Of a DNA stretch of 64,000 nucleotides, positions 1 to 64,000 are shown piece after piece (position 1 is the first letter of the stretch; each line of letters begins with the position of its first letter). A model generated the notes under the pieces. It was not told the DNA's origin and searched no databases. It was given only the letters and a program-made list of their open reading frames with translations. The DNA is taken from NCBI RefSeq assembly GCF_004365705.1, contig NZ_SOBN01000003.1, positions 1 to 64,000 of the forward strand, read 5' to 3'. The DNA is from Streptomyces sp. 846.5 (GTDB taxonomy: Bacteria; Actinomycetota; Actinomycetes; Streptomycetales; Streptomycetaceae). The translations under genes were made by a program, and so were the position numbers.

Positions 1-267
1 CCACCCTCGCCTGCTCGATCACCCCGCGCAGGAACACCCGCTGGGCCGCCTCGTCGAGGTGGTGGGTCACCACGTTCGGGACGGGGGGTAAGGCGCGCGG
101 ACGGCGGCGGCGTGCTCCGCGACGGTCTCCTGGTCGGAGGAGTCCAGGACCAGCAGGTGGACCTCGACCTCGAAGTGCCCGGCCGCGTAGGCCGCCTCCT
201 GGTGCACGGCCGCGATCGTTCCGGCGCAGGCCCGGTCGGTGGGCAGGGTCAGACAGACACGGCGCAT
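1..267 (-). pseudogene. 5' part of an unidentified gene (possibly DUF6271-type), frameshifted and cut by the window edge
   Basis: Reading from 267 leftward the product starts MRRVCLTLPTDRACAGT and continues in frame for about 60 residues to a conserved-looking DSSDQETVAEHAAAV stretch. It then meets a stop at 67. A one-base shift near 88-95 restores an open frame (LPPVPNVVTHHLDE and onward) that runs off the left edge, so one base is probably missing in the GC run there. The start overlaps the end of the dioxygenase-like gene by 19 bases, which suggests translational coupling. The N-terminus looks like the first beta-alpha unit of a glycosyltransferase-like fold and recalls Streptomyces proteins annotated DUF6271, but that is a weak recollection. 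Function unknown. Confidence 0.55.
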
Positions 268-1347
268 GCGTGGTCTCCGTTCGTGAGTTCGGACTCGGCG
301 GCTTCGGACTCGCCGGCTTCGGACGTGCGGTTGCTCCAGGAGTCGAGGCCCAGCAACTTGCGGCCCAGCTCGTTCAGTTCGGCCGGTCCGTAGCGCAGCG
401 ACTCGTGCTTGACCGCGTCGCCGACCAGGGTCCCGTTCCAGTCCGGTGTGCTGAGGTGGCGCCAGGAGTCGATCCGGGAACGCCGCAACTGCTGGTGCGA
501 CTCCAGGGCGGGCATCATCGACAGGTACTGCACCGCCCGCACCCCGTTCGCCGAGGTGTTGCGGGCCACCCCGTGGGCCAGCAGACCGTTCCAGATCAGC
601 AGGTCCCCGGCGTGCAGTTCCGGGCGCACCACCGGCATCAGCGCGCGGTCGACCCGGGGCCGGATCGGGTCGCGGTCCGCGGGCTGCGCCGTCTTCCAGC
701 GGTCGAACTGACGGAAACAGCTCGGGGTTGCACTGGAACCCGCCCTCGTCGAGGGTGGTGTCGTTGAGGGCGATGAGCCCCTGCACCCGCTGCGGCAGCA
801 CGCCGAGCGAGGTGTCGACGTCCCAGTGCAGCTCGATGTCGAAGCCCCGGTCGGTGGGCGCGATCAGCAGCCGGTCACGGTTCCTGACGTTGGGCGGGTT
901 GAGGTTCAGCCGGTCCAGGCTGACCCACAGCTCCTCGCAGCCCCACACGTCCGCGAACGCCTCGTAGACGCGCCGGGTCTGCCGGCTGTCCCAGATCAGC
1001 TGGTGCTGGTAGGCCTCGACGAAGCCGTAGATGTGCAGTTCACGGTCCAGGTCGGTGCGGTACGGGCGGTCCTCGTACCAGGTGTCCGGCCGGTCGGGGT
1101 CCAGTCCCTGGAAGTCCCAGGCGAAGTCCAGCAGGCGCGCGGCAGCGGCGGCGGGGATCGCCTGCCGCACGATGACGTAGCCGTAGGTCTGCCAGAAGGC
1201 GAAGTCCTCCGGGGAGAGGACCCGCAGCGGGCGCGGGCTTTCGAGGTCCCGCAGGGGGGTCAGGGCCAGGTACTTCTCGCCGTCCGAGCTGAAGTACGGC
1301 AGGTCGGAGGCGGCTCGGTACAGGTAGGGGTCATCAGGCATCGGCAT
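249..1347 (-). pseudogene. phytanoyl-CoA dioxygenase (PhyH)-like protein, one frameshift
   Basis: PhyH-type Fe(II)/2-oxoglutarate oxygenases hydroxylate small molecules and are common tailoring enzymes. I chose the ATG at 1347 because GGAG lies six bases upstream. The N-terminal frame shows the metal-binding HWD (in ELHWDVDTS) and the double-stranded beta-helix core through GGFQCNPELF. One extra A near 714-717 then shifts the frame. The downstream frame resumes as FRQFDRWKTAQ and continues through DLLIWNGLLAHGVARN, which supplies the distal histidine and the Arg that binds 2-oxoglutarate. Removing that base gives a full-length protein of about 365 residues. The intact motifs in both halves argue for a recent indel or a sequence error. 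It probably forms an operon with the gene starting at 267. Confidence 0.75.
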
Positions 1348-1841
1348 GGGTCGCTCCACGGAATCGACACGGAATCGGCATGGGTGCGAGGCGCCGGGCA
1401 GCCCACGACGGGCTGACGCTGCGGCGGGTCATGCGCGGGCAGTACGAGAGGACGAACAAGGGGGACAGACAGGGGGAGGCCGACAGAGGCTCGGAGGGAC
1501 TCGGATGTCGCGCAGGCCGGCTGCGCGCTGGTCAACCTGGAGAAGTCGGGATCTTCGCGGGAGCGGCACGCTGCTTGTCTTCCTCTGGTCCAGTGCCGTC
1601 TCGTTCTTCACTCGGTGAACTCCCGCCCCACCAAATTGGACTAGACAAGTGGTCACGTCAACAGCTGGCTCAAGGAGATTGCGTGTGCAAGGTGTCATGG
1701 ATATGCAAAGACCATGCGCAGGCGCAGGTCAGCGCGGGTGCTGCGGTGAGCTGCGCGGTTTCAGGCCAAAAGTCCAGGTCAGTGGCTTGATCGGGGTCCC
1801 CTTGACAGCCTCGCGCGACCCGGGACACCATCCCCTCGTGA
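1348..1841. other. intergenic region with no convincing gene
   Basis: About 490 bases lie between the dioxygenase-like gene and the end of the XRE regulator, both on the minus strand. No reading frame here has coherent composition or a family signature. The one notable element is a palindrome at 1635-1650 that resembles a DasR-type operator and is listed separately. The region would hold the promoter of the dioxygenase-like gene. Given the indel density just to its right, a damaged short gene cannot be excluded. Confidence 0.4.
1635..1650. promoter_or_regulatory. DasR (dre)-like palindrome
   Basis: The sequence ATTGGACTAGACAAGT matches 13 of 16 positions of the dre consensus A(C/G)TGGTCTAGACCA(C/G)T bound by the GntR-family regulator DasR in streptomycetes. 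It lies about 290 bases upstream of the dioxygenase-like start. The match is my alignment by eye; binding is inference. Confidence 0.35.
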
Positions 1842-2740
1842 TCAGTGCGTGTGGTCGACCACCGGCAGGCCAGGGTTGGCCATCAGCCCACGCGATCCGT
1901 GCCGGCTCTCCTCGTCCTCCGGGGTGTACACCACCAGCCGCCCTCGGGCATGCCCATCGAGGTCAGGTTGGTCGCCGACATCCGCACCTCGCCGACCGCC
2001 GCCATGCGGAAGATCTTGTGCCGGGTGGAGTGCGCGGCCACGTCCTGCTGCGCCCAGAGCCGGGCGAACTCCGGACTGGCGCCGATCAGGTCGCGGATGA
2101 AAGTCCTCCCAGTAGGGTTCGCCGACATGCTGCCCGTAGCCGGAGCGCAGCACCGCGAACCATCCGCGGCAGCTCCTCGGCGCCGGTTGACGAAGGCGTT
2201 GCAGCACTCCGGGATGGTCGCGGTGGACCACATGGTGTTGTGCCGTCCGTCGGTGCGGGTGACGCCGGGGAACAGCCGCCTCGTAGGCGGCGTTCCAGCG
2301 CAGGATGTTCGTAACGGGCGCTGGTGATCGACGCGGGGAGCGGGGACAGCGCGTCCAGGATGGTCTTGCATCTCCGGGCTCAGCGGGCAGGAGTCCATCA
2401 CGGGGAGGGCCGGCTGCAGCCCGGCCAGGGTGAAGAGATGGCTGGGTCTCCTCGGCCGTCCAGCTTCAGCGTGCGGGCGATCGCACTGAGCACCTGCTCG
2501 CTGGCGGTTGATCGGACGTCCCTGCTCCAGCCAGGTTGTACCAGGTGACACCGACACCGGCGAGCTGCGCCACCTCCTCGCGCCGCAGTCCGGTGGGTGC
2601 GGCGGCGCAGGCCCGGGCCATGCCCACGTCCTCGGGGGTGACCCGGGCCCGGCGGGCCTTGAGGAAGGCGGCGAGCTCGGTGCGGTCGCGGGGCGGCGGC
2701 CGAAACGGTTGCTGACAGCTGCGTCGTCCATCACGCTCAT
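1842..2740 (-). pseudogene. XRE/MmyB-like helix-turn-helix regulator with about twelve indels
   Basis: Pieced together across frames, the product reads MSVMDDAAVSNRFG, an HTH with GLRREEVAQLAGVGVTWY and WLEQGRPIN, then a ligand-binding half with LFTLAGLQPALP, WEDFIRDLIGASPEFARLW and HKIFRMAAVGEVRMS. This is the usual order of Streptomyces XRE regulators with an MmyB-like C-terminal domain, which commonly repress a divergent MFS or oxidoreductase gene. Single-base shifts occur near 2699, 2534, 2504, 2456, 2441, 2367, 2310, 2280, 2182, 2160, 2101 and 1942; most are insertions. No stop codon arises within the correct frame of any segment. It is divergent from the efflux gene at 2823, its likely target. 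Confidence 0.75.
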
Positions 2741-2773
2741 GGGTTCATGGTGGCGCATTCGGCGGAGCCGCTG

Positions 2774-2817
2774 ACAGGTACTCCCAGTACCAGTATCGGC
2801 AGGCTCTAACTACCTGT
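2774..2817. promoter_or_regulatory. operator region between the XRE regulator and the efflux pump
   Basis: A perfect inverted repeat GGTACT-CCC-AGTACC occupies 2777-2791. A second pair, ACAGGTA at 2774-2780 and TACCTGT at 2811-2817, is also exactly inverted. Both lie in the 82-base gap between the divergent starts, where autoregulatory XRE proteins usually bind. The second half-site ends five bases before the efflux ATG. Confidence 0.5.
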
Positions 2818-2822
2818 ACCGG

Positions 2823-4313
2823 ATGACCGCCACGATAGTTCGCATGGCCGATACGCAGATCACTCCTGACAGCACAACCTCTGCCTCCACCAAGCCAGTT
2901 TGGCCCAGCACCCGCGGTGCTTCGCCACCCGCGCCGTCCCGGCCCGGCCTGCTGCTGGCACTGATCCTGGTCGGCCAGTTCATGGCCGTCCTGGACGTCT
3001 TCATCGTCAATGTGGCCACCCCGGTCATCCGCACCGATCTGCACGCCTCCGGGGCCGCTCTGCAGCTGGTCATCGCCGGTTACACGATCGCCTACGCGGT
3101 CCTGCTGATCACCGGCGCGAGGCTGGGGGAGCGGCACGGCTTCAGCCGGGTGTTCCGGTTCGGGGTCGCCTCCTTCACGCTGGCCTCGCTGGCCTGCGGC
3201 CTGGCGCCCGGGGCCGACTCGCTGATCGGTTTCCGGATCCTGCAGGGTGTCGGCGCGGCGCTGATGGTGCCGCAGGTGATGAGCCTGATCCAGCGCACCT
3301 TCGAGGGCCCGGCCCGGTTGCGCGCCCTCGGCGGCTACAGCGCGGTGATCGCCGGCGCGGGGGCCGTCGGCCAGGTGCTCGGCGGGGTCCTGGTCAACGC
3401 CGACCTGTTCGGCTCGGGCTGGCGGCCGGTGTTCCTGGTGAACGTCCCGATCGGGGTGCTGCTGCTGGTGGCCGGACGCAGGCTGCTCCCGGCGATCCCG
3501 GGCAACCGCGAGCGCAAGCTGGACCTGGCCGGCCTGGTCACCCTCGCGGCGGCCCTGGGCCTGCTGGTGGTGCCGCTGGTGATGGGCCACGAGGAGCACT
3601 GGCCGGCGTGGGGCTGGGTGATGCTCGGCGCGAGCGTGCTGCTGTTCGCCCTGTTCGGGCTGGTCGAGAGCCGGGTGGCGGCGCGCGGCGGCAGCCCGCT
3701 GATCCGCGGCCGGGTGCTGCGTTCGCCGGGACTGCTCACGGCCGGCTCGGCGCTCTTCCTGATCATGTGCTGCGTCGGCAGCTTCATGTTCGCCATGGCG
3801 ATGCACGTCCAGGCCGGGCTCGGCCTGAGCCCGCTCGACGCCGGGCTGGTCTTCCTGCCGATGTCGTTCGGCTTCGGGATCTCCGGGATGTACTGGCAGC
3901 GGCTCCCGCAGCGGCTGCACCGGCAGCTCCCGGTCGTCGCCCTGGCGCTGTGCGCGGTCGGCTACGCGGCGGTCGGCCTGCTGCTGAGGGACGGACAGCG
4001 GGTCGGCGCCGCCGTCGAGATCGTGCTGCTGCCGCTCGGCCTGATCGGCGGCTGCGCGTACGGCCCGCTGATGGGCCGCGCGCTGGGCCGGGTCGCCCCG
4101 ACCGACGCGGCGGACGCCAGCGGCGTGCTCGTCACGATGATCCAGCTCGGCAGCGTGGTCGGCGTCGCCACCCTGGGCACCCTCTTCGTGAGCCAGGTGA
4201 GCTACCCGGCGGCAGCCTCGACCTCCGGACACGCCCTGGCGACCACCGCCGCGGGGGTCGGCATCCTGATGCTCATCGGAGCGGTCCTCGCAGGTCGGAG
4301 GCGTGACAAGTAA
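2823..4313 (+). CDS. MFS efflux transporter, DHA2 (EmrB/QacA) family
   Basis: A proton-driven drug or metabolite exporter of the inner membrane with about 14 predicted transmembrane helices in 496 residues. The N-terminal tail of about 40 polar residues is followed by motif D1 in LDVFIVNVATPVI, motif A in GARLGERHGFSRVF and motif C-like GAVGQVLGGVLV, all in the usual DHA2 order. The ATG at 2823 has no clear ribosome-binding site, and a second ATG at 2844 is possible; the transcript may be nearly leaderless. It is divergent from the damaged XRE regulator and separated by paired inverted repeats, so it is probably induced when that regulator is released. The substrate cannot be inferred. Confidence 0.93.
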   Translation: MTATIVRMADTQITPDSTTSASTKPVWPSTRGASPPAPSRPGLLLALILVGQFMAVLDVFIVNVATPVIRTDLHASGAALQLVIAGYTIAYAVLLITGARLGERHGFSRVFRFGVASFTLASLACGLAPGADSLIGFRILQGVGAALMVPQVMSLIQRTFEGPARLRALGGYSAVIAGAGAVGQVLGGVLVNADLFGSGWRPVFLVNVPIGVLLLVAGRRLLPAIPGNRERKLDLAGLVTLAAALGLLVVPLVMGHEEHWPAWGWVMLGASVLLFALFGLVESRVAARGGSPLIRGRVLRSPGLLTAGSALFLIMCCVGSFMFAMAMHVQAGLGLSPLDAGLVFLPMSFGFGISGMYWQRLPQRLHRQLPVVALALCAVGYAAVGLLLRDGQRVGAAVEIVLLPLGLIGGCAYGPLMGRALGRVAPTDAADASGVLVTMIQLGSVVGVATLGTLFVSQVSYPAAASTSGHALATTAAGVGILMLIGAVLAGRRRDK

Positions 4314-4344
4314 TTGGTGGGGCGCCTTCCCGACCGTGTACAGT
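4314..4344 (+). promoter_or_regulatory. candidate promoter of tRNA-Ala
   Basis: TTGGTG at 4314-4319 and TACAGT at 4339-4344 are separated by 19 bases. They lie about 50 bases before the tRNA and just after the efflux stop codon. The spacing is slightly long for a HrdB-type promoter. Confidence 0.35.
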
Positions 4345-4394
4345 GAGACACGTCGCGAGCGGGACCGGAGACGGGACCCCCTCGGCGGCGGTCC

Positions 4395-4467
<73 letters not shown>

Positions 4468-4472
4468 CAGTG

Positions 4473-4504
4473 GATCCCGTCCGGTCGAGAGACCGGGCGG
4501 GATC
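4473..4504. terminator. stem-loop terminator between tRNA-Ala and the HTH gene
   Basis: Fourteen-base arms at 4473-4486 and 4491-4504 pair fully with one G-U wobble around a GAGA loop. They follow the tRNA by five bases. The convergent HTH gene ends ten bases further on, so it may serve both strands. Confidence 0.75.
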
Positions 4505-4513
4505 TTGTCGTCG

Positions 4514-4747
4514 TCAGGATGCCTGCGAGGCGGGTACGTTCTCGCAATCCTCGGTGGCGGCAGTGAGCGCCTGCGACAGTTGACCGATCTCGGTCTCACT
4601 CAGCCCCATCACTCTGGCGATGCTCGCCGGTGCCGCCCCTGCCTGGAATGCGCGGACCGCCAACTCCCACAGCTCCTCCTTGTGCTCGCGGGTGCGCAGG
4701 TGGATCTGCGCCAGCAGGGGGATGGCTTCGACGGTCTCGATTGGCAT
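4514..4747 (-). CDS. small helix-turn-helix protein of 77 residues
   Basis: The protein begins MPIETVEAIPLLAQIHLRTR and carries a sigma-region-4-like HTH over residues 37-60 (AGAAPASIARVMGLSETEI). No other domain is visible. AAGATGGGG lies a few bases before the ATG. It may be a small DNA-binding regulator or a component of a phage-like or differentiation switch; I do not recognise a named family. It heads the accessory block 4.5-9.6 kb. Its upstream region has an 18-base inverted repeat overlapping a plausible promoter (4870-4908), so it is probably controlled by a dedicated repressor or by itself. Confidence 0.7.
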   Translation of the reverse strand: MPIETVEAIPLLAQIHLRTREHKEELWELAVRAFQAGAAPASIARVMGLSETEIGQLSQALTAATEDCENVPASQAS

Positions 4748-5010
4748 GTCCCCATCTTCTCTGCTCGGCGGTTGAGGGGGAAGTGGGTGCGAGTGCTTGT
4801 CTCAGATTCACCCTGGTGGGGGGTGGCAGTGCATCGTCGTTCATGCATCCTGCTCGGCAAAGGGTGAATAAATTAGGCAAAGTAGCAGTAAAGTCACCCA
4901 GGTGACTTATGGGATTCATGGGTCAAAAAGGGACAATCTCGTTCGATGCCGCATTTTGCTGCTTCCCCTCTGGGGCTGGTGAAGATCGTAGGCTAAGATT
5001 GGTCGGTACT
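4748..5010. other. AT-richer intergenic stretch
   Basis: The bases between the small HTH gene and the peptide promoter are visibly richer in A and T than the rest of the window, especially 4855-4965. No gene is supported on either strand. The stretch holds the inverted repeat at 4891-4908, described separately. Such composition suggests regulatory DNA or horizontally acquired sequence. Confidence 0.5.
4870..4908 (-). promoter_or_regulatory. candidate promoter and operator of the small HTH gene
   Basis: AAGTCACC (4891-4898), CA, GGTGACTT (4901-4908) is an exact inverted repeat with a two-base centre. On the minus strand GTGACT (4897-4892) and TAATTT (4875-4870) are 16 bases apart and could be -35 and -10 boxes. 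The repeat would then cover the -35 box, as expected of a repressor site. Confidence 0.45.
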
Positions 5011-5039
5011 TATAATGTGTTGCCATGCCCATATGGGCA
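5011..5039 (+). promoter_or_regulatory. TATAAT promoter with a perfect 14-base palindrome
   Basis: A perfect -10 box TATAAT stands at 5011-5016; no good -35 is seen, so an activator may be needed. The palindrome TGCCCATATGGGCA at 5026-5039 starts ten bases downstream, at about +4 of the predicted transcript. It could be an operator or form a hairpin in the leader of the secreted peptide gene. Confidence 0.55.
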
Positions 5040-5080
5040 CGACGGGGCACCCTCGGCCCCACCGAGAGGAGTCAACCAAA

Positions 5081-5260
5081 GTGAAGCGGATTCGGATCGC
5101 GGTCGGAACGCTGCTTGCAGCCGGAGCTGCGGTTGTCGGCGTGTCCCTGGGTGTGGTTGCCCCAGCCGCCTCCAGCTTGGGGTCACATGTCACGCATGGC
5201 CAGAGCCATGTTATTGAGGCTGACTCGGGCTGGAACCAGAACGCGTCCTTGCTCAAATAG
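5081..5260 (+). CDS. small secreted peptide precursor, 59 residues
   Basis: The GTG at 5081 is preceded by GAGAGGAG with nine-base spacing. A basic start (VKRIRI) is followed by a hydrophobic core of about 22 residues ending in VVAPAAS, a typical Sec signal peptide with an AxA-type cleavage site. The mature part would be about 27-29 residues, ending HVIEADSGWNQNASLLK. It has no cysteine, contains SHV twice, and has one Trp. No family is recognised. It has its own TATAAT promoter, a palindromic leader and a terminator, and converges on a LuxR-type regulator gene ending 34 bases away. That arrangement and the two further regulator paralogues suggest an exported signal or effector peptide; this role is inference. 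Confidence 0.65.
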   Translation: MKRIRIAVGTLLAAGAAVVGVSLGVVAPAASSLGSHVTHGQSHVIEADSGWNQNASLLK

Positions 5261-5268
5261 CATGGTTG

Positions 5269-5298
5269 ATTGGGGCGACGTGCCGGCGTCGCCCTAAT
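5269..5298. terminator. bidirectional terminator between the peptide and regulator genes
   Basis: Twelve-base arms ATTGGGGCGACG (5269-5280) and CGTCGCCCTAAT (5287-5298) pair with one G-U wobble around a six-base loop. The right arm includes the stop codon of the converging regulator gene, so both transcripts probably end here. Confidence 0.7.
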
Positions 5299-6253
5299 TG
5301 ATTCCATTCGGAAAGCGTTCGTGCAGCAGCCAGCCGAGGCGAATGGCAGAATCCGTGCCGTACTCCTCGTTGATCTCCGCACGAATTCGCGTGACCATCC
5401 GCTCGCTCAGCTGAAGATTCCGGGCTATCTGCCGGGTGCTCATCCCATCGACCAGCATGCGCATCACCGTCAGCAGCGTCTTGTCGATCGGCGCTTCTTG
5501 TCCTGGGCGGGGCATGAAGTCCTCGCCCAATTGCCAGAGCACTTCGAAAATGCGTGCGAGGGCAGTAACGGTCGACGGGTCCTGAATGAAGACCGCTCCA
5601 CTGATGTCGCCGTTGTAGGGAATGATCACGGTATCGTCGATCACGAACTGTCGCTGAGGCAGGTGCGCCAGCGTCCGAACGCCGGCACCTGCTGCCGTGA
5701 CCGCTTCCACGTATGCTTGCGCAGCTGATTGGCGCCGTACTGGAGTCAGGTAGAGCATGCGGACATCGGCACCGCGCCGGACGGCATCGAGATCCCGCCC
5801 GATGACGGACTGCAGCGTCGCTGACGGCCGGGTGGCCTCCGGATGGATGGTCAGCATCCGCTCCTGGCAACTCTCCAGCAGCATGGACAGACGCTGGTCG
5901 ATGGCGGGCGTCCCCGTGACCACCTCGATGGCACCGCTCTGGGACTCCTGGGCGCGCAGGTACTGCTTGGTCAGGGAGGCGGTGGACTGAGGCAGCCGCG
6001 ACACCCACAGCAGATCGCGAACCACTTCCTTCAGCACGCGTGATGACTGGCGTGCTGCGGCAAGCTCGGGGTCTCCGGCGGCCACCACATCCGGAAACTC
6101 CGGGTCGACGGCCAACAGCCCGAACTCCAACAGATAGGCCAGGGCATCCTTGTCGCCGACCAATTGGGTGGCGTCGGCCACAGGCATCTGCCCCTGCTCG
6201 AGCACGAGGCGGTACAGCGCCTCTTCTCGGGGCGTCAGATCGCGCCGTTCCAC
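5294..6253 (-). CDS. LuxR-type regulator with phospholipase-D-like middle domain (paralogue 1)
   Basis: About 319 residues. The N-terminal third (LTPREEALYRLVLEQGQMPV) looks like a winged helix as in TrmB-like proteins. The middle third has the fold pattern of PLD-like sensor domains (VRMLYLTPVRRQ, RQFVIDDTVIIPYNG, VTALARIFEVLWQLGEDF) without an HKD catalytic motif. The C-terminus is a LuxR/FixJ HTH (MSTRQIARNLQLSERMVTRI). I prefer the GTG at 6253, with GGGGAG seven bases upstream, over the GTG at 6268. It lies 56 bases after the deoxyribosyltransferase-like gene and is probably cotranscribed with it. It converges on the peptide gene, sharing a terminator, and may sense the peptide or a nucleotide ligand (inference). 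Confidence 0.8.
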   Translation of the reverse strand: MERRDLTPREEALYRLVLEQGQMPVADATQLVGDKDALAYLLEFGLLAVDPEFPDVVAAGDPELAAARQSSRVLKEVVRDLLWVSRLPQSTASLTKQYLRAQESQSGAIEVVTGTPAIDQRLSMLLESCQERMLTIHPEATRPSATLQSVIGRDLDAVRRGADVRMLYLTPVRRQSAAQAYVEAVTAAGAGVRTLAHLPQRQFVIDDTVIIPYNGDISGAVFIQDPSTVTALARIFEVLWQLGEDFMPRPGQEAPIDKTLLTVMRMLVDGMSTRQIARNLQLSERMVTRIRAEINEEYGTDSAIRLGWLLHERFPNGIN

Positions 6254-6309
6254 CCGCCCGCTCCCCACAAAGGTCTGTCGGCCCGCCGCAGGGCCGCGTC
6301 AGGCTGACC

Positions 6310-6879
6310 TTAGCTGCTGACGGTGGAAGCCGCACCCATCTCGTCCGCGCTCGGCCAGATGGTGTGGTCCGCCCAGTCGAGCGCGGTGACCAGGATCTGC
6401 TGGAGTGCTGTGGCCGACCACGAATTGTCATAGGCGAGCGGGAAGACCGGGCAGACCTCCTCGAGGGACTCCACGAGAGGGTTGTGCTCGACCGCACGGT
6501 CGACGAGAAGGATGATCGGCTTGCGCATCGCGGAGGCCCAGCCGAGTTCCAGGGCGACGCCCGACGACAGCGGTGAGCCGACGCAGGCGACCACCACGTC
6601 GGCGGTCATCACCGCGCGGTGGGTGGAGGGGACACGGGGGCTCTCGGTGGTGCCGCGAGCGACCCAGGACTGGTCGTGGTGCGAGGAGAAGACGCGAACG
6701 CCACTGTTCAGCAAGGCCTCACGCAGGGCGGTCACCCGGGCCCGCAGGGCCAGGGGGAAGACGCCGTCGGCGGGACCGGTCAGGCGCAGGGAGGGAGTGG
6801 CCAGAAATACCCGCAGGAGCTGTGGCTCCACAGCTGCGATCCTGTCGGCTGTGCCGTCCTCGACCAGGTACTCACTCAT
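6310..6879 (-). CDS. nucleoside 2-deoxyribosyltransferase-like protein
   Basis: A 189-residue protein starting at the ATG at 6879, with GGAG seven bases upstream. A Rossmann-like start (LLRVFLATPSLRL) is followed by a helix (RVTALREALLNSGVRVFSS) and then ADVVVACVGSPLSSGVALEL followed by GWASAMRKPIILLV. The last is the family signature (aDxvva, S/D-G-t-a-x-E-l-G-x-A, kPii) and keeps the catalytic Glu. Relatives transfer or cleave deoxyribose on nucleosides; related folds include TIR-like and SLOG nucleotide-binding proteins. In this locus a nucleotide sensor or signal-producing role is as likely as salvage. It is the first gene of an operon with the regulator ending at 5294. Confidence 0.7.
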   Translation of the reverse strand: MSEYLVEDGTADRIAAVEPQLLRVFLATPSLRLTGPADGVFPLALRARVTALREALLNSGVRVFSSHHDQSWVARGTTESPRVPSTHRAVMTADVVVACVGSPLSSGVALELGWASAMRKPIILLVDRAVEHNPLVESLEEVCPVFPLAYDNSWSATALQQILVTALDWADHTIWPSADEMGAASTVSS

Positions 6880-7247
6880 GCTCAGCTCCGTCGAGACAGC
6901 CGACAGCCCCGACCAGGTGGGAAGAACCAGGTCGGAGTGTCGGTGGGACTGGGTAGAGCGGCCGGCGCCGGCGGCCCTTCGGGGGGATGACCAGATCCTC
7001 GCCCGGTGTTCGTACGTGTGTCCAGGTGTTCCCGTCGGCCACCGATGGCATGGCAAGCAATGGCCACATTCGGCCGTTGGCTTCCCCGCAGGCAGTGCGC
7101 CCGATCGTTCAGGGCCGACTGCGGTTGCGGTGACTGGCAAACGCTGGCATGGCACATACTAGCCGCACGAAGGGCATGGACGCGCCAAGTTGGAACGCGC
7201 AATCATCGGGACACACCCCGGGCCGACCCTCCTCGGCGGTCCAGGTA
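6880..7247. promoter_or_regulatory. intergenic control region with repeated TGGCATGGCA motif
   Basis: No gene is supported here. The decamer TGGCATGGCA occurs at 7046-7055 and 7145-7154, exactly 99 bases apart, and GGGCATGG at 7172-7179. The complementary core TGCCATGCC also stands just downstream of the peptide -10 box at 5021-5029. On the minus strand TAGTAT (near 7160-7155) followed directly by the motif resembles the TATAAT-motif arrangement of the peptide promoter. It may drive the 6879-5294 operon. Confidence 0.4.
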
Positions 7248-7281
7248 CGAGGCGCCGCGTCACCCCGGTCGCGGCGCCTCG
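7248..7281. terminator. terminator of the paired-regulator operon
   Basis: Twelve-base arms CGAGGCGCCGCG (7248-7259) and CGCGGCGCCTCG (7270-7281) are exact complements around a ten-base loop. They start four bases beyond the stop of the regulator ending at 7285 (minus strand). Confidence 0.7.
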
Positions 7282-7284
7282 CTT

Positions 7285-8334
7285 TCATCCGCTCCGGGCG
7301 CCTCCTGTGGCTCGCGGCCCTGGGATTGACTGACTGTCCTGCAGGGCCTGCCAGCGGCTGCCCAGCGCGTACAGGTTGGCCACGTTGAACTTTCCCTTCA
7401 AGTGGGCCAGGCGATTGCTCAGCGTGCGCTCCGAGACGCCCAGACGGTTGGCGATGGCGTCCATGGTCAGGCCCTGGTCGAGGAAGCGCAGGATCGCCAG
7501 TTCCTCGTCGTCCAGCGAGACCGGCGTGGGATCCCCCGCTGCTGCTGCGCCGTCCCAGTGCTGCCCCATGGCCCACAGCATCTCGAAGTGGTCGACGAAG
7601 TGAGCCACCACACTGGGGTTCGAGACCTGCAGATGGCGCAATCCTGCCTCGGGCAGCGCGGACTTGTCGGAGACCTTGGAAGCCACTGCCTCCGGCAGGA
7701 AGGCGATACGGCGGTCGATGGCCAGCGTCTGGGCGAACAGCCAGGGAACGGTGCGGACCTGCGCCCCGCTGCGGGTCACCGCTTCGATATGGCTGCGCAG
7801 TTGCTCCTGCTGCCGGGCCGCGTTGTGGTAGATCACCCGAACCGGGAGCCCGATGGCCAGGGCGGCGCGCACACCCGAGGCCACCTGGGCGGCGGCCACG
7901 CCCGGCGGCCCCTGGGGGAGGCAAGCCAGGATCTCGTGCCCGACCCCGTGGAGGGCCTCGGCCATCGCCTGCTCTATCGCGGGTGCGCCCTGCAGGACGA
8001 GAACCTCCCCGCGCTCGCGTGCGCTCTCACGATGCTCACGGGCAAGACGCTGCAGAGAGGCCAGGAGCGGCACAGAGTCATGAATCAGGCCGGCCGCGAC
8101 CGAGGTATTGCGCTCGCTCCACTCATCCGCCACGACGCTCGGGTCAACCGGCGCCAGTCCGGATGGTGCCGTCTCCGACTCGCGCACGAGCCCCAGGGCG
8201 AGGAGTTCCGCCACGTCCGAAGCTCTGCCGGCGAGTTCGGCGGTGGGGGACGACGCCCAGTTGGACACCAGTATTCCCACGAACAACTGCTCGGCGCTGG
8301 AGCGGAGGACCGTTTCGGGCCGTTCGTCAACCAT
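7285..8334 (-). CDS. LuxR-type regulator with phospholipase-D-like middle domain (paralogue 2)
   Basis: A 349-residue protein with the same three-part plan as its neighbours. There is a divergent N-terminal third, a PLD-like middle (VLVLQGAPAIEQAMAEAL, LPVRVIYHNAARQQEQLRSH, TLAIDRRIAFLPE, VVAHFVDHFEMLWAMGQHWD) and a C-terminal LuxR HTH (GLTMDAIANRLGVSERTLSN). GAGGAG precedes the ATG. The start overlaps the end of the preceding regulator by eight bases (ATGGTTGA), so translation is coupled. It is clearly a tandem duplicate of that gene: FVDHFE, LGQ/MGQHWDG and the HTH align directly. A hairpin terminator follows at once. Ligand unknown. Confidence 0.82.
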   Translation of the reverse strand: MVDERPETVLRSSAEQLFVGILVSNWASSPTAELAGRASDVAELLALGLVRESETAPSGLAPVDPSVVADEWSERNTSVAAGLIHDSVPLLASLQRLAREHRESARERGEVLVLQGAPAIEQAMAEALHGVGHEILACLPQGPPGVAAAQVASGVRAALAIGLPVRVIYHNAARQQEQLRSHIEAVTRSGAQVRTVPWLFAQTLAIDRRIAFLPEAVASKVSDKSALPEAGLRHLQVSNPSVVAHFVDHFEMLWAMGQHWDGAAAAGDPTPVSLDDEELAILRFLDQGLTMDAIANRLGVSERTLSNRLAHLKGKFNVANLYALGSRWQALQDSQSIPGPRATGGARSG

Positions 8335-9370
8335 CCTGCACGCTCCTCAACGGCTCGGAAGCATCGGGTACGTGTGCAGGGAAAGGCTGTCCCTTCAGCC
8401 CTTGCCACTTGCGGCCGAGGCCGTACAGCGAGTTCACCTCCATTTTGGTCCGGAGGGCGGTGAGCCGCTTTCCCAACGTGCGTTCGGAGATCGAGAGGCG
8501 CGCTGCGATCGCCTCCAGGGAGAGGTCCTGGTCCAGGTACTCCAGAATCAGCCTCTCCAACTGGTCCAGTGGCGGGGCGGCCTGCGCCCCGGCCGCGGTT
8601 CCGTCCCACTGCTGACCGAGCGCCCAGGAGAACTCGAAGTGGTCGACGAAGTGTGCGACGAGCGAGGGATGCCTGGTGCAGAGAGCGGTGGCGTAGGAGA
8701 CTCTGCCGACCCCCATCGCGTGGAAGACCTCGCTCAGCCCGGTGGTGGGCATGAAGGCGAGCTTGCGATCGATGATGATGGCCCGGGTGAACGGCCACGG
8801 CACCGTGCGGACGAGTTCTCCGGCCTGGGTCATGCGCTGGACGTGGTCGCGCAACATCGGCCTCTGACGCTGGTTGGTCTGGTAGAGCGTGCGGATGGTC
8901 ACCCCCCGTTCCAGCGCCAGCGTGTCCTGCTGGTAGGACCTGTCGAGCTCCATCTGGAGGCGTGCACCGTGTGGCTGGGCGCACAGCAATTCGAACTCGA
9001 CGTTCTTGAGCGCGTCTGCGATGGCCGTGTTGATGTCCGCAAGGCCCCGCAGATACGCCACCGGTCCGCTGGAGTCCCGCTGTGCCTCGTCGAAGGCCTC
9101 GGCAATGCGGGCCAGGCGCTCCTGCGCCGCCGCCGCCTCCTGCAGCAGTCCGCTGACCTCGGTGGCCAGTCGGCGGCTCAACTGCAGGCCGACGACGCCC
9201 GGGTCGTTGAGGACGAGCCCGCCGTGGGCGTGCCGGCTGACGAGTCCCAGGTCCAGCAGTTCGCCGAGCTCCTCCGACGGGGCGGCTTCCTGCGCCGACA
9301 CCCCGTTGCGGACCAACTCGGCGTAGAGCAGCTCGGCCTGCTTGCTCAGCCCCGATGTACCAGTCTCCAC
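8327..9370 (-). CDS. LuxR-type regulator with phospholipase-D-like middle domain (paralogue 3)
   Basis: About 347 residues from the GTG at 9370, which has GGGAG seven bases upstream; a longer GTG start at 9442 lacks one. The N-terminus (LSKQAELLYAELVRNGVSAQ) is a winged-helix-like segment. The middle domain has GVTIRTLYQTNQRQ, RAIIIDRKLAFMPTTG and LVAHFVDHFEFSWALGQQWD. The C-terminus is a LuxR HTH (DLSLEAIAARLSISERTLGK). It is the first gene of a two-gene operon with its paralogue at 7285-8334. TAGGAT at 9438-9433 is a plausible -10 box. Two different regulators made at equal levels may act as a heterodimer (inference). Confidence 0.82.
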   Translation of the reverse strand: METGTSGLSKQAELLYAELVRNGVSAQEAAPSEELGELLDLGLVSRHAHGGLVLNDPGVVGLQLSRRLATEVSGLLQEAAAAQERLARIAEAFDEAQRDSSGPVAYLRGLADINTAIADALKNVEFELLCAQPHGARLQMELDRSYQQDTLALERGVTIRTLYQTNQRQRPMLRDHVQRMTQAGELVRTVPWPFTRAIIIDRKLAFMPTTGLSEVFHAMGVGRVSYATALCTRHPSLVAHFVDHFEFSWALGQQWDGTAAGAQAAPPLDQLERLILEYLDQDLSLEAIAARLSISERTLGKRLTALRTKMEVNSLYGLGRKWQGLKGQPFPAHVPDASEPLRSVQDG

Positions 9371-9543
9371 CGACGTTCTCCCTGATCGGATCTGTCTGCT
9401 GCCTTCCCCCAGGAGCGCGAGAGCGCTGCTGATCCTAGCCACAAGCCCTGTGTGGGCTCGATCGGATGAACCCGGTGGGGTGTTCTGGTTTCCGCAGTTT
9501 CCGATTCAGGCATGCGCAAATCACTTGTTCGAAACGGATCCGG

Positions 9544-9567
9544 TGATCATTGTGATCATGGCATATG
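9544..9567. promoter_or_regulatory. paired TGATCA palindromes upstream of the regulator operon
   Basis: TGATCA occurs at 9544-9549 and again at 9553-9558, three bases apart, followed by TGGCATATG at 9559-9567. The GGCAT core recalls the motif repeated at 7046 and 7145. The site is about 110 bases upstream of the predicted -10 box of the 9370-7285 operon. Confidence 0.35.
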
Positions 9568-9612
9568 CGCGCAGGGGACAGCGGAGCCAGCGACCCGCTG
9601 CCCCCTGCGCGC
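9567..9612. terminator. strong hairpin terminator after the methyltransferase gene
   Basis: Eighteen-base arms at 9567-9584 and 9595-9612 pair with a single mismatch around a ten-base loop, 14 bases beyond the methyltransferase stop (minus strand). It separates the metabolic operon from the regulator operon. Confidence 0.75.
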
Positions 9613-9625
9613 GATCCGCCGGTCC

Positions 9626-10387
9626 TCAGACCGGCTTGCGGGCCTCGATCAGGAAGCGTGTGGTGTGGGCCACGAACGGGCCGTCGCGCCGGATCTGCCG
9701 GTCCAGGTCCCTCAGCCGCCCGCGGTACTGCTCGACGGTGAAGCCGGGGACCATCCAGATCACCTTGCGCAGGAAGTAGACGACCGCGCCGATGTCGAAG
9801 AACTCGGTGCGCAGGGTCTCCGCGCGCAGGTCCACCACTTCCAGGCCGGCGGCCCCGGCCGCCTTGCGGGCATCGTCCGGGTGCCGCCCCCGGCGGGACT
9901 CCTCGGGCTGCGGGCCCAGGAAGTACTCCACCACCTCGAACACACTGGCGGGGCCCACCTGCTGGGAGAAGTAGGTGCCGCCGGGCGCCAGCACCCGGGC
10001 GATCTCGTCCCACCAGGTCCGCACCGGGTGCCGGCTGGTCACCAGGTCGAAGGCGGAGTCGGCGAAGGGCAGCGGCGGGTCGTCCTGGTCGGCGACGACC
10101 GCGATGCCGCGCGGGTGCAGCAGCCGGGTCGCCCTGGCGAGGTTCGGGGGCCAGGACTCGGTGGCCACCGCCACCGGCGGTACGACCGGCGCCGCGGCGA
10201 GGACCTCGCCGCCCCCGGTCTGGATGTCCAGCGCCGCGCTCGCGCTCGCCCAGCGCTCGCCCATGGCGCGTTGGTAGCCCCAGGAGGGGCGCTGCTCGGT
10301 GGCCCTGCCGTCCAGCCAGGAGAAGTCCCAGCCGTCGACGGACACGGACCCGGCTTCCGCCACCAGCTCTTCGAAGCTTCGCATCAT
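9626..10387 (-). CDS. class I SAM-dependent methyltransferase
   Basis: About 253 residues from the ATG at 10387 (or 10384). The Rossmann glycine motif is atypical: ALDIQTGGGEVLAAAP replaces the usual vLDvGxGtG, with the acidic residue in LDIQTGGGE. GIAVVADQDDPPLPFADSAF and DLVTSRHPVRTWWDEIARVL correspond to motifs II-IV, and APGGTYFSQQVG is the post-motif strand typical of small-molecule methyltransferases. VEQYRGRLRDLDRQI closes the protein. It lies 70 bases after the NuoF-like gene on the same strand and ends at a strong terminator, so it may be the last gene of that operon. Substrate unknown. Confidence 0.85.
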   Translation of the reverse strand: MMRSFEELVAEAGSVSVDGWDFSWLDGRATEQRPSWGYQRAMGERWASASAALDIQTGGGEVLAAAPVVPPVAVATESWPPNLARATRLLHPRGIAVVADQDDPPLPFADSAFDLVTSRHPVRTWWDEIARVLAPGGTYFSQQVGPASVFEVVEYFLGPQPEESRRGRHPDDARKAAGAAGLEVVDLRAETLRTEFFDIGAVVYFLRKVIWMVPGFTVEQYRGRLRDLDRQIRRDGPFVAHTTRFLIEARKPV

Positions 10388-10457
10388 GGGGTCGATGGTC
10401 GCCGAGCCACCGCCCCGGAGTGAACAGGTTTTCCGTGCGGTCAAGTGGCTGGCGGCA

Positions 10458-11975
10458 TCACTGACGGTGCTTCAGCCGGAGCGCCAGGGCGGGGCACTGG
10501 CTGACCGCGCGGCGGGCGCTGTGCTCCAGCCAGGGGGCGATCGGGGTGGTGCCGATCACCGGGTAGCCGTGCGGTCCCAGGGCGACCAGTTCGGGGGCCA
10601 CCGCCGCGCACAGGCCGTGGCCGTCGCAGCGGGACCAGTCCACCTCCAGCGTCGCCTCCGCGTCCTCGCCCGCGGGCACCGCCGAGGCGGTCTCCCCGGG
10701 CAGCGGCAGCAGTCCCTTGACCGGGCGGCCGCAGCCGCGTCCCGTCTCGTGGAGGGCCAGGTCCTCGGCGAAGACGGTCAGTGCGGACAGGACGAAGCGT
10801 GCGGTGCCGTCCGGGTGGGCGCAGGCGCCCCGGCCCCGGGTCGACGAGATGGTCCGGCGGGCCTCGTCCAGCGCGGACGAGCCGCCCCCGCCGTTGGCGA
10901 GCTGGGCCAGGGCGTCGGCGGTGTTCGGCAGACCGAGCCGGCAGGGTCCGCACTGCCCGGCGGACTGCGCCGCCAGCCAGCCGGCGATCCGGGCCACCTC
11001 GCCGATCGGGCAGGTGTTGTCGGGCAGCGAGGCGATCGCTCCGGCGCCGAGAGTGCCGCCGACGGCGGCCAGCCCGGCGCGGGACAGCGGTGTGTGCGCC
11101 GCGTCCGCGGGGCGCAGCCAGGCGCCGTGGTAGCCGCCGACCAGCAGCCCCTGGCCGGGCGGGATGCCACAGGTGTCCAGGACCACGCCCATCGGGGCGC
11201 CCGCGGGGACCTCGACGACCAGCGGCGGCAGCGCGGTACGGGTGAGGGTGAGCAGCAGCGTCCCGGGCTCGGCCGGGGTGCCGACGACGGCGTAGGCGTC
11301 GGGACCGAGCCGGCCGGCGATGGCGAGCTGGGCGAAGGTCTCGGCGTTGGAGAGCAGGGTGGGGCGTCCGCGCACCCCGGCCGGTCCGCCGTCGCTGGCG
11401 CGCGCCTTGCGGACCGACGGGACCGCGGGCAGTCCGGTGACGCCCCGGATCAGCGCGCTCGACTCACCGGCGACGAAGCGCTCGGGCAGGCAGACGGTCC
11501 GGATCGGGCAGGGGAGCATCGACTTGGCGCCCTTACGGAGGCGCTCGTCCACGGCGCGCGGCACGGCGATCTCGCCGGGGCCGCCGACGCTCACGCCGAC
11601 GATGATCTCCTCGGCCCCGAAGGCCTCCGCGGCGAGGCAGGCGCCGTCCAGGATCAGATGCGGGGTGCGGGCCAGCAGCATCCGGTCCTTGGCGCAGGCC
11701 GGCTCGCCCTCGGTGGCGTTGACGACGATGACCGGACGCTGCCCGGTGCGGTCGGCGGTGGCCAGTACGGCGCGCGCCTTGCGGGCGAAGGGGAAGGCGG
11801 CTCCGCCGCGTCCGCGCATGTCGAGGCGTTCGACGAGGGCGAGCAGTTCCTCCCGGTCGTAGCGCGGCAGCGGTCCGTGCGCGGTCCGGTGGTCATCGAG
11901 GCCGAGCCGTACGTGCTGGTCCAGGCCCGCGGTGAGCCGGGCCGGTCCCAGCCGCATGACCTCGGGGGCCGTCAC
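10458..11975 (-). CDS. NuoF-like flavoprotein fused to a C-terminal ferredoxin
   Basis: About 505 residues. RGRGGAAFPFARKARAVL is the FMN/NADH glycine-rich motif and NATEGEPACAKDRMLL corresponds to the NuoF NADxEPG motif. An SLBB-like segment follows (VVEVPAGAPMGVVLDTCG). The 4Fe-4S ligands are in SAGQCGPCRLGLP and a later RGACAHPDG. The last 70 residues form a small ferredoxin (WSRCDGHGLCAAVAPELV, then SQCPALAL), of the 3Fe-4S type that usually serves P450s. I start at the GTG at 11975, with GGAGG six bases upstream and a GTGA overlap with the membrane gene before it. The pair suggests NAD(P)H electrons passed through flavin and iron-sulfur centres to a membrane haem protein. The final acceptor is unknown. 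Confidence 0.85.
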   Translation of the reverse strand: MTAPEVMRLGPARLTAGLDQHVRLGLDDHRTAHGPLPRYDREELLALVERLDMRGRGGAAFPFARKARAVLATADRTGQRPVIVVNATEGEPACAKDRMLLARTPHLILDGACLAAEAFGAEEIIVGVSVGGPGEIAVPRAVDERLRKGAKSMLPCPIRTVCLPERFVAGESSALIRGVTGLPAVPSVRKARASDGGPAGVRGRPTLLSNAETFAQLAIAGRLGPDAYAVVGTPAEPGTLLLTLTRTALPPLVVEVPAGAPMGVVLDTCGIPPGQGLLVGGYHGAWLRPADAAHTPLSRAGLAAVGGTLGAGAIASLPDNTCPIGEVARIAGWLAAQSAGQCGPCRLGLPNTADALAQLANGGGGSSALDEARRTISSTRGRGACAHPDGTARFVLSALTVFAEDLALHETGRGCGRPVKGLLPLPGETASAVPAGEDAEATLEVDWSRCDGHGLCAAVAPELVALGPHGYPVIGTTPIAPWLEHSARRAVSQCPALALRLKHRQ

Positions 11976-13426
11976 CAACCGCCTCCGTGCTCGCGGGCGG
12001 TCGCGGCCTGGACCGGGATTCCGTACGGCGGGGTGTCCCAGGTCAGGGCGGACCAGGCGCCGCTGTCGTCCATCCAGTCAGGGGTCCAGGAGTCGGCCTG
12101 CACCTGGTCGGGGGCGTAGGGGGTGCCGAAGAGGCCGGTGGGAACGGCGAAGCCGTGCGGCGGGGTCTCGGCCAGGGTCGGGTGCGGCCGGGCGTTGCCG
12201 TCGCCGGCCCAGGGGGAGGGCGCCGCGGGGTAGCCGTAGCCGCCGGTCTCGGCGTAGGAGTAGTCGGGCTGATAGGCGTACTGGACGTTCCCGGCGTACT
12301 GGACCGGCTCGGCGTACGTGACCGGCTCGGCGTACGTGACCGGCTCGGCGTACGTGACCGGTTCGGGATAGGAGACCGGTTCGGCGTACGCCATCGGCAC
12401 GGCGTACGGGACCTGCTCGGCGTACGGGACGTACTGGGGCTGAAGCTGGGGTTCGGGCTGGGCCACGTACAGCGGCTGCGCCAGGTACTGCGGCTCCGGG
12501 ACGTACTGCGGCTGGGGCACGTACTGCGGTTCGGGGGCCGCGACCGGCATGACCGCGGTGACCGGCTCCGGGACGTACTCGGGCTCGGGCGCGGACACGG
12601 GTTCCACCGGGGCCTCCGCAGGGGAAGGCAGCTGGGCGTGGACCGCGAGCGTCAGCTCCTCCTCGGCGATGCTGCCGAAGGTGGTGGCCGGGGACGCCTC
12701 GCGCGCCAGCAGCGTCCGGTCCGTGCTGCGCCGGGCCTTGCTGCGTTCGGCCGAGCCCAGCACCCGGACCACCAGGGCCAGCCCCACCATCGCCACGCAG
12801 ATCCCGTAGCTCCACAGTACGTACGTGGCCGCCGCCCGGCCCGCGGTCAGGCCGTGCGCCAGCGCGATCGGCCAGCAGGCGTAGGCGCTGCCGTGCAGCA
12901 GCCGCCAGAGCCAGGGGCGGCGGCTGCCGGCGAAGCGGCCGCGGACCGCGCCGGTCACGGCCGCGAGCACCAGCAGATCGGCGGCGATCACGCCGAGGCT
13001 CACCGCGAAGGTGGCCCCGCCGCTGAACGGCAGGATCACCGTCAGCGGCGAAGCCTCCTGCTCGGCGACCTTGACTGCGATGTGGGTGACCAGGAAGCCC
13101 AGGGCCGCCACCGCCGTCGCCCGGTGCACGGACTGCATCGCCACCCGCTGCTTGATGCTCAGCACCAGACGGTCGGTGGCGGCGAGTCCGCAGACCACGG
13201 CCGCGGTGAGCGAGAGCAGGGTGAAGACTCCGGCGAAGTAGTCCAGGAAGGCCATCAGCCGGCCGGCCGTTCCGGCCAGCGCACTGCCCATGCTGGGGGC
13301 GCCCGCTCCACCGCCGAGTGCCCGCAACGAGGTGGCTCCGATGGTCACCGCAGCGGTCACCACGAGCAGAAACACCGGGAAGGGGATCGAACGCGCTGGT
13401 GCGGTGCGCTTGTTACGGGCGGTCAT
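11972..13426 (-). CDS. haem-b-type membrane protein (ferric reductase-like) with a Tyr/Pro/Glu repeat tail
   Basis: About 484 residues from the ATG at 13426, with GGAG eight bases upstream. Residues 1-230 hold about six transmembrane helices. Two helices carry histidine pairs, SVHRATAVAALGFLVTH and LLHGSAYACWPIALAH, 13 residues apart in each, the spacing of bis-haem ferric-reductase-like domains. The C-terminal 240 residues are low complexity, with repeated EPQYVPQP and TYAEPV units and many Tyr and Pro. Translation is coupled to the NuoF-like/ferredoxin gene by a four-base overlap. The two probably form a transmembrane electron-transfer unit (inference). Confidence 0.82.
   Translation of the reverse strand: MTARNKRTAPARSIPFPVFLLVVTAAVTIGATSLRALGGGAGAPSMGSALAGTAGRLMAFLDYFAGVFTLLSLTAAVVCGLAATDRLVLSIKQRVAMQSVHRATAVAALGFLVTHIAVKVAEQEASPLTVILPFSGGATFAVSLGVIAADLLVLAAVTGAVRGRFAGSRRPWLWRLLHGSAYACWPIALAHGLTAGRAAATYVLWSYGICVAMVGLALVVRVLGSAERSKARRSTDRTLLAREASPATTFGSIAEEELTLAVHAQLPSPAEAPVEPVSAPEPEYVPEPVTAVMPVAAPEPQYVPQPQYVPEPQYLAQPLYVAQPEPQLQPQYVPYAEQVPYAVPMAYAEPVSYPEPVTYAEPVTYAEPVTYAEPVQYAGNVQYAYQPDYSYAETGGYGYPAAPSPWAGDGNARPHPTLAETPPHGFAVPTGLFGTPYAPDQVQADSWTPDWMDDSGAWSALTWDTPPYGIPVQAATAREHGGGW
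12306..12377. repeat. 18-base tandem repeat in the membrane protein tail
   Basis: Three identical units of GGCTCGGCGTACGTGACC (12306-12323, 12324-12341, 12342-12359) are followed by a diverged fourth. On the coding strand they encode repeated TYAEPV. The perfect identity points to recent expansion by slippage. Confidence 0.85.
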
Positions 13427-13569
13427 CGTGATGCCTCCGACTCGTCCAAGTGATGCCGACATGCGGCCCTGGATCGCGCTTCCCCCGAATCGCTTGCGTG
13501 GCCGTGATGCTACCGAGATGTTCGGGCCGAACCGAAGGCTCGGCTGAAACCCATACGGAGGTGAGTGTC

Positions 13570-13683
13570 GTGACCTACTGTTTGCGCACCCGGGTCACCG
13601 CAATACGGGCTGTTCGGCGCTCCACAGGCCTGTCGGAGTGCGGTCACGTGCTCGGTAGCAGGGCCGATGTTGGCCCGAACTGA
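13570..13683 (+). CDS. possible small ORF, 37 residues
   Basis: A GTG at 13570 has GGAGG about nine bases upstream and opens a frame of 37 codons (VTYCLRTRVTAIRAVRRSTG and onward, two cysteines) in the 370-base gap before the protease. It has no signal peptide and no known family. The good ribosome-binding site is the only strong support. Confidence 0.25.
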   Translation: MTYCLRTRVTAIRAVRRSTGLSECGHVLGSRADVGPN

Positions 13684-13795
13684 TGATTATTCAGCTGATG
13701 ATCCGCCAATCGGACGCGGGTAACCGTTAGAGCGGACCTCCGCAGCACATCGTCTTGAGGACATATCAGGACATGCCCCTGCCCGAGAGGCCCCC

Positions 13796-15961
13796 ATGCG
13801 TCCCGCCAGAGAACCATCGCCGTTGTCCCGCCTGTCCCGTTTGCCCGGTTTCGCCCGCTCTTCGCGCTCCCGTGCCGCCGCCCTGCTCGCCCTGCCGCTG
13901 ATCATGGCGGGCGTCGCCGCGCCGTCCGTGGCGGCCCAGGGGCGGCAGGACCCGGTGGTACTTCCGGCCACCCTCCCGGCCTGGGCCGCGCCCTCGGCGG
14001 ACCGGGGCGCGGTGGCGGAGGAGGCGCAGGTCACGGTGCGGGTCTACCTCGCCGGGCGGAACCGGGCAGGTCTCGAAGCGCTGGCGGGGGCCGTGTCCGA
14101 CCCCCACTCGCGTTCCTACGGCCACTATCTGACGCCGCACCAGCTCAAGGAGCGCTTCGGGGCGACGCGGGAGCAGGAGCAGGCCGTCCGCGGCTGGCTC
14201 ACCTCGGCCGGGTTCCGGGTCCTGGCCACCACCCCGCACTTCCTCTCCGTGCAGGGCGACGCCAAGGCTGTCCGGCACGCCTTCGGCACCCGGCTGCACT
14301 CCTTCCGCAAGGATGGCAGGAACTATCGCGCGCCCGCCGCCGCGGCCACCGTCCCCACCGCCGTCGCCTCGTCGGTGCTCGCGGTGACCGGCCTCGACGA
14401 CGCCCCGCACATCGCCCGCCCGGCGAACGCCCGCGCCGGCGCCCGCGCTGACACCCGCGCCGACGCCGATGCCCTCGCCGCGCCACGCACCGACCACAGC
14501 CGCCGTGACCTGCTGCCCCCGCCCGCGGCGGCCTTCGCCAACTCCGGCCCGTTCTCCGACTACTTCGGCGCCAACCCCGCCACCGGCACCCCGGCCGCGT
14601 ACGGCGGGATCCAGCCGTACGCGCTGCGCGGCTACACCGGCAGGCAGCTGCGCCACGCCTACGGCGTCGACAGCCCCCGGGCGACCGGCGCGGGTGTCAC
14701 CGTCGCCATCGTCGACGCCTACGACTCGCCGACCATCGGCGCTGACGCCGCCGCCTACGCCGCCGCCCACGGCGACCCCGCCTACCGTCTCGGCCAGTTG
14801 AGCCGCACCGGCCCGGAGAACTGGACCGACACCCAGGACCCGAGCGCCGCCTTCCCCAACGGCTGCGGCGCCTCCGGCTGGTACGGCGAGCAGTCGCTGG
14901 ACGTGGAGGCGGTGCACGGCGTCGCCCCCGGCGCGAACATCCTCTACTCGGCGGCCGCCTCCTGCCAGGACTCCGACCTCAGTGACGCGCTGAACCGGAT
15001 CGTCGACGGCCGGCTCGCCGACATCGTCAGCAACTCCTGGGGCGAGCCGGAGAGCGGCAGCGACCCCGCCTCCGACCCGGTCTACGACGACATCTTCATG
15101 CGCGGCGCGGCCCTGGGCATCGGCTTCTACGCCGCCACCGGCGACGACGGCGACTACAAGGCCAAGACCGGTGTCCGGGAGGTCGGCATGCCGGCCGCGC
15201 TGCCGTGGGTGACCGCGGTCGGCGGCACCTCGCTGGCCACCGACAGGAACGGCGACTACCGCTTCGAGACCGGCTGGGGCAACGACACCGCGCGGCTCGC
15301 CAAGGACGGCCGGAGCTGGCTGAAGCTCCCGGGGACGTTCACCGGCGGCGCGGGCGGCGGCACCAGCGCCCGGGTCAAGGAGCCGTCCTACCAGAACCGC
15401 GTGGTCCCCTCGGAACTCGCCAGGTCCGGGGCCACGCTCAACCGGGTCGTGCCGGACATCGCGGCCCTGGCCGACCCCGCGACCGGCTTCCTGGTCGGCC
15501 AGACCGAGACCTGGCCGGACAACACCGTCCACTACGGCGAGTACCGGATCGGCGGCACCAGCCTGGCCACCCCCGTGATCGCCGCCATCCAGGCCCTCGC
15601 CCAGCAGGCCCGGGGCGGCAGGCCGCTGGGCTTCGCCAACCCCGCGCTCTACGCCCGCTACGGCATGCCCGCCTTCCACGACGTCACCGACACCCCGCTC
15701 GGCGCCGGCACCACCCTGGCCATGGTCCGCAAGGACTTCCACAACGGCGCCAACGCGGACGACGGAATCGACACCACGCTGCGGACCATGGGCCACGACT
15801 CCTCGCTGCACGCCGTCACCGGCTTCGACGACGTGACCGGTCTCGGCACACCCACGGCGCAGTACCTGGCCTCCTACCTGCCGACCTCCCCCGTCGTCCG
15901 CCCCGTCGCCGCCCCCGTCGCCGGCAGGACGCACGGCGTCATCGGGGCGCCTCAGCGCTAG
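13796..15961 (+). CDS. secreted sedolisin (S53) family serine-carboxyl protease
   Basis: A 721-residue precursor. It has a twin-Arg-poor Sec-type signal (hydrophobic core AAALLALPLIMAGVAAPSVA) and a pro-kumamolisin propeptide (SYGHYLTPHQLKERFGATRE). The catalytic domain follows from about residue 265. GEQSLDVEAVHG carries the Glu and Asp of the S53 triad (E-x3-D), VSNSWGEPE the oxyanion region, and IGGTSLATPVIAA the catalytic Ser. DVTGLG near the end contributes to the calcium site. It acts outside the cell, usually at acidic pH. GAGAGG lies five bases before the ATG. It is divergent from the haem protein operon, with a 370-base gap. The chain continues about 50 residues after the catalytic core without an extra domain. 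Confidence 0.93.
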   Translation: MRPAREPSPLSRLSRLPGFARSSRSRAAALLALPLIMAGVAAPSVAAQGRQDPVVLPATLPAWAAPSADRGAVAEEAQVTVRVYLAGRNRAGLEALAGAVSDPHSRSYGHYLTPHQLKERFGATREQEQAVRGWLTSAGFRVLATTPHFLSVQGDAKAVRHAFGTRLHSFRKDGRNYRAPAAAATVPTAVASSVLAVTGLDDAPHIARPANARAGARADTRADADALAAPRTDHSRRDLLPPPAAAFANSGPFSDYFGANPATGTPAAYGGIQPYALRGYTGRQLRHAYGVDSPRATGAGVTVAIVDAYDSPTIGADAAAYAAAHGDPAYRLGQLSRTGPENWTDTQDPSAAFPNGCGASGWYGEQSLDVEAVHGVAPGANILYSAAASCQDSDLSDALNRIVDGRLADIVSNSWGEPESGSDPASDPVYDDIFMRGAALGIGFYAATGDDGDYKAKTGVREVGMPAALPWVTAVGGTSLATDRNGDYRFETGWGNDTARLAKDGRSWLKLPGTFTGGAGGGTSARVKEPSYQNRVVPSELARSGATLNRVVPDIAALADPATGFLVGQTETWPDNTVHYGEYRIGGTSLATPVIAAIQALAQQARGGRPLGFANPALYARYGMPAFHDVTDTPLGAGTTLAMVRKDFHNGANADDGIDTTLRTMGHDSSLHAVTGFDDVTGLGTPTAQYLASYLPTSPVVRPVAAPVAGRTHGVIGAPQR

Positions 15962-16046
15962 CCCGGCAGAACCGCCCGGCGGCAGCGGTCATGCAGCGCG
16001 GCTGAGGGGCGGGCGAGCGGATCCGGCACTGCGGTACCCTGTGCCC

Positions 16047-16085
16047 ATGCGATCCGTGCGCCTGCTTCTTAGCCGGCCGCGCTGA
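16047..16085 (+). CDS. leuS leader peptide (MRSVRLLLSRPR)
   Basis: Twelve codons from the ATG at 16047 to TGA at 16083-16085 contain three consecutive Leu codons, CTG CTT CTT. CTT is rare in this GC-rich genome. A nested hairpin begins at the stop codon and a terminator hairpin follows, before leucyl-tRNA synthetase. This is the layout of ribosome-mediated attenuation: stalling on Leu codons when charged tRNA-Leu is short would prevent termination. No ribosome-binding site stands out upstream of the ATG, so it may be leaderless. Confidence 0.7.
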   Translation: MRSVRLLLSRPR

Positions 16086-16152
16086 CGAGGACCGGCTTCA
16101 GGCCGGAGTCAGCGTGGCGACCCCTCATGTAGAGGGGTCTTTCTGCGTTTTT
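16080..16152 (+). terminator. attenuator upstream of leuS
   Basis: A nested hairpin pairs CGCTGAC (16080-16086) with GTCAGCG (16108-16114) and inside it CCGGC (16092-16096) with GCCGG (16102-16106). CCGGCC (16073-16078), just after the Leu codons, can instead pair with GGCCGG (16101-16106). Then GACCCCTC (16119-16126) pairs with GAGGGGTC (16132-16139), followed by TTTCTGCGTTTTT, a proper intrinsic terminator, rare in this genome type. Confidence 0.72.
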
Positions 16153-16212
16153 GAACTGTTTGCACAGTCGGAGCAGTCGGCAGCGAGCAACCCCTGATGG
16201 AGTCTGAGGACG

Positions 16213-19122
<2,910 letters not shown>

Positions 19123-19142
19123 CGCACGTGACGGGCCGAGGC

Positions 19143-19172
19143 TCAGGGGGATCCCGTTCGGGGTCCCCCTGA
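19143..19172. terminator. terminator after leuS
   Basis: Thirteen-base arms at 19143-19155 and 19160-19172 pair with one G-U wobble around a GTTC loop, 20 bases after the leuS stop codon. Confidence 0.75.
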
Positions 19173-19262
19173 CCTTTCCCTGGCTTTCGCCGTTCGCGGC
19201 CGGATCCGGTAGGCGGGCGGGTGTGCACGGCTTACCGTGGGGGAGAGCCTGGGAGGAAACCC

Positions 19263-19838
19263 GTGGAACTGTTGGTCGTGCTGATCGGACTGCTCGTCCT
19301 GCTGGCGGGCACGGTCGTCGGCGTGGCGGCGCTGGCCGTCGTCAAGACGAAGCGGGCGGTGGCGAAGGCCGCCCCGCAGGCGCGGCGGGCGGTCGAGGAC
19401 GTCGGGATCAAGGCCAGGTCGCTGACCCGGGGCGGGGTGCAGGGCAGGGTGTCCGCGCTGCGGGCCGAGGTCAGGGCGGCGCTGGCGGCCTCGCGCCGGG
19501 TGCTGGAGGCCGGCGCGGTGGAGGACGCCCAGCTGGACGACGCGATGGCACTGCTCGGCCGTTTGGAGGGACACGCCGCGGTGCTCGACGGCGAACTGCG
19601 GCTGCTGGAGCGGGAACCCGAGCTCAGCAGGGTCGAGGCACGGTTCGCGGTGGCGAAGGAGCGCGGTGAGCGGATCGTCCATCTCGCGTCCTCGCTGCGC
19701 TGGGCCGCCCAGGACCGGCTGCACCGCTTCGCCGACGAGGACCTGGTGCGGCTGGGCGAGGAGTGCGAGGCTGAGGCCGGTGCGCTGCGGCACTGGACGC
19801 CGGTCGAGGACCTGACCGCAAAGCGCTTGCCCGGCTAG
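19263..19838 (+). CDS. membrane-anchored coiled-coil protein of unknown function
   Basis: A 191-residue protein from the GTG at 19263, with GGGAGG about six bases upstream. Residues 2-25 form one transmembrane segment (LLVVLIGLLVLLAGTVVGVA). The rest is a charged, Ala- and Arg-rich helical domain with heptad-like spacing (LRAEVRAALAASRRVLEAGA, LLGRLEGHAAVLDGELRLLE). No enzyme motif is visible. It is a conserved-looking neighbour of leuS and DegV in streptomycetes; function unknown. Confidence 0.75.
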   Translation: MELLVVLIGLLVLLAGTVVGVAALAVVKTKRAVAKAAPQARRAVEDVGIKARSLTRGGVQGRVSALRAEVRAALAASRRVLEAGAVEDAQLDDAMALLGRLEGHAAVLDGELRLLEREPELSRVEARFAVAKERGERIVHLASSLRWAAQDRLHRFADEDLVRLGEECEAEAGALRHWTPVEDLTAKRLPG

Positions 19839-19895
19839 TGTCAACAGGGGTTTCGGCCCTGTCCCTGGTAGGTCCTGGCAGGTAATCTCCCCGAT

Positions 19896-20735
19896 ATGCC
19901 CGTCGCTCTGGTCACCGATTCCACCGCCTACCTCCCGGACGAGGCGGTAGCGCGGTACGGCATCGACGTGGTGCCGCTGAGCGTGGTGGTGGGCGACCGG
20001 GTGCTGGCGGAGGGGATAGAGGTCACCCCGGGGGACGTGGCCGACGCCCTGCGGAGAAAAGTGCAGGTCACAACGTCGCGGCCGAACCCGGAGGCCTTCG
20101 CGGCGGCGTACCGGGCTGCCGCCGAGCGGGGCGCCGAGGGCGTGGTCTCGCTGCATCTGTCGGCGGAGCTGTCCGGCACCTACGAGGCGGCGGTGCTGGC
20201 CGCCGAGGCCGCGGAGATCCCGGTGCGGGTGGTGGACACCCGGATGGTCGCGATGGCGCTGGGCTACTGCGTGCTGACCGCCGCCGAGGTGGCCGGTCAC
20301 GGCGGCGGGATCGACGAGGTCGCCTCCGCGGCGGAGAAGCGGGCCGGGGCCACCACCGGGTTCTTCTACGTGGACACCCTGGAGTACCTGCGGCGCGGCG
20401 GACGGATCGGCGCGGCCCGGGCGATGCTGGGATCGGCGCTCGCGGTCAAACCGCTGCTGCACCTCTCCGGTGGCCGGATCGAGCCGCTGGAGAAGGTGCG
20501 CACCTCCAGCCGGGCCATCGCGCGGCTGGAGGAGATAGCGATACACCAGGCCGGCGCGGGCGAGGTCGACCTGGCGGTGCACCACCTGGCGGCGGAGGCC
20601 GGGGCACGGCAGCTTGCCGAGCGGCTGCGGGAGCGGGTTCCCGGGCTGCGGGAGCTGTATGTCGGCGAGGTGGGCGCGGTGATCGGGGCGCATGTGGGGC
20701 CCGGTCTGCTGGCAGTCGTCGTCTCCCCGCGCTGA
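19896..20735 (+). CDS. DegV family fatty-acid-binding protein
   Basis: A 279-residue EDD-fold protein. It starts with the typical VALVTDSTAYLP. TTSRPNPEAF is the Thr-Ser motif that holds the fatty-acid head group, and VSLHLSAELSGTYEAA is the second signature. The C-terminal subdomain has FYVDTLEYLRRGGRIG and ALAVKPLLHLSGGRIEPLEK, again typical. Relatives bind a fatty acid and in some bacteria (FakB) present it to a kinase, but no FakA homologue is next to it here. It precedes comEA, as in related genomes. Confidence 0.93.
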   Translation: MPVALVTDSTAYLPDEAVARYGIDVVPLSVVVGDRVLAEGIEVTPGDVADALRRKVQVTTSRPNPEAFAAAYRAAAERGAEGVVSLHLSAELSGTYEAAVLAAEAAEIPVRVVDTRMVAMALGYCVLTAAEVAGHGGGIDEVASAAEKRAGATTGFFYVDTLEYLRRGGRIGAARAMLGSALAVKPLLHLSGGRIEPLEKVRTSSRAIARLEEIAIHQAGAGEVDLAVHHLAAEAGARQLAERLRERVPGLRELYVGEVGAVIGAHVGPGLLAVVVSPR

Positions 20736-20838
20736 GTTTCACCCCTGCGGGTGAGCAGGTTCTGCACACCCCCGGGTTTGTCCACAGGGCGTCAGCGGGC
20801 GTGCGGCGGGCGGCTTTCACCGGTCTAACGTCGGCCCC

Positions 20839-21672
20839 ATGAGGACCTTGACGCGGGACCGCGACACCACGACAGAGCTGGTACGGCAGCGCATGGACGC
20901 GCTGTTCGACCCCGTGCCCATGGGGCGTGGACGGGAGGAGGCGGCAGCAGCGCCGCCGCCGGTGCCGTCAGCTCTGCCGCCGCCTGCGCCGCCGCCTGCG
21001 CCGCCTCCGCGGCCGGCGTCCCTGTCGGTACGGCGGCGGCTGCCGTTGGCCGTGCAGGAGCGGCTGGACCTGGACCGGAGGGCTGTGGTCGGCCTGTCGG
21101 TGCTGCTGGTGCTCGGCGTCGGATACGGGGCGCAGCAGTTCTGGGCCGGGCGGCCGGAACCGGTCGCCGTGCCGACGGCCGAGGCCGGCGCCGCCCCTTC
21201 GCCGTCGGCATCACCGTTGCCGTCCGGCCGGTCGTCGGCCCTGGCGCCCTCGGCGGCGGGCGGCGGGGTGGTCGTCGACGTCGCCGGACGGGTCCGGGAG
21301 CCGGGAGTGCGCACGCTGCCGGCCGGAGCGCGGGTCCAGGACGCGCTGAAGGCCGCCGGGGGAGCGGCGCCGGGGACGGATCTGACCGGGCTGAATCTGG
21401 CGCGTCGGCTGAACGACGGCGAGGAGATCATCGTCGGCGCCGCTCCGGCTGCCGCCGCGGGCTCCAACGGCCGCCCGGCCGGTCCGCTCAGCCTGAACTC
21501 GGCGACGGTCGAGCAGTTGGACGCTATGCCCGGCATCGGTCCGGTGCTGGCGCAGCGGATCATCCAGTACCGGGAGCAGCACGGTGGATTCACCTCGGTC
21601 GACCAGTTGCGCAAGGTCAGCGGGTTCGGCGAGCGCAGGCTCGCCGACCTGCGGGCCAAGCTCCAGCCATGA
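20839..21672 (+). CDS. comEA: ComEA family helix-hairpin-helix DNA-binding protein
   Basis: A 277-residue protein. A Pro/Ala-rich cytoplasmic N-terminus of about 75 residues is followed by one transmembrane helix (AVVGLSVLLVLGVGYGAQ), a linker rich in Pro and Ser, an SLBB domain (VVDVAGRVREPGVRTLPAGA) and a C-terminal double helix-hairpin-helix (LNSATVEQLDAMPGIGPVLA, then VDQLRKVSGFGERRL). In competent bacteria ComEA binds incoming DNA at the cell surface. Streptomycetes are not known to be naturally competent, so its job here is uncertain. It overlaps comEC by ATGA, so the two are cotranslated. Confidence 0.93.
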   Translation: MRTLTRDRDTTTELVRQRMDALFDPVPMGRGREEAAAAPPPVPSALPPPAPPPAPPPRPASLSVRRRLPLAVQERLDLDRRAVVGLSVLLVLGVGYGAQQFWAGRPEPVAVPTAEAGAAPSPSASPLPSGRSSALAPSAAGGGVVVDVAGRVREPGVRTLPAGARVQDALKAAGGAAPGTDLTGLNLARRLNDGEEIIVGAAPAAAAGSNGRPAGPLSLNSATVEQLDAMPGIGPVLAQRIIQYREQHGGFTSVDQLRKVSGFGERRLADLRAKLQP

Positions 21673-24062
21673 GCGGCACGGGAGCGGGTCCGCAGGATCA
21701 GGCGAAGGCGCCTCCCGACCTGCGGCTGGTCGGGCCCGCGCTGGTGGTGTGGGCGACGACGGCCGTGGTGCTGGGGGCCGGTCCCGGCGCGGTGCTGTGG
21801 GGCGTCGCCGGAGTGGCCGTCACGGTGTGCGGGGCGGTGCTGCTGCTCTGGTCGGGACGGGGATCCCGGGGCCGTCAGCTCGCCGCGCTGCTGCTGAGCG
21901 TCGGCGCCGCGGTGGTGGCCGCGACGCTGGCGACGGCTGATCTGCACCGGGGGCCGCTGCCGGGGCTGGCTCGGCGTCAGGCCGTGGTGGAGGTCGGGCT
22001 GACGGTCACCAAGGACCCCCGGGAGGGCGCGGGCGGCGGCTCGGCGCCGTATGTCGTGGTCCGGGCGACCGTCGACCGGGTCGAGGGCATGTCGGTGCGG
22101 ACACCGGTCACCGTGCTGGCCGAGGGTTCCGAGGCCGGACGCTGGCTGGCGCTGCTGCCGTCGACCCGGCTGACCGTGTCAGGACGGCTGCACACGGTGG
22201 AGGGCGGGGACGTCGCCGCGCTACTGGTCGTCCGTGGGCCGCCGGAGGTGGTAGCTGGTCCTGACCCGGTGCAGCGGGCCGCCGGGGCGCTGCGGGCCGG
22301 GCTGCGGTCGGCGGCGGTGCCGCTGGACGCCGACCCCAGGGCGCTGCTGCCGGGCCTGGTCGTGGGCGACACCAGCGCGGTGCCGCCGGATCTGGAGGAG
22401 GCATTCAAGGCGACCGATCTTGCGCACATCACTGCTGTATCGGGTGCAAATTTGAGCATCGTCCTGGTGCTGCTGGTCGGGGCGGCGGCGCGGGCCCGGA
22501 CGGTGGAGCGCGGTGGGCTGGCGGCCCGGGTGGGGCTGCCGCTGCGGGTCACGGCCGGCTGCGGGGCGGCGCTGACGGTGGGGTTCGTCATCCTCTGCCG
22601 CCCGGACCCCAGCGTGCTGCGGGCCGCGGCCACCGGCCTGATCATGCTGCTGGCGCTGGCCACCGGCCGTCGTACGGCCCCACTGGCCGCCCTGGCCGGG
22701 GCGACCTTGCTGCTGATGCTGGTGGATCCCTGGCTCGCCCGCTCCTACGGCTTCGCCCTGTCGGCCGTAGCCACGGCCGGGCTGCTGACGCTGGGGCCGC
22801 GCTGGGCCGAGGCTCTCACCCGCCGGGGCTGGCCGGCCTGGGCGGCCGAGGCACTGGCCTGCGCGGCGGCCGCGCAAGTGCTGTGCGGTCCGGTGCTGGT
22901 GGCGAAGGCGGCGAGGGTGAGCCTGGTGGCCATCCCGTGCAATCTGCTGGCGGAGGCGGCGGTCGCCCCGGCCACGCTGCTGGGCTTTGCGGCGCTGGCC
23001 ACCGCGCCGGTGTCGATGGGCGCGGCGGAGTTCCTCGCCTGGCTGGCCTCCTTTCCCACCGAGTGGATCATCGCACTCGCCCGCTTCGCCGCCGCTCTGC
23101 CCGGCGCCGAGGTCGCCTGGCCCGGCGGCTGGGGCGGCGCGGCCCTGCTGGCCGCGGTGACCTGCGCGGCAGTGGCCTGCCTGCCGGTGCTTCGGCACCG
23201 TCCGGTCGCGGTGGGGCTGGCGCTGTCGCTGCTGGCGGTGCTGCTGCGGCCGGCGCCGCTGACCCGGCTGGTGACCGGCTGGCCGCCGGACCACTGGCGG
23301 GTCGTCATGTGCTCGGTGGGGCAGGGCGACGCGGAGGTGGTCTCGGCCGGGGACGGCTCGGCGCTGGTGATCGACGCAGGCCCGGACCCGCACGCGGTGG
23401 ACCAGTGCCTCCGAAGCCTGGGCGTCGTCCGGATCCCGCTGCTCCTCCTCACACACGACCACGCGGACCACGTCGAGGGCCTGCCCGGGGTGCTCCACGA
23501 CCGTCAGGTGGGCGCGATCGAGACCACGCCCAGCCAGGACCCGCCCGGCGAGTGGGCCAGGATCCGCCGCTGGGCCGGCCAGGCCCGGGTCCCACTGCTC
23601 ACCGCCGCCGCAGGCGAGAGCCGCAGCCTCGGCGGTCTGCGCTGGCAGGTGCTGTGGCCTGACGGCCCGTTGGACGCCGCCGTCCGCGGCCCCAACAACG
23701 CCAGCGTCGCCCTGCTGGTCACCGCCCCGGGCCTGCGGATGGCCTTCCTGGGCGACCTGGAGCCCCCGGCCCAGTCCCGTCTCCTCGAACATCTGGACGC
23801 TTACCCCGGCCTGCGCCGGCTGGACGTGCTCAAGGTCGCCCACCACGGTTCCGCGAAACAGGACCCCGACCTGATCCGCGCCCTGGCCCCCCGGCTGGCC
23901 CTGATCTCCTGCGGCGTCGGCAACTCCTACGGCCACCCCGCCCCCGCCACCCTCTCGCTGCTCCGCTCCCTCGGCGCCACCGTCCTGCGCACCGACGTCC
24001 AGGGCGACCTCGCGGTCCTGGACACCGGCGGCCGGCTGTCCGTGGCGACCCACGGCCCATGA
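21669..24062 (+). CDS. comEC: ComEC/Rec2 family DNA-channel protein with metallo-beta-lactamase domain
   Basis: A 797-residue polytopic protein. N-terminal helices and an OB-like DUF4131 segment (VEVGLTVTKDPREGAG) are followed by the competence domain with ITAVSGANLSIVLVLLVG and many membrane helices to about residue 530. The C-terminal soluble part is a metallo-beta-lactamase-like domain with VGQGDAEVV, the metal motif LLLTHDHADHVEGLPG, and VAHHGSAKQDPD. In competent species it forms the inner-membrane DNA channel. The start overlaps comEA and the stop overlaps the next small gene, both by ATGA, so the three form one translationally coupled operon. Confidence 0.95.
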   Translation: MSGTGAGPQDQAKAPPDLRLVGPALVVWATTAVVLGAGPGAVLWGVAGVAVTVCGAVLLLWSGRGSRGRQLAALLLSVGAAVVAATLATADLHRGPLPGLARRQAVVEVGLTVTKDPREGAGGGSAPYVVVRATVDRVEGMSVRTPVTVLAEGSEAGRWLALLPSTRLTVSGRLHTVEGGDVAALLVVRGPPEVVAGPDPVQRAAGALRAGLRSAAVPLDADPRALLPGLVVGDTSAVPPDLEEAFKATDLAHITAVSGANLSIVLVLLVGAAARARTVERGGLAARVGLPLRVTAGCGAALTVGFVILCRPDPSVLRAAATGLIMLLALATGRRTAPLAALAGATLLLMLVDPWLARSYGFALSAVATAGLLTLGPRWAEALTRRGWPAWAAEALACAAAAQVLCGPVLVAKAARVSLVAIPCNLLAEAAVAPATLLGFAALATAPVSMGAAEFLAWLASFPTEWIIALARFAAALPGAEVAWPGGWGGAALLAAVTCAAVACLPVLRHRPVAVGLALSLLAVLLRPAPLTRLVTGWPPDHWRVVMCSVGQGDAEVVSAGDGSALVIDAGPDPHAVDQCLRSLGVVRIPLLLLTHDHADHVEGLPGVLHDRQVGAIETTPSQDPPGEWARIRRWAGQARVPLLTAAAGESRSLGGLRWQVLWPDGPLDAAVRGPNNASVALLVTAPGLRMAFLGDLEPPAQSRLLEHLDAYPGLRRLDVLKVAHHGSAKQDPDLIRALAPRLALISCGVGNSYGHPAPATLSLLRSLGATVLRTDVQGDLAVLDTGGRLSVATHGP

Positions 24063-24340
24063 GCGATAATCCCTGGGTGCACAACGATCACGATCCCTTC
24101 GTCCTGGTCCTCCCCGACCGCGATGCAGCCGAGGCCGTCGCCGAGCGGTTGACGGAGGAGCACCCCGCGCTGCCGGAGCCCGAACTGCACCGGGAGGCAC
24201 TGGCGGGGGAGGACGACGCCGAGGACGCCCAGTGGCTGGTCGTGCTGCACCCGCCGCTCCCCGCAGGCCTCACCACGGCGGACCTCGACGCCCTGGCTGC
24301 CGCCGAGGACGGCTGGCTGGAGGGCTACCACCCGGAGTGA
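24059..24340 (+). CDS. small acidic protein coupled to comEC, unknown function
   Basis: A 93-residue acidic protein starting MSDNPWVHNDHDPFVLVLPD, with about a quarter of residues Asp or Glu. The pattern FVLVLPDRDAAEAVAERL and QWLVVLHPPLPA suggests a small alpha/beta (ferredoxin-like) fold. No catalytic motif is seen. Its ATG overlaps the comEC stop, so it is translated with comEC. No family assignment can be made beyond its position. Confidence 0.75.
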   Translation: MSDNPWVHNDHDPFVLVLPDRDAAEAVAERLTEEHPALPEPELHREALAGEDDAEDAQWLVVLHPPLPAGLTTADLDALAAAEDGWLEGYHPE

Positions 24341-24376
24341 GCGGCGTTGTCAGCACCTGCCACTAGGCTGACCCCG

Positions 24377-25360
24377 ATGCCCAGGAAACCAGCCGATGAC
24401 CTGCTCGCTCCGCTGACGGTGGTCGTCGGCCAGGAGGAGCTGCTGCTCGACCGCGCCGTCGCGCAGACCACGACCGCCGCCCGCCAGGCCGACCCGGACA
24501 CGGACGTCCGGGACCTGCAGCCGGGCGCGCTGCAGCCCGGCATGCTCAGCGAGCTCACCAGCCCGTCGCTGTTCTCCGAACGCAAGGTGATCGTCGTCCG
24601 GGCCGCGCAGGACCTCGCCGCCGACACCGTCAAGGAGATCAAGACCTACCTCGACGACCCGGCGCCCGAGGTGATGCTGGTCCTGGTGCACGCCGGCGGC
24701 GCCAAGGGCAAGGGACTGCTGGACGCGGCCAAGAAGGCCGGGGCCCGGGAGGTCGCCTGCCCCAAGCTCGGCAAACCGGCCGAGAAGCTGGCCTTTGTCC
24801 GCGCCGAGTTCCGGGTGACCGGCCGTTCGGCCACCGAGGACGCCTGCAAGGCTCTGCTCGACGCGGTCGGCAGCGACCTCCGCGAGCTGGCGTCGGCCTG
24901 CAGCCAGCTGGCCGCCGACACCGAGGGCACGATCGACGAGACCGTCGTCGCCCGCTACTACACCGGCCGTGCCGAGTCCTCCGGCTTCCAGGTCGCCGAC
25001 CTGGCCGTCACCGGCCGCACCGCCGAGGCCCTGGGCCAGCTCCGCTGGGCCCTGGCGGTGGGGGAGAAGCCCACCGGCATCGTCTTCGCCCTGGCCTCGG
25101 GCGTCCGCGCGATCGGCAGGGTCGCCACCGCGGACCGCGGCATGCGCCCCGGCGACCTGGCTCGCGAGCTGGGCATGCCGCCCTGGAAGATCGACCGGGT
25201 CCGCCAGCAGCTCCGCGGCTGGAGTGGCGACGGCGTGGCCGCCGCCCTGCGCGCCATCGCCGACGCCGACGCCGCCGTCAAGGGCGGCTCCGGCGACCCG
25301 GCCTACGCCCTGGAACAGTGCGTCGTAGCCGTCTCCCACGCCGCCCGCTCCCAACGCTGA
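24377..25360 (+). CDS. holA: DNA polymerase III subunit delta
   Basis: A clamp-loader subunit that opens the sliding clamp. From the ATG at 24377 the protein has 327 residues, the usual size. The N-terminal fold shows PLTVVVGQEELLLDRAV and LFSERKVIVVRAAQDL, and the middle has AKGKGLLDAAKKAGAREV. The C-terminal helical collar includes SSGFQVADLAVTGRTAEALG and MPPWKIDRVRQQLRGW. As expected of delta, the AAA-like domain lacks a Walker A loop. It lies 36 bases after the small acidic gene and ends at a strong terminator. Confidence 0.95.
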   Translation: MPRKPADDLLAPLTVVVGQEELLLDRAVAQTTTAARQADPDTDVRDLQPGALQPGMLSELTSPSLFSERKVIVVRAAQDLAADTVKEIKTYLDDPAPEVMLVLVHAGGAKGKGLLDAAKKAGAREVACPKLGKPAEKLAFVRAEFRVTGRSATEDACKALLDAVGSDLRELASACSQLAADTEGTIDETVVARYYTGRAESSGFQVADLAVTGRTAEALGQLRWALAVGEKPTGIVFALASGVRAIGRVATADRGMRPGDLARELGMPPWKIDRVRQQLRGWSGDGVAAALRAIADADAAVKGGSGDPAYALEQCVVAVSHAARSQR

Positions 25361-25362
25361 CG

Positions 25363-25403
25363 CACAAGGGCCCCGCCTCGAAGAACGAGGCGGGGCCCTT
25401 GTG
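25363..25403. terminator. perfect 18-base hairpin terminator after holA
   Basis: Arms 25363-25380 and 25386-25403 are exact complements around an AAGAA loop, starting two bases after the holA stop codon. It separates holA from the convergent rpsT. Confidence 0.88.
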
Positions 25404-25538
25404 TCGTCTGAAGCCTTCAAACGGCACCGCACCCGCGTGGCGAACGCAGGCCGCGTGCGGTGCAGGGGTGTCGTACGGAGTCCGGGTAGAGGGCCGGACG
25501 GTTTCCGTTCGACGGGAACAGATCAATGCAAGGAGCTG

Positions 25539-25805
25539 TCAGCCCTGCAGAGCCGAGACCTTGGCGCTGAGCGCCGACTTCTTGTTGGCGGCCTGGTTCT
25601 TGTGGATGACGCCCTTGCTGGCGGCCTTGTCGAGCTTCTTGTTGGCCTCGCGGGTCAGCGCGGTGGCCTTCTCGAAGTCGCCGGCCTCCACGGCCTCACG
25701 GGCCTTGCGGATCGCGGTCTTCAGCGAGGACTTGACAGCCTTGTTGCGCTGACGAGCCTTCTCGTTGGTCTTGATGCGCTTGATCTGGGACTTGATGTTC
25801 GCCAC
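25539..25805 (-). CDS. rpsT: 30S ribosomal protein S20
   Basis: An 88-residue, Lys/Arg/Ala-rich helical protein that binds 16S rRNA early in small-subunit assembly. [20 protein letters not shown] is the diagnostic start and [15 protein letters not shown] the conserved C-terminal helix. It is transcribed opposite to holA and lepA, as in other streptomycetes. The short upstream region up to the monooxygenase-like gene at 25947 would hold its promoter. Confidence 0.98.
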
Positions 25806-25946
25806 GAAATAGCCTCAGTCTGATTGGTTGGTTGTGCTGCATTGTCTGTGGTGCGCTTGTGCCCGCTCGCCCCCGCCCGGAGGGCATGGGGTATCGCAGA
25901 CACGGTGGCCCAGGTTATCAGCCGTCCGGGCCTCGGCCCAAACCGG

Positions 25947-26255
25947 TCAGTCCAGGCCCGGGAGCGGCTCCCCGTAGTGCTCGACCAGGGGGAAGGGGTC
26001 GTAGTAGGGGTGCAGCAGCCGGCCCCACTCCGGGTACTCGGCGGAGCGGCGGAACCCCTCGGTGTGGTCCTCCAGCCGCTCCCACTCCACCTGGAGCAGG
26101 AAGCGCGAGCCGCGCCCCTCGTCCAGGCAGGGCAGCAGCCGTAGGGCCAGGAAGCCCGGCTGGGCGGCGATCAGCGGGCGGGCCCGGCGGAAGTCGGCGA
26201 GGAACGCCTCCTCCTTGCCGGGGATGACGTCGAGCTGTGCGGATTCCAGGATCAT
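25947..26255 (-). CDS. antibiotic biosynthesis monooxygenase (ABM)-domain protein
   Basis: A 102-residue single-domain protein with a dimeric alpha+beta barrel pattern: ILESAQLDVIPGKEEAFLAD, GFLALRLLPCLDEGRGSRFL, LQVEWERLEDHTEGFRRS, ending EYPEWGRLLHPYYDPFPLV. The conserved W-x2-LEDHT-x2-FR and the terminal Y-D-P-F pattern match small ABM-like proteins of unknown substrate. Some relatives degrade haem or oxidise quinols, but no specific reaction can be assigned. No strong ribosome-binding site is seen. Confidence 0.85.
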   Translation of the reverse strand: MILESAQLDVIPGKEEAFLADFRRARPLIAAQPGFLALRLLPCLDEGRGSRFLLQVEWERLEDHTEGFRRSAEYPEWGRLLHPYYDPFPLVEHYGEPLPGLD

Positions 26256-26315
26256 GGCTCTGGATCATGCCCTACCCCTCCCGAACCTACTGCCGGGTAT
26301 GTCAGTGTGGGCGGC

Positions 26316-26729
26316 ATGATCCCCGCCATTGGCCGCCTCCGCAGTGCCACCACCGGTACCCGCTCCGCGCTGGTGCTCTCCGGGCTGCTCGCCGGGATGG
26401 GCGCGCTGCACTTCGCCGTGCCCCGGCCTTTCGACGCGATCGTCCCCAAGGTGCTGCCGGGGAGTCCCCGGCTGTGGACCAGGGCCAGCGGGGCGGCCGA
26501 GCTGGCCGTCGCCGCCGCGGTGGCCGTCCCCAGGACCCGCCGTCTGGGCGGCCTCGCCGCTGCCGGGCTGTTCACCGCCGTCTACCCGGCCAATGTGCAG
26601 ATGGCCTACGACTGGCGGAACGCCTCGAAGCTCAAGCGGTACTTCGCGTTCGGCCGGCTGCCGCTGCAGGCGCCGCTGATCGGCTGGGCCCTCGCCGTCC
26701 GCAGCGGCGGACCCAGTAGGAGCGTATGA
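26316..26729 (+). CDS. small membrane protein, DoxX-like
   Basis: About 137 residues with four hydrophobic segments (ALVLSGLLAGMGALHFAV, AAELAVAAAVAVP, LGGLAAAGLFTAVYPANVQM, APLIGWALAVRS), the topology of DoxX/MauE-like proteins. HFAVPRPFDAIVPKVLPG and YPANVQMAYDWRN are conserved-looking loops. The start is either the ATG at 26316 or an in-frame GTG at 26307; neither has a clear ribosome-binding site. It is divergent from the ABM-domain gene and precedes lepA. Function unknown. Confidence 0.75.
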   Translation: MIPAIGRLRSATTGTRSALVLSGLLAGMGALHFAVPRPFDAIVPKVLPGSPRLWTRASGAAELAVAAAVAVPRTRRLGGLAAAGLFTAVYPANVQMAYDWRNASKLKRYFAFGRLPLQAPLIGWALAVRSGGPSRSV

Positions 26730-26802
26730 GCGGCGAGGTCCCCGGTCATGGGACGATGGGGGCAATCGCTAGCCTCTCGCCACCGACACCATTGGATCCT
26801 GA

Positions 26803-28674
26803 GTGCCCGCCATCCCCGTCAGCGTCCCGGAGCCCAGTCGCACCGACCCGGCGCTGATCCGCAACTTCTGCATCATCGCCCACATCGACCACGGCAAGTC
26901 CACGCTCGCCGACCGGATGCTGCAGATCACCGGCGTCGTCGACCCGCGGCAGATGCGTGCCCAGTACCTCGACCGGATGGACATCGAGCGCGAGCGCGGG
27001 ATCACCATCAAGTCGCAGGCGGTGCGCCTTCCCTGGGCCCCGCTCAGCGGTGAGAATCAGGGCACCACGCACATCCTCAACATGATCGACACCCCGGGCC
27101 ACGTGGACTTCACCTACGAGGTCTCCCGGTCGCTGGCGGCCTGCGAGGGCACCCTGCTGGTGGTGGACGCGGCCCAGGGCATCGAGGCGCAGACCCTCGC
27201 CAACCTCTACCTGGCGCTGGAGAACGACCTCACCATCATTCCGGTGCTCAACAAGATCGACCTGCCGGCTGCCCAGCCGGAGAAGTACTCCGAGGAGCTC
27301 GCCCGGATCATCGGCTGCGACCCCGAGGACGTGCTGCTGGCCAGCGCCAAGAGCGGCCTCGGCGTCGAGGCCATCCTGGACGAGGTCGTCAAGAAGGTCC
27401 CCGCTCCGGTCGGCGTCAAGGACGCCCCGGCCCGCGCGATGATCTTCGACTCGGTCTACGACACCTACCGCGGCGTGGTGACCTACGTCAGGGTCGTCGA
27501 CGGCGAGCTCACCAAGCGCGAGCGCATTGCGATGATGTCGACCGGCGCCACCCACGAGCTGCTGGAGATCGGGGTGATCTCCCCGGAGCCCAAGGTCGCG
27601 GACGGCCTGGGCGTCGGCGAGGTCGGCTACATCATCACCGGGGTGAAGGACGTCCGGCAGTCCAAGGTGGGTGACACCATCACCTCGATGCACAAGGGCG
27701 CGACCGAGGCGCTGGGCGGCTACAAGGAACCGCGTCCGATGGTGTTCTCGGGCCTGTACCCGCTGGACGGCTCCGACTACCCGCTGCTCCGCGACGCGCT
27801 GGACAAGCTGCGGCTCAACGACGCCGCGCTGGTCTACGAGCCGGAGACCTCGGTGGCGCTGGGCTTCGGCTACCGCTGCGGCTTCCTCGGGCTGCTGCAC
27901 CTGGAGATCATCCGGGAGCGGCTGGAGCGCGAGTTCAACCTGGACCTGATCTCCACCGCGCCCAACGTGGTCTACCGGGTCGTGATGGAGGACGGCAGCG
28001 AGATCACCGTCACCAACCCCAGCGAGTTCCCCGGCGGCAAGATCACCGAGGTCAACGAGCCGGTGGTGCGCGGCACCATCCTGGCGCCCAATGAGTTCGT
28101 CGGCGCGATCATGGAGCTGTGCCAGGTCCGGCGCGGCAGTCTGCAGGGCATGGACTACCTCTCCGAGGACCGGGTGGAGCTGCGCTACACCCTCCCGCTC
28201 GCGGAGATCGTGTTCGACTTCTTCGACCAGCTGAAGTCCAAGACCCGCGGCTACGGCTCCTTCGACTACGAGCCGATCGGCGAGCAGGCCGCCGAGCTGG
28301 TGAAGGTCGACATCCTGCTGCACGGCGACGCGGTGGACGCCTTCTCCGCGGTGGTGCACAAGGACAAGGCCTACAACTACGGCGTGATGATGGCCGGGAA
28401 GCTGCAGAAGCTGATCCCGCGCCAGCAGTTCGAGGTGCCGATCCAGGCCGCCATCGGCTCGCGGGTCATCGCCCGTGAGACGGTCCGCGCCATCCGCAAG
28501 GACGTCCTCGCCAAGTGCTACGGCGGTGACATCTCCCGGAAGCGGAAGCTGCTGGAGAAGCAGAAGGAGGGCAAGAAGCGGATGAAGATGGTCGGCCGGG
28601 TCGAGGTCCCGCAGGAGGCCTTCATCGCGGCGCTGTCGACGGACGCCGACGCCCCCTCCGAGAAGAAGAAGTAG
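26803..28674 (+). CDS. lepA: elongation factor 4 (translational GTPase LepA)
   Basis: A 623-residue ribosome-dependent GTPase. The G1 motif is [10 protein letters not shown]3 is [13 protein letters not shown] and G4 is [11 protein letters not shown]-like domains follow and the LepA-specific C-terminal domain ends in [20 protein letters not shown], which is diagnostic. The GTG at 26803 opens [20 protein letters not shown], the usual actinobacterial N-terminal extension. It is followed by a terminator facing the convergent DinB-like gene. Confidence 0.98.
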
Positions 28675-28691
28675 AGCAGCAAGAGCCCGAA

Positions 28692-28729
28692 CGGCAGGCG
28701 CCCACCGGCGGTATCGGGGGCGCCTGTCG
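28692..28729. terminator. terminator between lepA and the DinB-like gene
   Basis: Twelve-base arms 28692-28703 and 28718-28729 pair with one mismatch around a 14-base loop, 17 bases after the lepA stop and 3 bases before the end of the convergent gene. Confidence 0.65.
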
Positions 28730-28732
28730 GCT

Positions 28733-29317
28733 TCACCCGGCTGCGGTCCAGTGCGGGTCGCGGCCGGAGAGGGCGAGGGCGCGGTCGAACATGGTCATGT
28801 CGGGCTCGGTCGGCCGGGCCTCCGCGAAGCCCTCGTACTGCCGGTACATCTCGGCGTACTCCTCGACCAGGCCGAGGACGGCGGCGTCCACCGTTCCCGG
28901 GACCCGGAACTCCTGGCCGGTGGCGACGGCCAGCTCCCAGCCGTGCAGCACCATTTCGAGCAGCATCATGCCCGCGACGGCGGCGGCCGGCATCGAGGAG
29001 TCGCCCATCTTGACCTCGCCCTCCCACACCGCCGGATCCGACCAGGCGGCGACGGCCCGGTCCAGCTGCTCGGCGTAGGCGTCGGCCCAGCCGGGCTCGG
29101 CGGTGAAGTCGCGCTGCTGCCAGTCGTCGGGAACGGACTCGCCGCGGGCGCGGAGCTCGAAGTTGTAGGCGGTCCAGAGCACCAGGTGGTTGGTAAGGGT
29201 CCTGACATCCCACTCGGTGTCGGGGGTGCGGTCGGAGAGCTGGTCGGCGGTGACGCCGCGGACGATACGGGCGGCCTCGTCGGCGGCTGCGGTGATCTGG
29301 GGAAGAAGATTCGTCAT
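28733..29317 (-). CDS. DinB-like metal-binding protein (TIGR03086 family)
   Basis: A 194-residue four-helix-bundle protein from the ATG at 29317. WDVRTLTNHLVLWTAYNFEL carries the first metal-site His, and MMLLEMVLHGWELAVATG the second (HGWELA), the typical TIGR03086/maleylpyruvate-isomerase-like pattern. Members use bacillithiol or mycothiol or have unknown roles. It is divergent from an AraC-type regulator gene with a 67-base gap, so that regulator may control it. Confidence 0.9.
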   Translation of the reverse strand: MTNLLPQITAAADEAARIVRGVTADQLSDRTPDTEWDVRTLTNHLVLWTAYNFELRARGESVPDDWQQRDFTAEPGWADAYAEQLDRAVAAWSDPAVWEGEVKMGDSSMPAAAVAGMMLLEMVLHGWELAVATGQEFRVPGTVDAAVLGLVEEYAEMYRQYEGFAEARPTEPDMTMFDRALALSGRDPHWTAAG

Positions 29318-29384
29318 ACGGTCCACGCTAGGCGTGCCCGATTCCGCTGTCTTGAAGAAACGCGACACCCTACGCTGGGAAGCC

Positions 29385-30215
29385 ATGACCAGCACGGACG
29401 CGGACAGCACGCCGGACCGGACCCCGCCCGCCATCGAAGAGGCGCGCGGGGTGCTGAGCCCCAGGCGCGCGGCGGCCCACTCCACCCTGACGACCCTCCC
29501 GCCGGCGCCGGCCCTGGCCCCGTTCGTGGAGTTCCACTGGCATGTCCGCTGGGATCTGCGCGGCCAGGCCCCGTACGACCAGAAGGTGCTCTCCCACCCC
29601 AACGTCCATCTGGTGTTCGAGGAGACCGGTGCGGCGCTGTACGGGGTGGACCGCGGGCTGTTCGTCCGGCGGCTGGAGGGGGAGGGCCAGGTGCTGGGGG
29701 TGAAGTTCCGGCCCGGTGGCTTCCGGCCGTTCTGGGGGTGCCCGGTGCAGGAGCTGTCCGACCGGGTCGTGCCCGCCGAGCAGGTCTTCGGCCCGGCGGT
29801 CGAGGAGACCAACAGCCGAGTCGTGGCGCTGACGGAGCCGGCCGCGATGGCGGCTCTGGCGGACGCGTTCCTGCTGGCGCGGCTGCCCGAACCCGATCCG
29901 CAGGCGGCCGAGGTCGCCGCCATGGTGGAGACCGCCGGCAGTGACCACGACCTGGTCCGGGTCGAGCAGCTCGCCGACCGCTGCGGGGTGTCCGTCCGCA
30001 CCCTGCAGCGACTGTTCGCCGAGTACGTGGGGGCGAGCCCGAAGTGGGTGCTGCGCCGCGCCCGGCTGCACGAGGCCGCCCAGCGCGCGGGCGCGGGCTC
30101 CGTCGACTGGTCCGCGCTGGCCGCCGACCTCGGCTACGCCGACCAGTCCCACCTCACGCGCGACTTCACCGCCGTGGTCGGGCTGCCGCCGACGCGGTAC
30201 GCACAGCGGAGCTGA
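29385..30215 (+). CDS. AraC family transcriptional regulator
   Basis: A 276-residue protein from the ATG at 29385, with GGGAAG before it. The N-terminal domain (APFVEFHWHVRWDLRGQ, VKFRPGGFRPFWG) belongs to the DUF6597-type sensor domain usual in these regulators. The C-terminal 100 residues form the double HTH: VEQLADRCGVSVRTLQRLFA and LAADLGYADQSHLTRDFTAV, ending GLPPTRYAQ. It is divergent from the DinB-like gene and may regulate it and itself. Confidence 0.92.
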   Translation: MTSTDADSTPDRTPPAIEEARGVLSPRRAAAHSTLTTLPPAPALAPFVEFHWHVRWDLRGQAPYDQKVLSHPNVHLVFEETGAALYGVDRGLFVRRLEGEGQVLGVKFRPGGFRPFWGCPVQELSDRVVPAEQVFGPAVEETNSRVVALTEPAAMAALADAFLLARLPEPDPQAAEVAAMVETAGSDHDLVRVEQLADRCGVSVRTLQRLFAEYVGASPKWVLRRARLHEAAQRAGAGSVDWSALAADLGYADQSHLTRDFTAVVGLPPTRYAQRS

Positions 30216-30229
30216 CCCCCACCGAGTCT

Positions 30230-30976
30230 CTACTCGGCGGCCAGCAACAACAGATGACGGTCGATCAGGCTCTGGGTCTCCTCCTCCTGGTGGGCGACCG
30301 CCAGGGTCTGCGCGCCGGCACCGTCCTTCGCCTCGATCGCGTCCAGGATCGCCACCTGCCGTTCGTCGACCCGCTTCCGCGCCGTGACGGTCTCCGCGGA
30401 AGCCCACCGCAGCGGGGCGAACTCGCCCTGCAGCTGCGCAAGTTGAACGGTCAGGCGAGGCGACCGGGCGGCGACGCCGAGATGGATGCGGAAGCGGCTG
30501 TAGCTGCGGCGGCAGGCGCCGAGGTCGTTACTCACCACGGCGGTGCGGAACCGGGCCGCGTGGCTGCGCAGCTCGTCCAGGTCCTGCTGGCAGGCCCGGG
30601 CCGCGGCCAGCCGCGCCGCCGCGCCCAGCACGGCCGCGCACTGGTCGCCGAGATCGCGCAGGTCCTCGGCGGTACGGGCGCGCAGCTGGTCGGCCAGCGA
30701 CTCCGCGGAGACGGCGGCGGAGCCGTCGATGACGCTGCCGCCGTTGCGTCCGGCCCGGGTCCGGATCACCCCGCGCTGCCGCAGGATCGTCAGCGCCTGG
30801 CGCAGGCTGCCGGTGGAGACGCCGAGCTGGGACGCCAGCTCGCCCTCGGGCGGGAGCCGCTGGCCGTGCACCAGCAGGCCGATGGAGACGGCCGTCTCCA
30901 GTTGCTGGACGACGAGCTCGGCACGGGCCGCCGTCTCCGACCCGGGGAGTCTGAGGAACGCCGAGAGGTCGGACAC
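30230..30976 (-). CDS. GntR/FadR-type transcriptional regulator
   Basis: A 248-residue protein from the GTG at 30976, with GGGAAAGGG upstream. The winged helix is RLPPEGELASQLGVSTGSLR, ALTILRQRGVIRTRAGRNGG. An all-helical FCD ligand domain follows (RSYSRFRIHLGVAARSPRLT, ILDAIEAKDGAGAQTLAVAH). It is the last gene of the strand after the amino-acid permease, 90 bases apart, and probably controls that permease or amine catabolism. It is one of two FCD regulators flanking the permease. Confidence 0.88.
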   Translation of the reverse strand: MSDLSAFLRLPGSETAARAELVVQQLETAVSIGLLVHGQRLPPEGELASQLGVSTGSLRQALTILRQRGVIRTRAGRNGGSVIDGSAAVSAESLADQLRARTAEDLRDLGDQCAAVLGAAARLAAARACQQDLDELRSHAARFRTAVVSNDLGACRRSYSRFRIHLGVAARSPRLTVQLAQLQGEFAPLRWASAETVTARKRVDERQVAILDAIEAKDGAGAQTLAVAHQEEETQSLIDRHLLLLAAE

Positions 30977-31065
30977 CGCACCCTTTCCCTGGTGTGCCCC
31001 TCCGACCGGACCGGATCCGGCCCGGTCGGAGGGGTGGAGCTCAGGCTCCGATGGTAACCAGCGGA

Positions 31066-32652
31066 TCACCCGGTGACGGTGTCCAGGTCGGAGGGGGAGT
31101 CGGGGGAGTCGATGGTCTGCCTGGGCCCGGTGAAGGTCTTCTTCACCGACAGGTGCCAGGCCGCCCAGAGCAGGATCAGGGCGCCGCCCACGACCAGCGG
31201 GGTGTAGTTGACGTACTTCCAGCTGAAGCCGGAGTTGCCGGGCATCCCGCCGGGGGAGGTGGGCAGCACCGCGATCACCGTGGTGACGGCGATCTCGGCG
31301 AGCGCCAGTACGCACAGCCACTTGTACTTCGCCCCGAGCGTCCAGCCGCCCGGCTTGAAGGCGTCGCCGGCCCGCCAGCGGAGGAAGATCGGGATGGCGA
31401 AGGAGAGGTAGAGGCCGACCACGCCGATGGAGATGATGGCGTTGAAGGCGACCGGTACCGGGGCGCCGTTGATGTCCACGGGGACCAGTGCCGGGAGGGT
31501 CAGCAACACGGCCAGGACCGCGATCGCCAGCATGCCGTAGACGGGGACCTGCTTGCTGGTCAGCTTGGTCCAGTAGCGGGCGCCGGGCACCGCGCCGTCC
31601 CGGCTGAACGCGTACAGCATCCGGGTGATGCTGGTCATGCAGGCGACCGCGCAGAAGAACTGGCCGACCGAGGAGACCAGCAGCACGAACCCGGCCCAGT
31701 TGGGGCTGAGCGCCTGGGTGAGCACGGTGGTGACGCCGCCGCCGGCCGCGGTGACCTTGTCCGGGTCCTGCACCGCGAAGAGGAAGCTGAGCATCAGCAC
31801 CCAGCCGCCGATGGCGGAGTAGAGGATCGACTTCCAGATGCCCTTGGCGGCGGAGTCGGCAGCGCCGACGGTCTCCTCGGAGAGGTGGCAGGAGGCGTCG
31901 TAGCCGGTGATGGTGTACTGCGGCAGGATCGCGGCCAGCGGCAGGACGTAGAAGAGGAAGCCGAGGCCGCTGGTGTGGCCGCCGAAGAAGCCGGTGTTGT
32001 TGACGGTGTGGGTGAACACCGCGGCGACGCTCTGGTGGTGGTGCGGGAGGGCGACCAGGATGACGATGATCACGGCGACGCCGGCCACGTGCCACCACAC
32101 CGAGATGTTGTTCAGCAGCGCCAGCAGGTGGCTGGAGAAGATGCTGATCAGCGCGACCGCGGCGAGCACCCCGAGGAAGATCAGGAACACCCGGAACAGC
32201 GAGTAGTGCGAGGCCCAACTGCTGCTGAAGGTACCGATGGTGGCGTCGAGGAAGGTCGCGCACCCGTAGGCCACCGAGGCGGTGATGGCCAGCAGGCCGA
32301 TGAAGTCCAGCCAGCCGGTGTAGTAGCTGGCCTTGATGCTGCCGAGCTTCGCCGACCAGAAGTACATGCCGCCCGAGGTGGGATAGGCCGAGACCAGCTC
32401 GGACATGCAGACCCCGATGACCAGGATGAATGCCGAGACCAGCGGCCAGCCCCAGGCGATGGCCACCGGGCCGCCGCTGTTCCAGCCGACGAAGAAGCTG
32501 GTGAAGCAGCCGCTGAGGATGGAGATGACGGAGAAGGAGATGGCGAAGTTGGAGAAGCCGGACCAGGAGCGGTTCAGCTCCGGCTTGTACCCGAGTTCGG
32601 CGAGCTGTCTGTCGTCGTCCTGGGTGATGGATTCGTGGCTGGAAGTGGCCAT
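31066..32652 (-). CDS. APC family amino-acid/amine permease
   Basis: About 528 residues with roughly 12 transmembrane helices. I start at the ATG at 32652, with GAGGAC before it. GFSNFAISFSVISILSG and YPTSGGMYFWSAKLG in helices 1-3, and TGYDASCHLSEETVGA in the helix 7-8 region, are hallmarks of the GABA/choline-like permease subgroup. The position between two GntR regulators and beside soxBDAG suggests uptake of sarcosine, dimethylglycine, betaine-derived or related amino compounds. The substrate is inferred from context only. Confidence 0.92.
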   Translation of the reverse strand: MATSSHESITQDDDRQLAELGYKPELNRSWSGFSNFAISFSVISILSGCFTSFFVGWNSGGPVAIAWGWPLVSAFILVIGVCMSELVSAYPTSGGMYFWSAKLGSIKASYYTGWLDFIGLLAITASVAYGCATFLDATIGTFSSSWASHYSLFRVFLIFLGVLAAVALISIFSSHLLALLNNISVWWHVAGVAVIIVILVALPHHHQSVAAVFTHTVNNTGFFGGHTSGLGFLFYVLPLAAILPQYTITGYDASCHLSEETVGAADSAAKGIWKSILYSAIGGWVLMLSFLFAVQDPDKVTAAGGGVTTVLTQALSPNWAGFVLLVSSVGQFFCAVACMTSITRMLYAFSRDGAVPGARYWTKLTSKQVPVYGMLAIAVLAVLLTLPALVPVDINGAPVPVAFNAIISIGVVGLYLSFAIPIFLRWRAGDAFKPGGWTLGAKYKWLCVLALAEIAVTTVIAVLPTSPGGMPGNSGFSWKYVNYTPLVVGGALILLWAAWHLSVKKTFTGPRQTIDSPDSPSDLDTVTG

Positions 32653-32822
32653 GGTTGGTCCTCGCTGCGGAGTCGGGGCATGACGGTGGATCAACCGGCG
32701 GGTGGGCGCGGTGGGGCGCTGGCGCGCACAGGCGTGCTGCGGTTCGTCGGTGCGTTAAGGTATAAGGTTAGAGGTTTTGATGACAAGGCTTTTTGCTGAG
32801 CGGTTTCCGGAGGGTTTCTCGC

Positions 32823-33482
32823 TCAGAGCACGGCGCGGATCGCGGCTTCGAAGCCCGTCACATGGTCGGTCGCACACGCCGCAGCGCGCTCCGCGTCGCC
32901 GTCGATGATCGCGTGCAGCAGACCGCTGTGCTCGCCGACGTGTCCGGCCAGGCCGGGGAGCCGGTCCAGGAACAGGCACCAGATCCGGGTCGCCAGATTG
33001 TCGTAGCTGACGAGCGTGGACTCCAGGTACGGATTGCCGGTCGCCGCGTAGACGGCGCGGTGCAGCCGCAGATCGAGGCGCATCAGCTCGAGCGGAGTGG
33101 TGGACGGTCGGCCGCTCCGCTCGGCCACCAGGTCGGCCAGCCCGGCGAGCAGTTCCCGGTCCGCGGTGGTGGCCCGGCGGGCCGCGGCGGCGGCGGCCAG
33201 CGGCTCCAGCTGGCGCCGGACCTCCGAGACATGGCCGAGGTCGGTGAGGTGCACCTCGGTGGCGAAGGTGCCGCGGCGGGGGTACGCCACGACCAGGCGC
33301 TCCGCCTCCAGCCGCTTCAGCGCCTCCCGGACGGGCGTCCGGCCGACGCCCAGCTCCCGCGCCAGCTGTTCGTCGTTGAGCGGGGACCCCGGGGCTATCT
33401 GCAGGGTCACCAACTGGTCGGTGAGAGTCCGGTAGGCCTGCTCGGCCAGTGAAGGGACGACCGTACCGCTGCTGACCGGCAT
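32823..33482 (-). CDS. GntR family regulator (FCD type), likely repressor of soxBDAG
   Basis: A 219-residue protein. The N-terminal winged helix has PLNDEQLARELGVGRTPVRE followed by ALKRLEAERLVVAYPRRGTF. The FCD domain shows LMRLDLRLHRAVYAATGNPY and a metal-ligand pattern D-x4-H ... HSGLLHAIIDGDAERAAACA. It is transcribed away from soxB with a 107-base gap that contains a good promoter and a perfect 14-base palindrome of the GntR type. Regulation of the oxidase operon is a strong inference; the ligand may be sarcosine or a relative. Confidence 0.92.
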   Translation of the reverse strand: MPVSSGTVVPSLAEQAYRTLTDQLVTLQIAPGSPLNDEQLARELGVGRTPVREALKRLEAERLVVAYPRRGTFATEVHLTDLGHVSEVRRQLEPLAAAAAARRATTADRELLAGLADLVAERSGRPSTTPLELMRLDLRLHRAVYAATGNPYLESTLVSYDNLATRIWCLFLDRLPGLAGHVGEHSGLLHAIIDGDAERAAACATDHVTGFEAAIRAVL

Positions 33483-33507
33483 GGTCGGGGGACCTCCCTG
33501 GGACTCC

Positions 33508-33560
33508 TTGACGCTGCTCCGTCGGTGGACCTACCGTAGCGCAACAACTGATATATCAGT
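33508..33560 (+). promoter_or_regulatory. soxBDAG promoter with overlapping GntR operator
   Basis: TTGACG (33508-33513) and TACCGT (33532-33537) are 18 bases apart, close to the main sigma consensus. The perfect palindrome ACTGATATATCAGT spans 33547-33560, at about the predicted transcription start. GntR/FadR-type proteins bind such AT-centred palindromes, so repressor binding would block initiation. Confidence 0.7.
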
Positions 33561-33589
33561 CGTCGCACACAGGGATTCCAAGGAGTCGC

Positions 33590-34846
33590 ATGCCGCAGGC
33601 GAGCTCTCACCAACACAGCGCCGGGTATGACGCCGCCGACCACGTCGACCACCCGGACTTCCTCTGGCGCAACCCCGACCCCGCGCCCGGCTATGACGTG
33701 GTGATCGTCGGCGGTGGCGGCCACGGGCTGGCGACGGCCTACTACCTGGCGCGCAACCACGGCATCAAGCGGGTCGCGGTGCTGGAGAAGGGCTGGCTGG
33801 CCGGCGGCAACATGGCCCGGAACACCACGATCATCCGCTCCAACTACCTCTGGGACGAGAGCGCCGCGATCTACGAGCACGCGCTCAAGCTCTGGGAGGG
33901 GCTGGAGGAGGACCTCGACTACCCGCTGCTGTTCAGCCAGCGCGGGGTGCTCAACCTGGCCCACACCCTGCAGGACGTCCGCGAGAGCCGCCGGCGGGTG
34001 TACGCCAACCAGCTCAACGGGGTCGACGCCGAATGGCTGGAGCCCGAGCAGGTCGCCGAGGTCTGCCCGATCGTGAACATCTCGCCGGACGTGCGCCACC
34101 CGGTCCTGGGCGCGACCTACCAGCCGCGCGCCGGCATCGCCAAGCACGACTACGTGGCCTGGGGCTTCGCCCGCCGGGCGAACGAGTACGGGATCGACCT
34201 GATCCAGGACTGCGAGGTCACCGGCCTGGACATCCGCGCGGGACGCGTCGTCGGGGTGAACACCACCCGGGGCCGGATCGCGGCGGGAAAGGTCGGGCTG
34301 GCCGCGGCGGGCCACACTTCGGTCCTGGCCGGGATGGCGGGGCTGCGGCTGCCGCTGCAGAGCCATCCGTTGCAGGCCCTGGTCTCCGAACTGCTGGAAC
34401 CGGTCCACCCCACCGTGGTGATGTCCAACGCCGTGCATGTGTACGTCTCCCAGGCGCACAAGGGCGAACTGGTCATGGGCGCCGGCATCGACAGCCAGAA
34501 CGGCTACGGCCAGCGCGGATCGTTCCACATCATCGAGCGGCAGATGGCGGCGGCCCTGGAGCTCTTCCCGGTCTTCGCCCGGGCGCACCTGCTCCGCAGC
34601 TGGGCCGGGATCGTGGACACCACCCCGGACGCCTCACCCATCATCGGGCTCACCCCGGTCGACGGCCTCTACCTCAACTGCGGCTGGGGAACCGGGGGTT
34701 TCAAGGCCACTCCGGGGGTCGGCTGGTGCTTCGCGCACACCATCGCCCATGACGAACCGCACCCCTACAACGCCCCGTTCACCCTGGAACGCTTCACCAC
34801 CGGCGCGCTGGTGGACGAGCACGGCGCCGCAGCCGTCGCCCACTGA
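33590..34846 (+). CDS. soxB: sarcosine oxidase beta subunit
   Basis: The subunit that carries FMN/FAD and oxidises sarcosine in the heterotetrameric enzyme. 418 residues, the usual length. The dinucleotide-binding motif is [20 protein letters not shown], followed by [20 protein letters not shown], which includes the flavin-attachment region, and the C-terminal [26 protein letters not shown] lies five bases upstream of the ATG. It is the first gene of soxBDAG. Confidence 0.96.
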
Positions 34847-34870
34847 GCCCACTGAGAGGAGGGAACGCGC

Positions 34871-35155
34871 ATGCAGCTCATCCCCTGCCCCTGGTGCGGC
34901 CCGCGCGAGGAGGCCGAGTACCACTACGGCGGCCAGGCCCACATCGCCTACCCCGAGAACCCGCAGGGCCTGACTGACGAGGAGTGGGCGCAGTACGTCT
35001 TCTTCCGCGACAACCCCAAGGGCCCCTTCGCCGAGCGCTGGATGCACAGTGCCGGCTGCCGCCGCTGGTTCAACGCCGTCCGTGACACCGCCACCCACCG
35101 ACTGCTGGCCGTGTACCGGAGCGGCGAGCCCCGCCCGGAGGTGCCCACCCCATGA
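34871..35155 (+). CDS. soxD: sarcosine oxidase delta subunit
   Basis: A 94-residue zinc-binding subunit. CPWCGPREEAEYHYGG near the N-terminus and HSAGCRRWFNAVRDT later supply the Cys3-His zinc ligands typical of SoxD. AYPENPQGLTDEEWAQYVFF is the conserved middle. It begins 24 bases after soxB with a GAGGAGGG ribosome-binding site and overlaps soxA by ATGA. Confidence 0.95.
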   Translation: MQLIPCPWCGPREEAEYHYGGQAHIAYPENPQGLTDEEWAQYVFFRDNPKGPFAERWMHSAGCRRWFNAVRDTATHRLLAVYRSGEPRPEVPTP

Positions 35156-38019
35156 GCCCCATGAGCCCCATGAGACCCGTGACCGCAGCATCCTTCCGTC
35201 TGCCCGGCCGCGGCCTGGTCGACCATGCCGCCGACCTGGAGTTCAGCTTCGACGGCCGGACGTACTCCGGCCATCCCGGCGACACCCTGGCCTCCGCGCT
35301 GCTCGCCAACGGCGTGCACCGGGTGGCTACCGGCCTCCGCACCGGGCGTCCGCGCGGCATCGTCTCGGCCGGCGTCGAGGAGCCCTCGGCGCTGGTGCAG
35401 ATCGAGGCGCCGTTCCCCGAGCCGATGCTCCAGGCCACGACGGTGGAGCTGTACGACGGGCTGGTCGCGCGCGGTCTGGCCGGACGCGGACGGCTCGCCC
35501 CCGAACCCGACCCGGCACGCTACGACGCCGTGCACGCCCACTGCGATCTGCTGGTCGTCGGCGCCGGCCCGGCCGGGCTGATGGCCGCACTGGCCGGAGC
35601 GCGGGACGGGTTGCGGGTGGTCCTGGTCGACGACCAGGCGCAGCCGGGCGGATCGCTGCTCGGCAGCGCGGAGACGCTGGACGGCCGACCGGGCCCGGAG
35701 TGGGCCGCAGGGGTCGTGGCCGAGCTGGCCGGGCTCCCCGATGTGAAGGTGCTCAGCCGGACCACGGCCTTCGGCTACTACGACGACGGCTTCGTCCTGG
35801 CCCTGGAGCGGCGTACCGACCATCTGGGGTTCGCGGCCCCGTCGGGGATGTCCCGGCAGCGGATCTGGCGGCTGCGGGCCCGGCAGATCGTCGTCGCCAC
35901 CGGGGCGCACGAGCGTCCGCTGGTGTTCGCGGACAACGACCGCCCGGGGATCATGCTGGCCGGTGCGGCGCGCACCTATCTGCACCGCTACGGCGTGCTG
36001 GCGGGGCGTCAGGTGGTGGTGTTCACCACCGACGACAGCGCCTACCGGGCGGCGCTCGACCTCGCCGACGCGGGTGCGACCGTCGCGGCCGTGGTCGACG
36101 CCCGCGCCCGGGTGCCCGAGGTGTGGGCGGAGGAGTGCGCCCGGCGCGGCATCGAGGTTCGCGCGGGCGAGGTGGTGACCGGGACCAGCGGATCGGAGCG
36201 GATCACCCGCGCGCACACCGCGCCGTACGCGGGCGGACGGCTCAACGGCCTGCGCCGGGGCGTCGACTGCGACCTGCTGCTGGTCTCCGGCGGCTGGAAC
36301 CCGGTGGCGCATCTGTACAGCCATGCGCGGGGCGCCCTCCGGTACGACCCGGCGCGCGGCGCCTTCCTGCCCGCCGGCGAGCTGCCGGGCATCCGGGTTG
36401 CCGGATCCGCCCGAGGGTGCGCCACGCTCGCGGAGTGCCTTGCGGACGGGGCGGGGGCCGAGGGTCAACTACCGCTTCCCGCAACCGAGACGATGCCCGA
36501 AGCCACCCCAGGACTGGTCCTCTGGTCGATCGCCGACCCGGCGGAACAGGACGGCGGCGAGCCACGCCCCCGCTTCGTCGACCTCCAGCGCGACGCCACC
36601 GTCGCCGACGTGCTCCGAGCCACCGGGGCCGGGCTGCGCTCGGTGGAGCACGTCAAGCGCTACACCACCATCGGCACCGCCCACGACCAGGGCCGTACCT
36701 CCGGCGTCATCGCCTCGGGCATCGTCGCCGAGGCGCTCGGGGTCGATGTCGCGTCGCTGGGTACCACCACCTTCCGTCCGCCCTACACGCCGGTGTCCTT
36801 TGCCGCACTGGCCGGACGGGATCGGGGCGCGCTCTTCGACCCGGTGCGGGTGACCCCGCTGCACTCCTGGCACACCGCCCACGGGGCGGAGTTCGAGAAC
36901 GTCGGCCAGTGGAAGCGCCCCTGGTACTTCCCGCGGCCGGGCGAGTCCATGGACGCGGCGGTGCTGCGCGAGTGCCGGGTGGCGCGCGAGTCCGTGGCGT
37001 TGATGGACGGCTCCACCCTCGGCAAGATCAACGTCCAGGGGCCGGACGCGGGCGAGTTCCTCGACCGCGTCTACACCAATCTGATGAGCACGCTGAAGCC
37101 GGGCGCGGCCCGCTACGGCGTGATGTGCGGCGTCGACGGCATGGTGCTGGACGACGGCACCGTCATCCGGGTGGCCGAGGAGGAGTTCCTGCTCACCACG
37201 ACCACCGGCAACGCCGCCAAGGTGCTGGACTGGATGGAGGAGTGGCTCCAGACCGAGTGGCCGGAGCTCAAGGTCTACCTCACCTCGGTCACCGACCACT
37301 GGGTGATCATCCCGCTGGTGGGCCCGCGCTCCCGAGCGGTGCTCGCCGCCGTCGCGCCGGACCTGGACGTCTCCAACGCCGCCTTCCCCTTCATGACCTG
37401 GCGCGATACGACGGTCGCCGGGGTGCCGGCCCGGGTGTGCCGGATCAGCTTCTCCGGCGAGCTGGCGTACGAGGTCAACGTCCGGGGCTGGGAGGGGCTG
37501 CGGGTCTGGGAGGCGCTGATCGCCGCCGGGGAGCCGTACGGCATCACCCCCTACGGCACCGAGACCATGCACGTCCTGCGCGCCGAGAAGGGCTACCCCA
37601 TCATCGGCCAGGACACCGACGGCACGGTCACCCCGCACGACCTCGGGCTGGGCTGGGCGGTCTCCAAGAAGAAGCCAGACTTCCTCGGCAAGCGCTCCTT
37701 CGCGCGGGCGGAGAACCTGCGGGCCGACCGCAAGCAGTTGGTCGGCCTGCTCCCGGAGGACCCGGACCTGCTGCTGCCCGAGGGCGCCCAACTCATCAGC
37801 GGCGAGACGGTTCCGGCTCCACCTGTCCCCATGCACGGCCATGTCACCTCCAGCTACCGAAGCGCGGCGCTCGGGCGCACCTTCGCCCTCGCCCTGGTCA
37901 AGGCGGGTCGCGAGCGCATCGGCGACACGATCTACGTCCCGCTGGAGGACGGCGTCCATGCGGTGCTGATCACCGACCCGGTGCTCTACGACAAGGAAGG
38001 AGCCCGCCGTGACGGCTGA
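35152..38019 (+). CDS. soxA: sarcosine oxidase alpha subunit
   Basis: A 955-residue subunit. The N-terminal 2Fe-2S-like fold (FDGRTYSGHPGDTLASALLA) precedes the NAD-binding domain (DLLVVGAGPAGLMAALAGA, VVATGAHERPLVFADNDRPG). The C-terminal half is a GcvT-like tetrahydrofolate domain (MDGSTLGKINVQGPDAGEFL, YGVMCGVDGMVLDDGTVIR, KGYPIIGQDTDGTVTPHDLG). It accepts the formaldehyde unit onto folate. The ATG overlaps soxD, and ATGAGCCCC is repeated at the start so an internal ATG is possible. The extreme N-terminus is shorter than in some homologues. Confidence 0.95.
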   Translation: MSPMSPMRPVTAASFRLPGRGLVDHAADLEFSFDGRTYSGHPGDTLASALLANGVHRVATGLRTGRPRGIVSAGVEEPSALVQIEAPFPEPMLQATTVELYDGLVARGLAGRGRLAPEPDPARYDAVHAHCDLLVVGAGPAGLMAALAGARDGLRVVLVDDQAQPGGSLLGSAETLDGRPGPEWAAGVVAELAGLPDVKVLSRTTAFGYYDDGFVLALERRTDHLGFAAPSGMSRQRIWRLRARQIVVATGAHERPLVFADNDRPGIMLAGAARTYLHRYGVLAGRQVVVFTTDDSAYRAALDLADAGATVAAVVDARARVPEVWAEECARRGIEVRAGEVVTGTSGSERITRAHTAPYAGGRLNGLRRGVDCDLLLVSGGWNPVAHLYSHARGALRYDPARGAFLPAGELPGIRVAGSARGCATLAECLADGAGAEGQLPLPATETMPEATPGLVLWSIADPAEQDGGEPRPRFVDLQRDATVADVLRATGAGLRSVEHVKRYTTIGTAHDQGRTSGVIASGIVAEALGVDVASLGTTTFRPPYTPVSFAALAGRDRGALFDPVRVTPLHSWHTAHGAEFENVGQWKRPWYFPRPGESMDAAVLRECRVARESVALMDGSTLGKINVQGPDAGEFLDRVYTNLMSTLKPGAARYGVMCGVDGMVLDDGTVIRVAEEEFLLTTTTGNAAKVLDWMEEWLQTEWPELKVYLTSVTDHWVIIPLVGPRSRAVLAAVAPDLDVSNAAFPFMTWRDTTVAGVPARVCRISFSGELAYEVNVRGWEGLRVWEALIAAGEPYGITPYGTETMHVLRAEKGYPIIGQDTDGTVTPHDLGLGWAVSKKKPDFLGKRSFARAENLRADRKQLVGLLPEDPDLLLPEGAQLISGETVPAPPVPMHGHVTSSYRSAALGRTFALALVKAGRERIGDTIYVPLEDGVHAVLITDPVLYDKEGARRDG

Positions 38020-38524
38020 CGCAGTTCCGCGCCTCACCCAGCTCTCCCTACGCCTCGACCCGTTCGGACCGACTGCCGCCACCGTGGCCAAGGCCCTCGA
38101 CGGCGAACTCCCGACGACACCGTGCACCTTTCGTACGGCGGGCGCAGTCGACATGCTCTGGCTGGGCCCCGACGAATGGCTGCTGGTCGCGCCGGCGGAG
38201 GCGGCGGGCGAGCTGGAACCCCTGCTCCGGGAGGCAGTCGGTGGCGATACGGCCGATTTCGCCACCCTCACCGACGTCTCCGCCCAGCGCACCGCCTTCG
38301 ACCTCACCGGCCCGAACGTCCGCGACGTCCTCGCCCAGGGCTGCGCCATCGACCTGCACCCGAGCGCCAGCCCGACCGGCACCTGCGTCCAGACCCTGCT
38401 GGCACAGACCGGCGTGATCCTGCAGGTCCACGACGCCTCCGCGCCAGCGGTACGCCTGCTGGTCCGTTCCTCCTACGCCCCGTACCTGTCGGCCTGGCTC
38501 GCCGACGCAGCGGCGGGGCTCTGA
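38009..38524 (+). CDS. soxG: sarcosine oxidase gamma subunit
   Basis: A 171-residue small subunit. LWLGPDEWLLVAPAEAAGEL and DVSAQRTAFDLTGPNVRDVL are the hallmark SoxG/GcvT-like motifs. The GTG at 38009 lies inside the last codons of soxA (11-base overlap), with AAGGAGCCC just upstream. It is the last gene of the operon, followed by a perfect terminator. No downstream formyl-THF or serine genes follow, as they do in some soxBDAG operons. Confidence 0.93.
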   Translation: MTADAVPRLTQLSLRLDPFGPTAATVAKALDGELPTTPCTFRTAGAVDMLWLGPDEWLLVAPAEAAGELEPLLREAVGGDTADFATLTDVSAQRTAFDLTGPNVRDVLAQGCAIDLHPSASPTGTCVQTLLAQTGVILQVHDASAPAVRLLVRSSYAPYLSAWLADAAAGL

Positions 38525-38526
38525 CG

Positions 38527-38566
38527 TCGAAGGCCCGGCGGCGCCCATGCGCCGCCGGGCCTTCGA
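38527..38566. terminator. perfect 18-base hairpin terminator after soxG
   Basis: Arms 38527-38544 and 38549-38566 are exact complements around a CCAT loop, between soxG and the convergent ABC exporter gene. It can act on both strands. Confidence 0.88.
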
Positions 38567-38587
38567 GACAGCACTACTGACGCCCGG

Positions 38588-40570
38588 TCAGTCCACTTCC
38601 GCCACTGCCTGCGAGAACTGCGCCGCGTAGAGCCGCGCATACGCGCCCTCTGCGGCCAGCAGCTCGCTGTGGCTGCCCTGTTCGACGATCGCGCCGTTCT
38701 CCATCACCAGGATGGTGTCCGCGTCGCGGATGGTGGAGAGGCGGTGGGCGATGACGAAGGCCGTGCGGCCGCTGCGCAGGGTGGCCATGGCGCGCTGGAT
38801 GAGTACCTCGGTGCGGGTGTCGACCGAGCTGGTGGCCTCGTCCAGGACCAGGATGGACGGCTCCGCCAGGAACGCCCTGGCGATGGTGATCAGCTGCTTC
38901 TCGCCCGCGCTGACGCCGGTCCCCTCGTCGTCGATGACGGTGTCGTATCCGTCCGGGAGGGTGCGGACGAAGCGGTCGACGTGGGCCGCCTTGGCCGCGT
39001 TGACGACCTCCTCGCGGGTGGCCCCCGCGCGGCCGTAGGCGATGTTCTCGGCGATGGTGCCGCCGAAGAGCCAGGTGTCCTGGAGCACCATGCCGATGTT
39101 GGCGCGCAGCTCCTCGCGGTCCATCCGGGCCACGTCCACCCCGTCCAGGGTGATCCGGCCGCCGGTGACCTCGTAGAACCGCATCAGCAGGTTCACCAGG
39201 GTGGTCTTGCCGGCGCCGGTGGGGCCGACGATGGCGACGGTGTGGCCGGGTTCGGCGGTCAGCGAGAGGTCCTCGATCAGCGGCTTGTCCGCCTGGTAGC
39301 GGAAGGCCACGTTCTCGAAGGCGACCTCGCCGCGGAGCTCGGTCGGGCGCAGCGGCTCGACCGGCTCGGGGTCCTGCTCCTTGGCGTCCAGGAGTTCGAA
39401 GACCCGTTCGGCGGAGGCGACACCGGACTGGACCAGGTTGGACATGCTCGCCACCTGGGTCAGCGGCTGGCTGAACTGCCGGGAGTACTGGATGAACGCC
39501 TGGACGTCGCCGATGGACAGCGCGCCGGAGGCGACCCGCAGGCCGCCGACGACGGCGACCAGGACGTAGTTGATGTTGCCGATGAACATCATGCAGGGCT
39601 GGATCAGGCCGGAGATGAACTGCGCCTTGAAGCTGGAGGCGTAGAGCTTCTCGTTCTGCTCCCTGAAGATCTCCGCGGACTCCTCCTGCCGGCCGAAGAC
39701 CTTGACCAGCGCGTGCCCGCTGTACATCTCCTCGATGTGGGCGTTGAGCTTGCCGGTGGTCTTCCACTGGGCCACGAACTGGGGCTGGGCCCTCTTGCCG
39801 ACCCTGGCGGCGACGACGACCGAGGCCGGGACGCTGATCAGGGCGATCAGGGCGAGCAGCCAGGAGATGTAGAACATCATCGTCAGCACGCCGATGATGG
39901 TCAGCAGTGAGGTGACGATCTGACTGAGCGTCTGCTGCAGGGTCTGGCTGATGTTGTCGATGTCGTTGGTGACCCGGCTCAGCACCTCGCCGCGCGGCTG
40001 CTGGTCGAAGTAGCTGAGCGGCAGTCGGCCGATCTTCTCCTCGACGTCGCGGCGCAGCCGCTTCACGGCGCGCTGCAGGGCCCGGTTGGCCAGCCGGGCC
40101 TGGATGATGCCGCAGATGCCGGCGACGACGTAGATGGCGAGCACCCACAGCAGCACCGTGCCGACGGCGTGGAAGTCGATGCCGCGGCCGGGGTGGATGT
40201 TCATCGAGGCCAGCAGGTCGGCCTGCTTGGTCTCGCCCTTGGCGCGCAGCCCCGCGACGACCTGCGCCTGGCTGCTGGTCGCCGGGATCTGCTTGCCGAA
40301 GACGCCGGCCAGGATCAGGTCGGTGGCGTGCCCGAGGATCTTCGGGCCGGTCACCGACAGGGTGACGCTGACGGCTGCCAGGGCCAGCACGGCGGTGATC
40401 AGATGCCGCTCGGGGCGCAGCAGCGAGAGCACGCGCTTGCCGGAGGCCTTGAAGTGCATGGACTTCTCGACGGGCGCGCCGCCCATGAAGCGTCCCGGGC
40501 CCGGCAGGGGGGCGGGGCCGCGGCGCTTGGCCGCTGCCGCTTCCTCGGAAGCCTGTTCGGAGTCGCTCAT
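38588..40570 (-). CDS. ABC exporter half-transporter with intact ATP site
   Basis: A 660-residue type IV exporter half. A basic N-terminal tail is followed by six transmembrane helices with an unusually long first extracellular loop, then an ATPase domain. Its Walker A is VGPTGAGKTTLVNLL, the signature VSAGEKQLITIARAF (noncanonical, SAGEK for SGGQR), Walker B SILVLDEATSSVD with catalytic Glu, and the switch His in FVIAHRLSTIRDAD. The start overlaps the end of the partner gene by ATGA. With that partner it forms a heterodimeric drug or peptide exporter. Confidence 0.94.
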   Translation of the reverse strand: MSDSEQASEEAAAAKRRGPAPLPGPGRFMGGAPVEKSMHFKASGKRVLSLLRPERHLITAVLALAAVSVTLSVTGPKILGHATDLILAGVFGKQIPATSSQAQVVAGLRAKGETKQADLLASMNIHPGRGIDFHAVGTVLLWVLAIYVVAGICGIIQARLANRALQRAVKRLRRDVEEKIGRLPLSYFDQQPRGEVLSRVTNDIDNISQTLQQTLSQIVTSLLTIIGVLTMMFYISWLLALIALISVPASVVVAARVGKRAQPQFVAQWKTTGKLNAHIEEMYSGHALVKVFGRQEESAEIFREQNEKLYASSFKAQFISGLIQPCMMFIGNINYVLVAVVGGLRVASGALSIGDVQAFIQYSRQFSQPLTQVASMSNLVQSGVASAERVFELLDAKEQDPEPVEPLRPTELRGEVAFENVAFRYQADKPLIEDLSLTAEPGHTVAIVGPTGAGKTTLVNLLMRFYEVTGGRITLDGVDVARMDREELRANIGMVLQDTWLFGGTIAENIAYGRAGATREEVVNAAKAAHVDRFVRTLPDGYDTVIDDEGTGVSAGEKQLITIARAFLAEPSILVLDEATSSVDTRTEVLIQRAMATLRSGRTAFVIAHRLSTIRDADTILVMENGAIVEQGSHSELLAAEGAYARLYAAQFSQAVAEVD

Positions 40571-42300
40571 GCCGCCTCCTCCTCGGTGAGCTGGGAGAGG
40601 ACGATCTCGCGGTAGGTCTCGTTGCTGTCCATCAGCTCGCGGTGGGTGCCGGTGCCGACGACCTGGCCCTCGTCGAGGACGATGATGCGGTCGGCGTCAC
40701 GGATGGTGGAGACGCGCTGGGCGACGATGACGACGGTGGCGTCGGCGGTCTCGTGGGCGAGAGCGGCGCGCAGCCGGGCGTCGGTGGCGTAGTCCAGGGC
40801 GGAGAAGGAGTCGTCGAAGAGGTAGATCTCCGGGCGGCGGACCAGTACCCGGGCGATGGCCAGGCGCTGGCGCTGCCCGCCGGAGACATTGGTGCCGCCC
40901 TGCGCGATCGGCGCGTCCAGGCCCTCGGGGAGTGCCTCGACGAAGTCCCTGGCCTGCGCGGTCTCCAGCGCGGCCCAGAGGTCCTCGTCGGTGGCGTCGG
41001 GGTTGCCGTAGCGGAGGTTGGTGGCGACGGTGCCGGTGAAGAGGTACGGCTTCTGCGGGACCAGGCCGACGGTCTTCGCCAGCAGCGCCGGATCCAGGTC
41101 GCGGACGTCCACGCCGTCCACCAGCACGCTGCCGTCGGTGGCGTCGGAGAGCCGGGGGATCAGGGTGAGCAGCGTGGTCTTGCCGCTGCCGGTGCTGCCG
41201 ATCACGGCGGTGATCTCGCCGGGCCGGGCGCTGAGGCTGACATGGCGCAGCACCGCCGACTCGGCGCCGGGGTAGCGGAACTCGGCGTCCCGCAGCTCCA
41301 GGAAGCCGGCCCGGCGCAGTTCGCGGACCGGGGCGAGCGGGGGCAGCACGGTGGTCTCGGTGTCCAGGACCTCCTCGATGCGCTCGGCGCAGACCTCGGC
41401 ACGCGGGACCATCATGAACATGAAGGTCGCCATCATCACCGACATCAGGATCTGCATCAGATAGCTGAGGAAGGCGGTGAGGGCGCCGATCTGCATCCCG
41501 CCGCTGTCGATGCGGTGCGCGCCGAACCACATCACGGCGACGCTGGAGATGTTGACCACCATCATGACCATGGGGAACATCAGCGCCAGCAGCTTGCCGA
41601 CGTGGACCGCGGTCTCGGTGAGGTCGGCGTTGGCCTCCTCGAAGCGTTCGCGCTCGTGGTCGTCCTTGACGAAGGCGCGGATCACCCGGAGGCCGGTGAT
41701 CTGCTCGCGCAGGATCCGGTTCACCGAGTCGATCTTGACCTGCATGGCGCGGAACAGCGGCCGCAGCCGCGTGACGATCAGCGCGATGATCACCCCGAGG
41801 ATCGGCACGATGGCGACCAGCAGCGAGGACAGCGGGACGTCCTGGTTGAGCGCCAGGATGATGCCGCCGATGCACATGATGGGCGCGGAGACCATCAGCG
41901 TGAAGGTCATCAGCACCAGCATCTGCACCTGCTGGACGTCGTTGGTGCTGCGGGTGATCAGCGAGGGCGCCCCGAAGCCGCCGACCTCGCGGGCGGAGAA
42001 GGACTGCACCCGGTCGAAGATCGAGGCCCGGATGTCCCGGCCGAGAGCCATGGCGGTGCGGGCCCCGAAGTACACCGCGCCGATGGCGCAGACGACCTGG
42101 GCCACCGTCACGCCCAGCATGATCCCGCCGGTCTGCAGGATGTAGGTGGTGTCGCCCTTGATCACGCCTTGGTCGATGATGTCGGCGTTCAGGGTGGGCA
42201 GGTAGAGGGTGGCGATGGTCTGGATCAGCTGCAGCAGCACCAGCACGCCCATGGGCCTGGTGTAGGGACCCAGATGGGTCCGCAGGAGTCGGATCAGCAC
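40567..42300 (-). CDS. ABC exporter half-transporter with degenerate ATP site
   Basis: A 577-residue half-transporter with six transmembrane helices (VLVLLQLIQTIATLYLPTL near the start) and an ATPase domain. Walker A is IGSTGSGKTTLLTL and the signature is the canonical NVSGGQRQRLAIARVL. Walker B reads EIYLFDDSFSALD, so the catalytic Glu is Asp. The switch region is VVIVAQRVSTIRDAD, so the H-loop His is Gln. This asymmetry is a known feature of heterodimeric exporters such as TM287/288 and TmrAB. It is the first gene of the pair, preceded by an operator-bearing promoter. Confidence 0.94.
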   Translation of the reverse strand: MLIRLLRTHLGPYTRPMGVLVLLQLIQTIATLYLPTLNADIIDQGVIKGDTTYILQTGGIMLGVTVAQVVCAIGAVYFGARTAMALGRDIRASIFDRVQSFSAREVGGFGAPSLITRSTNDVQQVQMLVLMTFTLMVSAPIMCIGGIILALNQDVPLSSLLVAIVPILGVIIALIVTRLRPLFRAMQVKIDSVNRILREQITGLRVIRAFVKDDHERERFEEANADLTETAVHVGKLLALMFPMVMMVVNISSVAVMWFGAHRIDSGGMQIGALTAFLSYLMQILMSVMMATFMFMMVPRAEVCAERIEEVLDTETTVLPPLAPVRELRRAGFLELRDAEFRYPGAESAVLRHVSLSARPGEITAVIGSTGSGKTTLLTLIPRLSDATDGSVLVDGVDVRDLDPALLAKTVGLVPQKPYLFTGTVATNLRYGNPDATDEDLWAALETAQARDFVEALPEGLDAPIAQGGTNVSGGQRQRLAIARVLVRRPEIYLFDDSFSALDYATDARLRAALAHETADATVVIVAQRVSTIRDADRIIVLDEGQVVGTGTHRELMDSNETYREIVLSQLTEEEAA

Positions 42301-42460
42301 GCGAGTCTCTCAGGACGGGAGCGGGAGGGGTGGCGGTGGGCCATCGCCCGAAGGGGTGACGGCGTTACAGGGAGAGCGGTTACAGGCAGAGCATAGACAC
42401 TATCTGCGTACGCCGTACCCGGTTTTTCCGCTGCGGGCAGGGCATCGCTTCAGGATCGTC

Positions 42461-42495
42461 ATCCTAGGTTCCTTACTTGTCGACCGGCAAGCAAG
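42461..42495 (-). promoter_or_regulatory. promoter and inverted repeat upstream of the ABC exporter operon
   Basis: On the minus strand TTGCCG and TAGGAT (42466-42461) are 18 bases apart. CTTACTTG (42472-42479) and CAAGCAAG (42488-42495) form an inverted repeat with one mismatch and an eight-base centre, lying over the spacer and -35 box. Such sites suit a TetR or MarR repressor, but no such gene is adjacent. Confidence 0.5.
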
Positions 42496-42643
42496 TTTGC
42501 CCCTGGCTGAACCGCAGGTCGGCCCGTCGTATGCGTTCCCCCCTTACGTACAGGTCCGGAACGTCCTACTCTGATCGTTGCCCGCTAGTTACTCGTGAGT
42601 TAACTACTGTTTCGGCCCGGCCGCAGGGCCCTCGGAGGTAGCC
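42496..42643. other. upstream region of the acyl-CoA ligase gene
   Basis: Together with 42301-42495 this makes a 343-base gap between divergent genes. It is less GC-rich than the genes around it. ACTCGTGAGTTAACTACTG (42590-42608) holds an imperfect inverted repeat around ACTCGTGAGT that could control the ligase gene. No gene is supported. Confidence 0.35.
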
Positions 42644-44587
42644 GTGAGCCCCACCCCCACTCCCGCCCCCACCGCAGTGACCCCGCAAGCGACATCGCTG
42701 ATCGACAACCGCCCCGACTCGGTGGCCCAGCTGTTCCTGTCCCGGGTGGCGGAGACCCCCGACCGGGTCGCCTACCGCTACCCGGTGCCGGTGGACGAGC
42801 ACGCGGCCGACGGCGCGCCCGGTGCGGAGCAGTGGCGCACGATGACCTGGGGCCAGGCCGCCGAGCAGGTCACCACCATCGCCGGCGGCCTGATGGCGCT
42901 GGGGATCCGCCCCGAGGAGCGGGTCGCGATCTCCTGTTCGACCAGGATCGAGTGGATCCTCGCCGACCTCGGCGTGATGTGCGCCGGCGCGGCCGTCACC
43001 GCGGTCTACCCCAGCACCAACGCGGACGAGACCGCCTACATCCTGGCGGACTCCGGCAGCCGTGCGGTCATCGCCGAGGACGGCGTCCAGCTCGCCAAGA
43101 TCCTCGGGGTGAGCGGGCAACTGCCCGAGCTCAGGTACATCGTCACCATCGACGGCAGCAGGCCGGACGAGTCGCAGCCGGCGCCGGCGGGCATCGGGGT
43201 GCTGACCCTGGCCGAGCTGGAGGAGCGCGGGGCCGCCCACCTCAAGGAGCACCCGGAGGCGGTCACCTCCACCGTCGCGGCCATCGACCGCGAACAGCTG
43301 GCCACCCTGATCTACACCTCGGGCACCACCGGCCGCCCCAAGGGCGTGCGGCTGGTCCACGACTGCTGGTCGTACCAGGCGGCGGCCCAGTCCTGCACCG
43401 GGCTGCTCACCGCCGACGACGTCCAGTACCTGTGGCTGCCGCTGTCGCACGTCTTCGGCAAGACGCTCACCTCCGGCCACATCCAGCTGGGCTCGGTCAC
43501 CGCGGTGGACGGCCGGGTGGACCGGATCATCCACAACCTGCCGGTGGTCCAGCCCACCTACATGGCCTCGGCGCCGCGGGTGTTCGAGAAGGTCTACAAC
43601 GGCATCGCCGGCCGGGCCCGGGCCGAGGGCGGCGCCAAGTACAAGATCTTCCTCTGGGCCGCCAAGGTGGCCCGCGACTACGCCCGCACTGGGCAGGAGA
43701 CCCTGATCGCCACCGGCACCCGCTCGGTCCCGCTCGGACTGAAGCTGCAGCACGCCGTCGCCGACAAGCTGGTCTACGCCAAGATCCGCCAGGCCTTCGG
43801 CGGACGGATGCGGGCCTGCGTCTCCGGCAGCGCCGCGCTGGCCCCCGAGATCGGCTACTTCTTCTCCGGCGCCGGCGTGCACATCCTGGAGGGCTACGGC
43901 CTCACCGAGTCCAGCGCCGGATCGACGGTCAACCCCGGCGAGGACTACCGGATCGGCACCGTGGGCACCCCCCTCCCGGGCACCGAGGTGCGGATCGCCG
44001 AGGACGGCGAGGTGCTGCTGCGCGGACCGGGCGTGATGCGCGGCTACCACAACCAGCCGGAGAAGACCGCCGAGGTGCTGGAGAGCGACGGCTGGTTCCA
44101 CACCGGTGACATCGGCGAGATCGACAAGGACGGCTTCGTCAGGATCACCGACCGCAAGAAGGACATGTTCAAGACCTCCGGCGGCAAGTACGTGGCCCCC
44201 AGCGAGGTCGAGGGCAAGTTCAAGGCGGTCTGCCCGTTCGTCAGCAACATCCTGGTCATCGGCAACGGCCGCAACTACTGCACGGCGCTGATCACCCTGG
44301 ACGAGCCGGTCATCATGCAGTGGGCCGGGGCCCACGGCATGACCGGGAAGTCCTACGCCGAGGTCTGCTCGTCGCCGCAGGTGCACGAGCTGATCGACGG
44401 CTTCGTCCAGCGCCTCAACGGCGACCTGCAGCGCTGGCAGACCGTCAAGAAGTTCACCGTGCTGCCCCGGGACCTCGACATCGAGCACGGCGAGCTCACG
44501 CCCAGCCTCAAGGTCAAGCGCCCGGTGGTGGAGCGGGAGAACGCCGACGCCATCGCGAAGATGTACGAGGGCGCCAACGAGGCCTGA
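42644..44587 (+). CDS. long-chain fatty acid-CoA ligase (FadD15-like)
   Basis: A 647-residue AMP-forming acyl-CoA synthetase. A3-type motif LIYTSGTTGRPKGVRL, A5 EGYGLTESSAGSTVNPG, A8 DGWFHTGDIGEIDKDGFVRI and ITDRKKDMFKTSGGKYVAPS are all present. The length and NADETAYILADSGSRAVIAE fit the FadD15 group. It activates long-chain fatty acids in the cytoplasm. GGAGG lies a few bases before the GTG at 42644. It is divergent from the ABC exporter operon. Confidence 0.95.
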   Translation: MSPTPTPAPTAVTPQATSLIDNRPDSVAQLFLSRVAETPDRVAYRYPVPVDEHAADGAPGAEQWRTMTWGQAAEQVTTIAGGLMALGIRPEERVAISCSTRIEWILADLGVMCAGAAVTAVYPSTNADETAYILADSGSRAVIAEDGVQLAKILGVSGQLPELRYIVTIDGSRPDESQPAPAGIGVLTLAELEERGAAHLKEHPEAVTSTVAAIDREQLATLIYTSGTTGRPKGVRLVHDCWSYQAAAQSCTGLLTADDVQYLWLPLSHVFGKTLTSGHIQLGSVTAVDGRVDRIIHNLPVVQPTYMASAPRVFEKVYNGIAGRARAEGGAKYKIFLWAAKVARDYARTGQETLIATGTRSVPLGLKLQHAVADKLVYAKIRQAFGGRMRACVSGSAALAPEIGYFFSGAGVHILEGYGLTESSAGSTVNPGEDYRIGTVGTPLPGTEVRIAEDGEVLLRGPGVMRGYHNQPEKTAEVLESDGWFHTGDIGEIDKDGFVRITDRKKDMFKTSGGKYVAPSEVEGKFKAVCPFVSNILVIGNGRNYCTALITLDEPVIMQWAGAHGMTGKSYAEVCSSPQVHELIDGFVQRLNGDLQRWQTVKKFTVLPRDLDIEHGELTPSLKVKRPVVERENADAIAKMYEGANEA

Positions 44588-44625
44588 CGGCCGGTCCGTT
44601 CAGCACGGCCGGCCGTTCAGCACGG

Positions 44626-45486
44626 TCAGTCGGCCGCCGCCGGGGAGGAAGCGCCCCGGCGGCGGCGCAGCCACAGGGTCAGCGGGATCGCGCCGGCCAG
44701 GGCTGCCAGGCCGGTGAGGGCGTAGGGCGCGGCGCTGCCGTGCTCGGCCGGCAGGGCCCGCTGGTCGAAGGTCGACGGCACCGACAGGGTGGCCCAGTGG
44801 CTGACCGGCCAGGCCACCACGAACGCCCGGCCCACCACGTCCTTCAGCGGGACCAGGCCGCCGCCGGTGTTGTGCAGCCGCTGGTAGCGGGAGTCCTCGG
44901 AGTCGTTGCGGTGGTCGCCCATCACCCAGAGGTAGCCGGAGGGGATCGTCACCGTGCCGACCGGGTCGTTGTCGCAGGGCGTGGCGCCGGGGTAGAGGTA
45001 GGGCTCGCTGAGGGCCACCCCGTCGACCGAGACCGGTGCCCCCGCGTTGCACACCACGGTGTCGCCGCCGACCGCGATCACCCGCTTGATCAGATCCGCC
45101 TCGTCGGCCGAGGGCATCAGCCCGATCCAGCTGAGCGCCGACTGCAGGCCGCGCACCGTCGCGCTGCTGCTGGGCTTCGGCAGTTCGGACGCATTCAGCC
45201 AGTTCCCGGGGTCGTGGAAGACGATCACCTGGCCGCGCTGCGGGGTCACCCCGAGCCAGGGGCTGAACTTGTCCACCAGCACCCGGTCGTTCCGCACCAG
45301 CGCGTTGTTCATCGAGTCGGAGGGGATGGAGAAGGCCTGCACGAAGAAGGTCTTGATCAGCACGGACAGCACCAGCGCGACCAGGACCAGCAGCGGCAGC
45401 TCCTTCCACAGCGGCCGGCGCGGCCGCCCCGCCGGTCCGGCCGTCCCCGGCTCCGCCGACACCCCGCCCGCAACCTGCTGGCCCAT
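44626..45486 (-). CDS. lepB: signal peptidase I
   Basis: A 286-residue type I signal peptidase. I start at the ATG at 45486, preceded by GGAGGGGG. One N-terminal membrane segment (LPLLVLVALVLSVLIKTFFV) precedes the catalytic Ser motif FSIPSDSMNNALVRNDRVLV. The Lys motif is DLIKRVIAVGGDTVVC and box E is GYLWVMGDHRNDSEDSR. A second membrane segment lies near the C-terminus (YALTGLAALAGAIPLTLWL). It cleaves signal peptides on the outer face of the membrane. It is divergent from hemW. Confidence 0.95.
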   Translation of the reverse strand: MGQQVAGGVSAEPGTAGPAGRPRRPLWKELPLLVLVALVLSVLIKTFFVQAFSIPSDSMNNALVRNDRVLVDKFSPWLGVTPQRGQVIVFHDPGNWLNASELPKPSSSATVRGLQSALSWIGLMPSADEADLIKRVIAVGGDTVVCNAGAPVSVDGVALSEPYLYPGATPCDNDPVGTVTIPSGYLWVMGDHRNDSEDSRYQRLHNTGGGLVPLKDVVGRAFVVAWPVSHWATLSVPSTFDQRALPAEHGSAAPYALTGLAALAGAIPLTLWLRRRRGASSPAAAD

Positions 45487-45595
45487 CGCCCCGCCCCCTC
45501 CAGTACCGGTCGCACCCATCACCCCAACGAGCGGGAGTTCCCGGCCGCACCGGACGCCGCCGCGGGGGCGGTCCGCGATGCCGGACAATGGGCGC

Positions 45596-46825
45596 ATGCC
45601 CTCCGCACTTCCCGACGGCGAAGCCGTCCCCGCCGACGGGGCCCTGCCCGAGCACGCGCTGAGCGAGCTCGGACGGCGGCCCTTCGGCTTCTACGTCCAC
45701 GTCCCGTACTGCGCCACCCGCTGCGGGTACTGCGACTTCAACACCTACACCGCCACCGAGCTGCGCTCCTCCGGAGCCGTCGCCTCGCAGGACACCTACG
45801 CGGACAACCTGGTCGCCGAGATCCGGCACGCCCGCCGGGTCCTCGGCGACGCCGATCTGCCGGTGCAGACGGTGTTCCTGGGCGGCGGGACGCCCACCCT
45901 GCTGCCGGCCGCCGACCTGGTCCGGATGCTGGCCGCGATCAGGTCGGAGTTCGGGCTGGCCGACGGGGCCGAGGTCACCACCGAGGCCAATCCGGAGTCG
46001 GTCGACCCGGCCTATCTGGCGGAGCTGCGCGAGGGCGGCTTCAACCGGCTGAGCTTCGGCATGCAGAGCGCCCGCCCGCACGTCCTGGAGCTGCTGGACC
46101 GCCGGCACACCCCGGGCCGTCCCGAGGCCTGTGTCGCCGAGGCTAGGGCGGCCGGGTTCGAGCACGTCAACCTGGACCTGATCTACGGCACCCCGGGGGA
46201 GAGCGACGACGACTGGCGCGCCTCGCTGGAGGCGGCGCTGGGCGCGGAGCCGGACCATGTGTCGGCGTACGCGCTGATCGTCGAGGAGGGCACCAGGCTG
46301 GCGGCCCGGATCCGCCGCGGCGAGATCCCGATGACCGACGACGACGTCCACGCCGACCGCTATCTCATCGCGGAGGAGCTGCTCAGCGCCGCCGGTCTGG
46401 ACTGGTACGAGGTCTCCAACTGGGCCAGGACCCCCGAGGCCCGCTGCCGCCACAACGAGCTCTACTGGACCGGTGCGGACTGGTGGGGTGCCGGCCCCGG
46501 CGCGCACAGCCATGTCGGCGGCGTGCGCTGGTGGAACGTCAAACACCCTGCGGCGTACGCGCAGGCGCTCGCCGAGGCGCGCACCCCCGCGCAGGGACGC
46601 GAGCGGCTGACCGACGAGGACCGCCGGGTGGAGCGCATCCTGCTCGAACTACGCCTGTCCGAGGGCTGCCCGCTCGACCTGCTGCTCGACGCCGGCCGCA
46701 AGGCCGCCGACCTGGCCCTGGCCGACGGACTGCTCGCGGCCGGGCCGTTCGCCGCCGGGCGGGCGGTGCTGACGCTGCGTGGGCGGCTGCTGGCCGACGC
46801 GGTGGTTCGGGATCTTACGGACTGA
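45596..46825 (+). CDS. hemW: radical SAM haem chaperone/coproporphyrinogen-like protein
   Basis: A 409-residue radical SAM protein. The iron-sulfur motif is HVPYCATRCGYCDFNTYT (C-x3-C-x2-C), followed by TVFLGGGTPTLLPAADL and NRLSFGMQSARPHVLELLDR. The HemN C-terminal domain is WYEVSNWARTPEARCRHNEL and GAGPGAHSHVGGVRWWN. HemW proteins bind haem and load it onto targets; they are often misnamed HemN. The ATG at 45596 lacks a clear ribosome-binding site. Its place before hrcA/dnaJ matches other actinobacteria. Confidence 0.95.
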   Translation: MPSALPDGEAVPADGALPEHALSELGRRPFGFYVHVPYCATRCGYCDFNTYTATELRSSGAVASQDTYADNLVAEIRHARRVLGDADLPVQTVFLGGGTPTLLPAADLVRMLAAIRSEFGLADGAEVTTEANPESVDPAYLAELREGGFNRLSFGMQSARPHVLELLDRRHTPGRPEACVAEARAAGFEHVNLDLIYGTPGESDDDWRASLEAALGAEPDHVSAYALIVEEGTRLAARIRRGEIPMTDDDVHADRYLIAEELLSAAGLDWYEVSNWARTPEARCRHNELYWTGADWWGAGPGAHSHVGGVRWWNVKHPAAYAQALAEARTPAQGRERLTDEDRRVERILLELRLSEGCPLDLLLDAGRKAADLALADGLLAAGPFAAGRAVLTLRGRLLADAVVRDLTD

Positions 46826-46909
46826 GCCGGTGGACTGAGCGCCTGACGGGATCCGCTACTGTTTCTCACTTGTTGTCCTATGGTGCGACAAGAGCCGGGA
46901 GGGGCTGGG

Positions 46910-47470
46910 GTGGCTTTCGGTACGACGACACCGCGCAATGCCACCACCGACGCGGCGTTCCACGCGTTCTTCGAGCAACGCCACCGTGAGCTGTCCCGTC
47001 TCGCCTACCTGCTCACCGGTGAGGCCGACGCCGCCGACGACCTCGCGGCCGACGCGCTGCTGGAGGTCTGGCGGCACTGGGACCGGGTCAACGCTGCCGA
47101 CAGCCCGGCGGCGTACGCACGCGGGGTGCTCGCCAACCTCTGCCGCAACCGCATCCGCAGGCTCACCCGCGAGCGGGCCGGGCTGCGCGGCTGGGGCGCG
47201 CTGTGGCGGGACCGGGAGTCGGTCGACGGCGCGGACGTCCCGGCGGTCGTCGACGTCCGCGGCGCGCTGCGCCGGCTGCCGCACCGGCGGCGGGCCTGCG
47301 TGGTGCTGCGCTACGCCTTCGACCTGTCCGAGCGTGAGACCGCGGCGGCACTGGGTATATCGGTGGGCACGGTGAAGAGCCAGACGTCCAGGGGCGCCGC
47401 GCAGCTCGCCGAGCTGCTGGCCGGGCGCCCTGAGGCACAATGGCTCGTCGCGGCAGGGGAGGAGGGCTGA
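46910..47470 (+). CDS. ECF sigma factor of the SigE-like (TIGR02983) group
   Basis: A 186-residue sigma factor from the GTG at 46910, with GGGAGGGG six bases upstream. Region 2 is ELSRLAYLLTGEADAADDLA then ADALLEVWRHW; region 4 is LPHRRRACVVLRYAFDLSER then ETAAALGISVGTVKSQTSRG. It overlaps the next gene by one base (TGATG), which encodes a membrane protein and probably its regulator. The pair sits directly upstream of the secreted pectin-degrading enzymes and may control them, which is inference. TATGGT at 46879-46884 may be its -10 box. Confidence 0.92.
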   Translation: MAFGTTTPRNATTDAAFHAFFEQRHRELSRLAYLLTGEADAADDLAADALLEVWRHWDRVNAADSPAAYARGVLANLCRNRIRRLTRERAGLRGWGALWRDRESVDGADVPAVVDVRGALRRLPHRRRACVVLRYAFDLSERETAAALGISVGTVKSQTSRGAAQLAELLAGRPEAQWLVAAGEEG

Positions 47471-48279
47471 TGTCCCGGCAGAACGAGCAGCTGGACCAGG
47501 AACGCATCGGCGCCGCGCTGCGCGCCGAGGCGGACAGCCACCAGCCGGACCGTGCGGCGATGCTGGCCAGGATCGAACGCGGGCAGTTCAGCGCGCCCGC
47601 GCCGGTACGCGGACGGCGCAGGCGGACCTCGCGGCGGGGCGGTCTGCGGCTCGCCGGGGTCGTCATGGCCAGCGCGGTCGGCTTCGGTCTGAGCGTCGCG
47701 GGAACCTGGGCGGCAGTGGGGGTGTTCAGCGCCCCGGCGCCGACGGAACCGGTGGTCACCGTGGTCTCGCCGAGTCCCCCGGACAGTGCCGTGCCCTCGC
47801 CCTCGACGTCGTCCGGCTCCCCGTCCACGCCGTCGGGCTCCGCCTCGGCGTCGAACCCCGCCGGGGCCGCCGGGGCGACCCGGGGCCAGCAGGGGTTCCT
47901 CTGGTCGGACGGCTCCATCGACCCTTACAGCACCACCGGTTGGTCGCAGAGCGACATCACGCTCAAGAACCACTACACCGTCACCGCGCTGGACGTGAAG
48001 GTCACCCTGGCGTCCACCCCTGGTCTCGCCAGCACCGGCTCCTGGTCCACCGTCCCGGCCGCCGACCTGGTGACCACGGTCACCAAGCAGGGCGGCAATC
48101 TGGTCTACGAGTTCACCCTGAAGCCGGGAGTGACCCTGGCTCCGGGCACCTATGTGTTCGCCGGCCAGTACAACCACGCCGCCGTCGGCCGCGACGCGGG
48201 CGGGGACAGCTACCGGGCCACCGCCACGGGACACGGCTCCTCGGTCGAGGTCTACGGGAACTTCGCGGCAACCCACTGA
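47470..48279 (+). CDS. membrane protein coupled to the sigma factor, possible anti-sigma factor
   Basis: A 269-residue single-pass protein. About 58 cytoplasmic residues (ALRAEADSHQPDRAAMLARI, then an Arg-rich stretch) precede a transmembrane helix (AGVVMASAVGFGLSVAGTWA). A Ser/Pro-rich linker and an outer domain of about 130 residues follow, with WSQSDITLKNHYTVTALDVK and LAPGTYVFAGQYNHAAVG, a beta-sandwich-like pattern. There is no ZAS zinc motif. The one-base overlap with the sigma gene and the topology suggest an anti-sigma factor with an external sensor. Function inferred from context. Confidence 0.75.
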   Translation: MSRQNEQLDQERIGAALRAEADSHQPDRAAMLARIERGQFSAPAPVRGRRRRTSRRGGLRLAGVVMASAVGFGLSVAGTWAAVGVFSAPAPTEPVVTVVSPSPPDSAVPSPSTSSGSPSTPSGSASASNPAGAAGATRGQQGFLWSDGSIDPYSTTGWSQSDITLKNHYTVTALDVKVTLASTPGLASTGSWSTVPAADLVTTVTKQGGNLVYEFTLKPGVTLAPGTYVFAGQYNHAAVGRDAGGDSYRATATGHGSSVEVYGNFAATH

Positions 48280-48310
48280 TGCCCTTGGTGCGTTGGCCCA
48301 ACGGCTGAAG

Positions 48311-48339
48311 AAAAGGTTCGGTGAACCGGGCAACCTTTT
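48311..48339. promoter_or_regulatory. inverted repeat upstream of the pectin operon
   Basis: AAAAGGTT (48311-48318) and AACCTTTT (48332-48339) are exact inverted repeats. Inside the left part, GGTTC-GGT-GAACC forms another. They are AT-rich for this genome and lie about 80-105 bases before the pectin enzyme start, a good place for an operator. Confidence 0.45.
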
Positions 48340-48366
48340 GCGGGAGTCGAACCACTGAGCGGTAAA

Positions 48367-48392
48367 GGCACCACCGATGCGCCGGTGGTGCC
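48367..48392. terminator. perfect 10-base hairpin before the pectin esterase gene
   Basis: GGCACCACCG (48367-48376) and CGGTGGTGCC (48383-48392) are exact complements around a six-base loop. It may end the sigma operon or form a 5' leader hairpin of the pectin operon; no T-run follows. Confidence 0.5.
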
Positions 48393-48416
48393 GCCCCCTA
48401 CGAAGGGCCGCTCCCG

Positions 48417-50984
48417 GTGCCATCCCACAGCCGAACTCCCCAGCAGCAGCACCGCCGTTCCCGCACCATCCGACGCCTTCTCGCGGCGGGCAGCGTGCTG
48501 GTCGCGCTCGGCGGCGCGGCGGCCGTGCCGCTGTTCGCGGACGCGGCGAGCACGTCCGCCGCCTCCACCCTCACCGTGGCCAAGGACGGCAGCGCGAAGT
48601 ACACCACCGTGCAGGCCGCGGTGAACGCGGCCAAGGCCGGCGACACCATCAGCATCGCCAAGGGCACCTACAAGGAGACGGTGAACGTCCCCTCCGGCAA
48701 GACCGGGCTGAGCATCATCGGCGCCACCGGCAATCCGGAGGATGTCGTGATCACCTACGGCAACGCCTCGGGTACGACCAAGGCCGACGGGTCCAGCTAC
48801 GGCACCCTCGGCAGCGCGACGGCCACCTTCGCCGCCGCCGGGATGACCGTGGCGAACGTCACCGTCGCCAACTCCTTCTCCAAGGCCGCCAATCCGACCA
48901 TCGCCAACGGCCAGGCCGTGGCGCTGGCGGCGGAGGGCGACAGGCAGGTCTACCGGAACGACCGGTTCATCGGCCACCAGGACACCCTGCTGGCCTGGTC
49001 GCCGAGCGCCACCGCGCAGACCCGGCAGTACTTCAGCTCGGTCTTCATCAAGGGTGACACCGACTTCATCTTCGGCAACGCCACCGCGGTCTTCGACCAC
49101 GCCAACATCCAGGCCATCGACGAGGGTGCGGCGGCCGGCGGCCTCAACGGCTTCATCACGGCGGCCAACACCGAGTCGTCCAAGACCTACGGCTTCCTGA
49201 TCAGCAACAGCACCGTCTCCAGCAGCGCCGCCGCCAACACCTACTACCTGGGGCGCCCCTGGCACCCGACCAGCACGGCGGTGGCCCAGGTGGTCTTCCG
49301 CAACACGGTGCTGCCGGCCGCGGTCAAGAAGGCCACGCCCTGGACCGACATGAGCGGATTCGCCTGGACCTCGGCGCGGCTCCACTCCTACCTCAACACC
49401 GGCGCGGGTGCGGCCACCAACGCCAACACCCCGCAGCTGACGGCGGCTCAGGCGGCCAACTACACCGTGCAGAAGTACCTGGCCGGCACCGACGGCTGGA
49501 ACCCCACCGGAACCACCAGCAGCAGCACCACGGCCGCGGCCGCGACCACGGCTGCCGCCGCCACCGGCACCGCGACGACAGCTGTCACCGCGACGGCGAC
49601 CGCCGGCGCCTCGGCCGTCTCCGTCGGTGCCACCGGTGACACCCGTCATGTCACCCAGCCGGCCGTCCCCACCACCGTCTGCGCCACGGTCGGCTCCACG
49701 CTGGCCATGAGCAGCCGCCTGTCCACCACCGCCAACGAGACCACCCCGCCGGACACCGCCCGGATCCAGTCGGCCCTGAACTCCTGCACGCAGACCGGTT
49801 CGGCCACGGTCGCGGTCAAGCTGACCGCCGCCGACAGCGCTCACAACGCCTTCCTCAGTGGCCCGTTGACCGTCCACAAGGGGGAGGTGCTGCTGCTGGA
49901 CAGCGGAGTCACCCTCTACGGCTCGCGCAATCCCGCGAGTTACCAGATCAGTGGCAAGTCCACCTGCGGCACCCTGTCCAGCTCCAACAGCGGTTGCTAC
50001 CCGCTGATCACCGTGTCCGGCGCCAACGCCGGTGTCGAGGCGGTGCGTTCGAGCAGCGGCAGCCAGGGCCGGATCGACGGCCGCGGTGACCAGACCATGC
50101 TGGGCAGCAGCACCACCTGGTGGGGCCTGGCCACGGCCGCGCAGTCGGCCGGCAAGAACCAGAACAACCCGCGGCTGATCCAGGCCAACAACTCCGACAA
50201 CTTCACCCTCTACGACATCGACCTGGTCGACTCGACCAACTTCCACGTGGTCTACAACGGCGGCAACGGCTTCACCGCCTGGGGCGTCCGGATCCACACC
50301 CCGGCCACGGCCCGCAACACCGACGGGATCGACCCGGCCGGCGCCACCAACGTCACCATCGCGGACTCCTACATCCAGGACGGCGACGACGGCATCGCCA
50401 TCAAGGGCGGCTCCAAGGCCAGCAGCAACATCACCGTCAAGGACAGCCACTTCTACGGCACCCATGGCATCTCCATCGGCTCGGAGACCTACAGCGGCGT
50501 CACCAACGTCCTGATCGAGAACAACACCGTGACCGGGACCGACAGTTCGGGCACCGCCAGCGGCAGCAGCAGCGGCCTGCGGATCAAGTCCTCGGCGGCC
50601 AGCGGCGGCAAGGTCTCCCAGGTCGGCTACCTCAACAACTGCGTGACGGCGGTCAAGGCCCCGCTGGTCTTCGACACCCACTACTCCTCGGGCAGCGGCT
50701 CCTACACCCCGTACTTCACCGGGATCGTCATCAACGGGCTGAGGTCCACCAGTTCGGTGAGCGGCGCCAAGTCCACCCTGGTGGGCCTGAACGCCACCTA
50801 CCCGCTGGGCCTGACCCTGGCCAACGTCAGCCTGGACACCACTTCCGCCACCTCGTCCTACGCGGTAGTCAAGGTCTACAACAGCAACCTCATGCCGAGC
50901 AGCAGCACCGGGGTCAGCACCAGCGCGGTGACCGTCGGCGGCTCCGTCCCCAGCTGCACCTTCCCCACCTACCCGACCCTGTGA
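48417..50984 (+). CDS. secreted pectin methylesterase-polygalacturonase fusion (CE8 + GH28)
   Basis: An 855-residue exported enzyme. The signal region is RTIRRLLAAGSVLVALGGAA. Residues about 50-360 form a CE8 pectin esterase: FIGHQDTLLAW (QDT), GDTDFIFGNATAVFDHANIQ (DFIFG) and TYYLGRPWHP (LGRPW). A Thr/Ala-rich linker follows. Residues about 430-855 are a GH28 polygalacturonase: RNTDGIDPAGATNV (NTDG), IQDGDDGIAIKGGS with the catalytic Asp pair, YGTHGISIGSETY (where GHG is THG) and GLRIKSSA. The fusion would demethylate and cut pectin with one chain. The GTG at 48417 is weakly supported by AGGG. It precedes a rhamnogalacturonan lyase by ten bases. Confidence 0.92.
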   Translation: MPSHSRTPQQQHRRSRTIRRLLAAGSVLVALGGAAAVPLFADAASTSAASTLTVAKDGSAKYTTVQAAVNAAKAGDTISIAKGTYKETVNVPSGKTGLSIIGATGNPEDVVITYGNASGTTKADGSSYGTLGSATATFAAAGMTVANVTVANSFSKAANPTIANGQAVALAAEGDRQVYRNDRFIGHQDTLLAWSPSATAQTRQYFSSVFIKGDTDFIFGNATAVFDHANIQAIDEGAAAGGLNGFITAANTESSKTYGFLISNSTVSSSAAANTYYLGRPWHPTSTAVAQVVFRNTVLPAAVKKATPWTDMSGFAWTSARLHSYLNTGAGAATNANTPQLTAAQAANYTVQKYLAGTDGWNPTGTTSSSTTAAAATTAAAATGTATTAVTATATAGASAVSVGATGDTRHVTQPAVPTTVCATVGSTLAMSSRLSTTANETTPPDTARIQSALNSCTQTGSATVAVKLTAADSAHNAFLSGPLTVHKGEVLLLDSGVTLYGSRNPASYQISGKSTCGTLSSSNSGCYPLITVSGANAGVEAVRSSSGSQGRIDGRGDQTMLGSSTTWWGLATAAQSAGKNQNNPRLIQANNSDNFTLYDIDLVDSTNFHVVYNGGNGFTAWGVRIHTPATARNTDGIDPAGATNVTIADSYIQDGDDGIAIKGGSKASSNITVKDSHFYGTHGISIGSETYSGVTNVLIENNTVTGTDSSGTASGSSSGLRIKSSAASGGKVSQVGYLNNCVTAVKAPLVFDTHYSSGSGSYTPYFTGIVINGLRSTSSVSGAKSTLVGLNATYPLGLTLANVSLDTTSATSSYAVVKVYNSNLMPSSSTGVSTSAVTVGGSVPSCTFPTYPTL

Positions 50985-50994
50985 GGACCCGGTC

Positions 50995-52680
50995 ATGAGC
51001 ATCCCCAAGCACCGACTCGACCGCAGGCAGCTTCTGGTCCGCGCGGGCGGGGCGAGCCTGGCCCTGGGCGCGGCGGGGGCCGGAGTCGGCTCCTGGCTCG
51101 CCTCGGCCCAGGCCGCCGCCACCGCAGCCACCGCCTTCGGCTACACCGACGACGGCAGCTACTACACCGTCACCACCGGCGGCGGACTGGTTTTCAAGGT
51201 GCACCGGACCAACGGCGATCTGACCTCGCTGGTCTACAAGGGCACCCAGTACCAGGGCTACAGCGGGCAGAACTCCCAGGTGGAGTCGGGCTTGGGGAGT
51301 TCGGCCGTCAGCATCGCGCAGAGCTCGGGCACCATCCTGATCACCGTGGTGCACGGAACCATGCACCACTACTACGCGGCCCGCAGCGGCGAGAACAACG
51401 TCTACATGTGGACCAACAAGGCGGACGCCTCGATCACCGCCACCCGTTACATCGTCCGGGTGCGGCCGGGGCTGTTCCCCAACGACAACCCCGACAGCTG
51501 GGACAGCGCCACCGACAAGCTCATCGAGGCCCAGGACATCCGGGTGAAGCCGGACGGGACCACCCGTTCCAAGCACTACTCCAACCAGCGGGTGATCGAC
51601 TACGACTACGTCGGCTGGAGCACCGGCTCGGTCGGCATGTGGATGGTGCGCAGCAACCACGAGAAGGCGTCCGGCGGGCCCTTCTACCGGTCGCTGATGC
51701 GCCATCACTACACCGACGGGGCCGGGCTCTACGAGATCCTGCACTACGGGGAGAACCAGACCGAGGCGGAGCGCTTCGGCCTGCAGGGCCCCTACGTCCT
51801 GGCCTTCACCGACGGCGGTGCGCCGGCCGCCTCGCTGTACCACGACCGGCTGGACACCTCCTGGGTGGACGGCCTGGGCCTGGTCGGCTGGACCGGCCGC
51901 GGCGGCCGCGGGCGGGTGACCGGGGTGGGCATCACCGGGCGGGACACCGCCGTCCCGTACACCGTCGGCTTCGCCAACAGCGCGGCCCAGTACTGGGCCT
52001 CGGCGAGCGCTGGCAGCGGCTACTTCTCCTGCACCGGCATGCTGCCGGGGACCTACGCCTACACCGTCTACAAGGGCGAACTGGCGGTCCACACCGGATC
52101 GGTGACGGTCACCGCGGGCGGCACCACGATGCTCCACACGATCGCGGTCACGGCCGACCCCAGCGACTCGGCCGCGATCTGGCGGATCGGGGACTGGAAC
52201 GGTGCGCCGACCGGGTTCAAGAACGCCGCGCTGATGACCTGTGCCCACCCCTCGGACGTCAGGGCGGCCGCCTGGACCGGGAGTTACACCGTGGGCACCT
52301 CCGCCGCCAGCGCCTTCCCCGCGTACCAGTGGCGGGACGTCAACGACGGTCTGCTGATCGACTTCACCCTGACCGCGGCCCAGGCCGCGACCGCGCACAC
52401 CCTCACCATCGGGATCAGCACGGCGTTCCTGAACGGCCGGCCCAGGGCCACCGTGAACGGCTGGACCTCGGCGATCCCGGCTGCGGTCAGCGAGCCCGCC
52501 ACCCGCTCGCTGACGGTGGGCTCCTACCGGGGCAACAACCACAGCTACAGCTGGACCGTCCCGGCGAGCGCGCTGAAGGCGGGCGCCAACACCCTGCGGA
52601 TCGACGTGGTCAGCGGCTCCACCGGGACCGGCTACCTGAGCCCCGGCTTCGCCTACGACTGTGTCGAACTTCTGGCCTGA
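50995..52680 (+). CDS. secreted rhamnogalacturonan lyase (PL4-like)
   Basis: A 561-residue protein exported by a twin-arginine-type signal (DRRQLLVRAGGASLALGAAG). The catalytic beta-sandwich starts at FGYTDDGSYYTVTTGGGLVF and TNGDLTSLVYKGTQYQGYSG, the pattern of family 4 lyases, with YAARSGENNVYMWTNKADA. A fibronectin-like middle domain (GTYAYTVYKGELAVHTGSVT) and a C-terminal carbohydrate-binding-like domain (WRIGDWNGAPTGFKNAALMT) follow. It cleaves the rhamnogalacturonan-I backbone. It begins ten bases after the pectinase gene with a GAGGA ribosome-binding site, so both are one operon. Confidence 0.93.
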   Translation: MSIPKHRLDRRQLLVRAGGASLALGAAGAGVGSWLASAQAAATAATAFGYTDDGSYYTVTTGGGLVFKVHRTNGDLTSLVYKGTQYQGYSGQNSQVESGLGSSAVSIAQSSGTILITVVHGTMHHYYAARSGENNVYMWTNKADASITATRYIVRVRPGLFPNDNPDSWDSATDKLIEAQDIRVKPDGTTRSKHYSNQRVIDYDYVGWSTGSVGMWMVRSNHEKASGGPFYRSLMRHHYTDGAGLYEILHYGENQTEAERFGLQGPYVLAFTDGGAPAASLYHDRLDTSWVDGLGLVGWTGRGGRGRVTGVGITGRDTAVPYTVGFANSAAQYWASASAGSGYFSCTGMLPGTYAYTVYKGELAVHTGSVTVTAGGTTMLHTIAVTADPSDSAAIWRIGDWNGAPTGFKNAALMTCAHPSDVRAAAWTGSYTVGTSAASAFPAYQWRDVNDGLLIDFTLTAAQAATAHTLTIGISTAFLNGRPRATVNGWTSAIPAAVSEPATRSLTVGSYRGNNHSYSWTVPASALKAGANTLRIDVVSGSTGTGYLSPGFAYDCVELLA

Positions 52681-52703
52681 TCACACTCCTGCTGACTGTC
52701 CGT

Positions 52704-53528
52704 TCACTGACTCTCCGTCACAAAGTCGATGAGCTCCTCGACCCGGCTCAGCAGGGCCGGGTCGAGGTCCTTGAAGGAGTTCACAGAGGAGAGGATGCGC
52801 TTCCAGGCCGCCGGGGTGTCCACCGGCCAGCCGAGGCGGCGGCAGACGCCCTCCTTCCACTCCTCGCCGCGGGGCACGTCCGGCCAGGCCGCGATGCCCA
52901 CCGAGGAGGGCTTCACCGCCGCCCAGACGTCGATGTAGGGATGGCCGACGACCAGCACGTCGGCGCCGCCGACCCGCTCGGCGATCCGTGACTCCTTGCT
53001 GCCCGGCACCAGGTGGTCCACCAGCACGCCCAGCCGCCGCCCCGGTTCCGGCGCGAACCCGGCGACGATGGCCGGCAGGTCGTCGATGCCCTCCAGGTAC
53101 TCCACCACCACGCCCTCGATCCGCAGGTCGTCGCCCCAGACCCGCTCGACCAGCTCGGCGTCGTGGCGCCCTTCGACGTAGATCCGGCTGGGCAGCGCCA
53201 CCCGCGCCCGCACGCCCTGGACCGCCACCGAGCCCGAGGCGGTCCGGGACGGGGCGACCGGCGCCGGCGGGGCGACCGATCCGGGGCGGACCAGGGTGAC
53301 CGGCCTGCCGTCCACCAGGAAGCCGCTCGGCGTCATCGGGAAGACCCGCAGCCTGCGGTGCCGGTCCTCCAGGGTGACGGTGAAGCCCTCGGCCGTCTTC
53401 TCGCAGCGCACCACGGCGCCGCAGAACCCGGTCACCACCTCCTCCACCACCAGGTCCCGCTCGGCGGGCAGCTCGGGGGCGGGCGTGGAGCGCTTCCAGG
53501 GCGGGGTCAGATCGTAGGTCCGGGTCAC
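52704..53528 (-). CDS. DUF3097 domain protein
   Basis: A 274-residue protein from the GTG at 53528. ALPSRIYVEGRHDAELVERV is a TOPRIM-like start with the conserved Glu, GVLVDHLVPGSKESRIAERV carries the Asp and DVLVVGHPYIDVWAAVKPSS the second acidic pair. This suggests a nucleic-acid-acting metal fold, though no activity is established. The N-terminal half has VVVEYLEGIDDLPAIVAGFA. It overlaps PspAB by GTGA. DUF3097 genes are normally close to hemW/hrcA in streptomycetes. Confidence 0.9.
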   Translation of the reverse strand: MTRTYDLTPPWKRSTPAPELPAERDLVVEEVVTGFCGAVVRCEKTAEGFTVTLEDRHRRLRVFPMTPSGFLVDGRPVTLVRPGSVAPPAPVAPSRTASGSVAVQGVRARVALPSRIYVEGRHDAELVERVWGDDLRIEGVVVEYLEGIDDLPAIVAGFAPEPGRRLGVLVDHLVPGSKESRIAERVGGADVLVVGHPYIDVWAAVKPSSVGIAAWPDVPRGEEWKEGVCRRLGWPVDTPAAWKRILSSVNSFKDLDPALLSRVEELIDFVTESQ

Positions 53529-54109
53529 AGGCCGGGCGCTCCCCAGACCGGGAACCAACGGGTCAGGTCCTGCTCGACTCGCAGGTCGTTGCCGAGCATC
53601 GCCTTGATCTCCAGCTCCAGCGCGTTGTCGCGCCGCTCCCCACCGCCGGGCTTGGGGGCGAACGGGTAGAAGCTGCCGCGCTTGTAGATGTAGACCAGCG
53701 CCAGCGGACGCTGCTGGGCGTCGGTGAAGTTCACCAGCGAGCACAGCAGCTGCGGGCCGAAGCCGGTGCTCTCCAGCGCCGAGTTGATCGCATGGACGTC
53801 GTTGACCAGCGAGACGATGTCCTCGGGGGGCTGACGGACGGTCATCCAGGAGTAGCCGTAGCTGTCCCGGCTCGACTCGATGGCGATGCCGCCTCGTTCG
53901 ACGTCGGCGTCCAGCAGCGCCTGCACGTCCTGCTGGACCTGTGCGAAGGCGCCGCCCTCCACGGAGGCGAAGCACACCGAGCCGACGCCGGTGGGCTTGA
54001 ACCCGGCCGCCGCCTCCAGGGTGATCGCGGCCGAGGGCAGCCCGAACAGCTGGTCGAGGTCGGGCTTCACAGGTTTGGTGCGGCCGAGCAGGGCGTCCAG
54101 GAAGCCCAT
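53525..54109 (-). CDS. pspAB: PspA-associated protein PspAB
   Basis: A 194-residue protein with the diagnostic start MGFLDALLGRTKPVKPDLDQ, middle SVCFASVEGGAFAQVQQDVQ and end LTRWFPVWGAPGL. The family is found with PspA and HtpX in actinobacterial envelope-stress operons. Its biochemical role is not known to me. It follows the HtpX gene by 35 bases and overlaps DUF3097 by four, giving one operon on the minus strand. No pspA gene is present here. Confidence 0.9.
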   Translation of the reverse strand: MGFLDALLGRTKPVKPDLDQLFGLPSAAITLEAAAGFKPTGVGSVCFASVEGGAFAQVQQDVQALLDADVERGGIAIESSRDSYGYSWMTVRQPPEDIVSLVNDVHAINSALESTGFGPQLLCSLVNFTDAQQRPLALVYIYKRGSFYPFAPKPGGGERRDNALELEIKAMLGNDLRVEQDLTRWFPVWGAPGL

Positions 54110-54144
54110 GGGTTCAACTCCTCAGGGGGCAGGCGGCGACGGAG

Positions 54145-55065
54145 TTACTGACGGCCCAGCTCGGCGCTGATCCGGCCGAGCTGCTCCAGGCGCTTCTCCA
54201 GCGAGGGGTGGGTGGAGAAGGCCTGGCTGGCGGCCTGGCGGGCGGAGACCGCCGGGGCGAAGTAGAAGGCGTTGAACGGCTGGGCCCGGCGCAGGTCCTG
54301 GGTGGGGATCGCCGCCATCTGGCCGCTGACCTTGGTGAGCGCGGAGGCCAGCGCCGAGGGGCGGCCGGTCAGCAGCGCGGCCGAGCGGTCGGCGGAGAGC
54401 TCGCGGTAGCGGGAGAGCAGCCGGGTCAGCAGGAAGCTGAGGGTGTAGACCACGGCGCTGACGCCGATGACGATCAGGGCCGCCACGGCGGTGTTGTCGC
54501 CGTCGCGGTCGTCCCGGCTGCTGAAGCCGCCGAACAGGCCGAACTGGAGTCCGACCCGGGTGATGATCCCGGCCAGCACGCCGAGGAAGCCGGCGATGGT
54601 CATCACCGCCACGTCCTTGTGCGCGACGTGCGACATCTCGTGTGCCAGCACACCCTCCAGCTCCTCCGGCTCCAGCCGGCGCAGCAGGCCGGTGGTGACG
54701 CACACCACAGCGTTCTTCTCGTTGCGCCCGGTGGCGAAGGCATTGGGGATGTCACTCTGCGCGACGGCGACCTTGGGCTTCTGCATGTCCGCCAGCGTGC
54801 AGAGCCGGTCCACGGTGCCGTGCAGCTCGGGGTAGTCCTCCGCGGAGACCTCGCGGGCGCCCATGCTGAAGGCCGCGATCTTGTCGCTGAACCAGAACTG
54901 GGCGATGAACAGGCCGCCGGCGATGATCACCACAAACGGCCAGGCGCCCTTCAACAGCACGATCAGTGCGCCCACGAACACGACGTACAGCAGGCCGATG
55001 AAGAACATCGTCAACAGCATCCGGCTCGTCAGCCCGCGGTCCGGTGCGAAGCGTGTCCTGGCCAT
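54145..55065 (-). CDS. htpX: HtpX-like zinc metalloprotease
   Basis: A 306-residue membrane protease of family M48 that degrades damaged membrane proteins. Two N-terminal helices (LLTMFFIGLLYVVFVGALIV, WPFVVIIAGGLFIAQFWF) and two more around residue 160-210 flank the active site. The zinc motif is GVLAHEMSHVAHKDV and the third ligand is the Glu in RYRELSADRSAALL. ARTRFAPDRGLTSRM is the usual actinobacterial start. It is the first gene of an operon with pspAB and DUF3097 and is divergent from hrcA, near the CIRCE element. Confidence 0.95.
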   Translation of the reverse strand: MARTRFAPDRGLTSRMLLTMFFIGLLYVVFVGALIVLLKGAWPFVVIIAGGLFIAQFWFSDKIAAFSMGAREVSAEDYPELHGTVDRLCTLADMQKPKVAVAQSDIPNAFATGRNEKNAVVCVTTGLLRRLEPEELEGVLAHEMSHVAHKDVAVMTIAGFLGVLAGIITRVGLQFGLFGGFSSRDDRDGDNTAVAALIVIGVSAVVYTLSFLLTRLLSRYRELSADRSAALLTGRPSALASALTKVSGQMAAIPTQDLRRAQPFNAFYFAPAVSARQAASQAFSTHPSLEKRLEQLGRISAELGRQ

Positions 55066-55190
55066 GGCCCCTCCTCGAAAATGTGCGTGCTATCCAATTC
55101 TGCCCTGTTCGGGCCTACCAACAGGTACGTACGGGACGGCCCAGGCGTTCCGGTCGCGCACCCTCGCGCCTTACACTGGCCGGACAGCTC

Positions 55191-55217
55191 CTGGCACTCC
55201 ATCATCCAGAGTGCCAG
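55191..55217. promoter_or_regulatory. CIRCE operator (HrcA binding site)
   Basis: CTGGCACTC (55191-55199), nine bases, GAGTGCCAG (55209-55217): an exact 9-9-9 inverted repeat that matches the CIRCE consensus TTAGCACTC-N9-GAGTGCTAA. It lies 62 bases before the hrcA start, so HrcA represses its own operon. It could also affect the divergent htpX. Confidence 0.92.
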
Positions 55218-55278
55218 TTCTGGCCCGAGTGTTCGGCCCGGCGCCCGGCAGGACCGGTAGGTAGGAGGTGCGTGCCCC

Positions 55279-56310
55279 GTGCTTGAGGAGCGCAAGCTCG
55301 ACGACCGCAAGCTCGCGGTTCTGCGTGCCATCGTCCAGGACTATGTCGGCACCGAGGAGCCGGTCGGTTCCAAAGCGTTGGTGGAACGGCACAACCTCGG
55401 CGTGTCGCCGGCCACGATCCGTAACGACATGGCGACGCTGGAGGACGAGGGCTACATTCACCAGCCGCACACCAGTGCGGGCCGGGTGCCGACCGACAAG
55501 GGCTACCGGCTCTTCGTCGACCGGCTCACCGAGGTGAAGCCGATGTCCGGGGCCGAGCGCCGGGCGATCGGCAGCTTCCTGGACCACGCCGTCGACCTGG
55601 ACGACGTGGTGGCCCGCACGGTACGGCTGCTGGCGCAGCTGACCCGGCAGGTCGCGGTGGTGCAGTACCCCTCGCTGTCCCGCTCCACGGTCCGCCACGT
55701 CGAACTGGTCGCGCTGACGCCGACCCGGCTGATGCTGGTGCTGATCACCGACACCGGACGGGTCGAGCAGCGGCTCATCGACTGCCCCACGGCCGTCGGC
55801 GAGACCGTCCTCGCGGATCTCCGCTCCCGGCTGAACACCAGGGCCGGCGGGCAGCGCTTCGTCGAGGTGCCGACCCTGCTCCAGGACCTGCCGGAGAGCT
55901 TCGACCGGGAGGACCGGGGCGCGGTCACGGCCGTCCTCAGCACCCTGTTCGAGGCGCTGGCCGAGCAGACCGAGGAGCGGGTCGTGATCGGCGGCTCGGC
56001 CAATCTGACCCGCTTCCCGCACGACTTCCCGCTCACCATCGCCCCCGTACTGGAGGCGCTGGAGGAACAGGTGGTCCTGCTGAAGCTGCTCGGGGAGACC
56101 GCCGACGCGGGCATGATGGTTCGGATCGGTCACGAGAACGCCTACGAAGGGCTGAATTCCACGTCGGTCGTGTCGGTGGGCTACGGTTCGGGCGACGAGA
56201 CCGTCGCCAAACTGGGCGTGGTCGGGCCGACGCGGATGGACTACCCGGGCACCATGGGCGCCGTCCGGGCGGTGGCACGATACGTCGGTCAGATCCTGGC
56301 TGCGTCCTGA
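55279..56310 (+). CDS. hrcA: heat-inducible transcription repressor HrcA
   Basis: A 343-residue repressor that binds CIRCE elements of chaperone genes and is kept active by GroEL. The winged helix has [20 protein letters not shown] and [20 protein letters not shown], followed by [20 protein letters not shown] and [15 protein letters not shown]. The GAF-like domain and the C-terminal [20 protein letters not shown] are typical. GTG at 55279. A CIRCE element lies upstream. It is 55 bases before dnaJ, the usual hrcA-dnaJ2 operon of actinobacteria. Confidence 0.97.
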
Positions 56311-56365
56311 GCAGTCCTGAAGCCCTCGAAACAGCCCTGGAAACGAAGACAAGCGGAGCATTTTG

Positions 56366-57511
56366 GTGGCCACGGACTACTACGCGGTACTCGGCGTCCG
56401 GCGTGACGCGGGTCAGGACGAGATCAAGAAGGCGTTCCGCCGGCTGGCGCGCGAGCTCCACCCGGACGTCAACCCCGACCCGAAGACACAGGAGCGGTTC
56501 AAGGAGATCAACGCCGCCTACGAGGTCCTCTCGGACCCCAACAAGCGGCAGGTCTACGACCTCGGCGGCGATCCGCTCTCCGCGAGCGGCGGCGGCGCGG
56601 GCCCCGGCGGCTTCGGTGCGGGGGCGGGCTTCGGCTTCAGCGACATCATGGACGCCTTCTTCGGCGCGTCCGGGGGCCAGCGCGGGCCGCGCTCGCGCAC
56701 CCGGCGCGGCCAGGACGCGATGATCCGGATCGACATCGACCTCGAAGAGGCCGCGTTCGGCACCACCAAGGACATCCAGGTCGACACCGCCGTCGTCTGC
56801 ACCACCTGCAACGGCGAGGGCGCGGCCCCGGGCACCTCCGCGCAGACCTGTGACATGTGTCGCGGTCGCGGCGAGGTGTCCCAGGTCACCCGGTCCTTCC
56901 TGGGCCAGGTCATGACCTCCCGCCCCTGCCCGCAGTGCCAGGGCTTCGGCACCGTCGTGCCCACCCCCTGCCCGGAGTGCGCCGGCGACGGCCGGGTCCG
57001 CGCGCGGCGCACGCTGACCGTCAAGATCCCGGCCGGCGTCGACAACGGCACCCGGATCCAGCTCGCGGGCGAGGGCGAGGTCGGCCCCGGCGGCGGCCCG
57101 GCCGGCGACCTCTACGTCGAGATCAGCGAGAACGCCCACTCCACCTTCCAGCGCCGCGGCGACGACCTGCACTGCACGGTCACCCTGCCGATGACGGCGG
57201 CGGCGCTCGGCACCAAGGTCCCGCTGGAGACCCTGGACGGCACCGTCGAGATCGACGTCCGGCCCGGCACCCAGTCCGGCCAGTCCATCCCGCTGCACGG
57301 ACGCGGCATCACCCATCTGCGCGGCGGCGGACGCGGCGACCTGATAGTGCACGTCGAGGTGCAGACGCCCAACAAGCTCGACCCCGAGCAGGAGGAGCTG
57401 CTGCGGCGGCTGGCCAAGCTGCGCGGCGAGGAGCGCCCCAAGGGGACCTTCGCGCCCGGGCAGCAGGGCCTGTTCTCCCGCCTGAAGGACGCCTTCAACG
57501 GTCGCGCCTGA
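56366..57511 (+). CDS. dnaJ: chaperone protein DnaJ (dnaJ2)
   Basis: About 381 residues from the GTG at 56366, with GCGGAG before it. The J domain runs from DYYAVLGVRRDAGQDEIKKA with HPD in ELHPDVNPD. A Gly/Phe-rich linker follows (GGGAGPGGFGAGAGFGFSD). Four zinc motifs are CTTCNGEG, CDMCRGRG, CPQCQGFG and CPECAGDG. The C-terminal substrate domains end RLKDAFNGRA. It stimulates DnaK and is likely heat-induced through HrcA. It is the second gene of hrcA-dnaJ-rsmE. Confidence 0.97.
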   Translation: MATDYYAVLGVRRDAGQDEIKKAFRRLARELHPDVNPDPKTQERFKEINAAYEVLSDPNKRQVYDLGGDPLSASGGGAGPGGFGAGAGFGFSDIMDAFFGASGGQRGPRSRTRRGQDAMIRIDIDLEEAAFGTTKDIQVDTAVVCTTCNGEGAAPGTSAQTCDMCRGRGEVSQVTRSFLGQVMTSRPCPQCQGFGTVVPTPCPECAGDGRVRARRTLTVKIPAGVDNGTRIQLAGEGEVGPGGGPAGDLYVEISENAHSTFQRRGDDLHCTVTLPMTAAALGTKVPLETLDGTVEIDVRPGTQSGQSIPLHGRGITHLRGGGRGDLIVHVEVQTPNKLDPEQEELLRRLAKLRGEERPKGTFAPGQQGLFSRLKDAFNGRA

Positions 57512-57545
57512 GCGCCCGTCAGCACAGTTCTGGAGTAGGTACGGC

Positions 57546-58289
57546 ATGACAGCCCCGGTGTTCGTCGTCGACAGCGCGCAGCTGGCCCCGGTCGGGGCGG
57601 TGGTGCGGCTGGACGGCCCCGAGGGCCGTCATGCCGTCGCCGTACGCAGGCTCACCGTCGGCGAGCCGGTGGTGCTCGCGGACGGCGCGGGAGCGGCCGT
57701 CTCGGGCTCGGTGGTGGGGGTGGTCGGCAAGGACGTGCTGGAGGTCCGGGTCGACGCGCTGCTCGCCGAACCCGAGCCCGCGGTGCGGGTGGTGGTGGTC
57801 CAGGCGCTGCCCAAGGGCGACCGCGGGGAGCTCGCGGTCGAGCTGATGACCGAGGCGGGCGTGGACGAGGTGGTGCCCTGGGCGGCCTCGCGCTGCATCA
57901 CCCAGTGGAAGGGCGAGCGGGGGGCCAAGGCCCTGGCCAAGTGGCGCGCCACGGCACGGGAGGCGGGCAAGCAGTCCCGCCGCCTCCGCTTTCCGGTGGT
58001 CCGCGACCCGATGACCACCCGTCAGGTCGCCGAACTCCTCTCCGGCGCGGCCCTGGCCGGGGTCCTCCACGAGGAGGGCTCCCAACCCCTCGCCACCGCA
58101 GAACTCCCCACCAAGGGCGACATCATCCTGGTGGTAGGCCCCGAAGGCGGCGTCTCCCCCGACGAGCTCGCCCTCTTCGCCGCCGCCGGCGCACCCCCCT
58201 ACCGCCTGGGCCCCTCCGTCCTCCGCACCTCCACGGCAGGCGTGGCGGCAGGCTCCGTCCTCCTGTCCCGCACCGGGCGCTGGGCCTAG
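57546..58289 (+). CDS. rsmE: 16S rRNA (uracil(1498)-N(3))-methyltransferase
   Basis: A 247-residue SPOUT-family enzyme that methylates U1498 of 16S rRNA. The N-terminal PUA-like domain includes VRLDGPEGRHAVAVRRL. The knot region has VVVVQALPKGDRGELAVELM, TEAGVDEVVPWAASRC, DIILVVGPEGGVSPDELALF and LGPSVLRTSTAGVAAGSVLL, all diagnostic. It begins 34 bases after dnaJ and ends before a long intergenic hairpin repeat. Confidence 0.96.
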   Translation: MTAPVFVVDSAQLAPVGAVVRLDGPEGRHAVAVRRLTVGEPVVLADGAGAAVSGSVVGVVGKDVLEVRVDALLAEPEPAVRVVVVQALPKGDRGELAVELMTEAGVDEVVPWAASRCITQWKGERGAKALAKWRATAREAGKQSRRLRFPVVRDPMTTRQVAELLSGAALAGVLHEEGSQPLATAELPTKGDIILVVGPEGGVSPDELALFAAAGAPPYRLGPSVLRTSTAGVAAGSVLLSRTGRWA

Positions 58290-58319
58290 AGCACCCCTGA
58301 CGGACCGTAGTTGGCTGGC

Positions 58320-58394
58320 CGCGCAGTTCCCCGCGCCCCCAGACGTTTGCAACTGGCCCAGTTGCACATCCTCAGGGGCGCGGGGAACTGCGCG
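58320..58394. repeat. long intergenic hairpin repeat, copy 1
   Basis: Twenty-base arms (58320-58339, 58375-58394; core GCAGTTCCCCGCGCCCC and its complement) are exact inverted repeats. They enclose a smaller hairpin GCAACTG-GCCC-AGTTGC. A second copy lies at 61785-61878 after the next gene. This GTTCCCCGCGCC type of palindrome is very common between genes in streptomycetes. It may act as a terminator or RNA end-protector. Confidence 0.85.
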
Positions 58395-58498
58395 AGAACC
58401 CCCCTCCAACCCGCACCTTCCCGCCATCCTGAACCCCCTCCCCGCCGTCACCCAAAAACCGCGCTCCACTGTCCGGGGTGACAGCTAGGGTGACCCGC

Positions 58499-61400
58499 GT
58501 GACTCAAGCCGACAGCTACCTCCGTTACCCCCACGTCCAAGCTGACCTGGTCACCTTCGTGGCCGAGGACGACGTCTGGCTCGCCCCGGTGGCCGGTGGC
58601 CGCGCCTGGCGGGTGAGTGCCGACCAGGTCCCCGTGGCCCGCCCACGGATCTCGCCGGACGGCGAGTGGATCGCCTGGGCCTCGACCCGGGACGGCGCAC
58701 CGGAGGTGCACCTCGCACCGGCCGACGGCGGCCCCTCGCGGCGGCTGACCTACTGGGGCAGCCAGCAGACCACCGTGCTGGGCTGGACCGCCGACGGCGA
58801 GGTCCTCGCCCTGAGCTCGGTCGGCCGGATGTCGCGCGCCCACCCCTGGGCCTACGCCGTCCCCCTGGACGGCGGCCCGGCCCGGGAACTGCAGTACGGC
58901 CGCGTCGGCGGCGTCGCCGCCGAACCCGGCGGGGAGCGCGTCCTGCTGTCCAGCGCCGGGATGGGTCGCGAGCCCGCGCACTGGAAGCGCTACCGGGGCG
59001 GCACCGCCGGCAAGCTGTGGATCGGCACCGAGGGCGACTTCAGTCGCCTGCACGCCGACCTCGACGGCCGCGCCAACATCGACTCCCCGATGTGGGTCGG
59101 CGACCGCGTCGCGTTCCTCAGCGACCACGACGGAGTCGCCCAGCTGTGGTCCAGCCTGCCCGACGGGTCCGACCTCACCCGCCACAGCGACCACGAGTTC
59201 TACGCCCGCAACGCCTCCACCGACGGCGCCCGGGTGGTCTACCACAGCGGCGGCGAGCTCTACCTGGTCGAGAGCCTGACGGACGGCGCCCCGCCCCGCC
59301 GCCTGGACATCCGCCTCGGCGGCCCCCGGGTCGACCGCCAGCCGTACCCGATCAACGCCGCCCGCCACCTCGGGCACGTCTCCCCGGACGCCGGGGCCCG
59401 GGCCAGCGTCATCGAGGTCCGCGGCAGCATCCACCAGGTCACCCACCGGGACGGACCGGCGCGCACGCTCTCCGCCACGCCGGGCGTGCGCAACCGTCTG
59501 CCCCACATGCTTCCTGACGGCGGGTCGGTCTGGGTCACCGACGCCGAGGGCGAGGACGGGCTGGAGTTCTCCGACGGCCGCCGGGTCGCCGTCGGCGCCC
59601 TGGGCCGGGTCGAGGAGCTCACCGCCTCCCCGGACGGCGCCACCCTCGCCGTGGCCAACCGTGACGGCCTGGTGCTGCTCGTCACCGTCGCCGACGGCGC
59701 CGTACGCGAACTGGACCGCAGCGGCGCCGCGCAGGCCAGCGGCCTCGCCTTCGCGCCGGACTCGCAGTGGCTGGTCTGGTCCCACTCGACCAACTCCGAG
59801 GAGGTGCCCCGCCAGCTGCGGCTGGCCCAGCTCCCCGAGGGCACCGTCACCGAGCTGACCCCGCCCCGCTTCAACGACTACGCGCCGACCTTCACCACCG
59901 ACGGCAAGCACCTCGCCTTCCTGTCGATGCGCGACTTCGACCCGGTCTACGACGAGCACGTCTTCGACCTGTCCTTCCCGCTCGCCTGCCGCCCCTACCT
60001 GCTGACCCTGGCGGCGGACACGCTCTCGCCGTTCGGCCCGCAGCCGCTGGGCCGGGCCCTGGGCAAGGGCGACGACAAGGGCGACGCCCCCGACGCCGAC
60101 GCCGGCGCATCCGCCAAGGACGCGGGCGAGGACGCCGCCGACAGCTCCGCCGACGACATCGACGCGGACGCCCCCGACCGCACCCGGCTCGACCTGGAGG
60201 GCCTCTCCGACCGGATCGTCCCCTTCCCGGTGTCCAGCGGCCGCTACACCCATCTGCGCGCCGTCAAGGGCGGTGTGGTGTGGCTGGAGCACCCGCTCAC
60301 CGGTGAGCTGGGCAACGCCAAGGCCACCCCGGAGGGCGAGGCCGAGCGCAGCAGCCTGGAGCGGTTCGACTTCGGCACCCGCCGGGCCGAGACCCTGGTC
60401 GACGAGCTGGACCGGTTCGCCGTCAGCGGCGACGGCAGCCGCCTCGCCGTGGTCGACCGCGGCGACCTGCGGATCGTCCCGGCCGACCGCAGGGTCGGCA
60501 AGGACGAGCAGGACGACGCCGTGACCGTGGACCTCTCCCGGGTCCGGGTCACCATCGACCCCGCCGCCGAGTGGCGGCAGATGTTCGACGAGACCGCCCG
60601 GCTGATGCGCGACAACTTCTGGCGCGTCGACATGAACGGCATCGACTGGACCGGCATCCAGGCCCGCTACCGCCCGCTGGTGGAACGGGTCGGCAGCCAC
60701 AGCGACCTGGTCGACCTGCTCTGGGAGCTGCAGGCCGAGCCGGGCACCTCGCACGCCTACGTCCAGCCGGCCGGCCAGGGCGTTGCGGGCAACCGCCGCC
60801 AGGGGCTGCTCGGCGCGGACCTGGTCCGCGACCCGGCCGGGGTCTGGCGGGTCGCCAGGGTGCTGCCCGGCGAGTCCTCCGACCCGGCGGCCCGCTCGCC
60901 GCTCGGCGCGCCCGGCGTCAGTGTCCGGGCCGGTGAGTCGGTGCTGGCCGTGGACGGCGTCCCGGTGGACAGCACCGCAGGGCCCGGCCCGCTGCTGGTC
61001 GGCACGGCTGGCAAGCCGGTCGAACTGACGATCGGTCAGGCTGACGGCGCCGGGGAGGCCACCCGGACCGTCGTGGTGCTCCCGCTCGCCACCGAGGAGC
61101 CGCTGCGCTACCACGACTGGGTGGCCGGCCGCCGGGCCCATGTCCGCGAGCAGTCCGGCGGGCGCCTCGGCTACCTGCACGTCCCCGACATGGTGGCCAA
61201 CGGCTGGGCGCAGATCCACCGCGACCTGCGCGCCGAGATGGCCAGGGAGGGCCTGATCGTGGACGTCCGGGAGAACCGTGGCGGCCACACCTCGCAGCTG
61301 ATCATCGAGAAGCTCAACCGCCGGATCGTCGGCTGGGACCTGGTCCGCACCAGCCCGCCGGTCGCCTACCCGATGGACGCCCCGCGCGGCCCGCTGGTGT

Positions 61401-61753
61401 CGGTGGCCGACGAGTTCGCCGGGTCGGACGGCGACATCGTCAACGCCGCGTTCCAGGCGCTGAAGCTGGGCCCGGTGGTCGGCGTGCGCACCTGGGGCGG
61501 GGTCATCGGCATCGACGGCCGCTACTCCCTGGTGGACGGCACCGGGGTCACCCAGCCCCGCTATGCCTTCTGGCTGGACGGCTACGGCTTCGGGGTGGAG
61601 AACCACGGCATCGACCCCGACATCGAGGTGGTCTGCACCCCGCAGGACTGGGCCGCCCGCCGCGACCCCCAGCTCGACGAGGCCGTCCGCACGGCGCTCG
61701 CCGCGTTGGAGCGGAGCCCGGCTGCGGTGCCGCCGCCCATTCCGGGGCTGTAG
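58499..61753 (+). CDS. tricorn-like S41 serine protease with beta-propeller and PDZ domains
   Basis: About 1084 residues. The N-terminal two thirds form WD40/PD40-type beta-propellers (RISPDGEWIAWASTRDGAPE, EELTASPDGATLAVANRDGL, DYAPTFTTDGKHLAFLSMRD). An acidic insert of about 35 residues (GDDKGDAPDADAGASAKDAG) interrupts the second propeller. A C1 helical domain, a PDZ domain (LGAPGVSVRAGESVLAVDGV) and the S41 catalytic part follow: the His in EPGTSHAYVQP and the nucleophile Ser in VADEFAGSDGD. It trims oligopeptides in the cytoplasm. The GTG at 58499 is preferred as a leaderless start (TAGGGT box eight bases before); GTG at 58478 is possible. Confidence 0.93.
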   Translation: MTQADSYLRYPHVQADLVTFVAEDDVWLAPVAGGRAWRVSADQVPVARPRISPDGEWIAWASTRDGAPEVHLAPADGGPSRRLTYWGSQQTTVLGWTADGEVLALSSVGRMSRAHPWAYAVPLDGGPARELQYGRVGGVAAEPGGERVLLSSAGMGREPAHWKRYRGGTAGKLWIGTEGDFSRLHADLDGRANIDSPMWVGDRVAFLSDHDGVAQLWSSLPDGSDLTRHSDHEFYARNASTDGARVVYHSGGELYLVESLTDGAPPRRLDIRLGGPRVDRQPYPINAARHLGHVSPDAGARASVIEVRGSIHQVTHRDGPARTLSATPGVRNRLPHMLPDGGSVWVTDAEGEDGLEFSDGRRVAVGALGRVEELTASPDGATLAVANRDGLVLLVTVADGAVRELDRSGAAQASGLAFAPDSQWLVWSHSTNSEEVPRQLRLAQLPEGTVTELTPPRFNDYAPTFTTDGKHLAFLSMRDFDPVYDEHVFDLSFPLACRPYLLTLAADTLSPFGPQPLGRALGKGDDKGDAPDADAGASAKDAGEDAADSSADDIDADAPDRTRLDLEGLSDRIVPFPVSSGRYTHLRAVKGGVVWLEHPLTGELGNAKATPEGEAERSSLERFDFGTRRAETLVDELDRFAVSGDGSRLAVVDRGDLRIVPADRRVGKDEQDDAVTVDLSRVRVTIDPAAEWRQMFDETARLMRDNFWRVDMNGIDWTGIQARYRPLVERVGSHSDLVDLLWELQAEPGTSHAYVQPAGQGVAGNRRQGLLGADLVRDPAGVWRVARVLPGESSDPAARSPLGAPGVSVRAGESVLAVDGVPVDSTAGPGPLLVGTAGKPVELTIGQADGAGEATRTVVVLPLATEEPLRYHDWVAGRRAHVREQSGGRLGYLHVPDMVANGWAQIHRDLRAEMAREGLIVDVRENRGGHTSQLIIEKLNRRIVGWDLVRTSPPVAYPMDAPRGPLVSVADEFAGSDGDIVNAAFQALKLGPVVGVRTWGGVIGIDGRYSLVDGTGVTQPRYAFWLDGYGFGVENHGIDPDIEVVCTPQDWAARRDPQLDEAVRTALAALERSPAAVPPPIPGL

Positions 61754-61784
61754 GGCCTGTTTCTGGCTGCGGGCTGTGCGTGGT

Positions 61785-61878
61785 TTGTCGCGCAGTTCCC
61801 CGCGCCCCTGGGTAGGTGCAACTGACCCACAGCGGGTGAGTTGCAGCCCCCTCAGGGGCGCGGGGAACTGCGCGACAA
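61785..61878. repeat. long intergenic hairpin repeat, copy 2
   Basis: Twenty-six-base arms (61785-61810, 61853-61878) are exact inverted repeats sharing the 20-base core of copy 1. The centre again has GCAACT and AGTTGC halves. It lies 31 bases after the protease stop. Confidence 0.87.
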
Positions 61879-61959
61879 GCCCGCTACGGCAGGTCGTTCG
61901 CCCACGGGGCGATCCCCCCGCCCCGCAACGGGGTTGACCGGCCGGTTAGGGTCAGCGGC

Positions 61960-63201
61960 ATGGCTGAAGACACTCCGCTGATACGCAGTCTGCGCTCCGC
62001 CGTCGAGGCGGCCCCGGCGGATGTTCCGCTGCGCCTGCATCTCGCGGCGCTGCTGCTGGACGACGGCGAGTCCGATCAGGCCGTCACCCAGATCGCCGCG
62101 GCGCTCCAGCACGAGCCCGGGAGCGCCGAGGCAAGGAAGTTGATGCTGCGCGCGATGGGCGCGCCCGCGCCCGACACCGTGCCCCCGCCGTCGCCGACGG
62201 AACCGCCACCCGTCGTCTCCTTCGACTGGGCCTCGGCCGAGCAGCAGCTCAGCGACACGGTCCAGCCCCGCTTCGTCGAGCCCGCCGCGGCCGACGGCGA
62301 GGACGACCCCGGCGACGAGCCGGCCTGGGACATCGAGAGCAGCCACGTCGTCCTCGCCGACGTCGGCGGCATGACCGAGGTCAAGAAGCGGCTCGAAGCG
62401 GCCTTCCTCGCCCCCATGCGCAACCCCGAACTCCGGCGCCTGTACGGCAAGTCACTCCGCGGCGGCCTGCTCCTCTATGGCCCGCCGGGCTGCGGCAAGA
62501 CCTTCATCGCCCGTGCCGTGGCAGGGGAGTTGGGCGCGAAGTTCCTCTCCGTCAGCCTCAGCGACATCCTCGACATGTACATCGGCCAGTCCGAGCGCAA
62601 CCTCCACGACGTCTTCGCCGCCGCCCGCGCCAACGCGCCCTGCGTGGTCTTCCTGGACGAGATCGACGCCGTCGGCGGCAAGCGCAGCAGCATGCGCCAC
62701 AACGCCATGCGCGGCACCGTCAACCAGCTGCTGCTGGAGCTCGACGGCGCACAGTACGACAACGACGGCGTCTTCGTCCTCGCCGCCACCAACTCGCCCT
62801 GGGACGTGGACACCGCGCTGCGACGCCCGGGCCGGCTTGACCGCACCCTGCTGGTGCTCCCGCCGGACCAGGAGGCCCGCGAGTCCATCCTGCGCTACCA
62901 CCTGAGGGACCGTCCGATCGAGGGCGTCGAGCTCGCCAAGCTGGCGAAGAAGACCGACGGCTGGTCCGGCGCCGACCTGGCCCATCTCTGCGAGACGGCC
63001 GCGGAGGCCGCCCTGCTGGACTCCGCCGCCAGCGGCAGGGTCCGCATGATCGGAATGCCCGACCTGCTGGCCGCGGCCAAGGAGGTCAAGCCCTCCATCG
63101 AGTCCTGGTTCACCGCGGCCCGGAACGTCGCCATGTTCGCCAACGAGGGCGGCACCTACGACGAACTGCTGGCCTTCCTGAAGCGGACCCGCCGCCTGTG
63201 A
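61960..63201 (+). CDS. AAA-type ATPase with N-terminal TPR-like segment
   Basis: A 413-residue protein. Residues 1-65 resemble one TPR-like helical pair (VPLRLHLAALLLDDGESDQA). A Pro-rich acidic linker follows, then a single CDC48/FtsH-like AAA domain. Walker A is LLYGPPGCGKTFIARAVAGE, Walker B CVVFLDEIDAVGG, the sensor ATNSPWDVDTAL and arginine finger RRPGRLDRTLLVLP. There is no protease or membrane segment. It overlaps the next TPR gene by GTGA, so they work together, perhaps as an unfoldase with its substrate receptor. Confidence 0.93.
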   Translation: MAEDTPLIRSLRSAVEAAPADVPLRLHLAALLLDDGESDQAVTQIAAALQHEPGSAEARKLMLRAMGAPAPDTVPPPSPTEPPPVVSFDWASAEQQLSDTVQPRFVEPAAADGEDDPGDEPAWDIESSHVVLADVGGMTEVKKRLEAAFLAPMRNPELRRLYGKSLRGGLLLYGPPGCGKTFIARAVAGELGAKFLSVSLSDILDMYIGQSERNLHDVFAAARANAPCVVFLDEIDAVGGKRSSMRHNAMRGTVNQLLLELDGAQYDNDGVFVLAATNSPWDVDTALRRPGRLDRTLLVLPPDQEARESILRYHLRDRPIEGVELAKLAKKTDGWSGADLAHLCETAAEAALLDSAASGRVRMIGMPDLLAAAKEVKPSIESWFTAARNVAMFANEGGTYDELLAFLKRTRRL

Positions 63202-64000
63202 CGACTACGGACCGGGTGACCCGGGCCCGTGCGCTGATGGACCTCGGCCGCCACGACCAGGCCCGCGGACTGCTCGCCGAGGCCCTCGCCGAGTTGCCGG
63301 GGGACGCCCAGGCCTGGTCCGCGATGGCCCGCTGCTGCTACCGCACCGACGACTTCGAGGCGGCCCTGCACGCGGCCGACCAGGCGCTGGCGCACAATCC
63401 GGCGCTCGCCGCGGCCTGGCGCTGGCGCGCGCTCTCGCTGGCCGAACTGAAGCGCTGGCCGGAGGCCCACCGCGCCGCGTCGGAGGCGGTCGGCCGCGAG
63501 CCGCTGAACTGGTCCGGGCACATGATCATGGCCCGGGGGCTGCTGGCCGACCCCGGCCGCGGCGGCGACGACCGGCGCGCACGGGAGGCCGCGCACCGCG
63601 CCAGGGAACTGGCCCCGCACGAGGCGGAGACCCACTTCTACGCGGGCCGGGTGGCCGAGCGCGCCGGACGCCAGGACGAGGCCGAGGCCTGCTACCGGGA
63701 GGCCCTGCGGCTCAACCCCGAGCAGCGCTCCGCCAGGAACCAGCTCGCCCTGATCCAGATGCGGCGCGGCGAGAACTACGCGGCGGCCCAGGGCTTCGCC
63801 GCCGTCGCGGCCTCCGCCAAGGGCGCGGAGCTGGGCATCCACAACCTCAAGGTCGTCGCGGTGCGGCTGATCTCCAAGGCCCGCTGGATCTCGGTCGCGG
63901 CGCTGGTCGTCGCCGAGGTGGGCGTCATCGCGGTGCCCCACGGCGGCTGGGCGGTGCGGGGCGCGCTGATGGCCGTCCTGCTCGCCGGCTGGGCGGTCTG
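63198..64000 (+). CDS. TPR-repeat membrane protein, 3' end outside the window
   Basis: The GTG at 63198 overlaps the AAA ATPase stop by GTGA; the open frame runs beyond the right edge (267 codons seen). TPR units are visible: ARALMDLGRHDQARGLLAEA, AWSAMARCCYRTDDFEAALH, WRWRALSLAELKRWPEAHRA and ETHFYAGRVAERAGRQDEAE. After LKVVAVRLISKARWISVAAL the chain becomes hydrophobic (LVVAEVGVIAVP, LMAVLLAGWAV), suggesting membrane helices at the C-terminus. The TPR array probably binds a protein partner of the coupled ATPase. Confidence 0.85.
   Translation, partial: MTTTDRVTRARALMDLGRHDQARGLLAEALAELPGDAQAWSAMARCCYRTDDFEAALHAADQALAHNPALAAAWRWRALSLAELKRWPEAHRAASEAVGREPLNWSGHMIMARGLLADPGRGGDDRRAREAAHRARELAPHEAETHFYAGRVAERAGRQDEAEACYREALRLNPEQRSARNQLALIQMRRGENYAAAQGFAAVAASAKGAELGIHNLKVVAVRLISKARWISVAALVVAEVGVIAVPHGGWAVRGALMAVLLAGWAV

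Follow-up and report, generated by a model that had tools for sequence, protein, structure and literature searches.

A candidate pentapeptide signal gene paired with a putative TrmB-LuxR receptor in an actinobacterial gene family

Introduction

Peptide signalling with short exported ligands is exemplified by the RRNPP family of Firmicutes (Rap, NprR, PlcR, PrgX and Rgg), in which the mature peptides are very short and their variants receptor-specific. In yeast alpha-factor-type precursors, several copies of one short unit are separated by variable spacers. Streptomyces and its relatives are prominent producers of antibiotics; among their hormones, the best known are small molecules, for instance gamma-butyrolactones. 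In RRNPP systems the gene for a short Sec-exported propeptide adjoins that of the intracellular receptor, and Actinomycetota signals are typically enzyme-made small molecules (PMC10075063). BldK of S. coelicolor is reported to take up a peptide of 655 Da, the presumed signal for aerial mycelium formation (PMC9640686).

Here we describe a locus in a 64,000-nucleotide stretch of actinobacterial DNA (the window) that we read, with a probability of about 75%, as a pheromone/receptor cassette belonging to a large actinobacterial family, whose pentapeptide would be exported, re-imported and bound by a regulator termed R3. Within the open literature covered, searched for Streptomyces and actinobacterial peptide signals and for BldK and outside which lie most subscription journals and bioRxiv, no description of a D-x-x-W-x/TrmB-LuxR family was found.

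Results

Layout and conservation of the locus

A sequence-only reading of this DNA had proposed a block of six genes, all of which were confirmed as described:

4514-4747, (-) strand: 77-aa small protein, kept in both orthologous loci (61% and 67%)
5081-5260, (+) strand: 59-aa precursor peptide with GTG start, Shine-Dalgarno (SD) sequence and Sec-type, signal-like N-terminus; C-terminal end ...SHVIEADSGWNQNASLLK
5222-5236, (+) strand: predicted mature pheromone unit DSGWN, residues 48-52 of the precursor, placed by motif
5294-6268, (-) strand: R3, predicted receptor-regulator with TrmB-like winged HTH, coil, PLD-like domain and LuxR/GerE HTH
6310-7155, (-) strand: NDT-like protein, from PF05014 and PDB relatives; true start unsure
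7285-8334, (-) strand: R2, paralogous regulator with GerE match; V where R3 has D159
8327-9370, frame open to 9442, (-) strand: R1, paralogous regulator with GerE match; D where R3 has D159

The block is conserved in part: the peptide, one regulator and the NDT-like gene lie within about 0.7 kb in 14/14 genus genomes (the window genome and 13 others, the genus being Streptacidiphilus as judged from named relatives), but the full set of six is not kept genus-wide. Two other genomes have an orthologue of the peptide in this position (63% and 51% identity), with in-frame indels that leave frame, motif and position intact. The 77-aa ORF was confirmed, but its designation as an HTH protein was not, no Pfam HTH model reaching its cut-off; its tie to the signalling system is a candidate only.

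Other explanations of the region were set aside. A tRNA-Ala gene (4395-4468) adjoins the locus, but two other species are collinear across the region, so no recent insertion of a tRNA-adjacent island is implied. The last part of contig C1 and window positions 1-9945 share 99.5% identity, their alignment having 42 gap openings and 3 mismatches; this decayed-looking copy stops where the contig stops and is read as overlapping contig ends, not as a duplication. As to a defence system, PADLOC (E <= 0.01) matched nothing but the HTH region of R2. As to phage-borne versions, tblastn with one family regulator (L083) gave no match among 50,697 phage records.

The regulators and the NDT-like protein

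The three window regulators are paralogous (39% identity over 283 aa and 26% over 262 aa), and each matches PF00196 (GerE) with 26.8, 31.0 and 27.3 bits against a cut-off of 23.5. A structural model of R3 (pLDDT 76, pTM 0.48) consists of a winged helix, a helical linker, a PLD-like domain (approximately aa 108-250) and an HTH, and its best PDB matches are TrmBL2 and TrmB (5bpi, E 2.3e-14; 3qph, 8e-8; 2f5t, 7.3e-5), at 12-16% identity. The TrmB/TrmBL2 fold combines DNA binding with a ligand domain, which speaks for the receptor reading of R3. In alignments R3 reads P204-x-R206-x4-D211 where active PLD enzymes have HxKx4D. No autoinducer-binding and no TPR Pfam model matched any of the three at E <= 1. 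R1, R2 and R3 need not all respond to the peptide, given that residue 159 is D, V and D, respectively.

The NDT-like protein scored 30.9 bits against PF05014 (cut-off 28.8), in keeping with the deoxyribosyltransferase-like family first assigned to it, but its nearest solved relatives are instead CMP N-glycosidases of the BlsM/CMP hydrolase type (BlsM 5vto, E 2.4e-15; range to 2.1e-9), and in two alignments with these enzymes it retains the E of ELGWAS/EIGWAS. Outside the genus, the gene was found at just three later loci (L181, L245 and L247).

A short exported peptide recurs beside homologous regulators

Signal peptides were identified with a simple rule on hydrophobicity, not with SignalP, and a precursor was counted when it carried D-x-x-W within 800 bp of the regulator. 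Such a precursor accompanied the best regulator locus in 13/13 other genus genomes as well as in the window, where it lies 43 bp from the R3 match, and was found at 41/89 class-wide loci and at 42/80 loci of a later replication set. With one threshold throughout, D-x-x-W occurred in 96 of the 198 distinct signal-like ORFs that lie no more than 800 bp from a regulator and in 5/105 control ORFs, made up of 5/86 at >=1 kb, 0/13 at 30 TetR loci and 0/6 in the rest of the window; this uniform count replaces an earlier 2/85 obtained with slightly differing thresholds, and all five motif-bearing far ORFs were scored against the association, two of them lying at 1018 and 1194 bp. When the tails of the 198 ORFs were shuffled 200 times, the mean number of motif carriers was 16.5 and the largest 28. 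Peptides identical to earlier ones, pairs with a stop in the regulator stretch and seven duplicate loci were left out of the counts. The replication set comprised 20 loci from one fetch, 40 taken in list order omitting same-genus and used genomes, and 20 hand-picked from lower rows with their sequence unseen; it excludes L172-L180, which are of the same genus and were counted before, and its L185 repeats L046, a place at which the scan had seen no precursor.

Short signal ORFs thus recur beside homologous regulators, which often adjoin a small exported peptide, and the peptide-signalling reading is supported by this association, compared with 0/13 signal-like ORFs at TetR loci. The scan found no D-x-x-W precursor at 48/89 class loci, 38/80 later loci and 9/12 plasmid loci, nor at 3/3 regulator paralogues in the window's own genome or at a fourth (L012). 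With about half of the loci lacking a precursor by scan, the regulator can therefore exist without the peptide.

These counts bear on whether the short ORF could be non-coding, or have arisen by chance, beside an ordinary paralogue array. GC-rich DNA does yield short ORFs with hydrophobic starts, six of them in 57.8 kb of the window, while 4001-10000 holds one signal-like short ORF; yet D-x-x-W is present in 0/6 of those in the rest of the window, the retention of frame, motif and position in orthologues speaks for a coding gene, and the motif-bearing precursor is found in 14/14 genus genomes and in 96/198 ORFs near regulators against 5/105 in controls. We consider a chance origin extremely improbable.

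The five-residue unit

The exported-type ORF described by the sequence-only reading is borne out, but its key feature, the D-x-x-W-x unit, had been missed. The window precursor contains a single copy followed by seven residues, and other precursors contain up to 10. Between the copies of 31 multi-copy precursors, identity is 1, 1, 0.99, 1 and 0.89 at D, x1, x2, W and x4, compared with 0.16-0.34 at the eight positions flanking the unit. Because copies agree only over D-x-x-W-x, this five-residue unit, DSGWN in the window, is probably the signal. The stop codon falls most often one residue past the last W (28/96 precursors), and a small-x-Ala site lies right ahead of the first D in 24/96. Among the 96 precursors there are 57 distinct units (three without x4), and at least 5 of 14 genus genomes have more than one. 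Neither Pfam nor NCBIfam gave a match over cut-off for the window peptide or 10 other precursors (11 of 96 scanned).

The same features weigh on whether the peptide could signal without re-import, sensed at the membrane or active intracellularly ahead of export, for instance as an uncleaved precursor titrating the regulator, which would make it a device for self-monitoring and not a pheromone. A single-copy precursor such as that of the window would suit any route. Up to 10 like units per precursor and the small-x-Ala sites suggest, against this, that short units are released, and R3 is modelled as a soluble DNA-binding protein; we regard signalling without re-import as quite unlikely.

The unit and the middle domain vary together

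The variable residues of the unit co-vary with the TrmB/PLD-like middle domain more than with the HTH. Across 96 pairs, pentapeptide distance tracks middle-domain distance (Mantel rho 0.364, 0/499 permutations), also when partialled on the HTH (0.339, 0/499; reverse, -0.108), with label permutation leaving relatedness in and a minimum distance of 0.5 or 0.6 being imposed on pairs only in distant-pair tests. The covariation of peptide and middle domain was seen in two sets. In the replication set alone, the HTH still tracks the peptide when partialled on the middle domain (0.202, 0/499), with 0.184 (12/499) for distant pairs.

At the level of single residues, R3 position 159 is acidic in 64/65 pairs with S or T at x1, 1/14 with D and 9/17 with another residue; the exceptions are a DTIWN pair with N and a DDEWP pair that keeps D. 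Of eight losses of the acid, four coincide with a branch on which x1 switches class; of ten such switches, six are not accompanied there by loss of the acid. Residue 159 as the reader of x1 is suggestive only, because it was picked as the best-scoring column among 262 scored against x1, x2 and x4; HTH positions 297, 272 and 288 also rank high. The branch coincidence (2.5e-4) fails correction for 262 columns times three, so the domain-level result alone is firm.

The domain-level result bears on whether the peptide is instead an output, a secreted bioactive or structural product under a regulator that senses another ligand, such as a sugar or a nucleotide made by the NDT-like enzyme. In fold the R3 model is closest to TrmB, of which the solved ligand domain (2f5t) is titled sugar-binding, the NDT-like gene is near the regulator in 14/14 genus genomes, and many family regulators have no peptide by scan. 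But a peptide that is merely an output need not co-vary with the ligand domain, yet this one does in two sets, and the NDT-like gene is absent from the stretches of all 89 class loci, 41 of which carry the peptide. An output role therefore seems improbable to us, though less so than signalling without re-import.

Candidate regulatory elements

Promoter, leader and repeat elements were located as follows:

5011-5016, (+) strand: TATAAT, candidate -10 of the peptide gene by sequence, absent as such in orthologues
5021-5029, (+) strand: TGCCATGCC motif ahead of the peptide gene
5026-5039, unstranded: perfect 14-bp palindrome TGCCCATATGGGCA, candidate operator between -10 and SD
5044-5071, (+) strand: leader GGGGCACCCTCGGCCCCACCGAGAGGAG, predicted hairpin pairing the SD sequence
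5269-5298, unstranded: inverted repeat, candidate bidirectional terminator between the convergent peptide and regulator genes; 12-nt arms, 92% complementary
7047-7055, (-) strand: TGCCATGCC motif within the 5' portion of the NDT-like ORF
7146-7154, (-) strand: TGCCATGCC motif at the start of the NDT-like ORF
7248-7281: inverted repeat; 12-nt arms, 100% complementary
9567-9612: inverted repeat; 18-nt arms, 94% complementary

The TATAAT hexamer proposed as the peptide's own promoter is present, but it is unconserved in orthologues and a sigma-70 scan found no promoter; the sequence at the palindrome position also differs there. Inverted repeats exist at all three sites earlier called terminators, but a terminator scan needing a T run found none. 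TGCCATGCC occurs three times in 64 kb, always within the locus (expected 0.68; three reached in 2/100 shuffles), and its 10-mer recurs at the 5' end of the NDT-like ORF in both orthologous loci. Its description as a shared promoter motif is less secure, two of the three copies lying at or inside the 5' end of an ORF whose start is unsure. The leader has one variable base, unpaired, across three species, and a search of 394 family genomes gave just two extra matches with three mismatches each, equal to the yield of a reversed control pattern; its fold is no more stable than shuffles (z-scores -0.89, -0.03 and -0.39). Near-invariant in three species, with no covariation to judge it by and no unusual stability, it was rejected as a riboswitch-like element.

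Discussion

The sequences show a conserved gene pair and a five-residue unit that co-varies with the middle domain; on this footing, the most likely course from export and cleavage through re-import and binding to the responding genes is an RRNPP-like logic with an unrelated receptor. In the cassette as we picture it, the gene at 5081-5260 would yield a Sec-exported precursor, which would be cut outside the cell to a D-x-x-W-x pentapeptide (DSGWN here). The pentapeptide would re-enter the cell, probably via an oligopeptide permease, and bind the middle domain of cytoplasmic R3, which would alter its hold on DNA through the LuxR-type HTH. Candidate outputs are R3 itself, the upstream NDT-like gene and the peptide gene; R1 and R2 may respond as well.

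On a broader scale, we lean slightly towards the view that Actinomycetota use a language of D-x-x-W-x pentapeptides, each unit with its own TrmB-LuxR receptor and perhaps wired to secondary-metabolite or developmental genes, in which x1, x2 and x4 would set specificity and residue 159 would read it in part, and to which the oligopeptide that S. coelicolor takes up through BldK could belong. If so, the TrmB/PLD-like receptor fold would join peptide quorum sensing, a function would be suggested for many genes annotated as 'LuxR family / helix-turn-helix' regulators and as 'hypothetical protein', and BldK-type permeases would gain a concrete list of candidate peptide signals. A predictable pentapeptide can be synthesised and fed to cultures, with silent clusters and development in view.

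The locus resembles RRNPP systems in having a short Sec-signal propeptide beside a regulator (the window and 96 distinct precursors, by the hydrophobicity rule), but differs in its putative receptor, TrmB/PLD-like with a LuxR HTH and no TPR, in its D..W unit and in its phylum. Archaeal TrmB and TrmBL2 have the winged helix, linker and PLD-like domain seen in the R3 model; R3 differs in carrying a second HTH, of LuxR type, at its C-terminus and in its linkage to a secreted peptide. The C-terminal GerE HTH is shared with AHL-binding LuxR regulators and actinobacterial LuxR solos; in contrast to the AHL-binding proteins, the window regulators have no autoinducer-binding domain match, and the middle of R3 is modelled as PLD-like. 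The NDT-like protein matches BlsM and other CMP N-glycosidases but differs from them in sitting beside a regulator-peptide pair, its own activity being putative. The multi-copy precursor layout is that of the yeast alpha-factor type, but in a bacterial family built on the pentapeptide D-x-x-W-x, and a free pentapeptide of this kind, about 577 Da for DSGWN by arithmetic, would be similar in size to the 655 Da BldK peptide.

The locus and its close relatives

The sequence-only reading had proposed a peptide-linked regulatory locus, and the ORFs, regulator paralogy and inverted repeats that it claimed are all present in the sequence:

5026-5039, 14-bp palindrome between the candidate -10 and the Shine-Dalgarno sequence of the peptide gene
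5044-5071, 28-base leader
5081-5260 (+), 59-residue precursor with a signal-like start; unit DSGWN at 5222-5236
5294-6268 (-), R3, regulator of TrmB-LuxR type; middle domain about residues 108-250
6310-7155 (-), NDT-like ORF of the nucleoside deoxyribosyltransferase family
7285-8334 (-), R2, paralogue of R3
8327-9370 (-), R1, paralogue of R3

Its terminators stand as inverted repeats; scans gave no sigma-70 site and no T-run terminator. The motif TGCCATGCC does recur, with three copies in the window, all within the locus; the NDT-like ORF has two of them at or within its 5' end. The 10-mer was found again at that 5' end in two orthologous loci, and the TGCCATGCC and TGCCCATATGGGCA sites are candidate regulator-binding DNA. 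The protein described as deoxyribosyltransferase-like has CMP N-glycosidases as its nearest solved proteins.

The two orthologous loci, in genomes of the same genus, have a common gene order of 77-aa gene, peptide, R3, NDT-like gene, R2, R1 and methyltransferase. R3 is 69-70% and 67% identical to its orthologues. Peptide identity came to 63% and 51% in the search and to 56% and 53% in the alignment, and the common core reads QSH...ADSxW. Regulators this close to R3 (E <= 1e-50) were found in 3 of 394 family genomes. The three species with such a regulator also keep the leader at 5044-5071, which places the Shine-Dalgarno sequence inside a predicted hairpin and is conserved at 27 of 28 bases; translational control of the precursor is possible.

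The source genome comprises 9.03 Mb in five contigs, and the window is the start of contig C3. Contig C1 ends with a 9.9-kb stretch that repeats window positions 1-9945 at 99.5% identity with 42 gap openings, and the reading frames of the C1 copy are broken. A second genomic copy of the locus was rejected in favor of an assembly overlap, the C1 copy probably representing unpolished overlapping contig ends. At 67-1359 we noted by eye a dioxygenase-like ORF with an apparent frame change near its C-terminal third, its sequence running on in ORF 249-638 (minus strand); a sequencing error close to the end of the contig may be the cause.

A widespread regulator-peptide family

More distant regulators of the R3 plan matched a profile at E <= 1e-75 in 261 of 297 family genomes and at E <= 1e-40 in 77 of 216 class genomes. 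Scanning their surroundings for short ORFs preceded by a Shine-Dalgarno sequence and hydrophobic at the N-terminus yielded exported-type peptides with the common motif D-x-x-W. The first reading had asked whether such ORFs recur beside homologous regulators, and they do so often: in the final scan a D-x-x-W peptide adjoined the best R3 match in 13/13 other genomes of the genus, and precursors were present at 41/89 class loci (some stretches overlap). Its observation is real, supported and broader than it had described. Among later, plasmid and own-genome paralogue loci the counts were 42/80, 3/12 and 0/3, respectively; the 80 later loci were a replication with the same scan, and every one of the 42 precursors was a new sequence.

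We compared the frequency of the motif near and far from family regulators. In the first survey, 59/112 signal-like ORFs within 800 bp carried D-x-x-W, repeats counted, against 0/58 at >=1 kb and 0/5 in the remainder of the window; in the replication loci 2/9 far ORFs had it. A uniform recount, in which one threshold applied to every locus and duplicates were dropped, gave 96/198 near ORFs against 5/105 pooled controls (far, 5/86; 30 TetR loci, 0/13; remainder of the window, 0/6). When the tails of the 198 near ORFs were shuffled, D-x-x-W appeared in 16.5 on average and in 28 at most. The association is strong, and it is not universal, because about half of the family loci had no D-x-x-W precursor by the scan. 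Some of these hold near variants, for example four GNTWPG units at one locus (L150) and two TTAWE units at another (L109), in signal-like repeat ORFs 0.6-0.7 kb from family regulators, suggesting a motif broader than D-x-x-W. Plasmid loci held three further annotated 'hypothetical proteins' with DDEW or DDQW that fail the start rules of the scan.

Across the 96 precursor-regulator pairs, the peptide lay upstream on the opposite strand in 69, downstream on the opposite strand, as in the window, in 22, and on the same strand in 5. An NDT-like gene was within ~0.7 kb of the best-matching regulator in 14/14 genus genomes, at least five of which had a second locus with a different unit (L039, L040, L042, L043, L052).

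Several other arrangements were seen. Outside the genus, NDT-like genes lie near family regulators at L181, L245 and L247 (E 2e-86, 1e-23 and 7e-21). Tandem arrays of four to five family regulators with one precursor (L111, L115, L125 and similar) resemble the window, with its three regulators and one peptide. On Streptomyces linear plasmids (L165, L169, L171), a family regulator and a divergent short peptide with DDEW or DDQW, which at two of these loci also contains two Cys, adjoin genes for an AfsA-related hotdog protein, a phosphopantetheinyl transferase and an acyl carrier protein; such loci may combine peptide with butyrolactone-type signaling.

The five-residue unit

Many precursors repeat the motif, with 10 copies of DSTW, 7 of DVGW, 7 of DSGW, 6 of DDRW or 5 of DPxW in different precursors. 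Across 31 multi-copy precursors, identity between copies was 1 for D, 1 for x1, 0.99 for x2, 1 for W and 0.89 for the following residue, x4, against 0.16-0.34 for the flanks; the 10 multi-copy precursors of the later set gave 1, 1, 1, 1 and 0.93. Because D and W were imposed by the search, the argument for a unit rests on the free positions x1, x2 and x4, for which agreement between precursors of the first set was 0.26, 0.17 and 0.20. The commonest single precursor end was one residue past the last W (28/96), with 12/96 ending two residues past it and 15/96 twelve or more. The simplest reading is that the mature product would be a pentapeptide, D-x-x-W-x; the two orthologues of the window precursor carry DSVWG and DSSWP.

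Covariation with the predicted receptor

A structure model of R3 (9 sequences; pLDDT 76, pTM 0.48) comprises a winged helix, helices, a PLD-like domain and an HTH, and is nearest to TrmBL2 and TrmB. Pentapeptide distances computed from x1, x2 and x4 were compared with domain distances by permutation of labels. Middle-domain distance tracked pentapeptide distance in the first 54 pairs (rho 0.302, 0/999 permutations) and in all 96 (rho 0.364, 0/499). The partial correlation was 0.339 for the middle domain given the HTH (0/499) and -0.108 for the HTH given the middle domain; among distant pairs (>= 0.6) the figure was 0.295 for the middle domain and 0.001 for the HTH. Taken by itself, the later set separated the two domains less strongly, with an HTH partial correlation of 0.202 (0/499) and 0.184 among distant pairs (12/499). 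Since label permutation leaves relatedness in, the evidence is the contrast between domains rather than the p-value. The pentapeptide covaries with the putative ligand (middle) domain of its regulator.

The best of 262 scored columns was residue 159 of R3, located in the helix that precedes a strand of the PLD-like domain. It is acidic in 64/65 pairs with x1 = S/T, in 1/14 with x1 = D and in 9/17 others. On a tree built without columns 158-161, the acid was lost 8 times and the x1 class changed 10 times; 4 of the losses fell on a branch with such a change, a coincidence of 2.5e-4 that would be valid for a site named beforehand, as residue 159 was not. Of the other losses, 3 fell within clades of changed x1 and 1 was a misfit, and 6/10 x1-class changes occurred with no loss of acid on the branch concerned. 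Residue 159 is a candidate specificity residue; an acid hydrogen-bonding the Ser/Thr hydroxyl and repelling Asp would explain the x1 pattern. As R3 and R1 both have D159 (V in R2), R1 might share the signal of R3.

Proposed mechanism and relation to known systems

Comparative sequence analysis establishes the pairing of peptide and regulator, a five-residue unit and its covariation with the presumed ligand domain. In the model we propose, the precursor would be exported by Sec and release DSGWN, which would be taken up through an oligopeptide permease and bind R3. Once bound, R3 would change how the R3/NDT genes, and perhaps the peptide gene, are transcribed, acting through palindromes such as the one at 5026-5039. 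A possible role of the NDT-like enzyme is to supply or remove a nucleotide tied to the response.

Of the 96 precursors, 11 were scanned with Pfam and NCBIfam, and none scored above the cut-off of any model. We found no description of the D-x-x-W pentapeptide/TrmB-LuxR design in the portions covered of the open literature on Streptomyces and actinobacterial peptide signals and BldK. By word search, the main text of a 2026 article on AHL/LuxR in Actinomycetota (PMC13136126) contains neither 'peptide' nor 'TrmB', and the sections consulted of one on Streptomyces orphan proteins (PMC13118837) hold nothing bearing on the family. A passage of PMC10075063 assigns peptide signals to Firmicutes and small molecules to Actinomycetota. 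The peptide imported by BldK is described, in an excerpt of PMC9640686, by its mass of 655 Da and presumed role; for it the D-x-x-W family supplies candidates, no more. The working logic is like that of RRNPP systems, but the TPR receptor, a defining feature of RRNPP, is absent here, so the family is not an RRNPP member; the system in the window is probably a form of peptide quorum sensing whose receptors would make up a new class.
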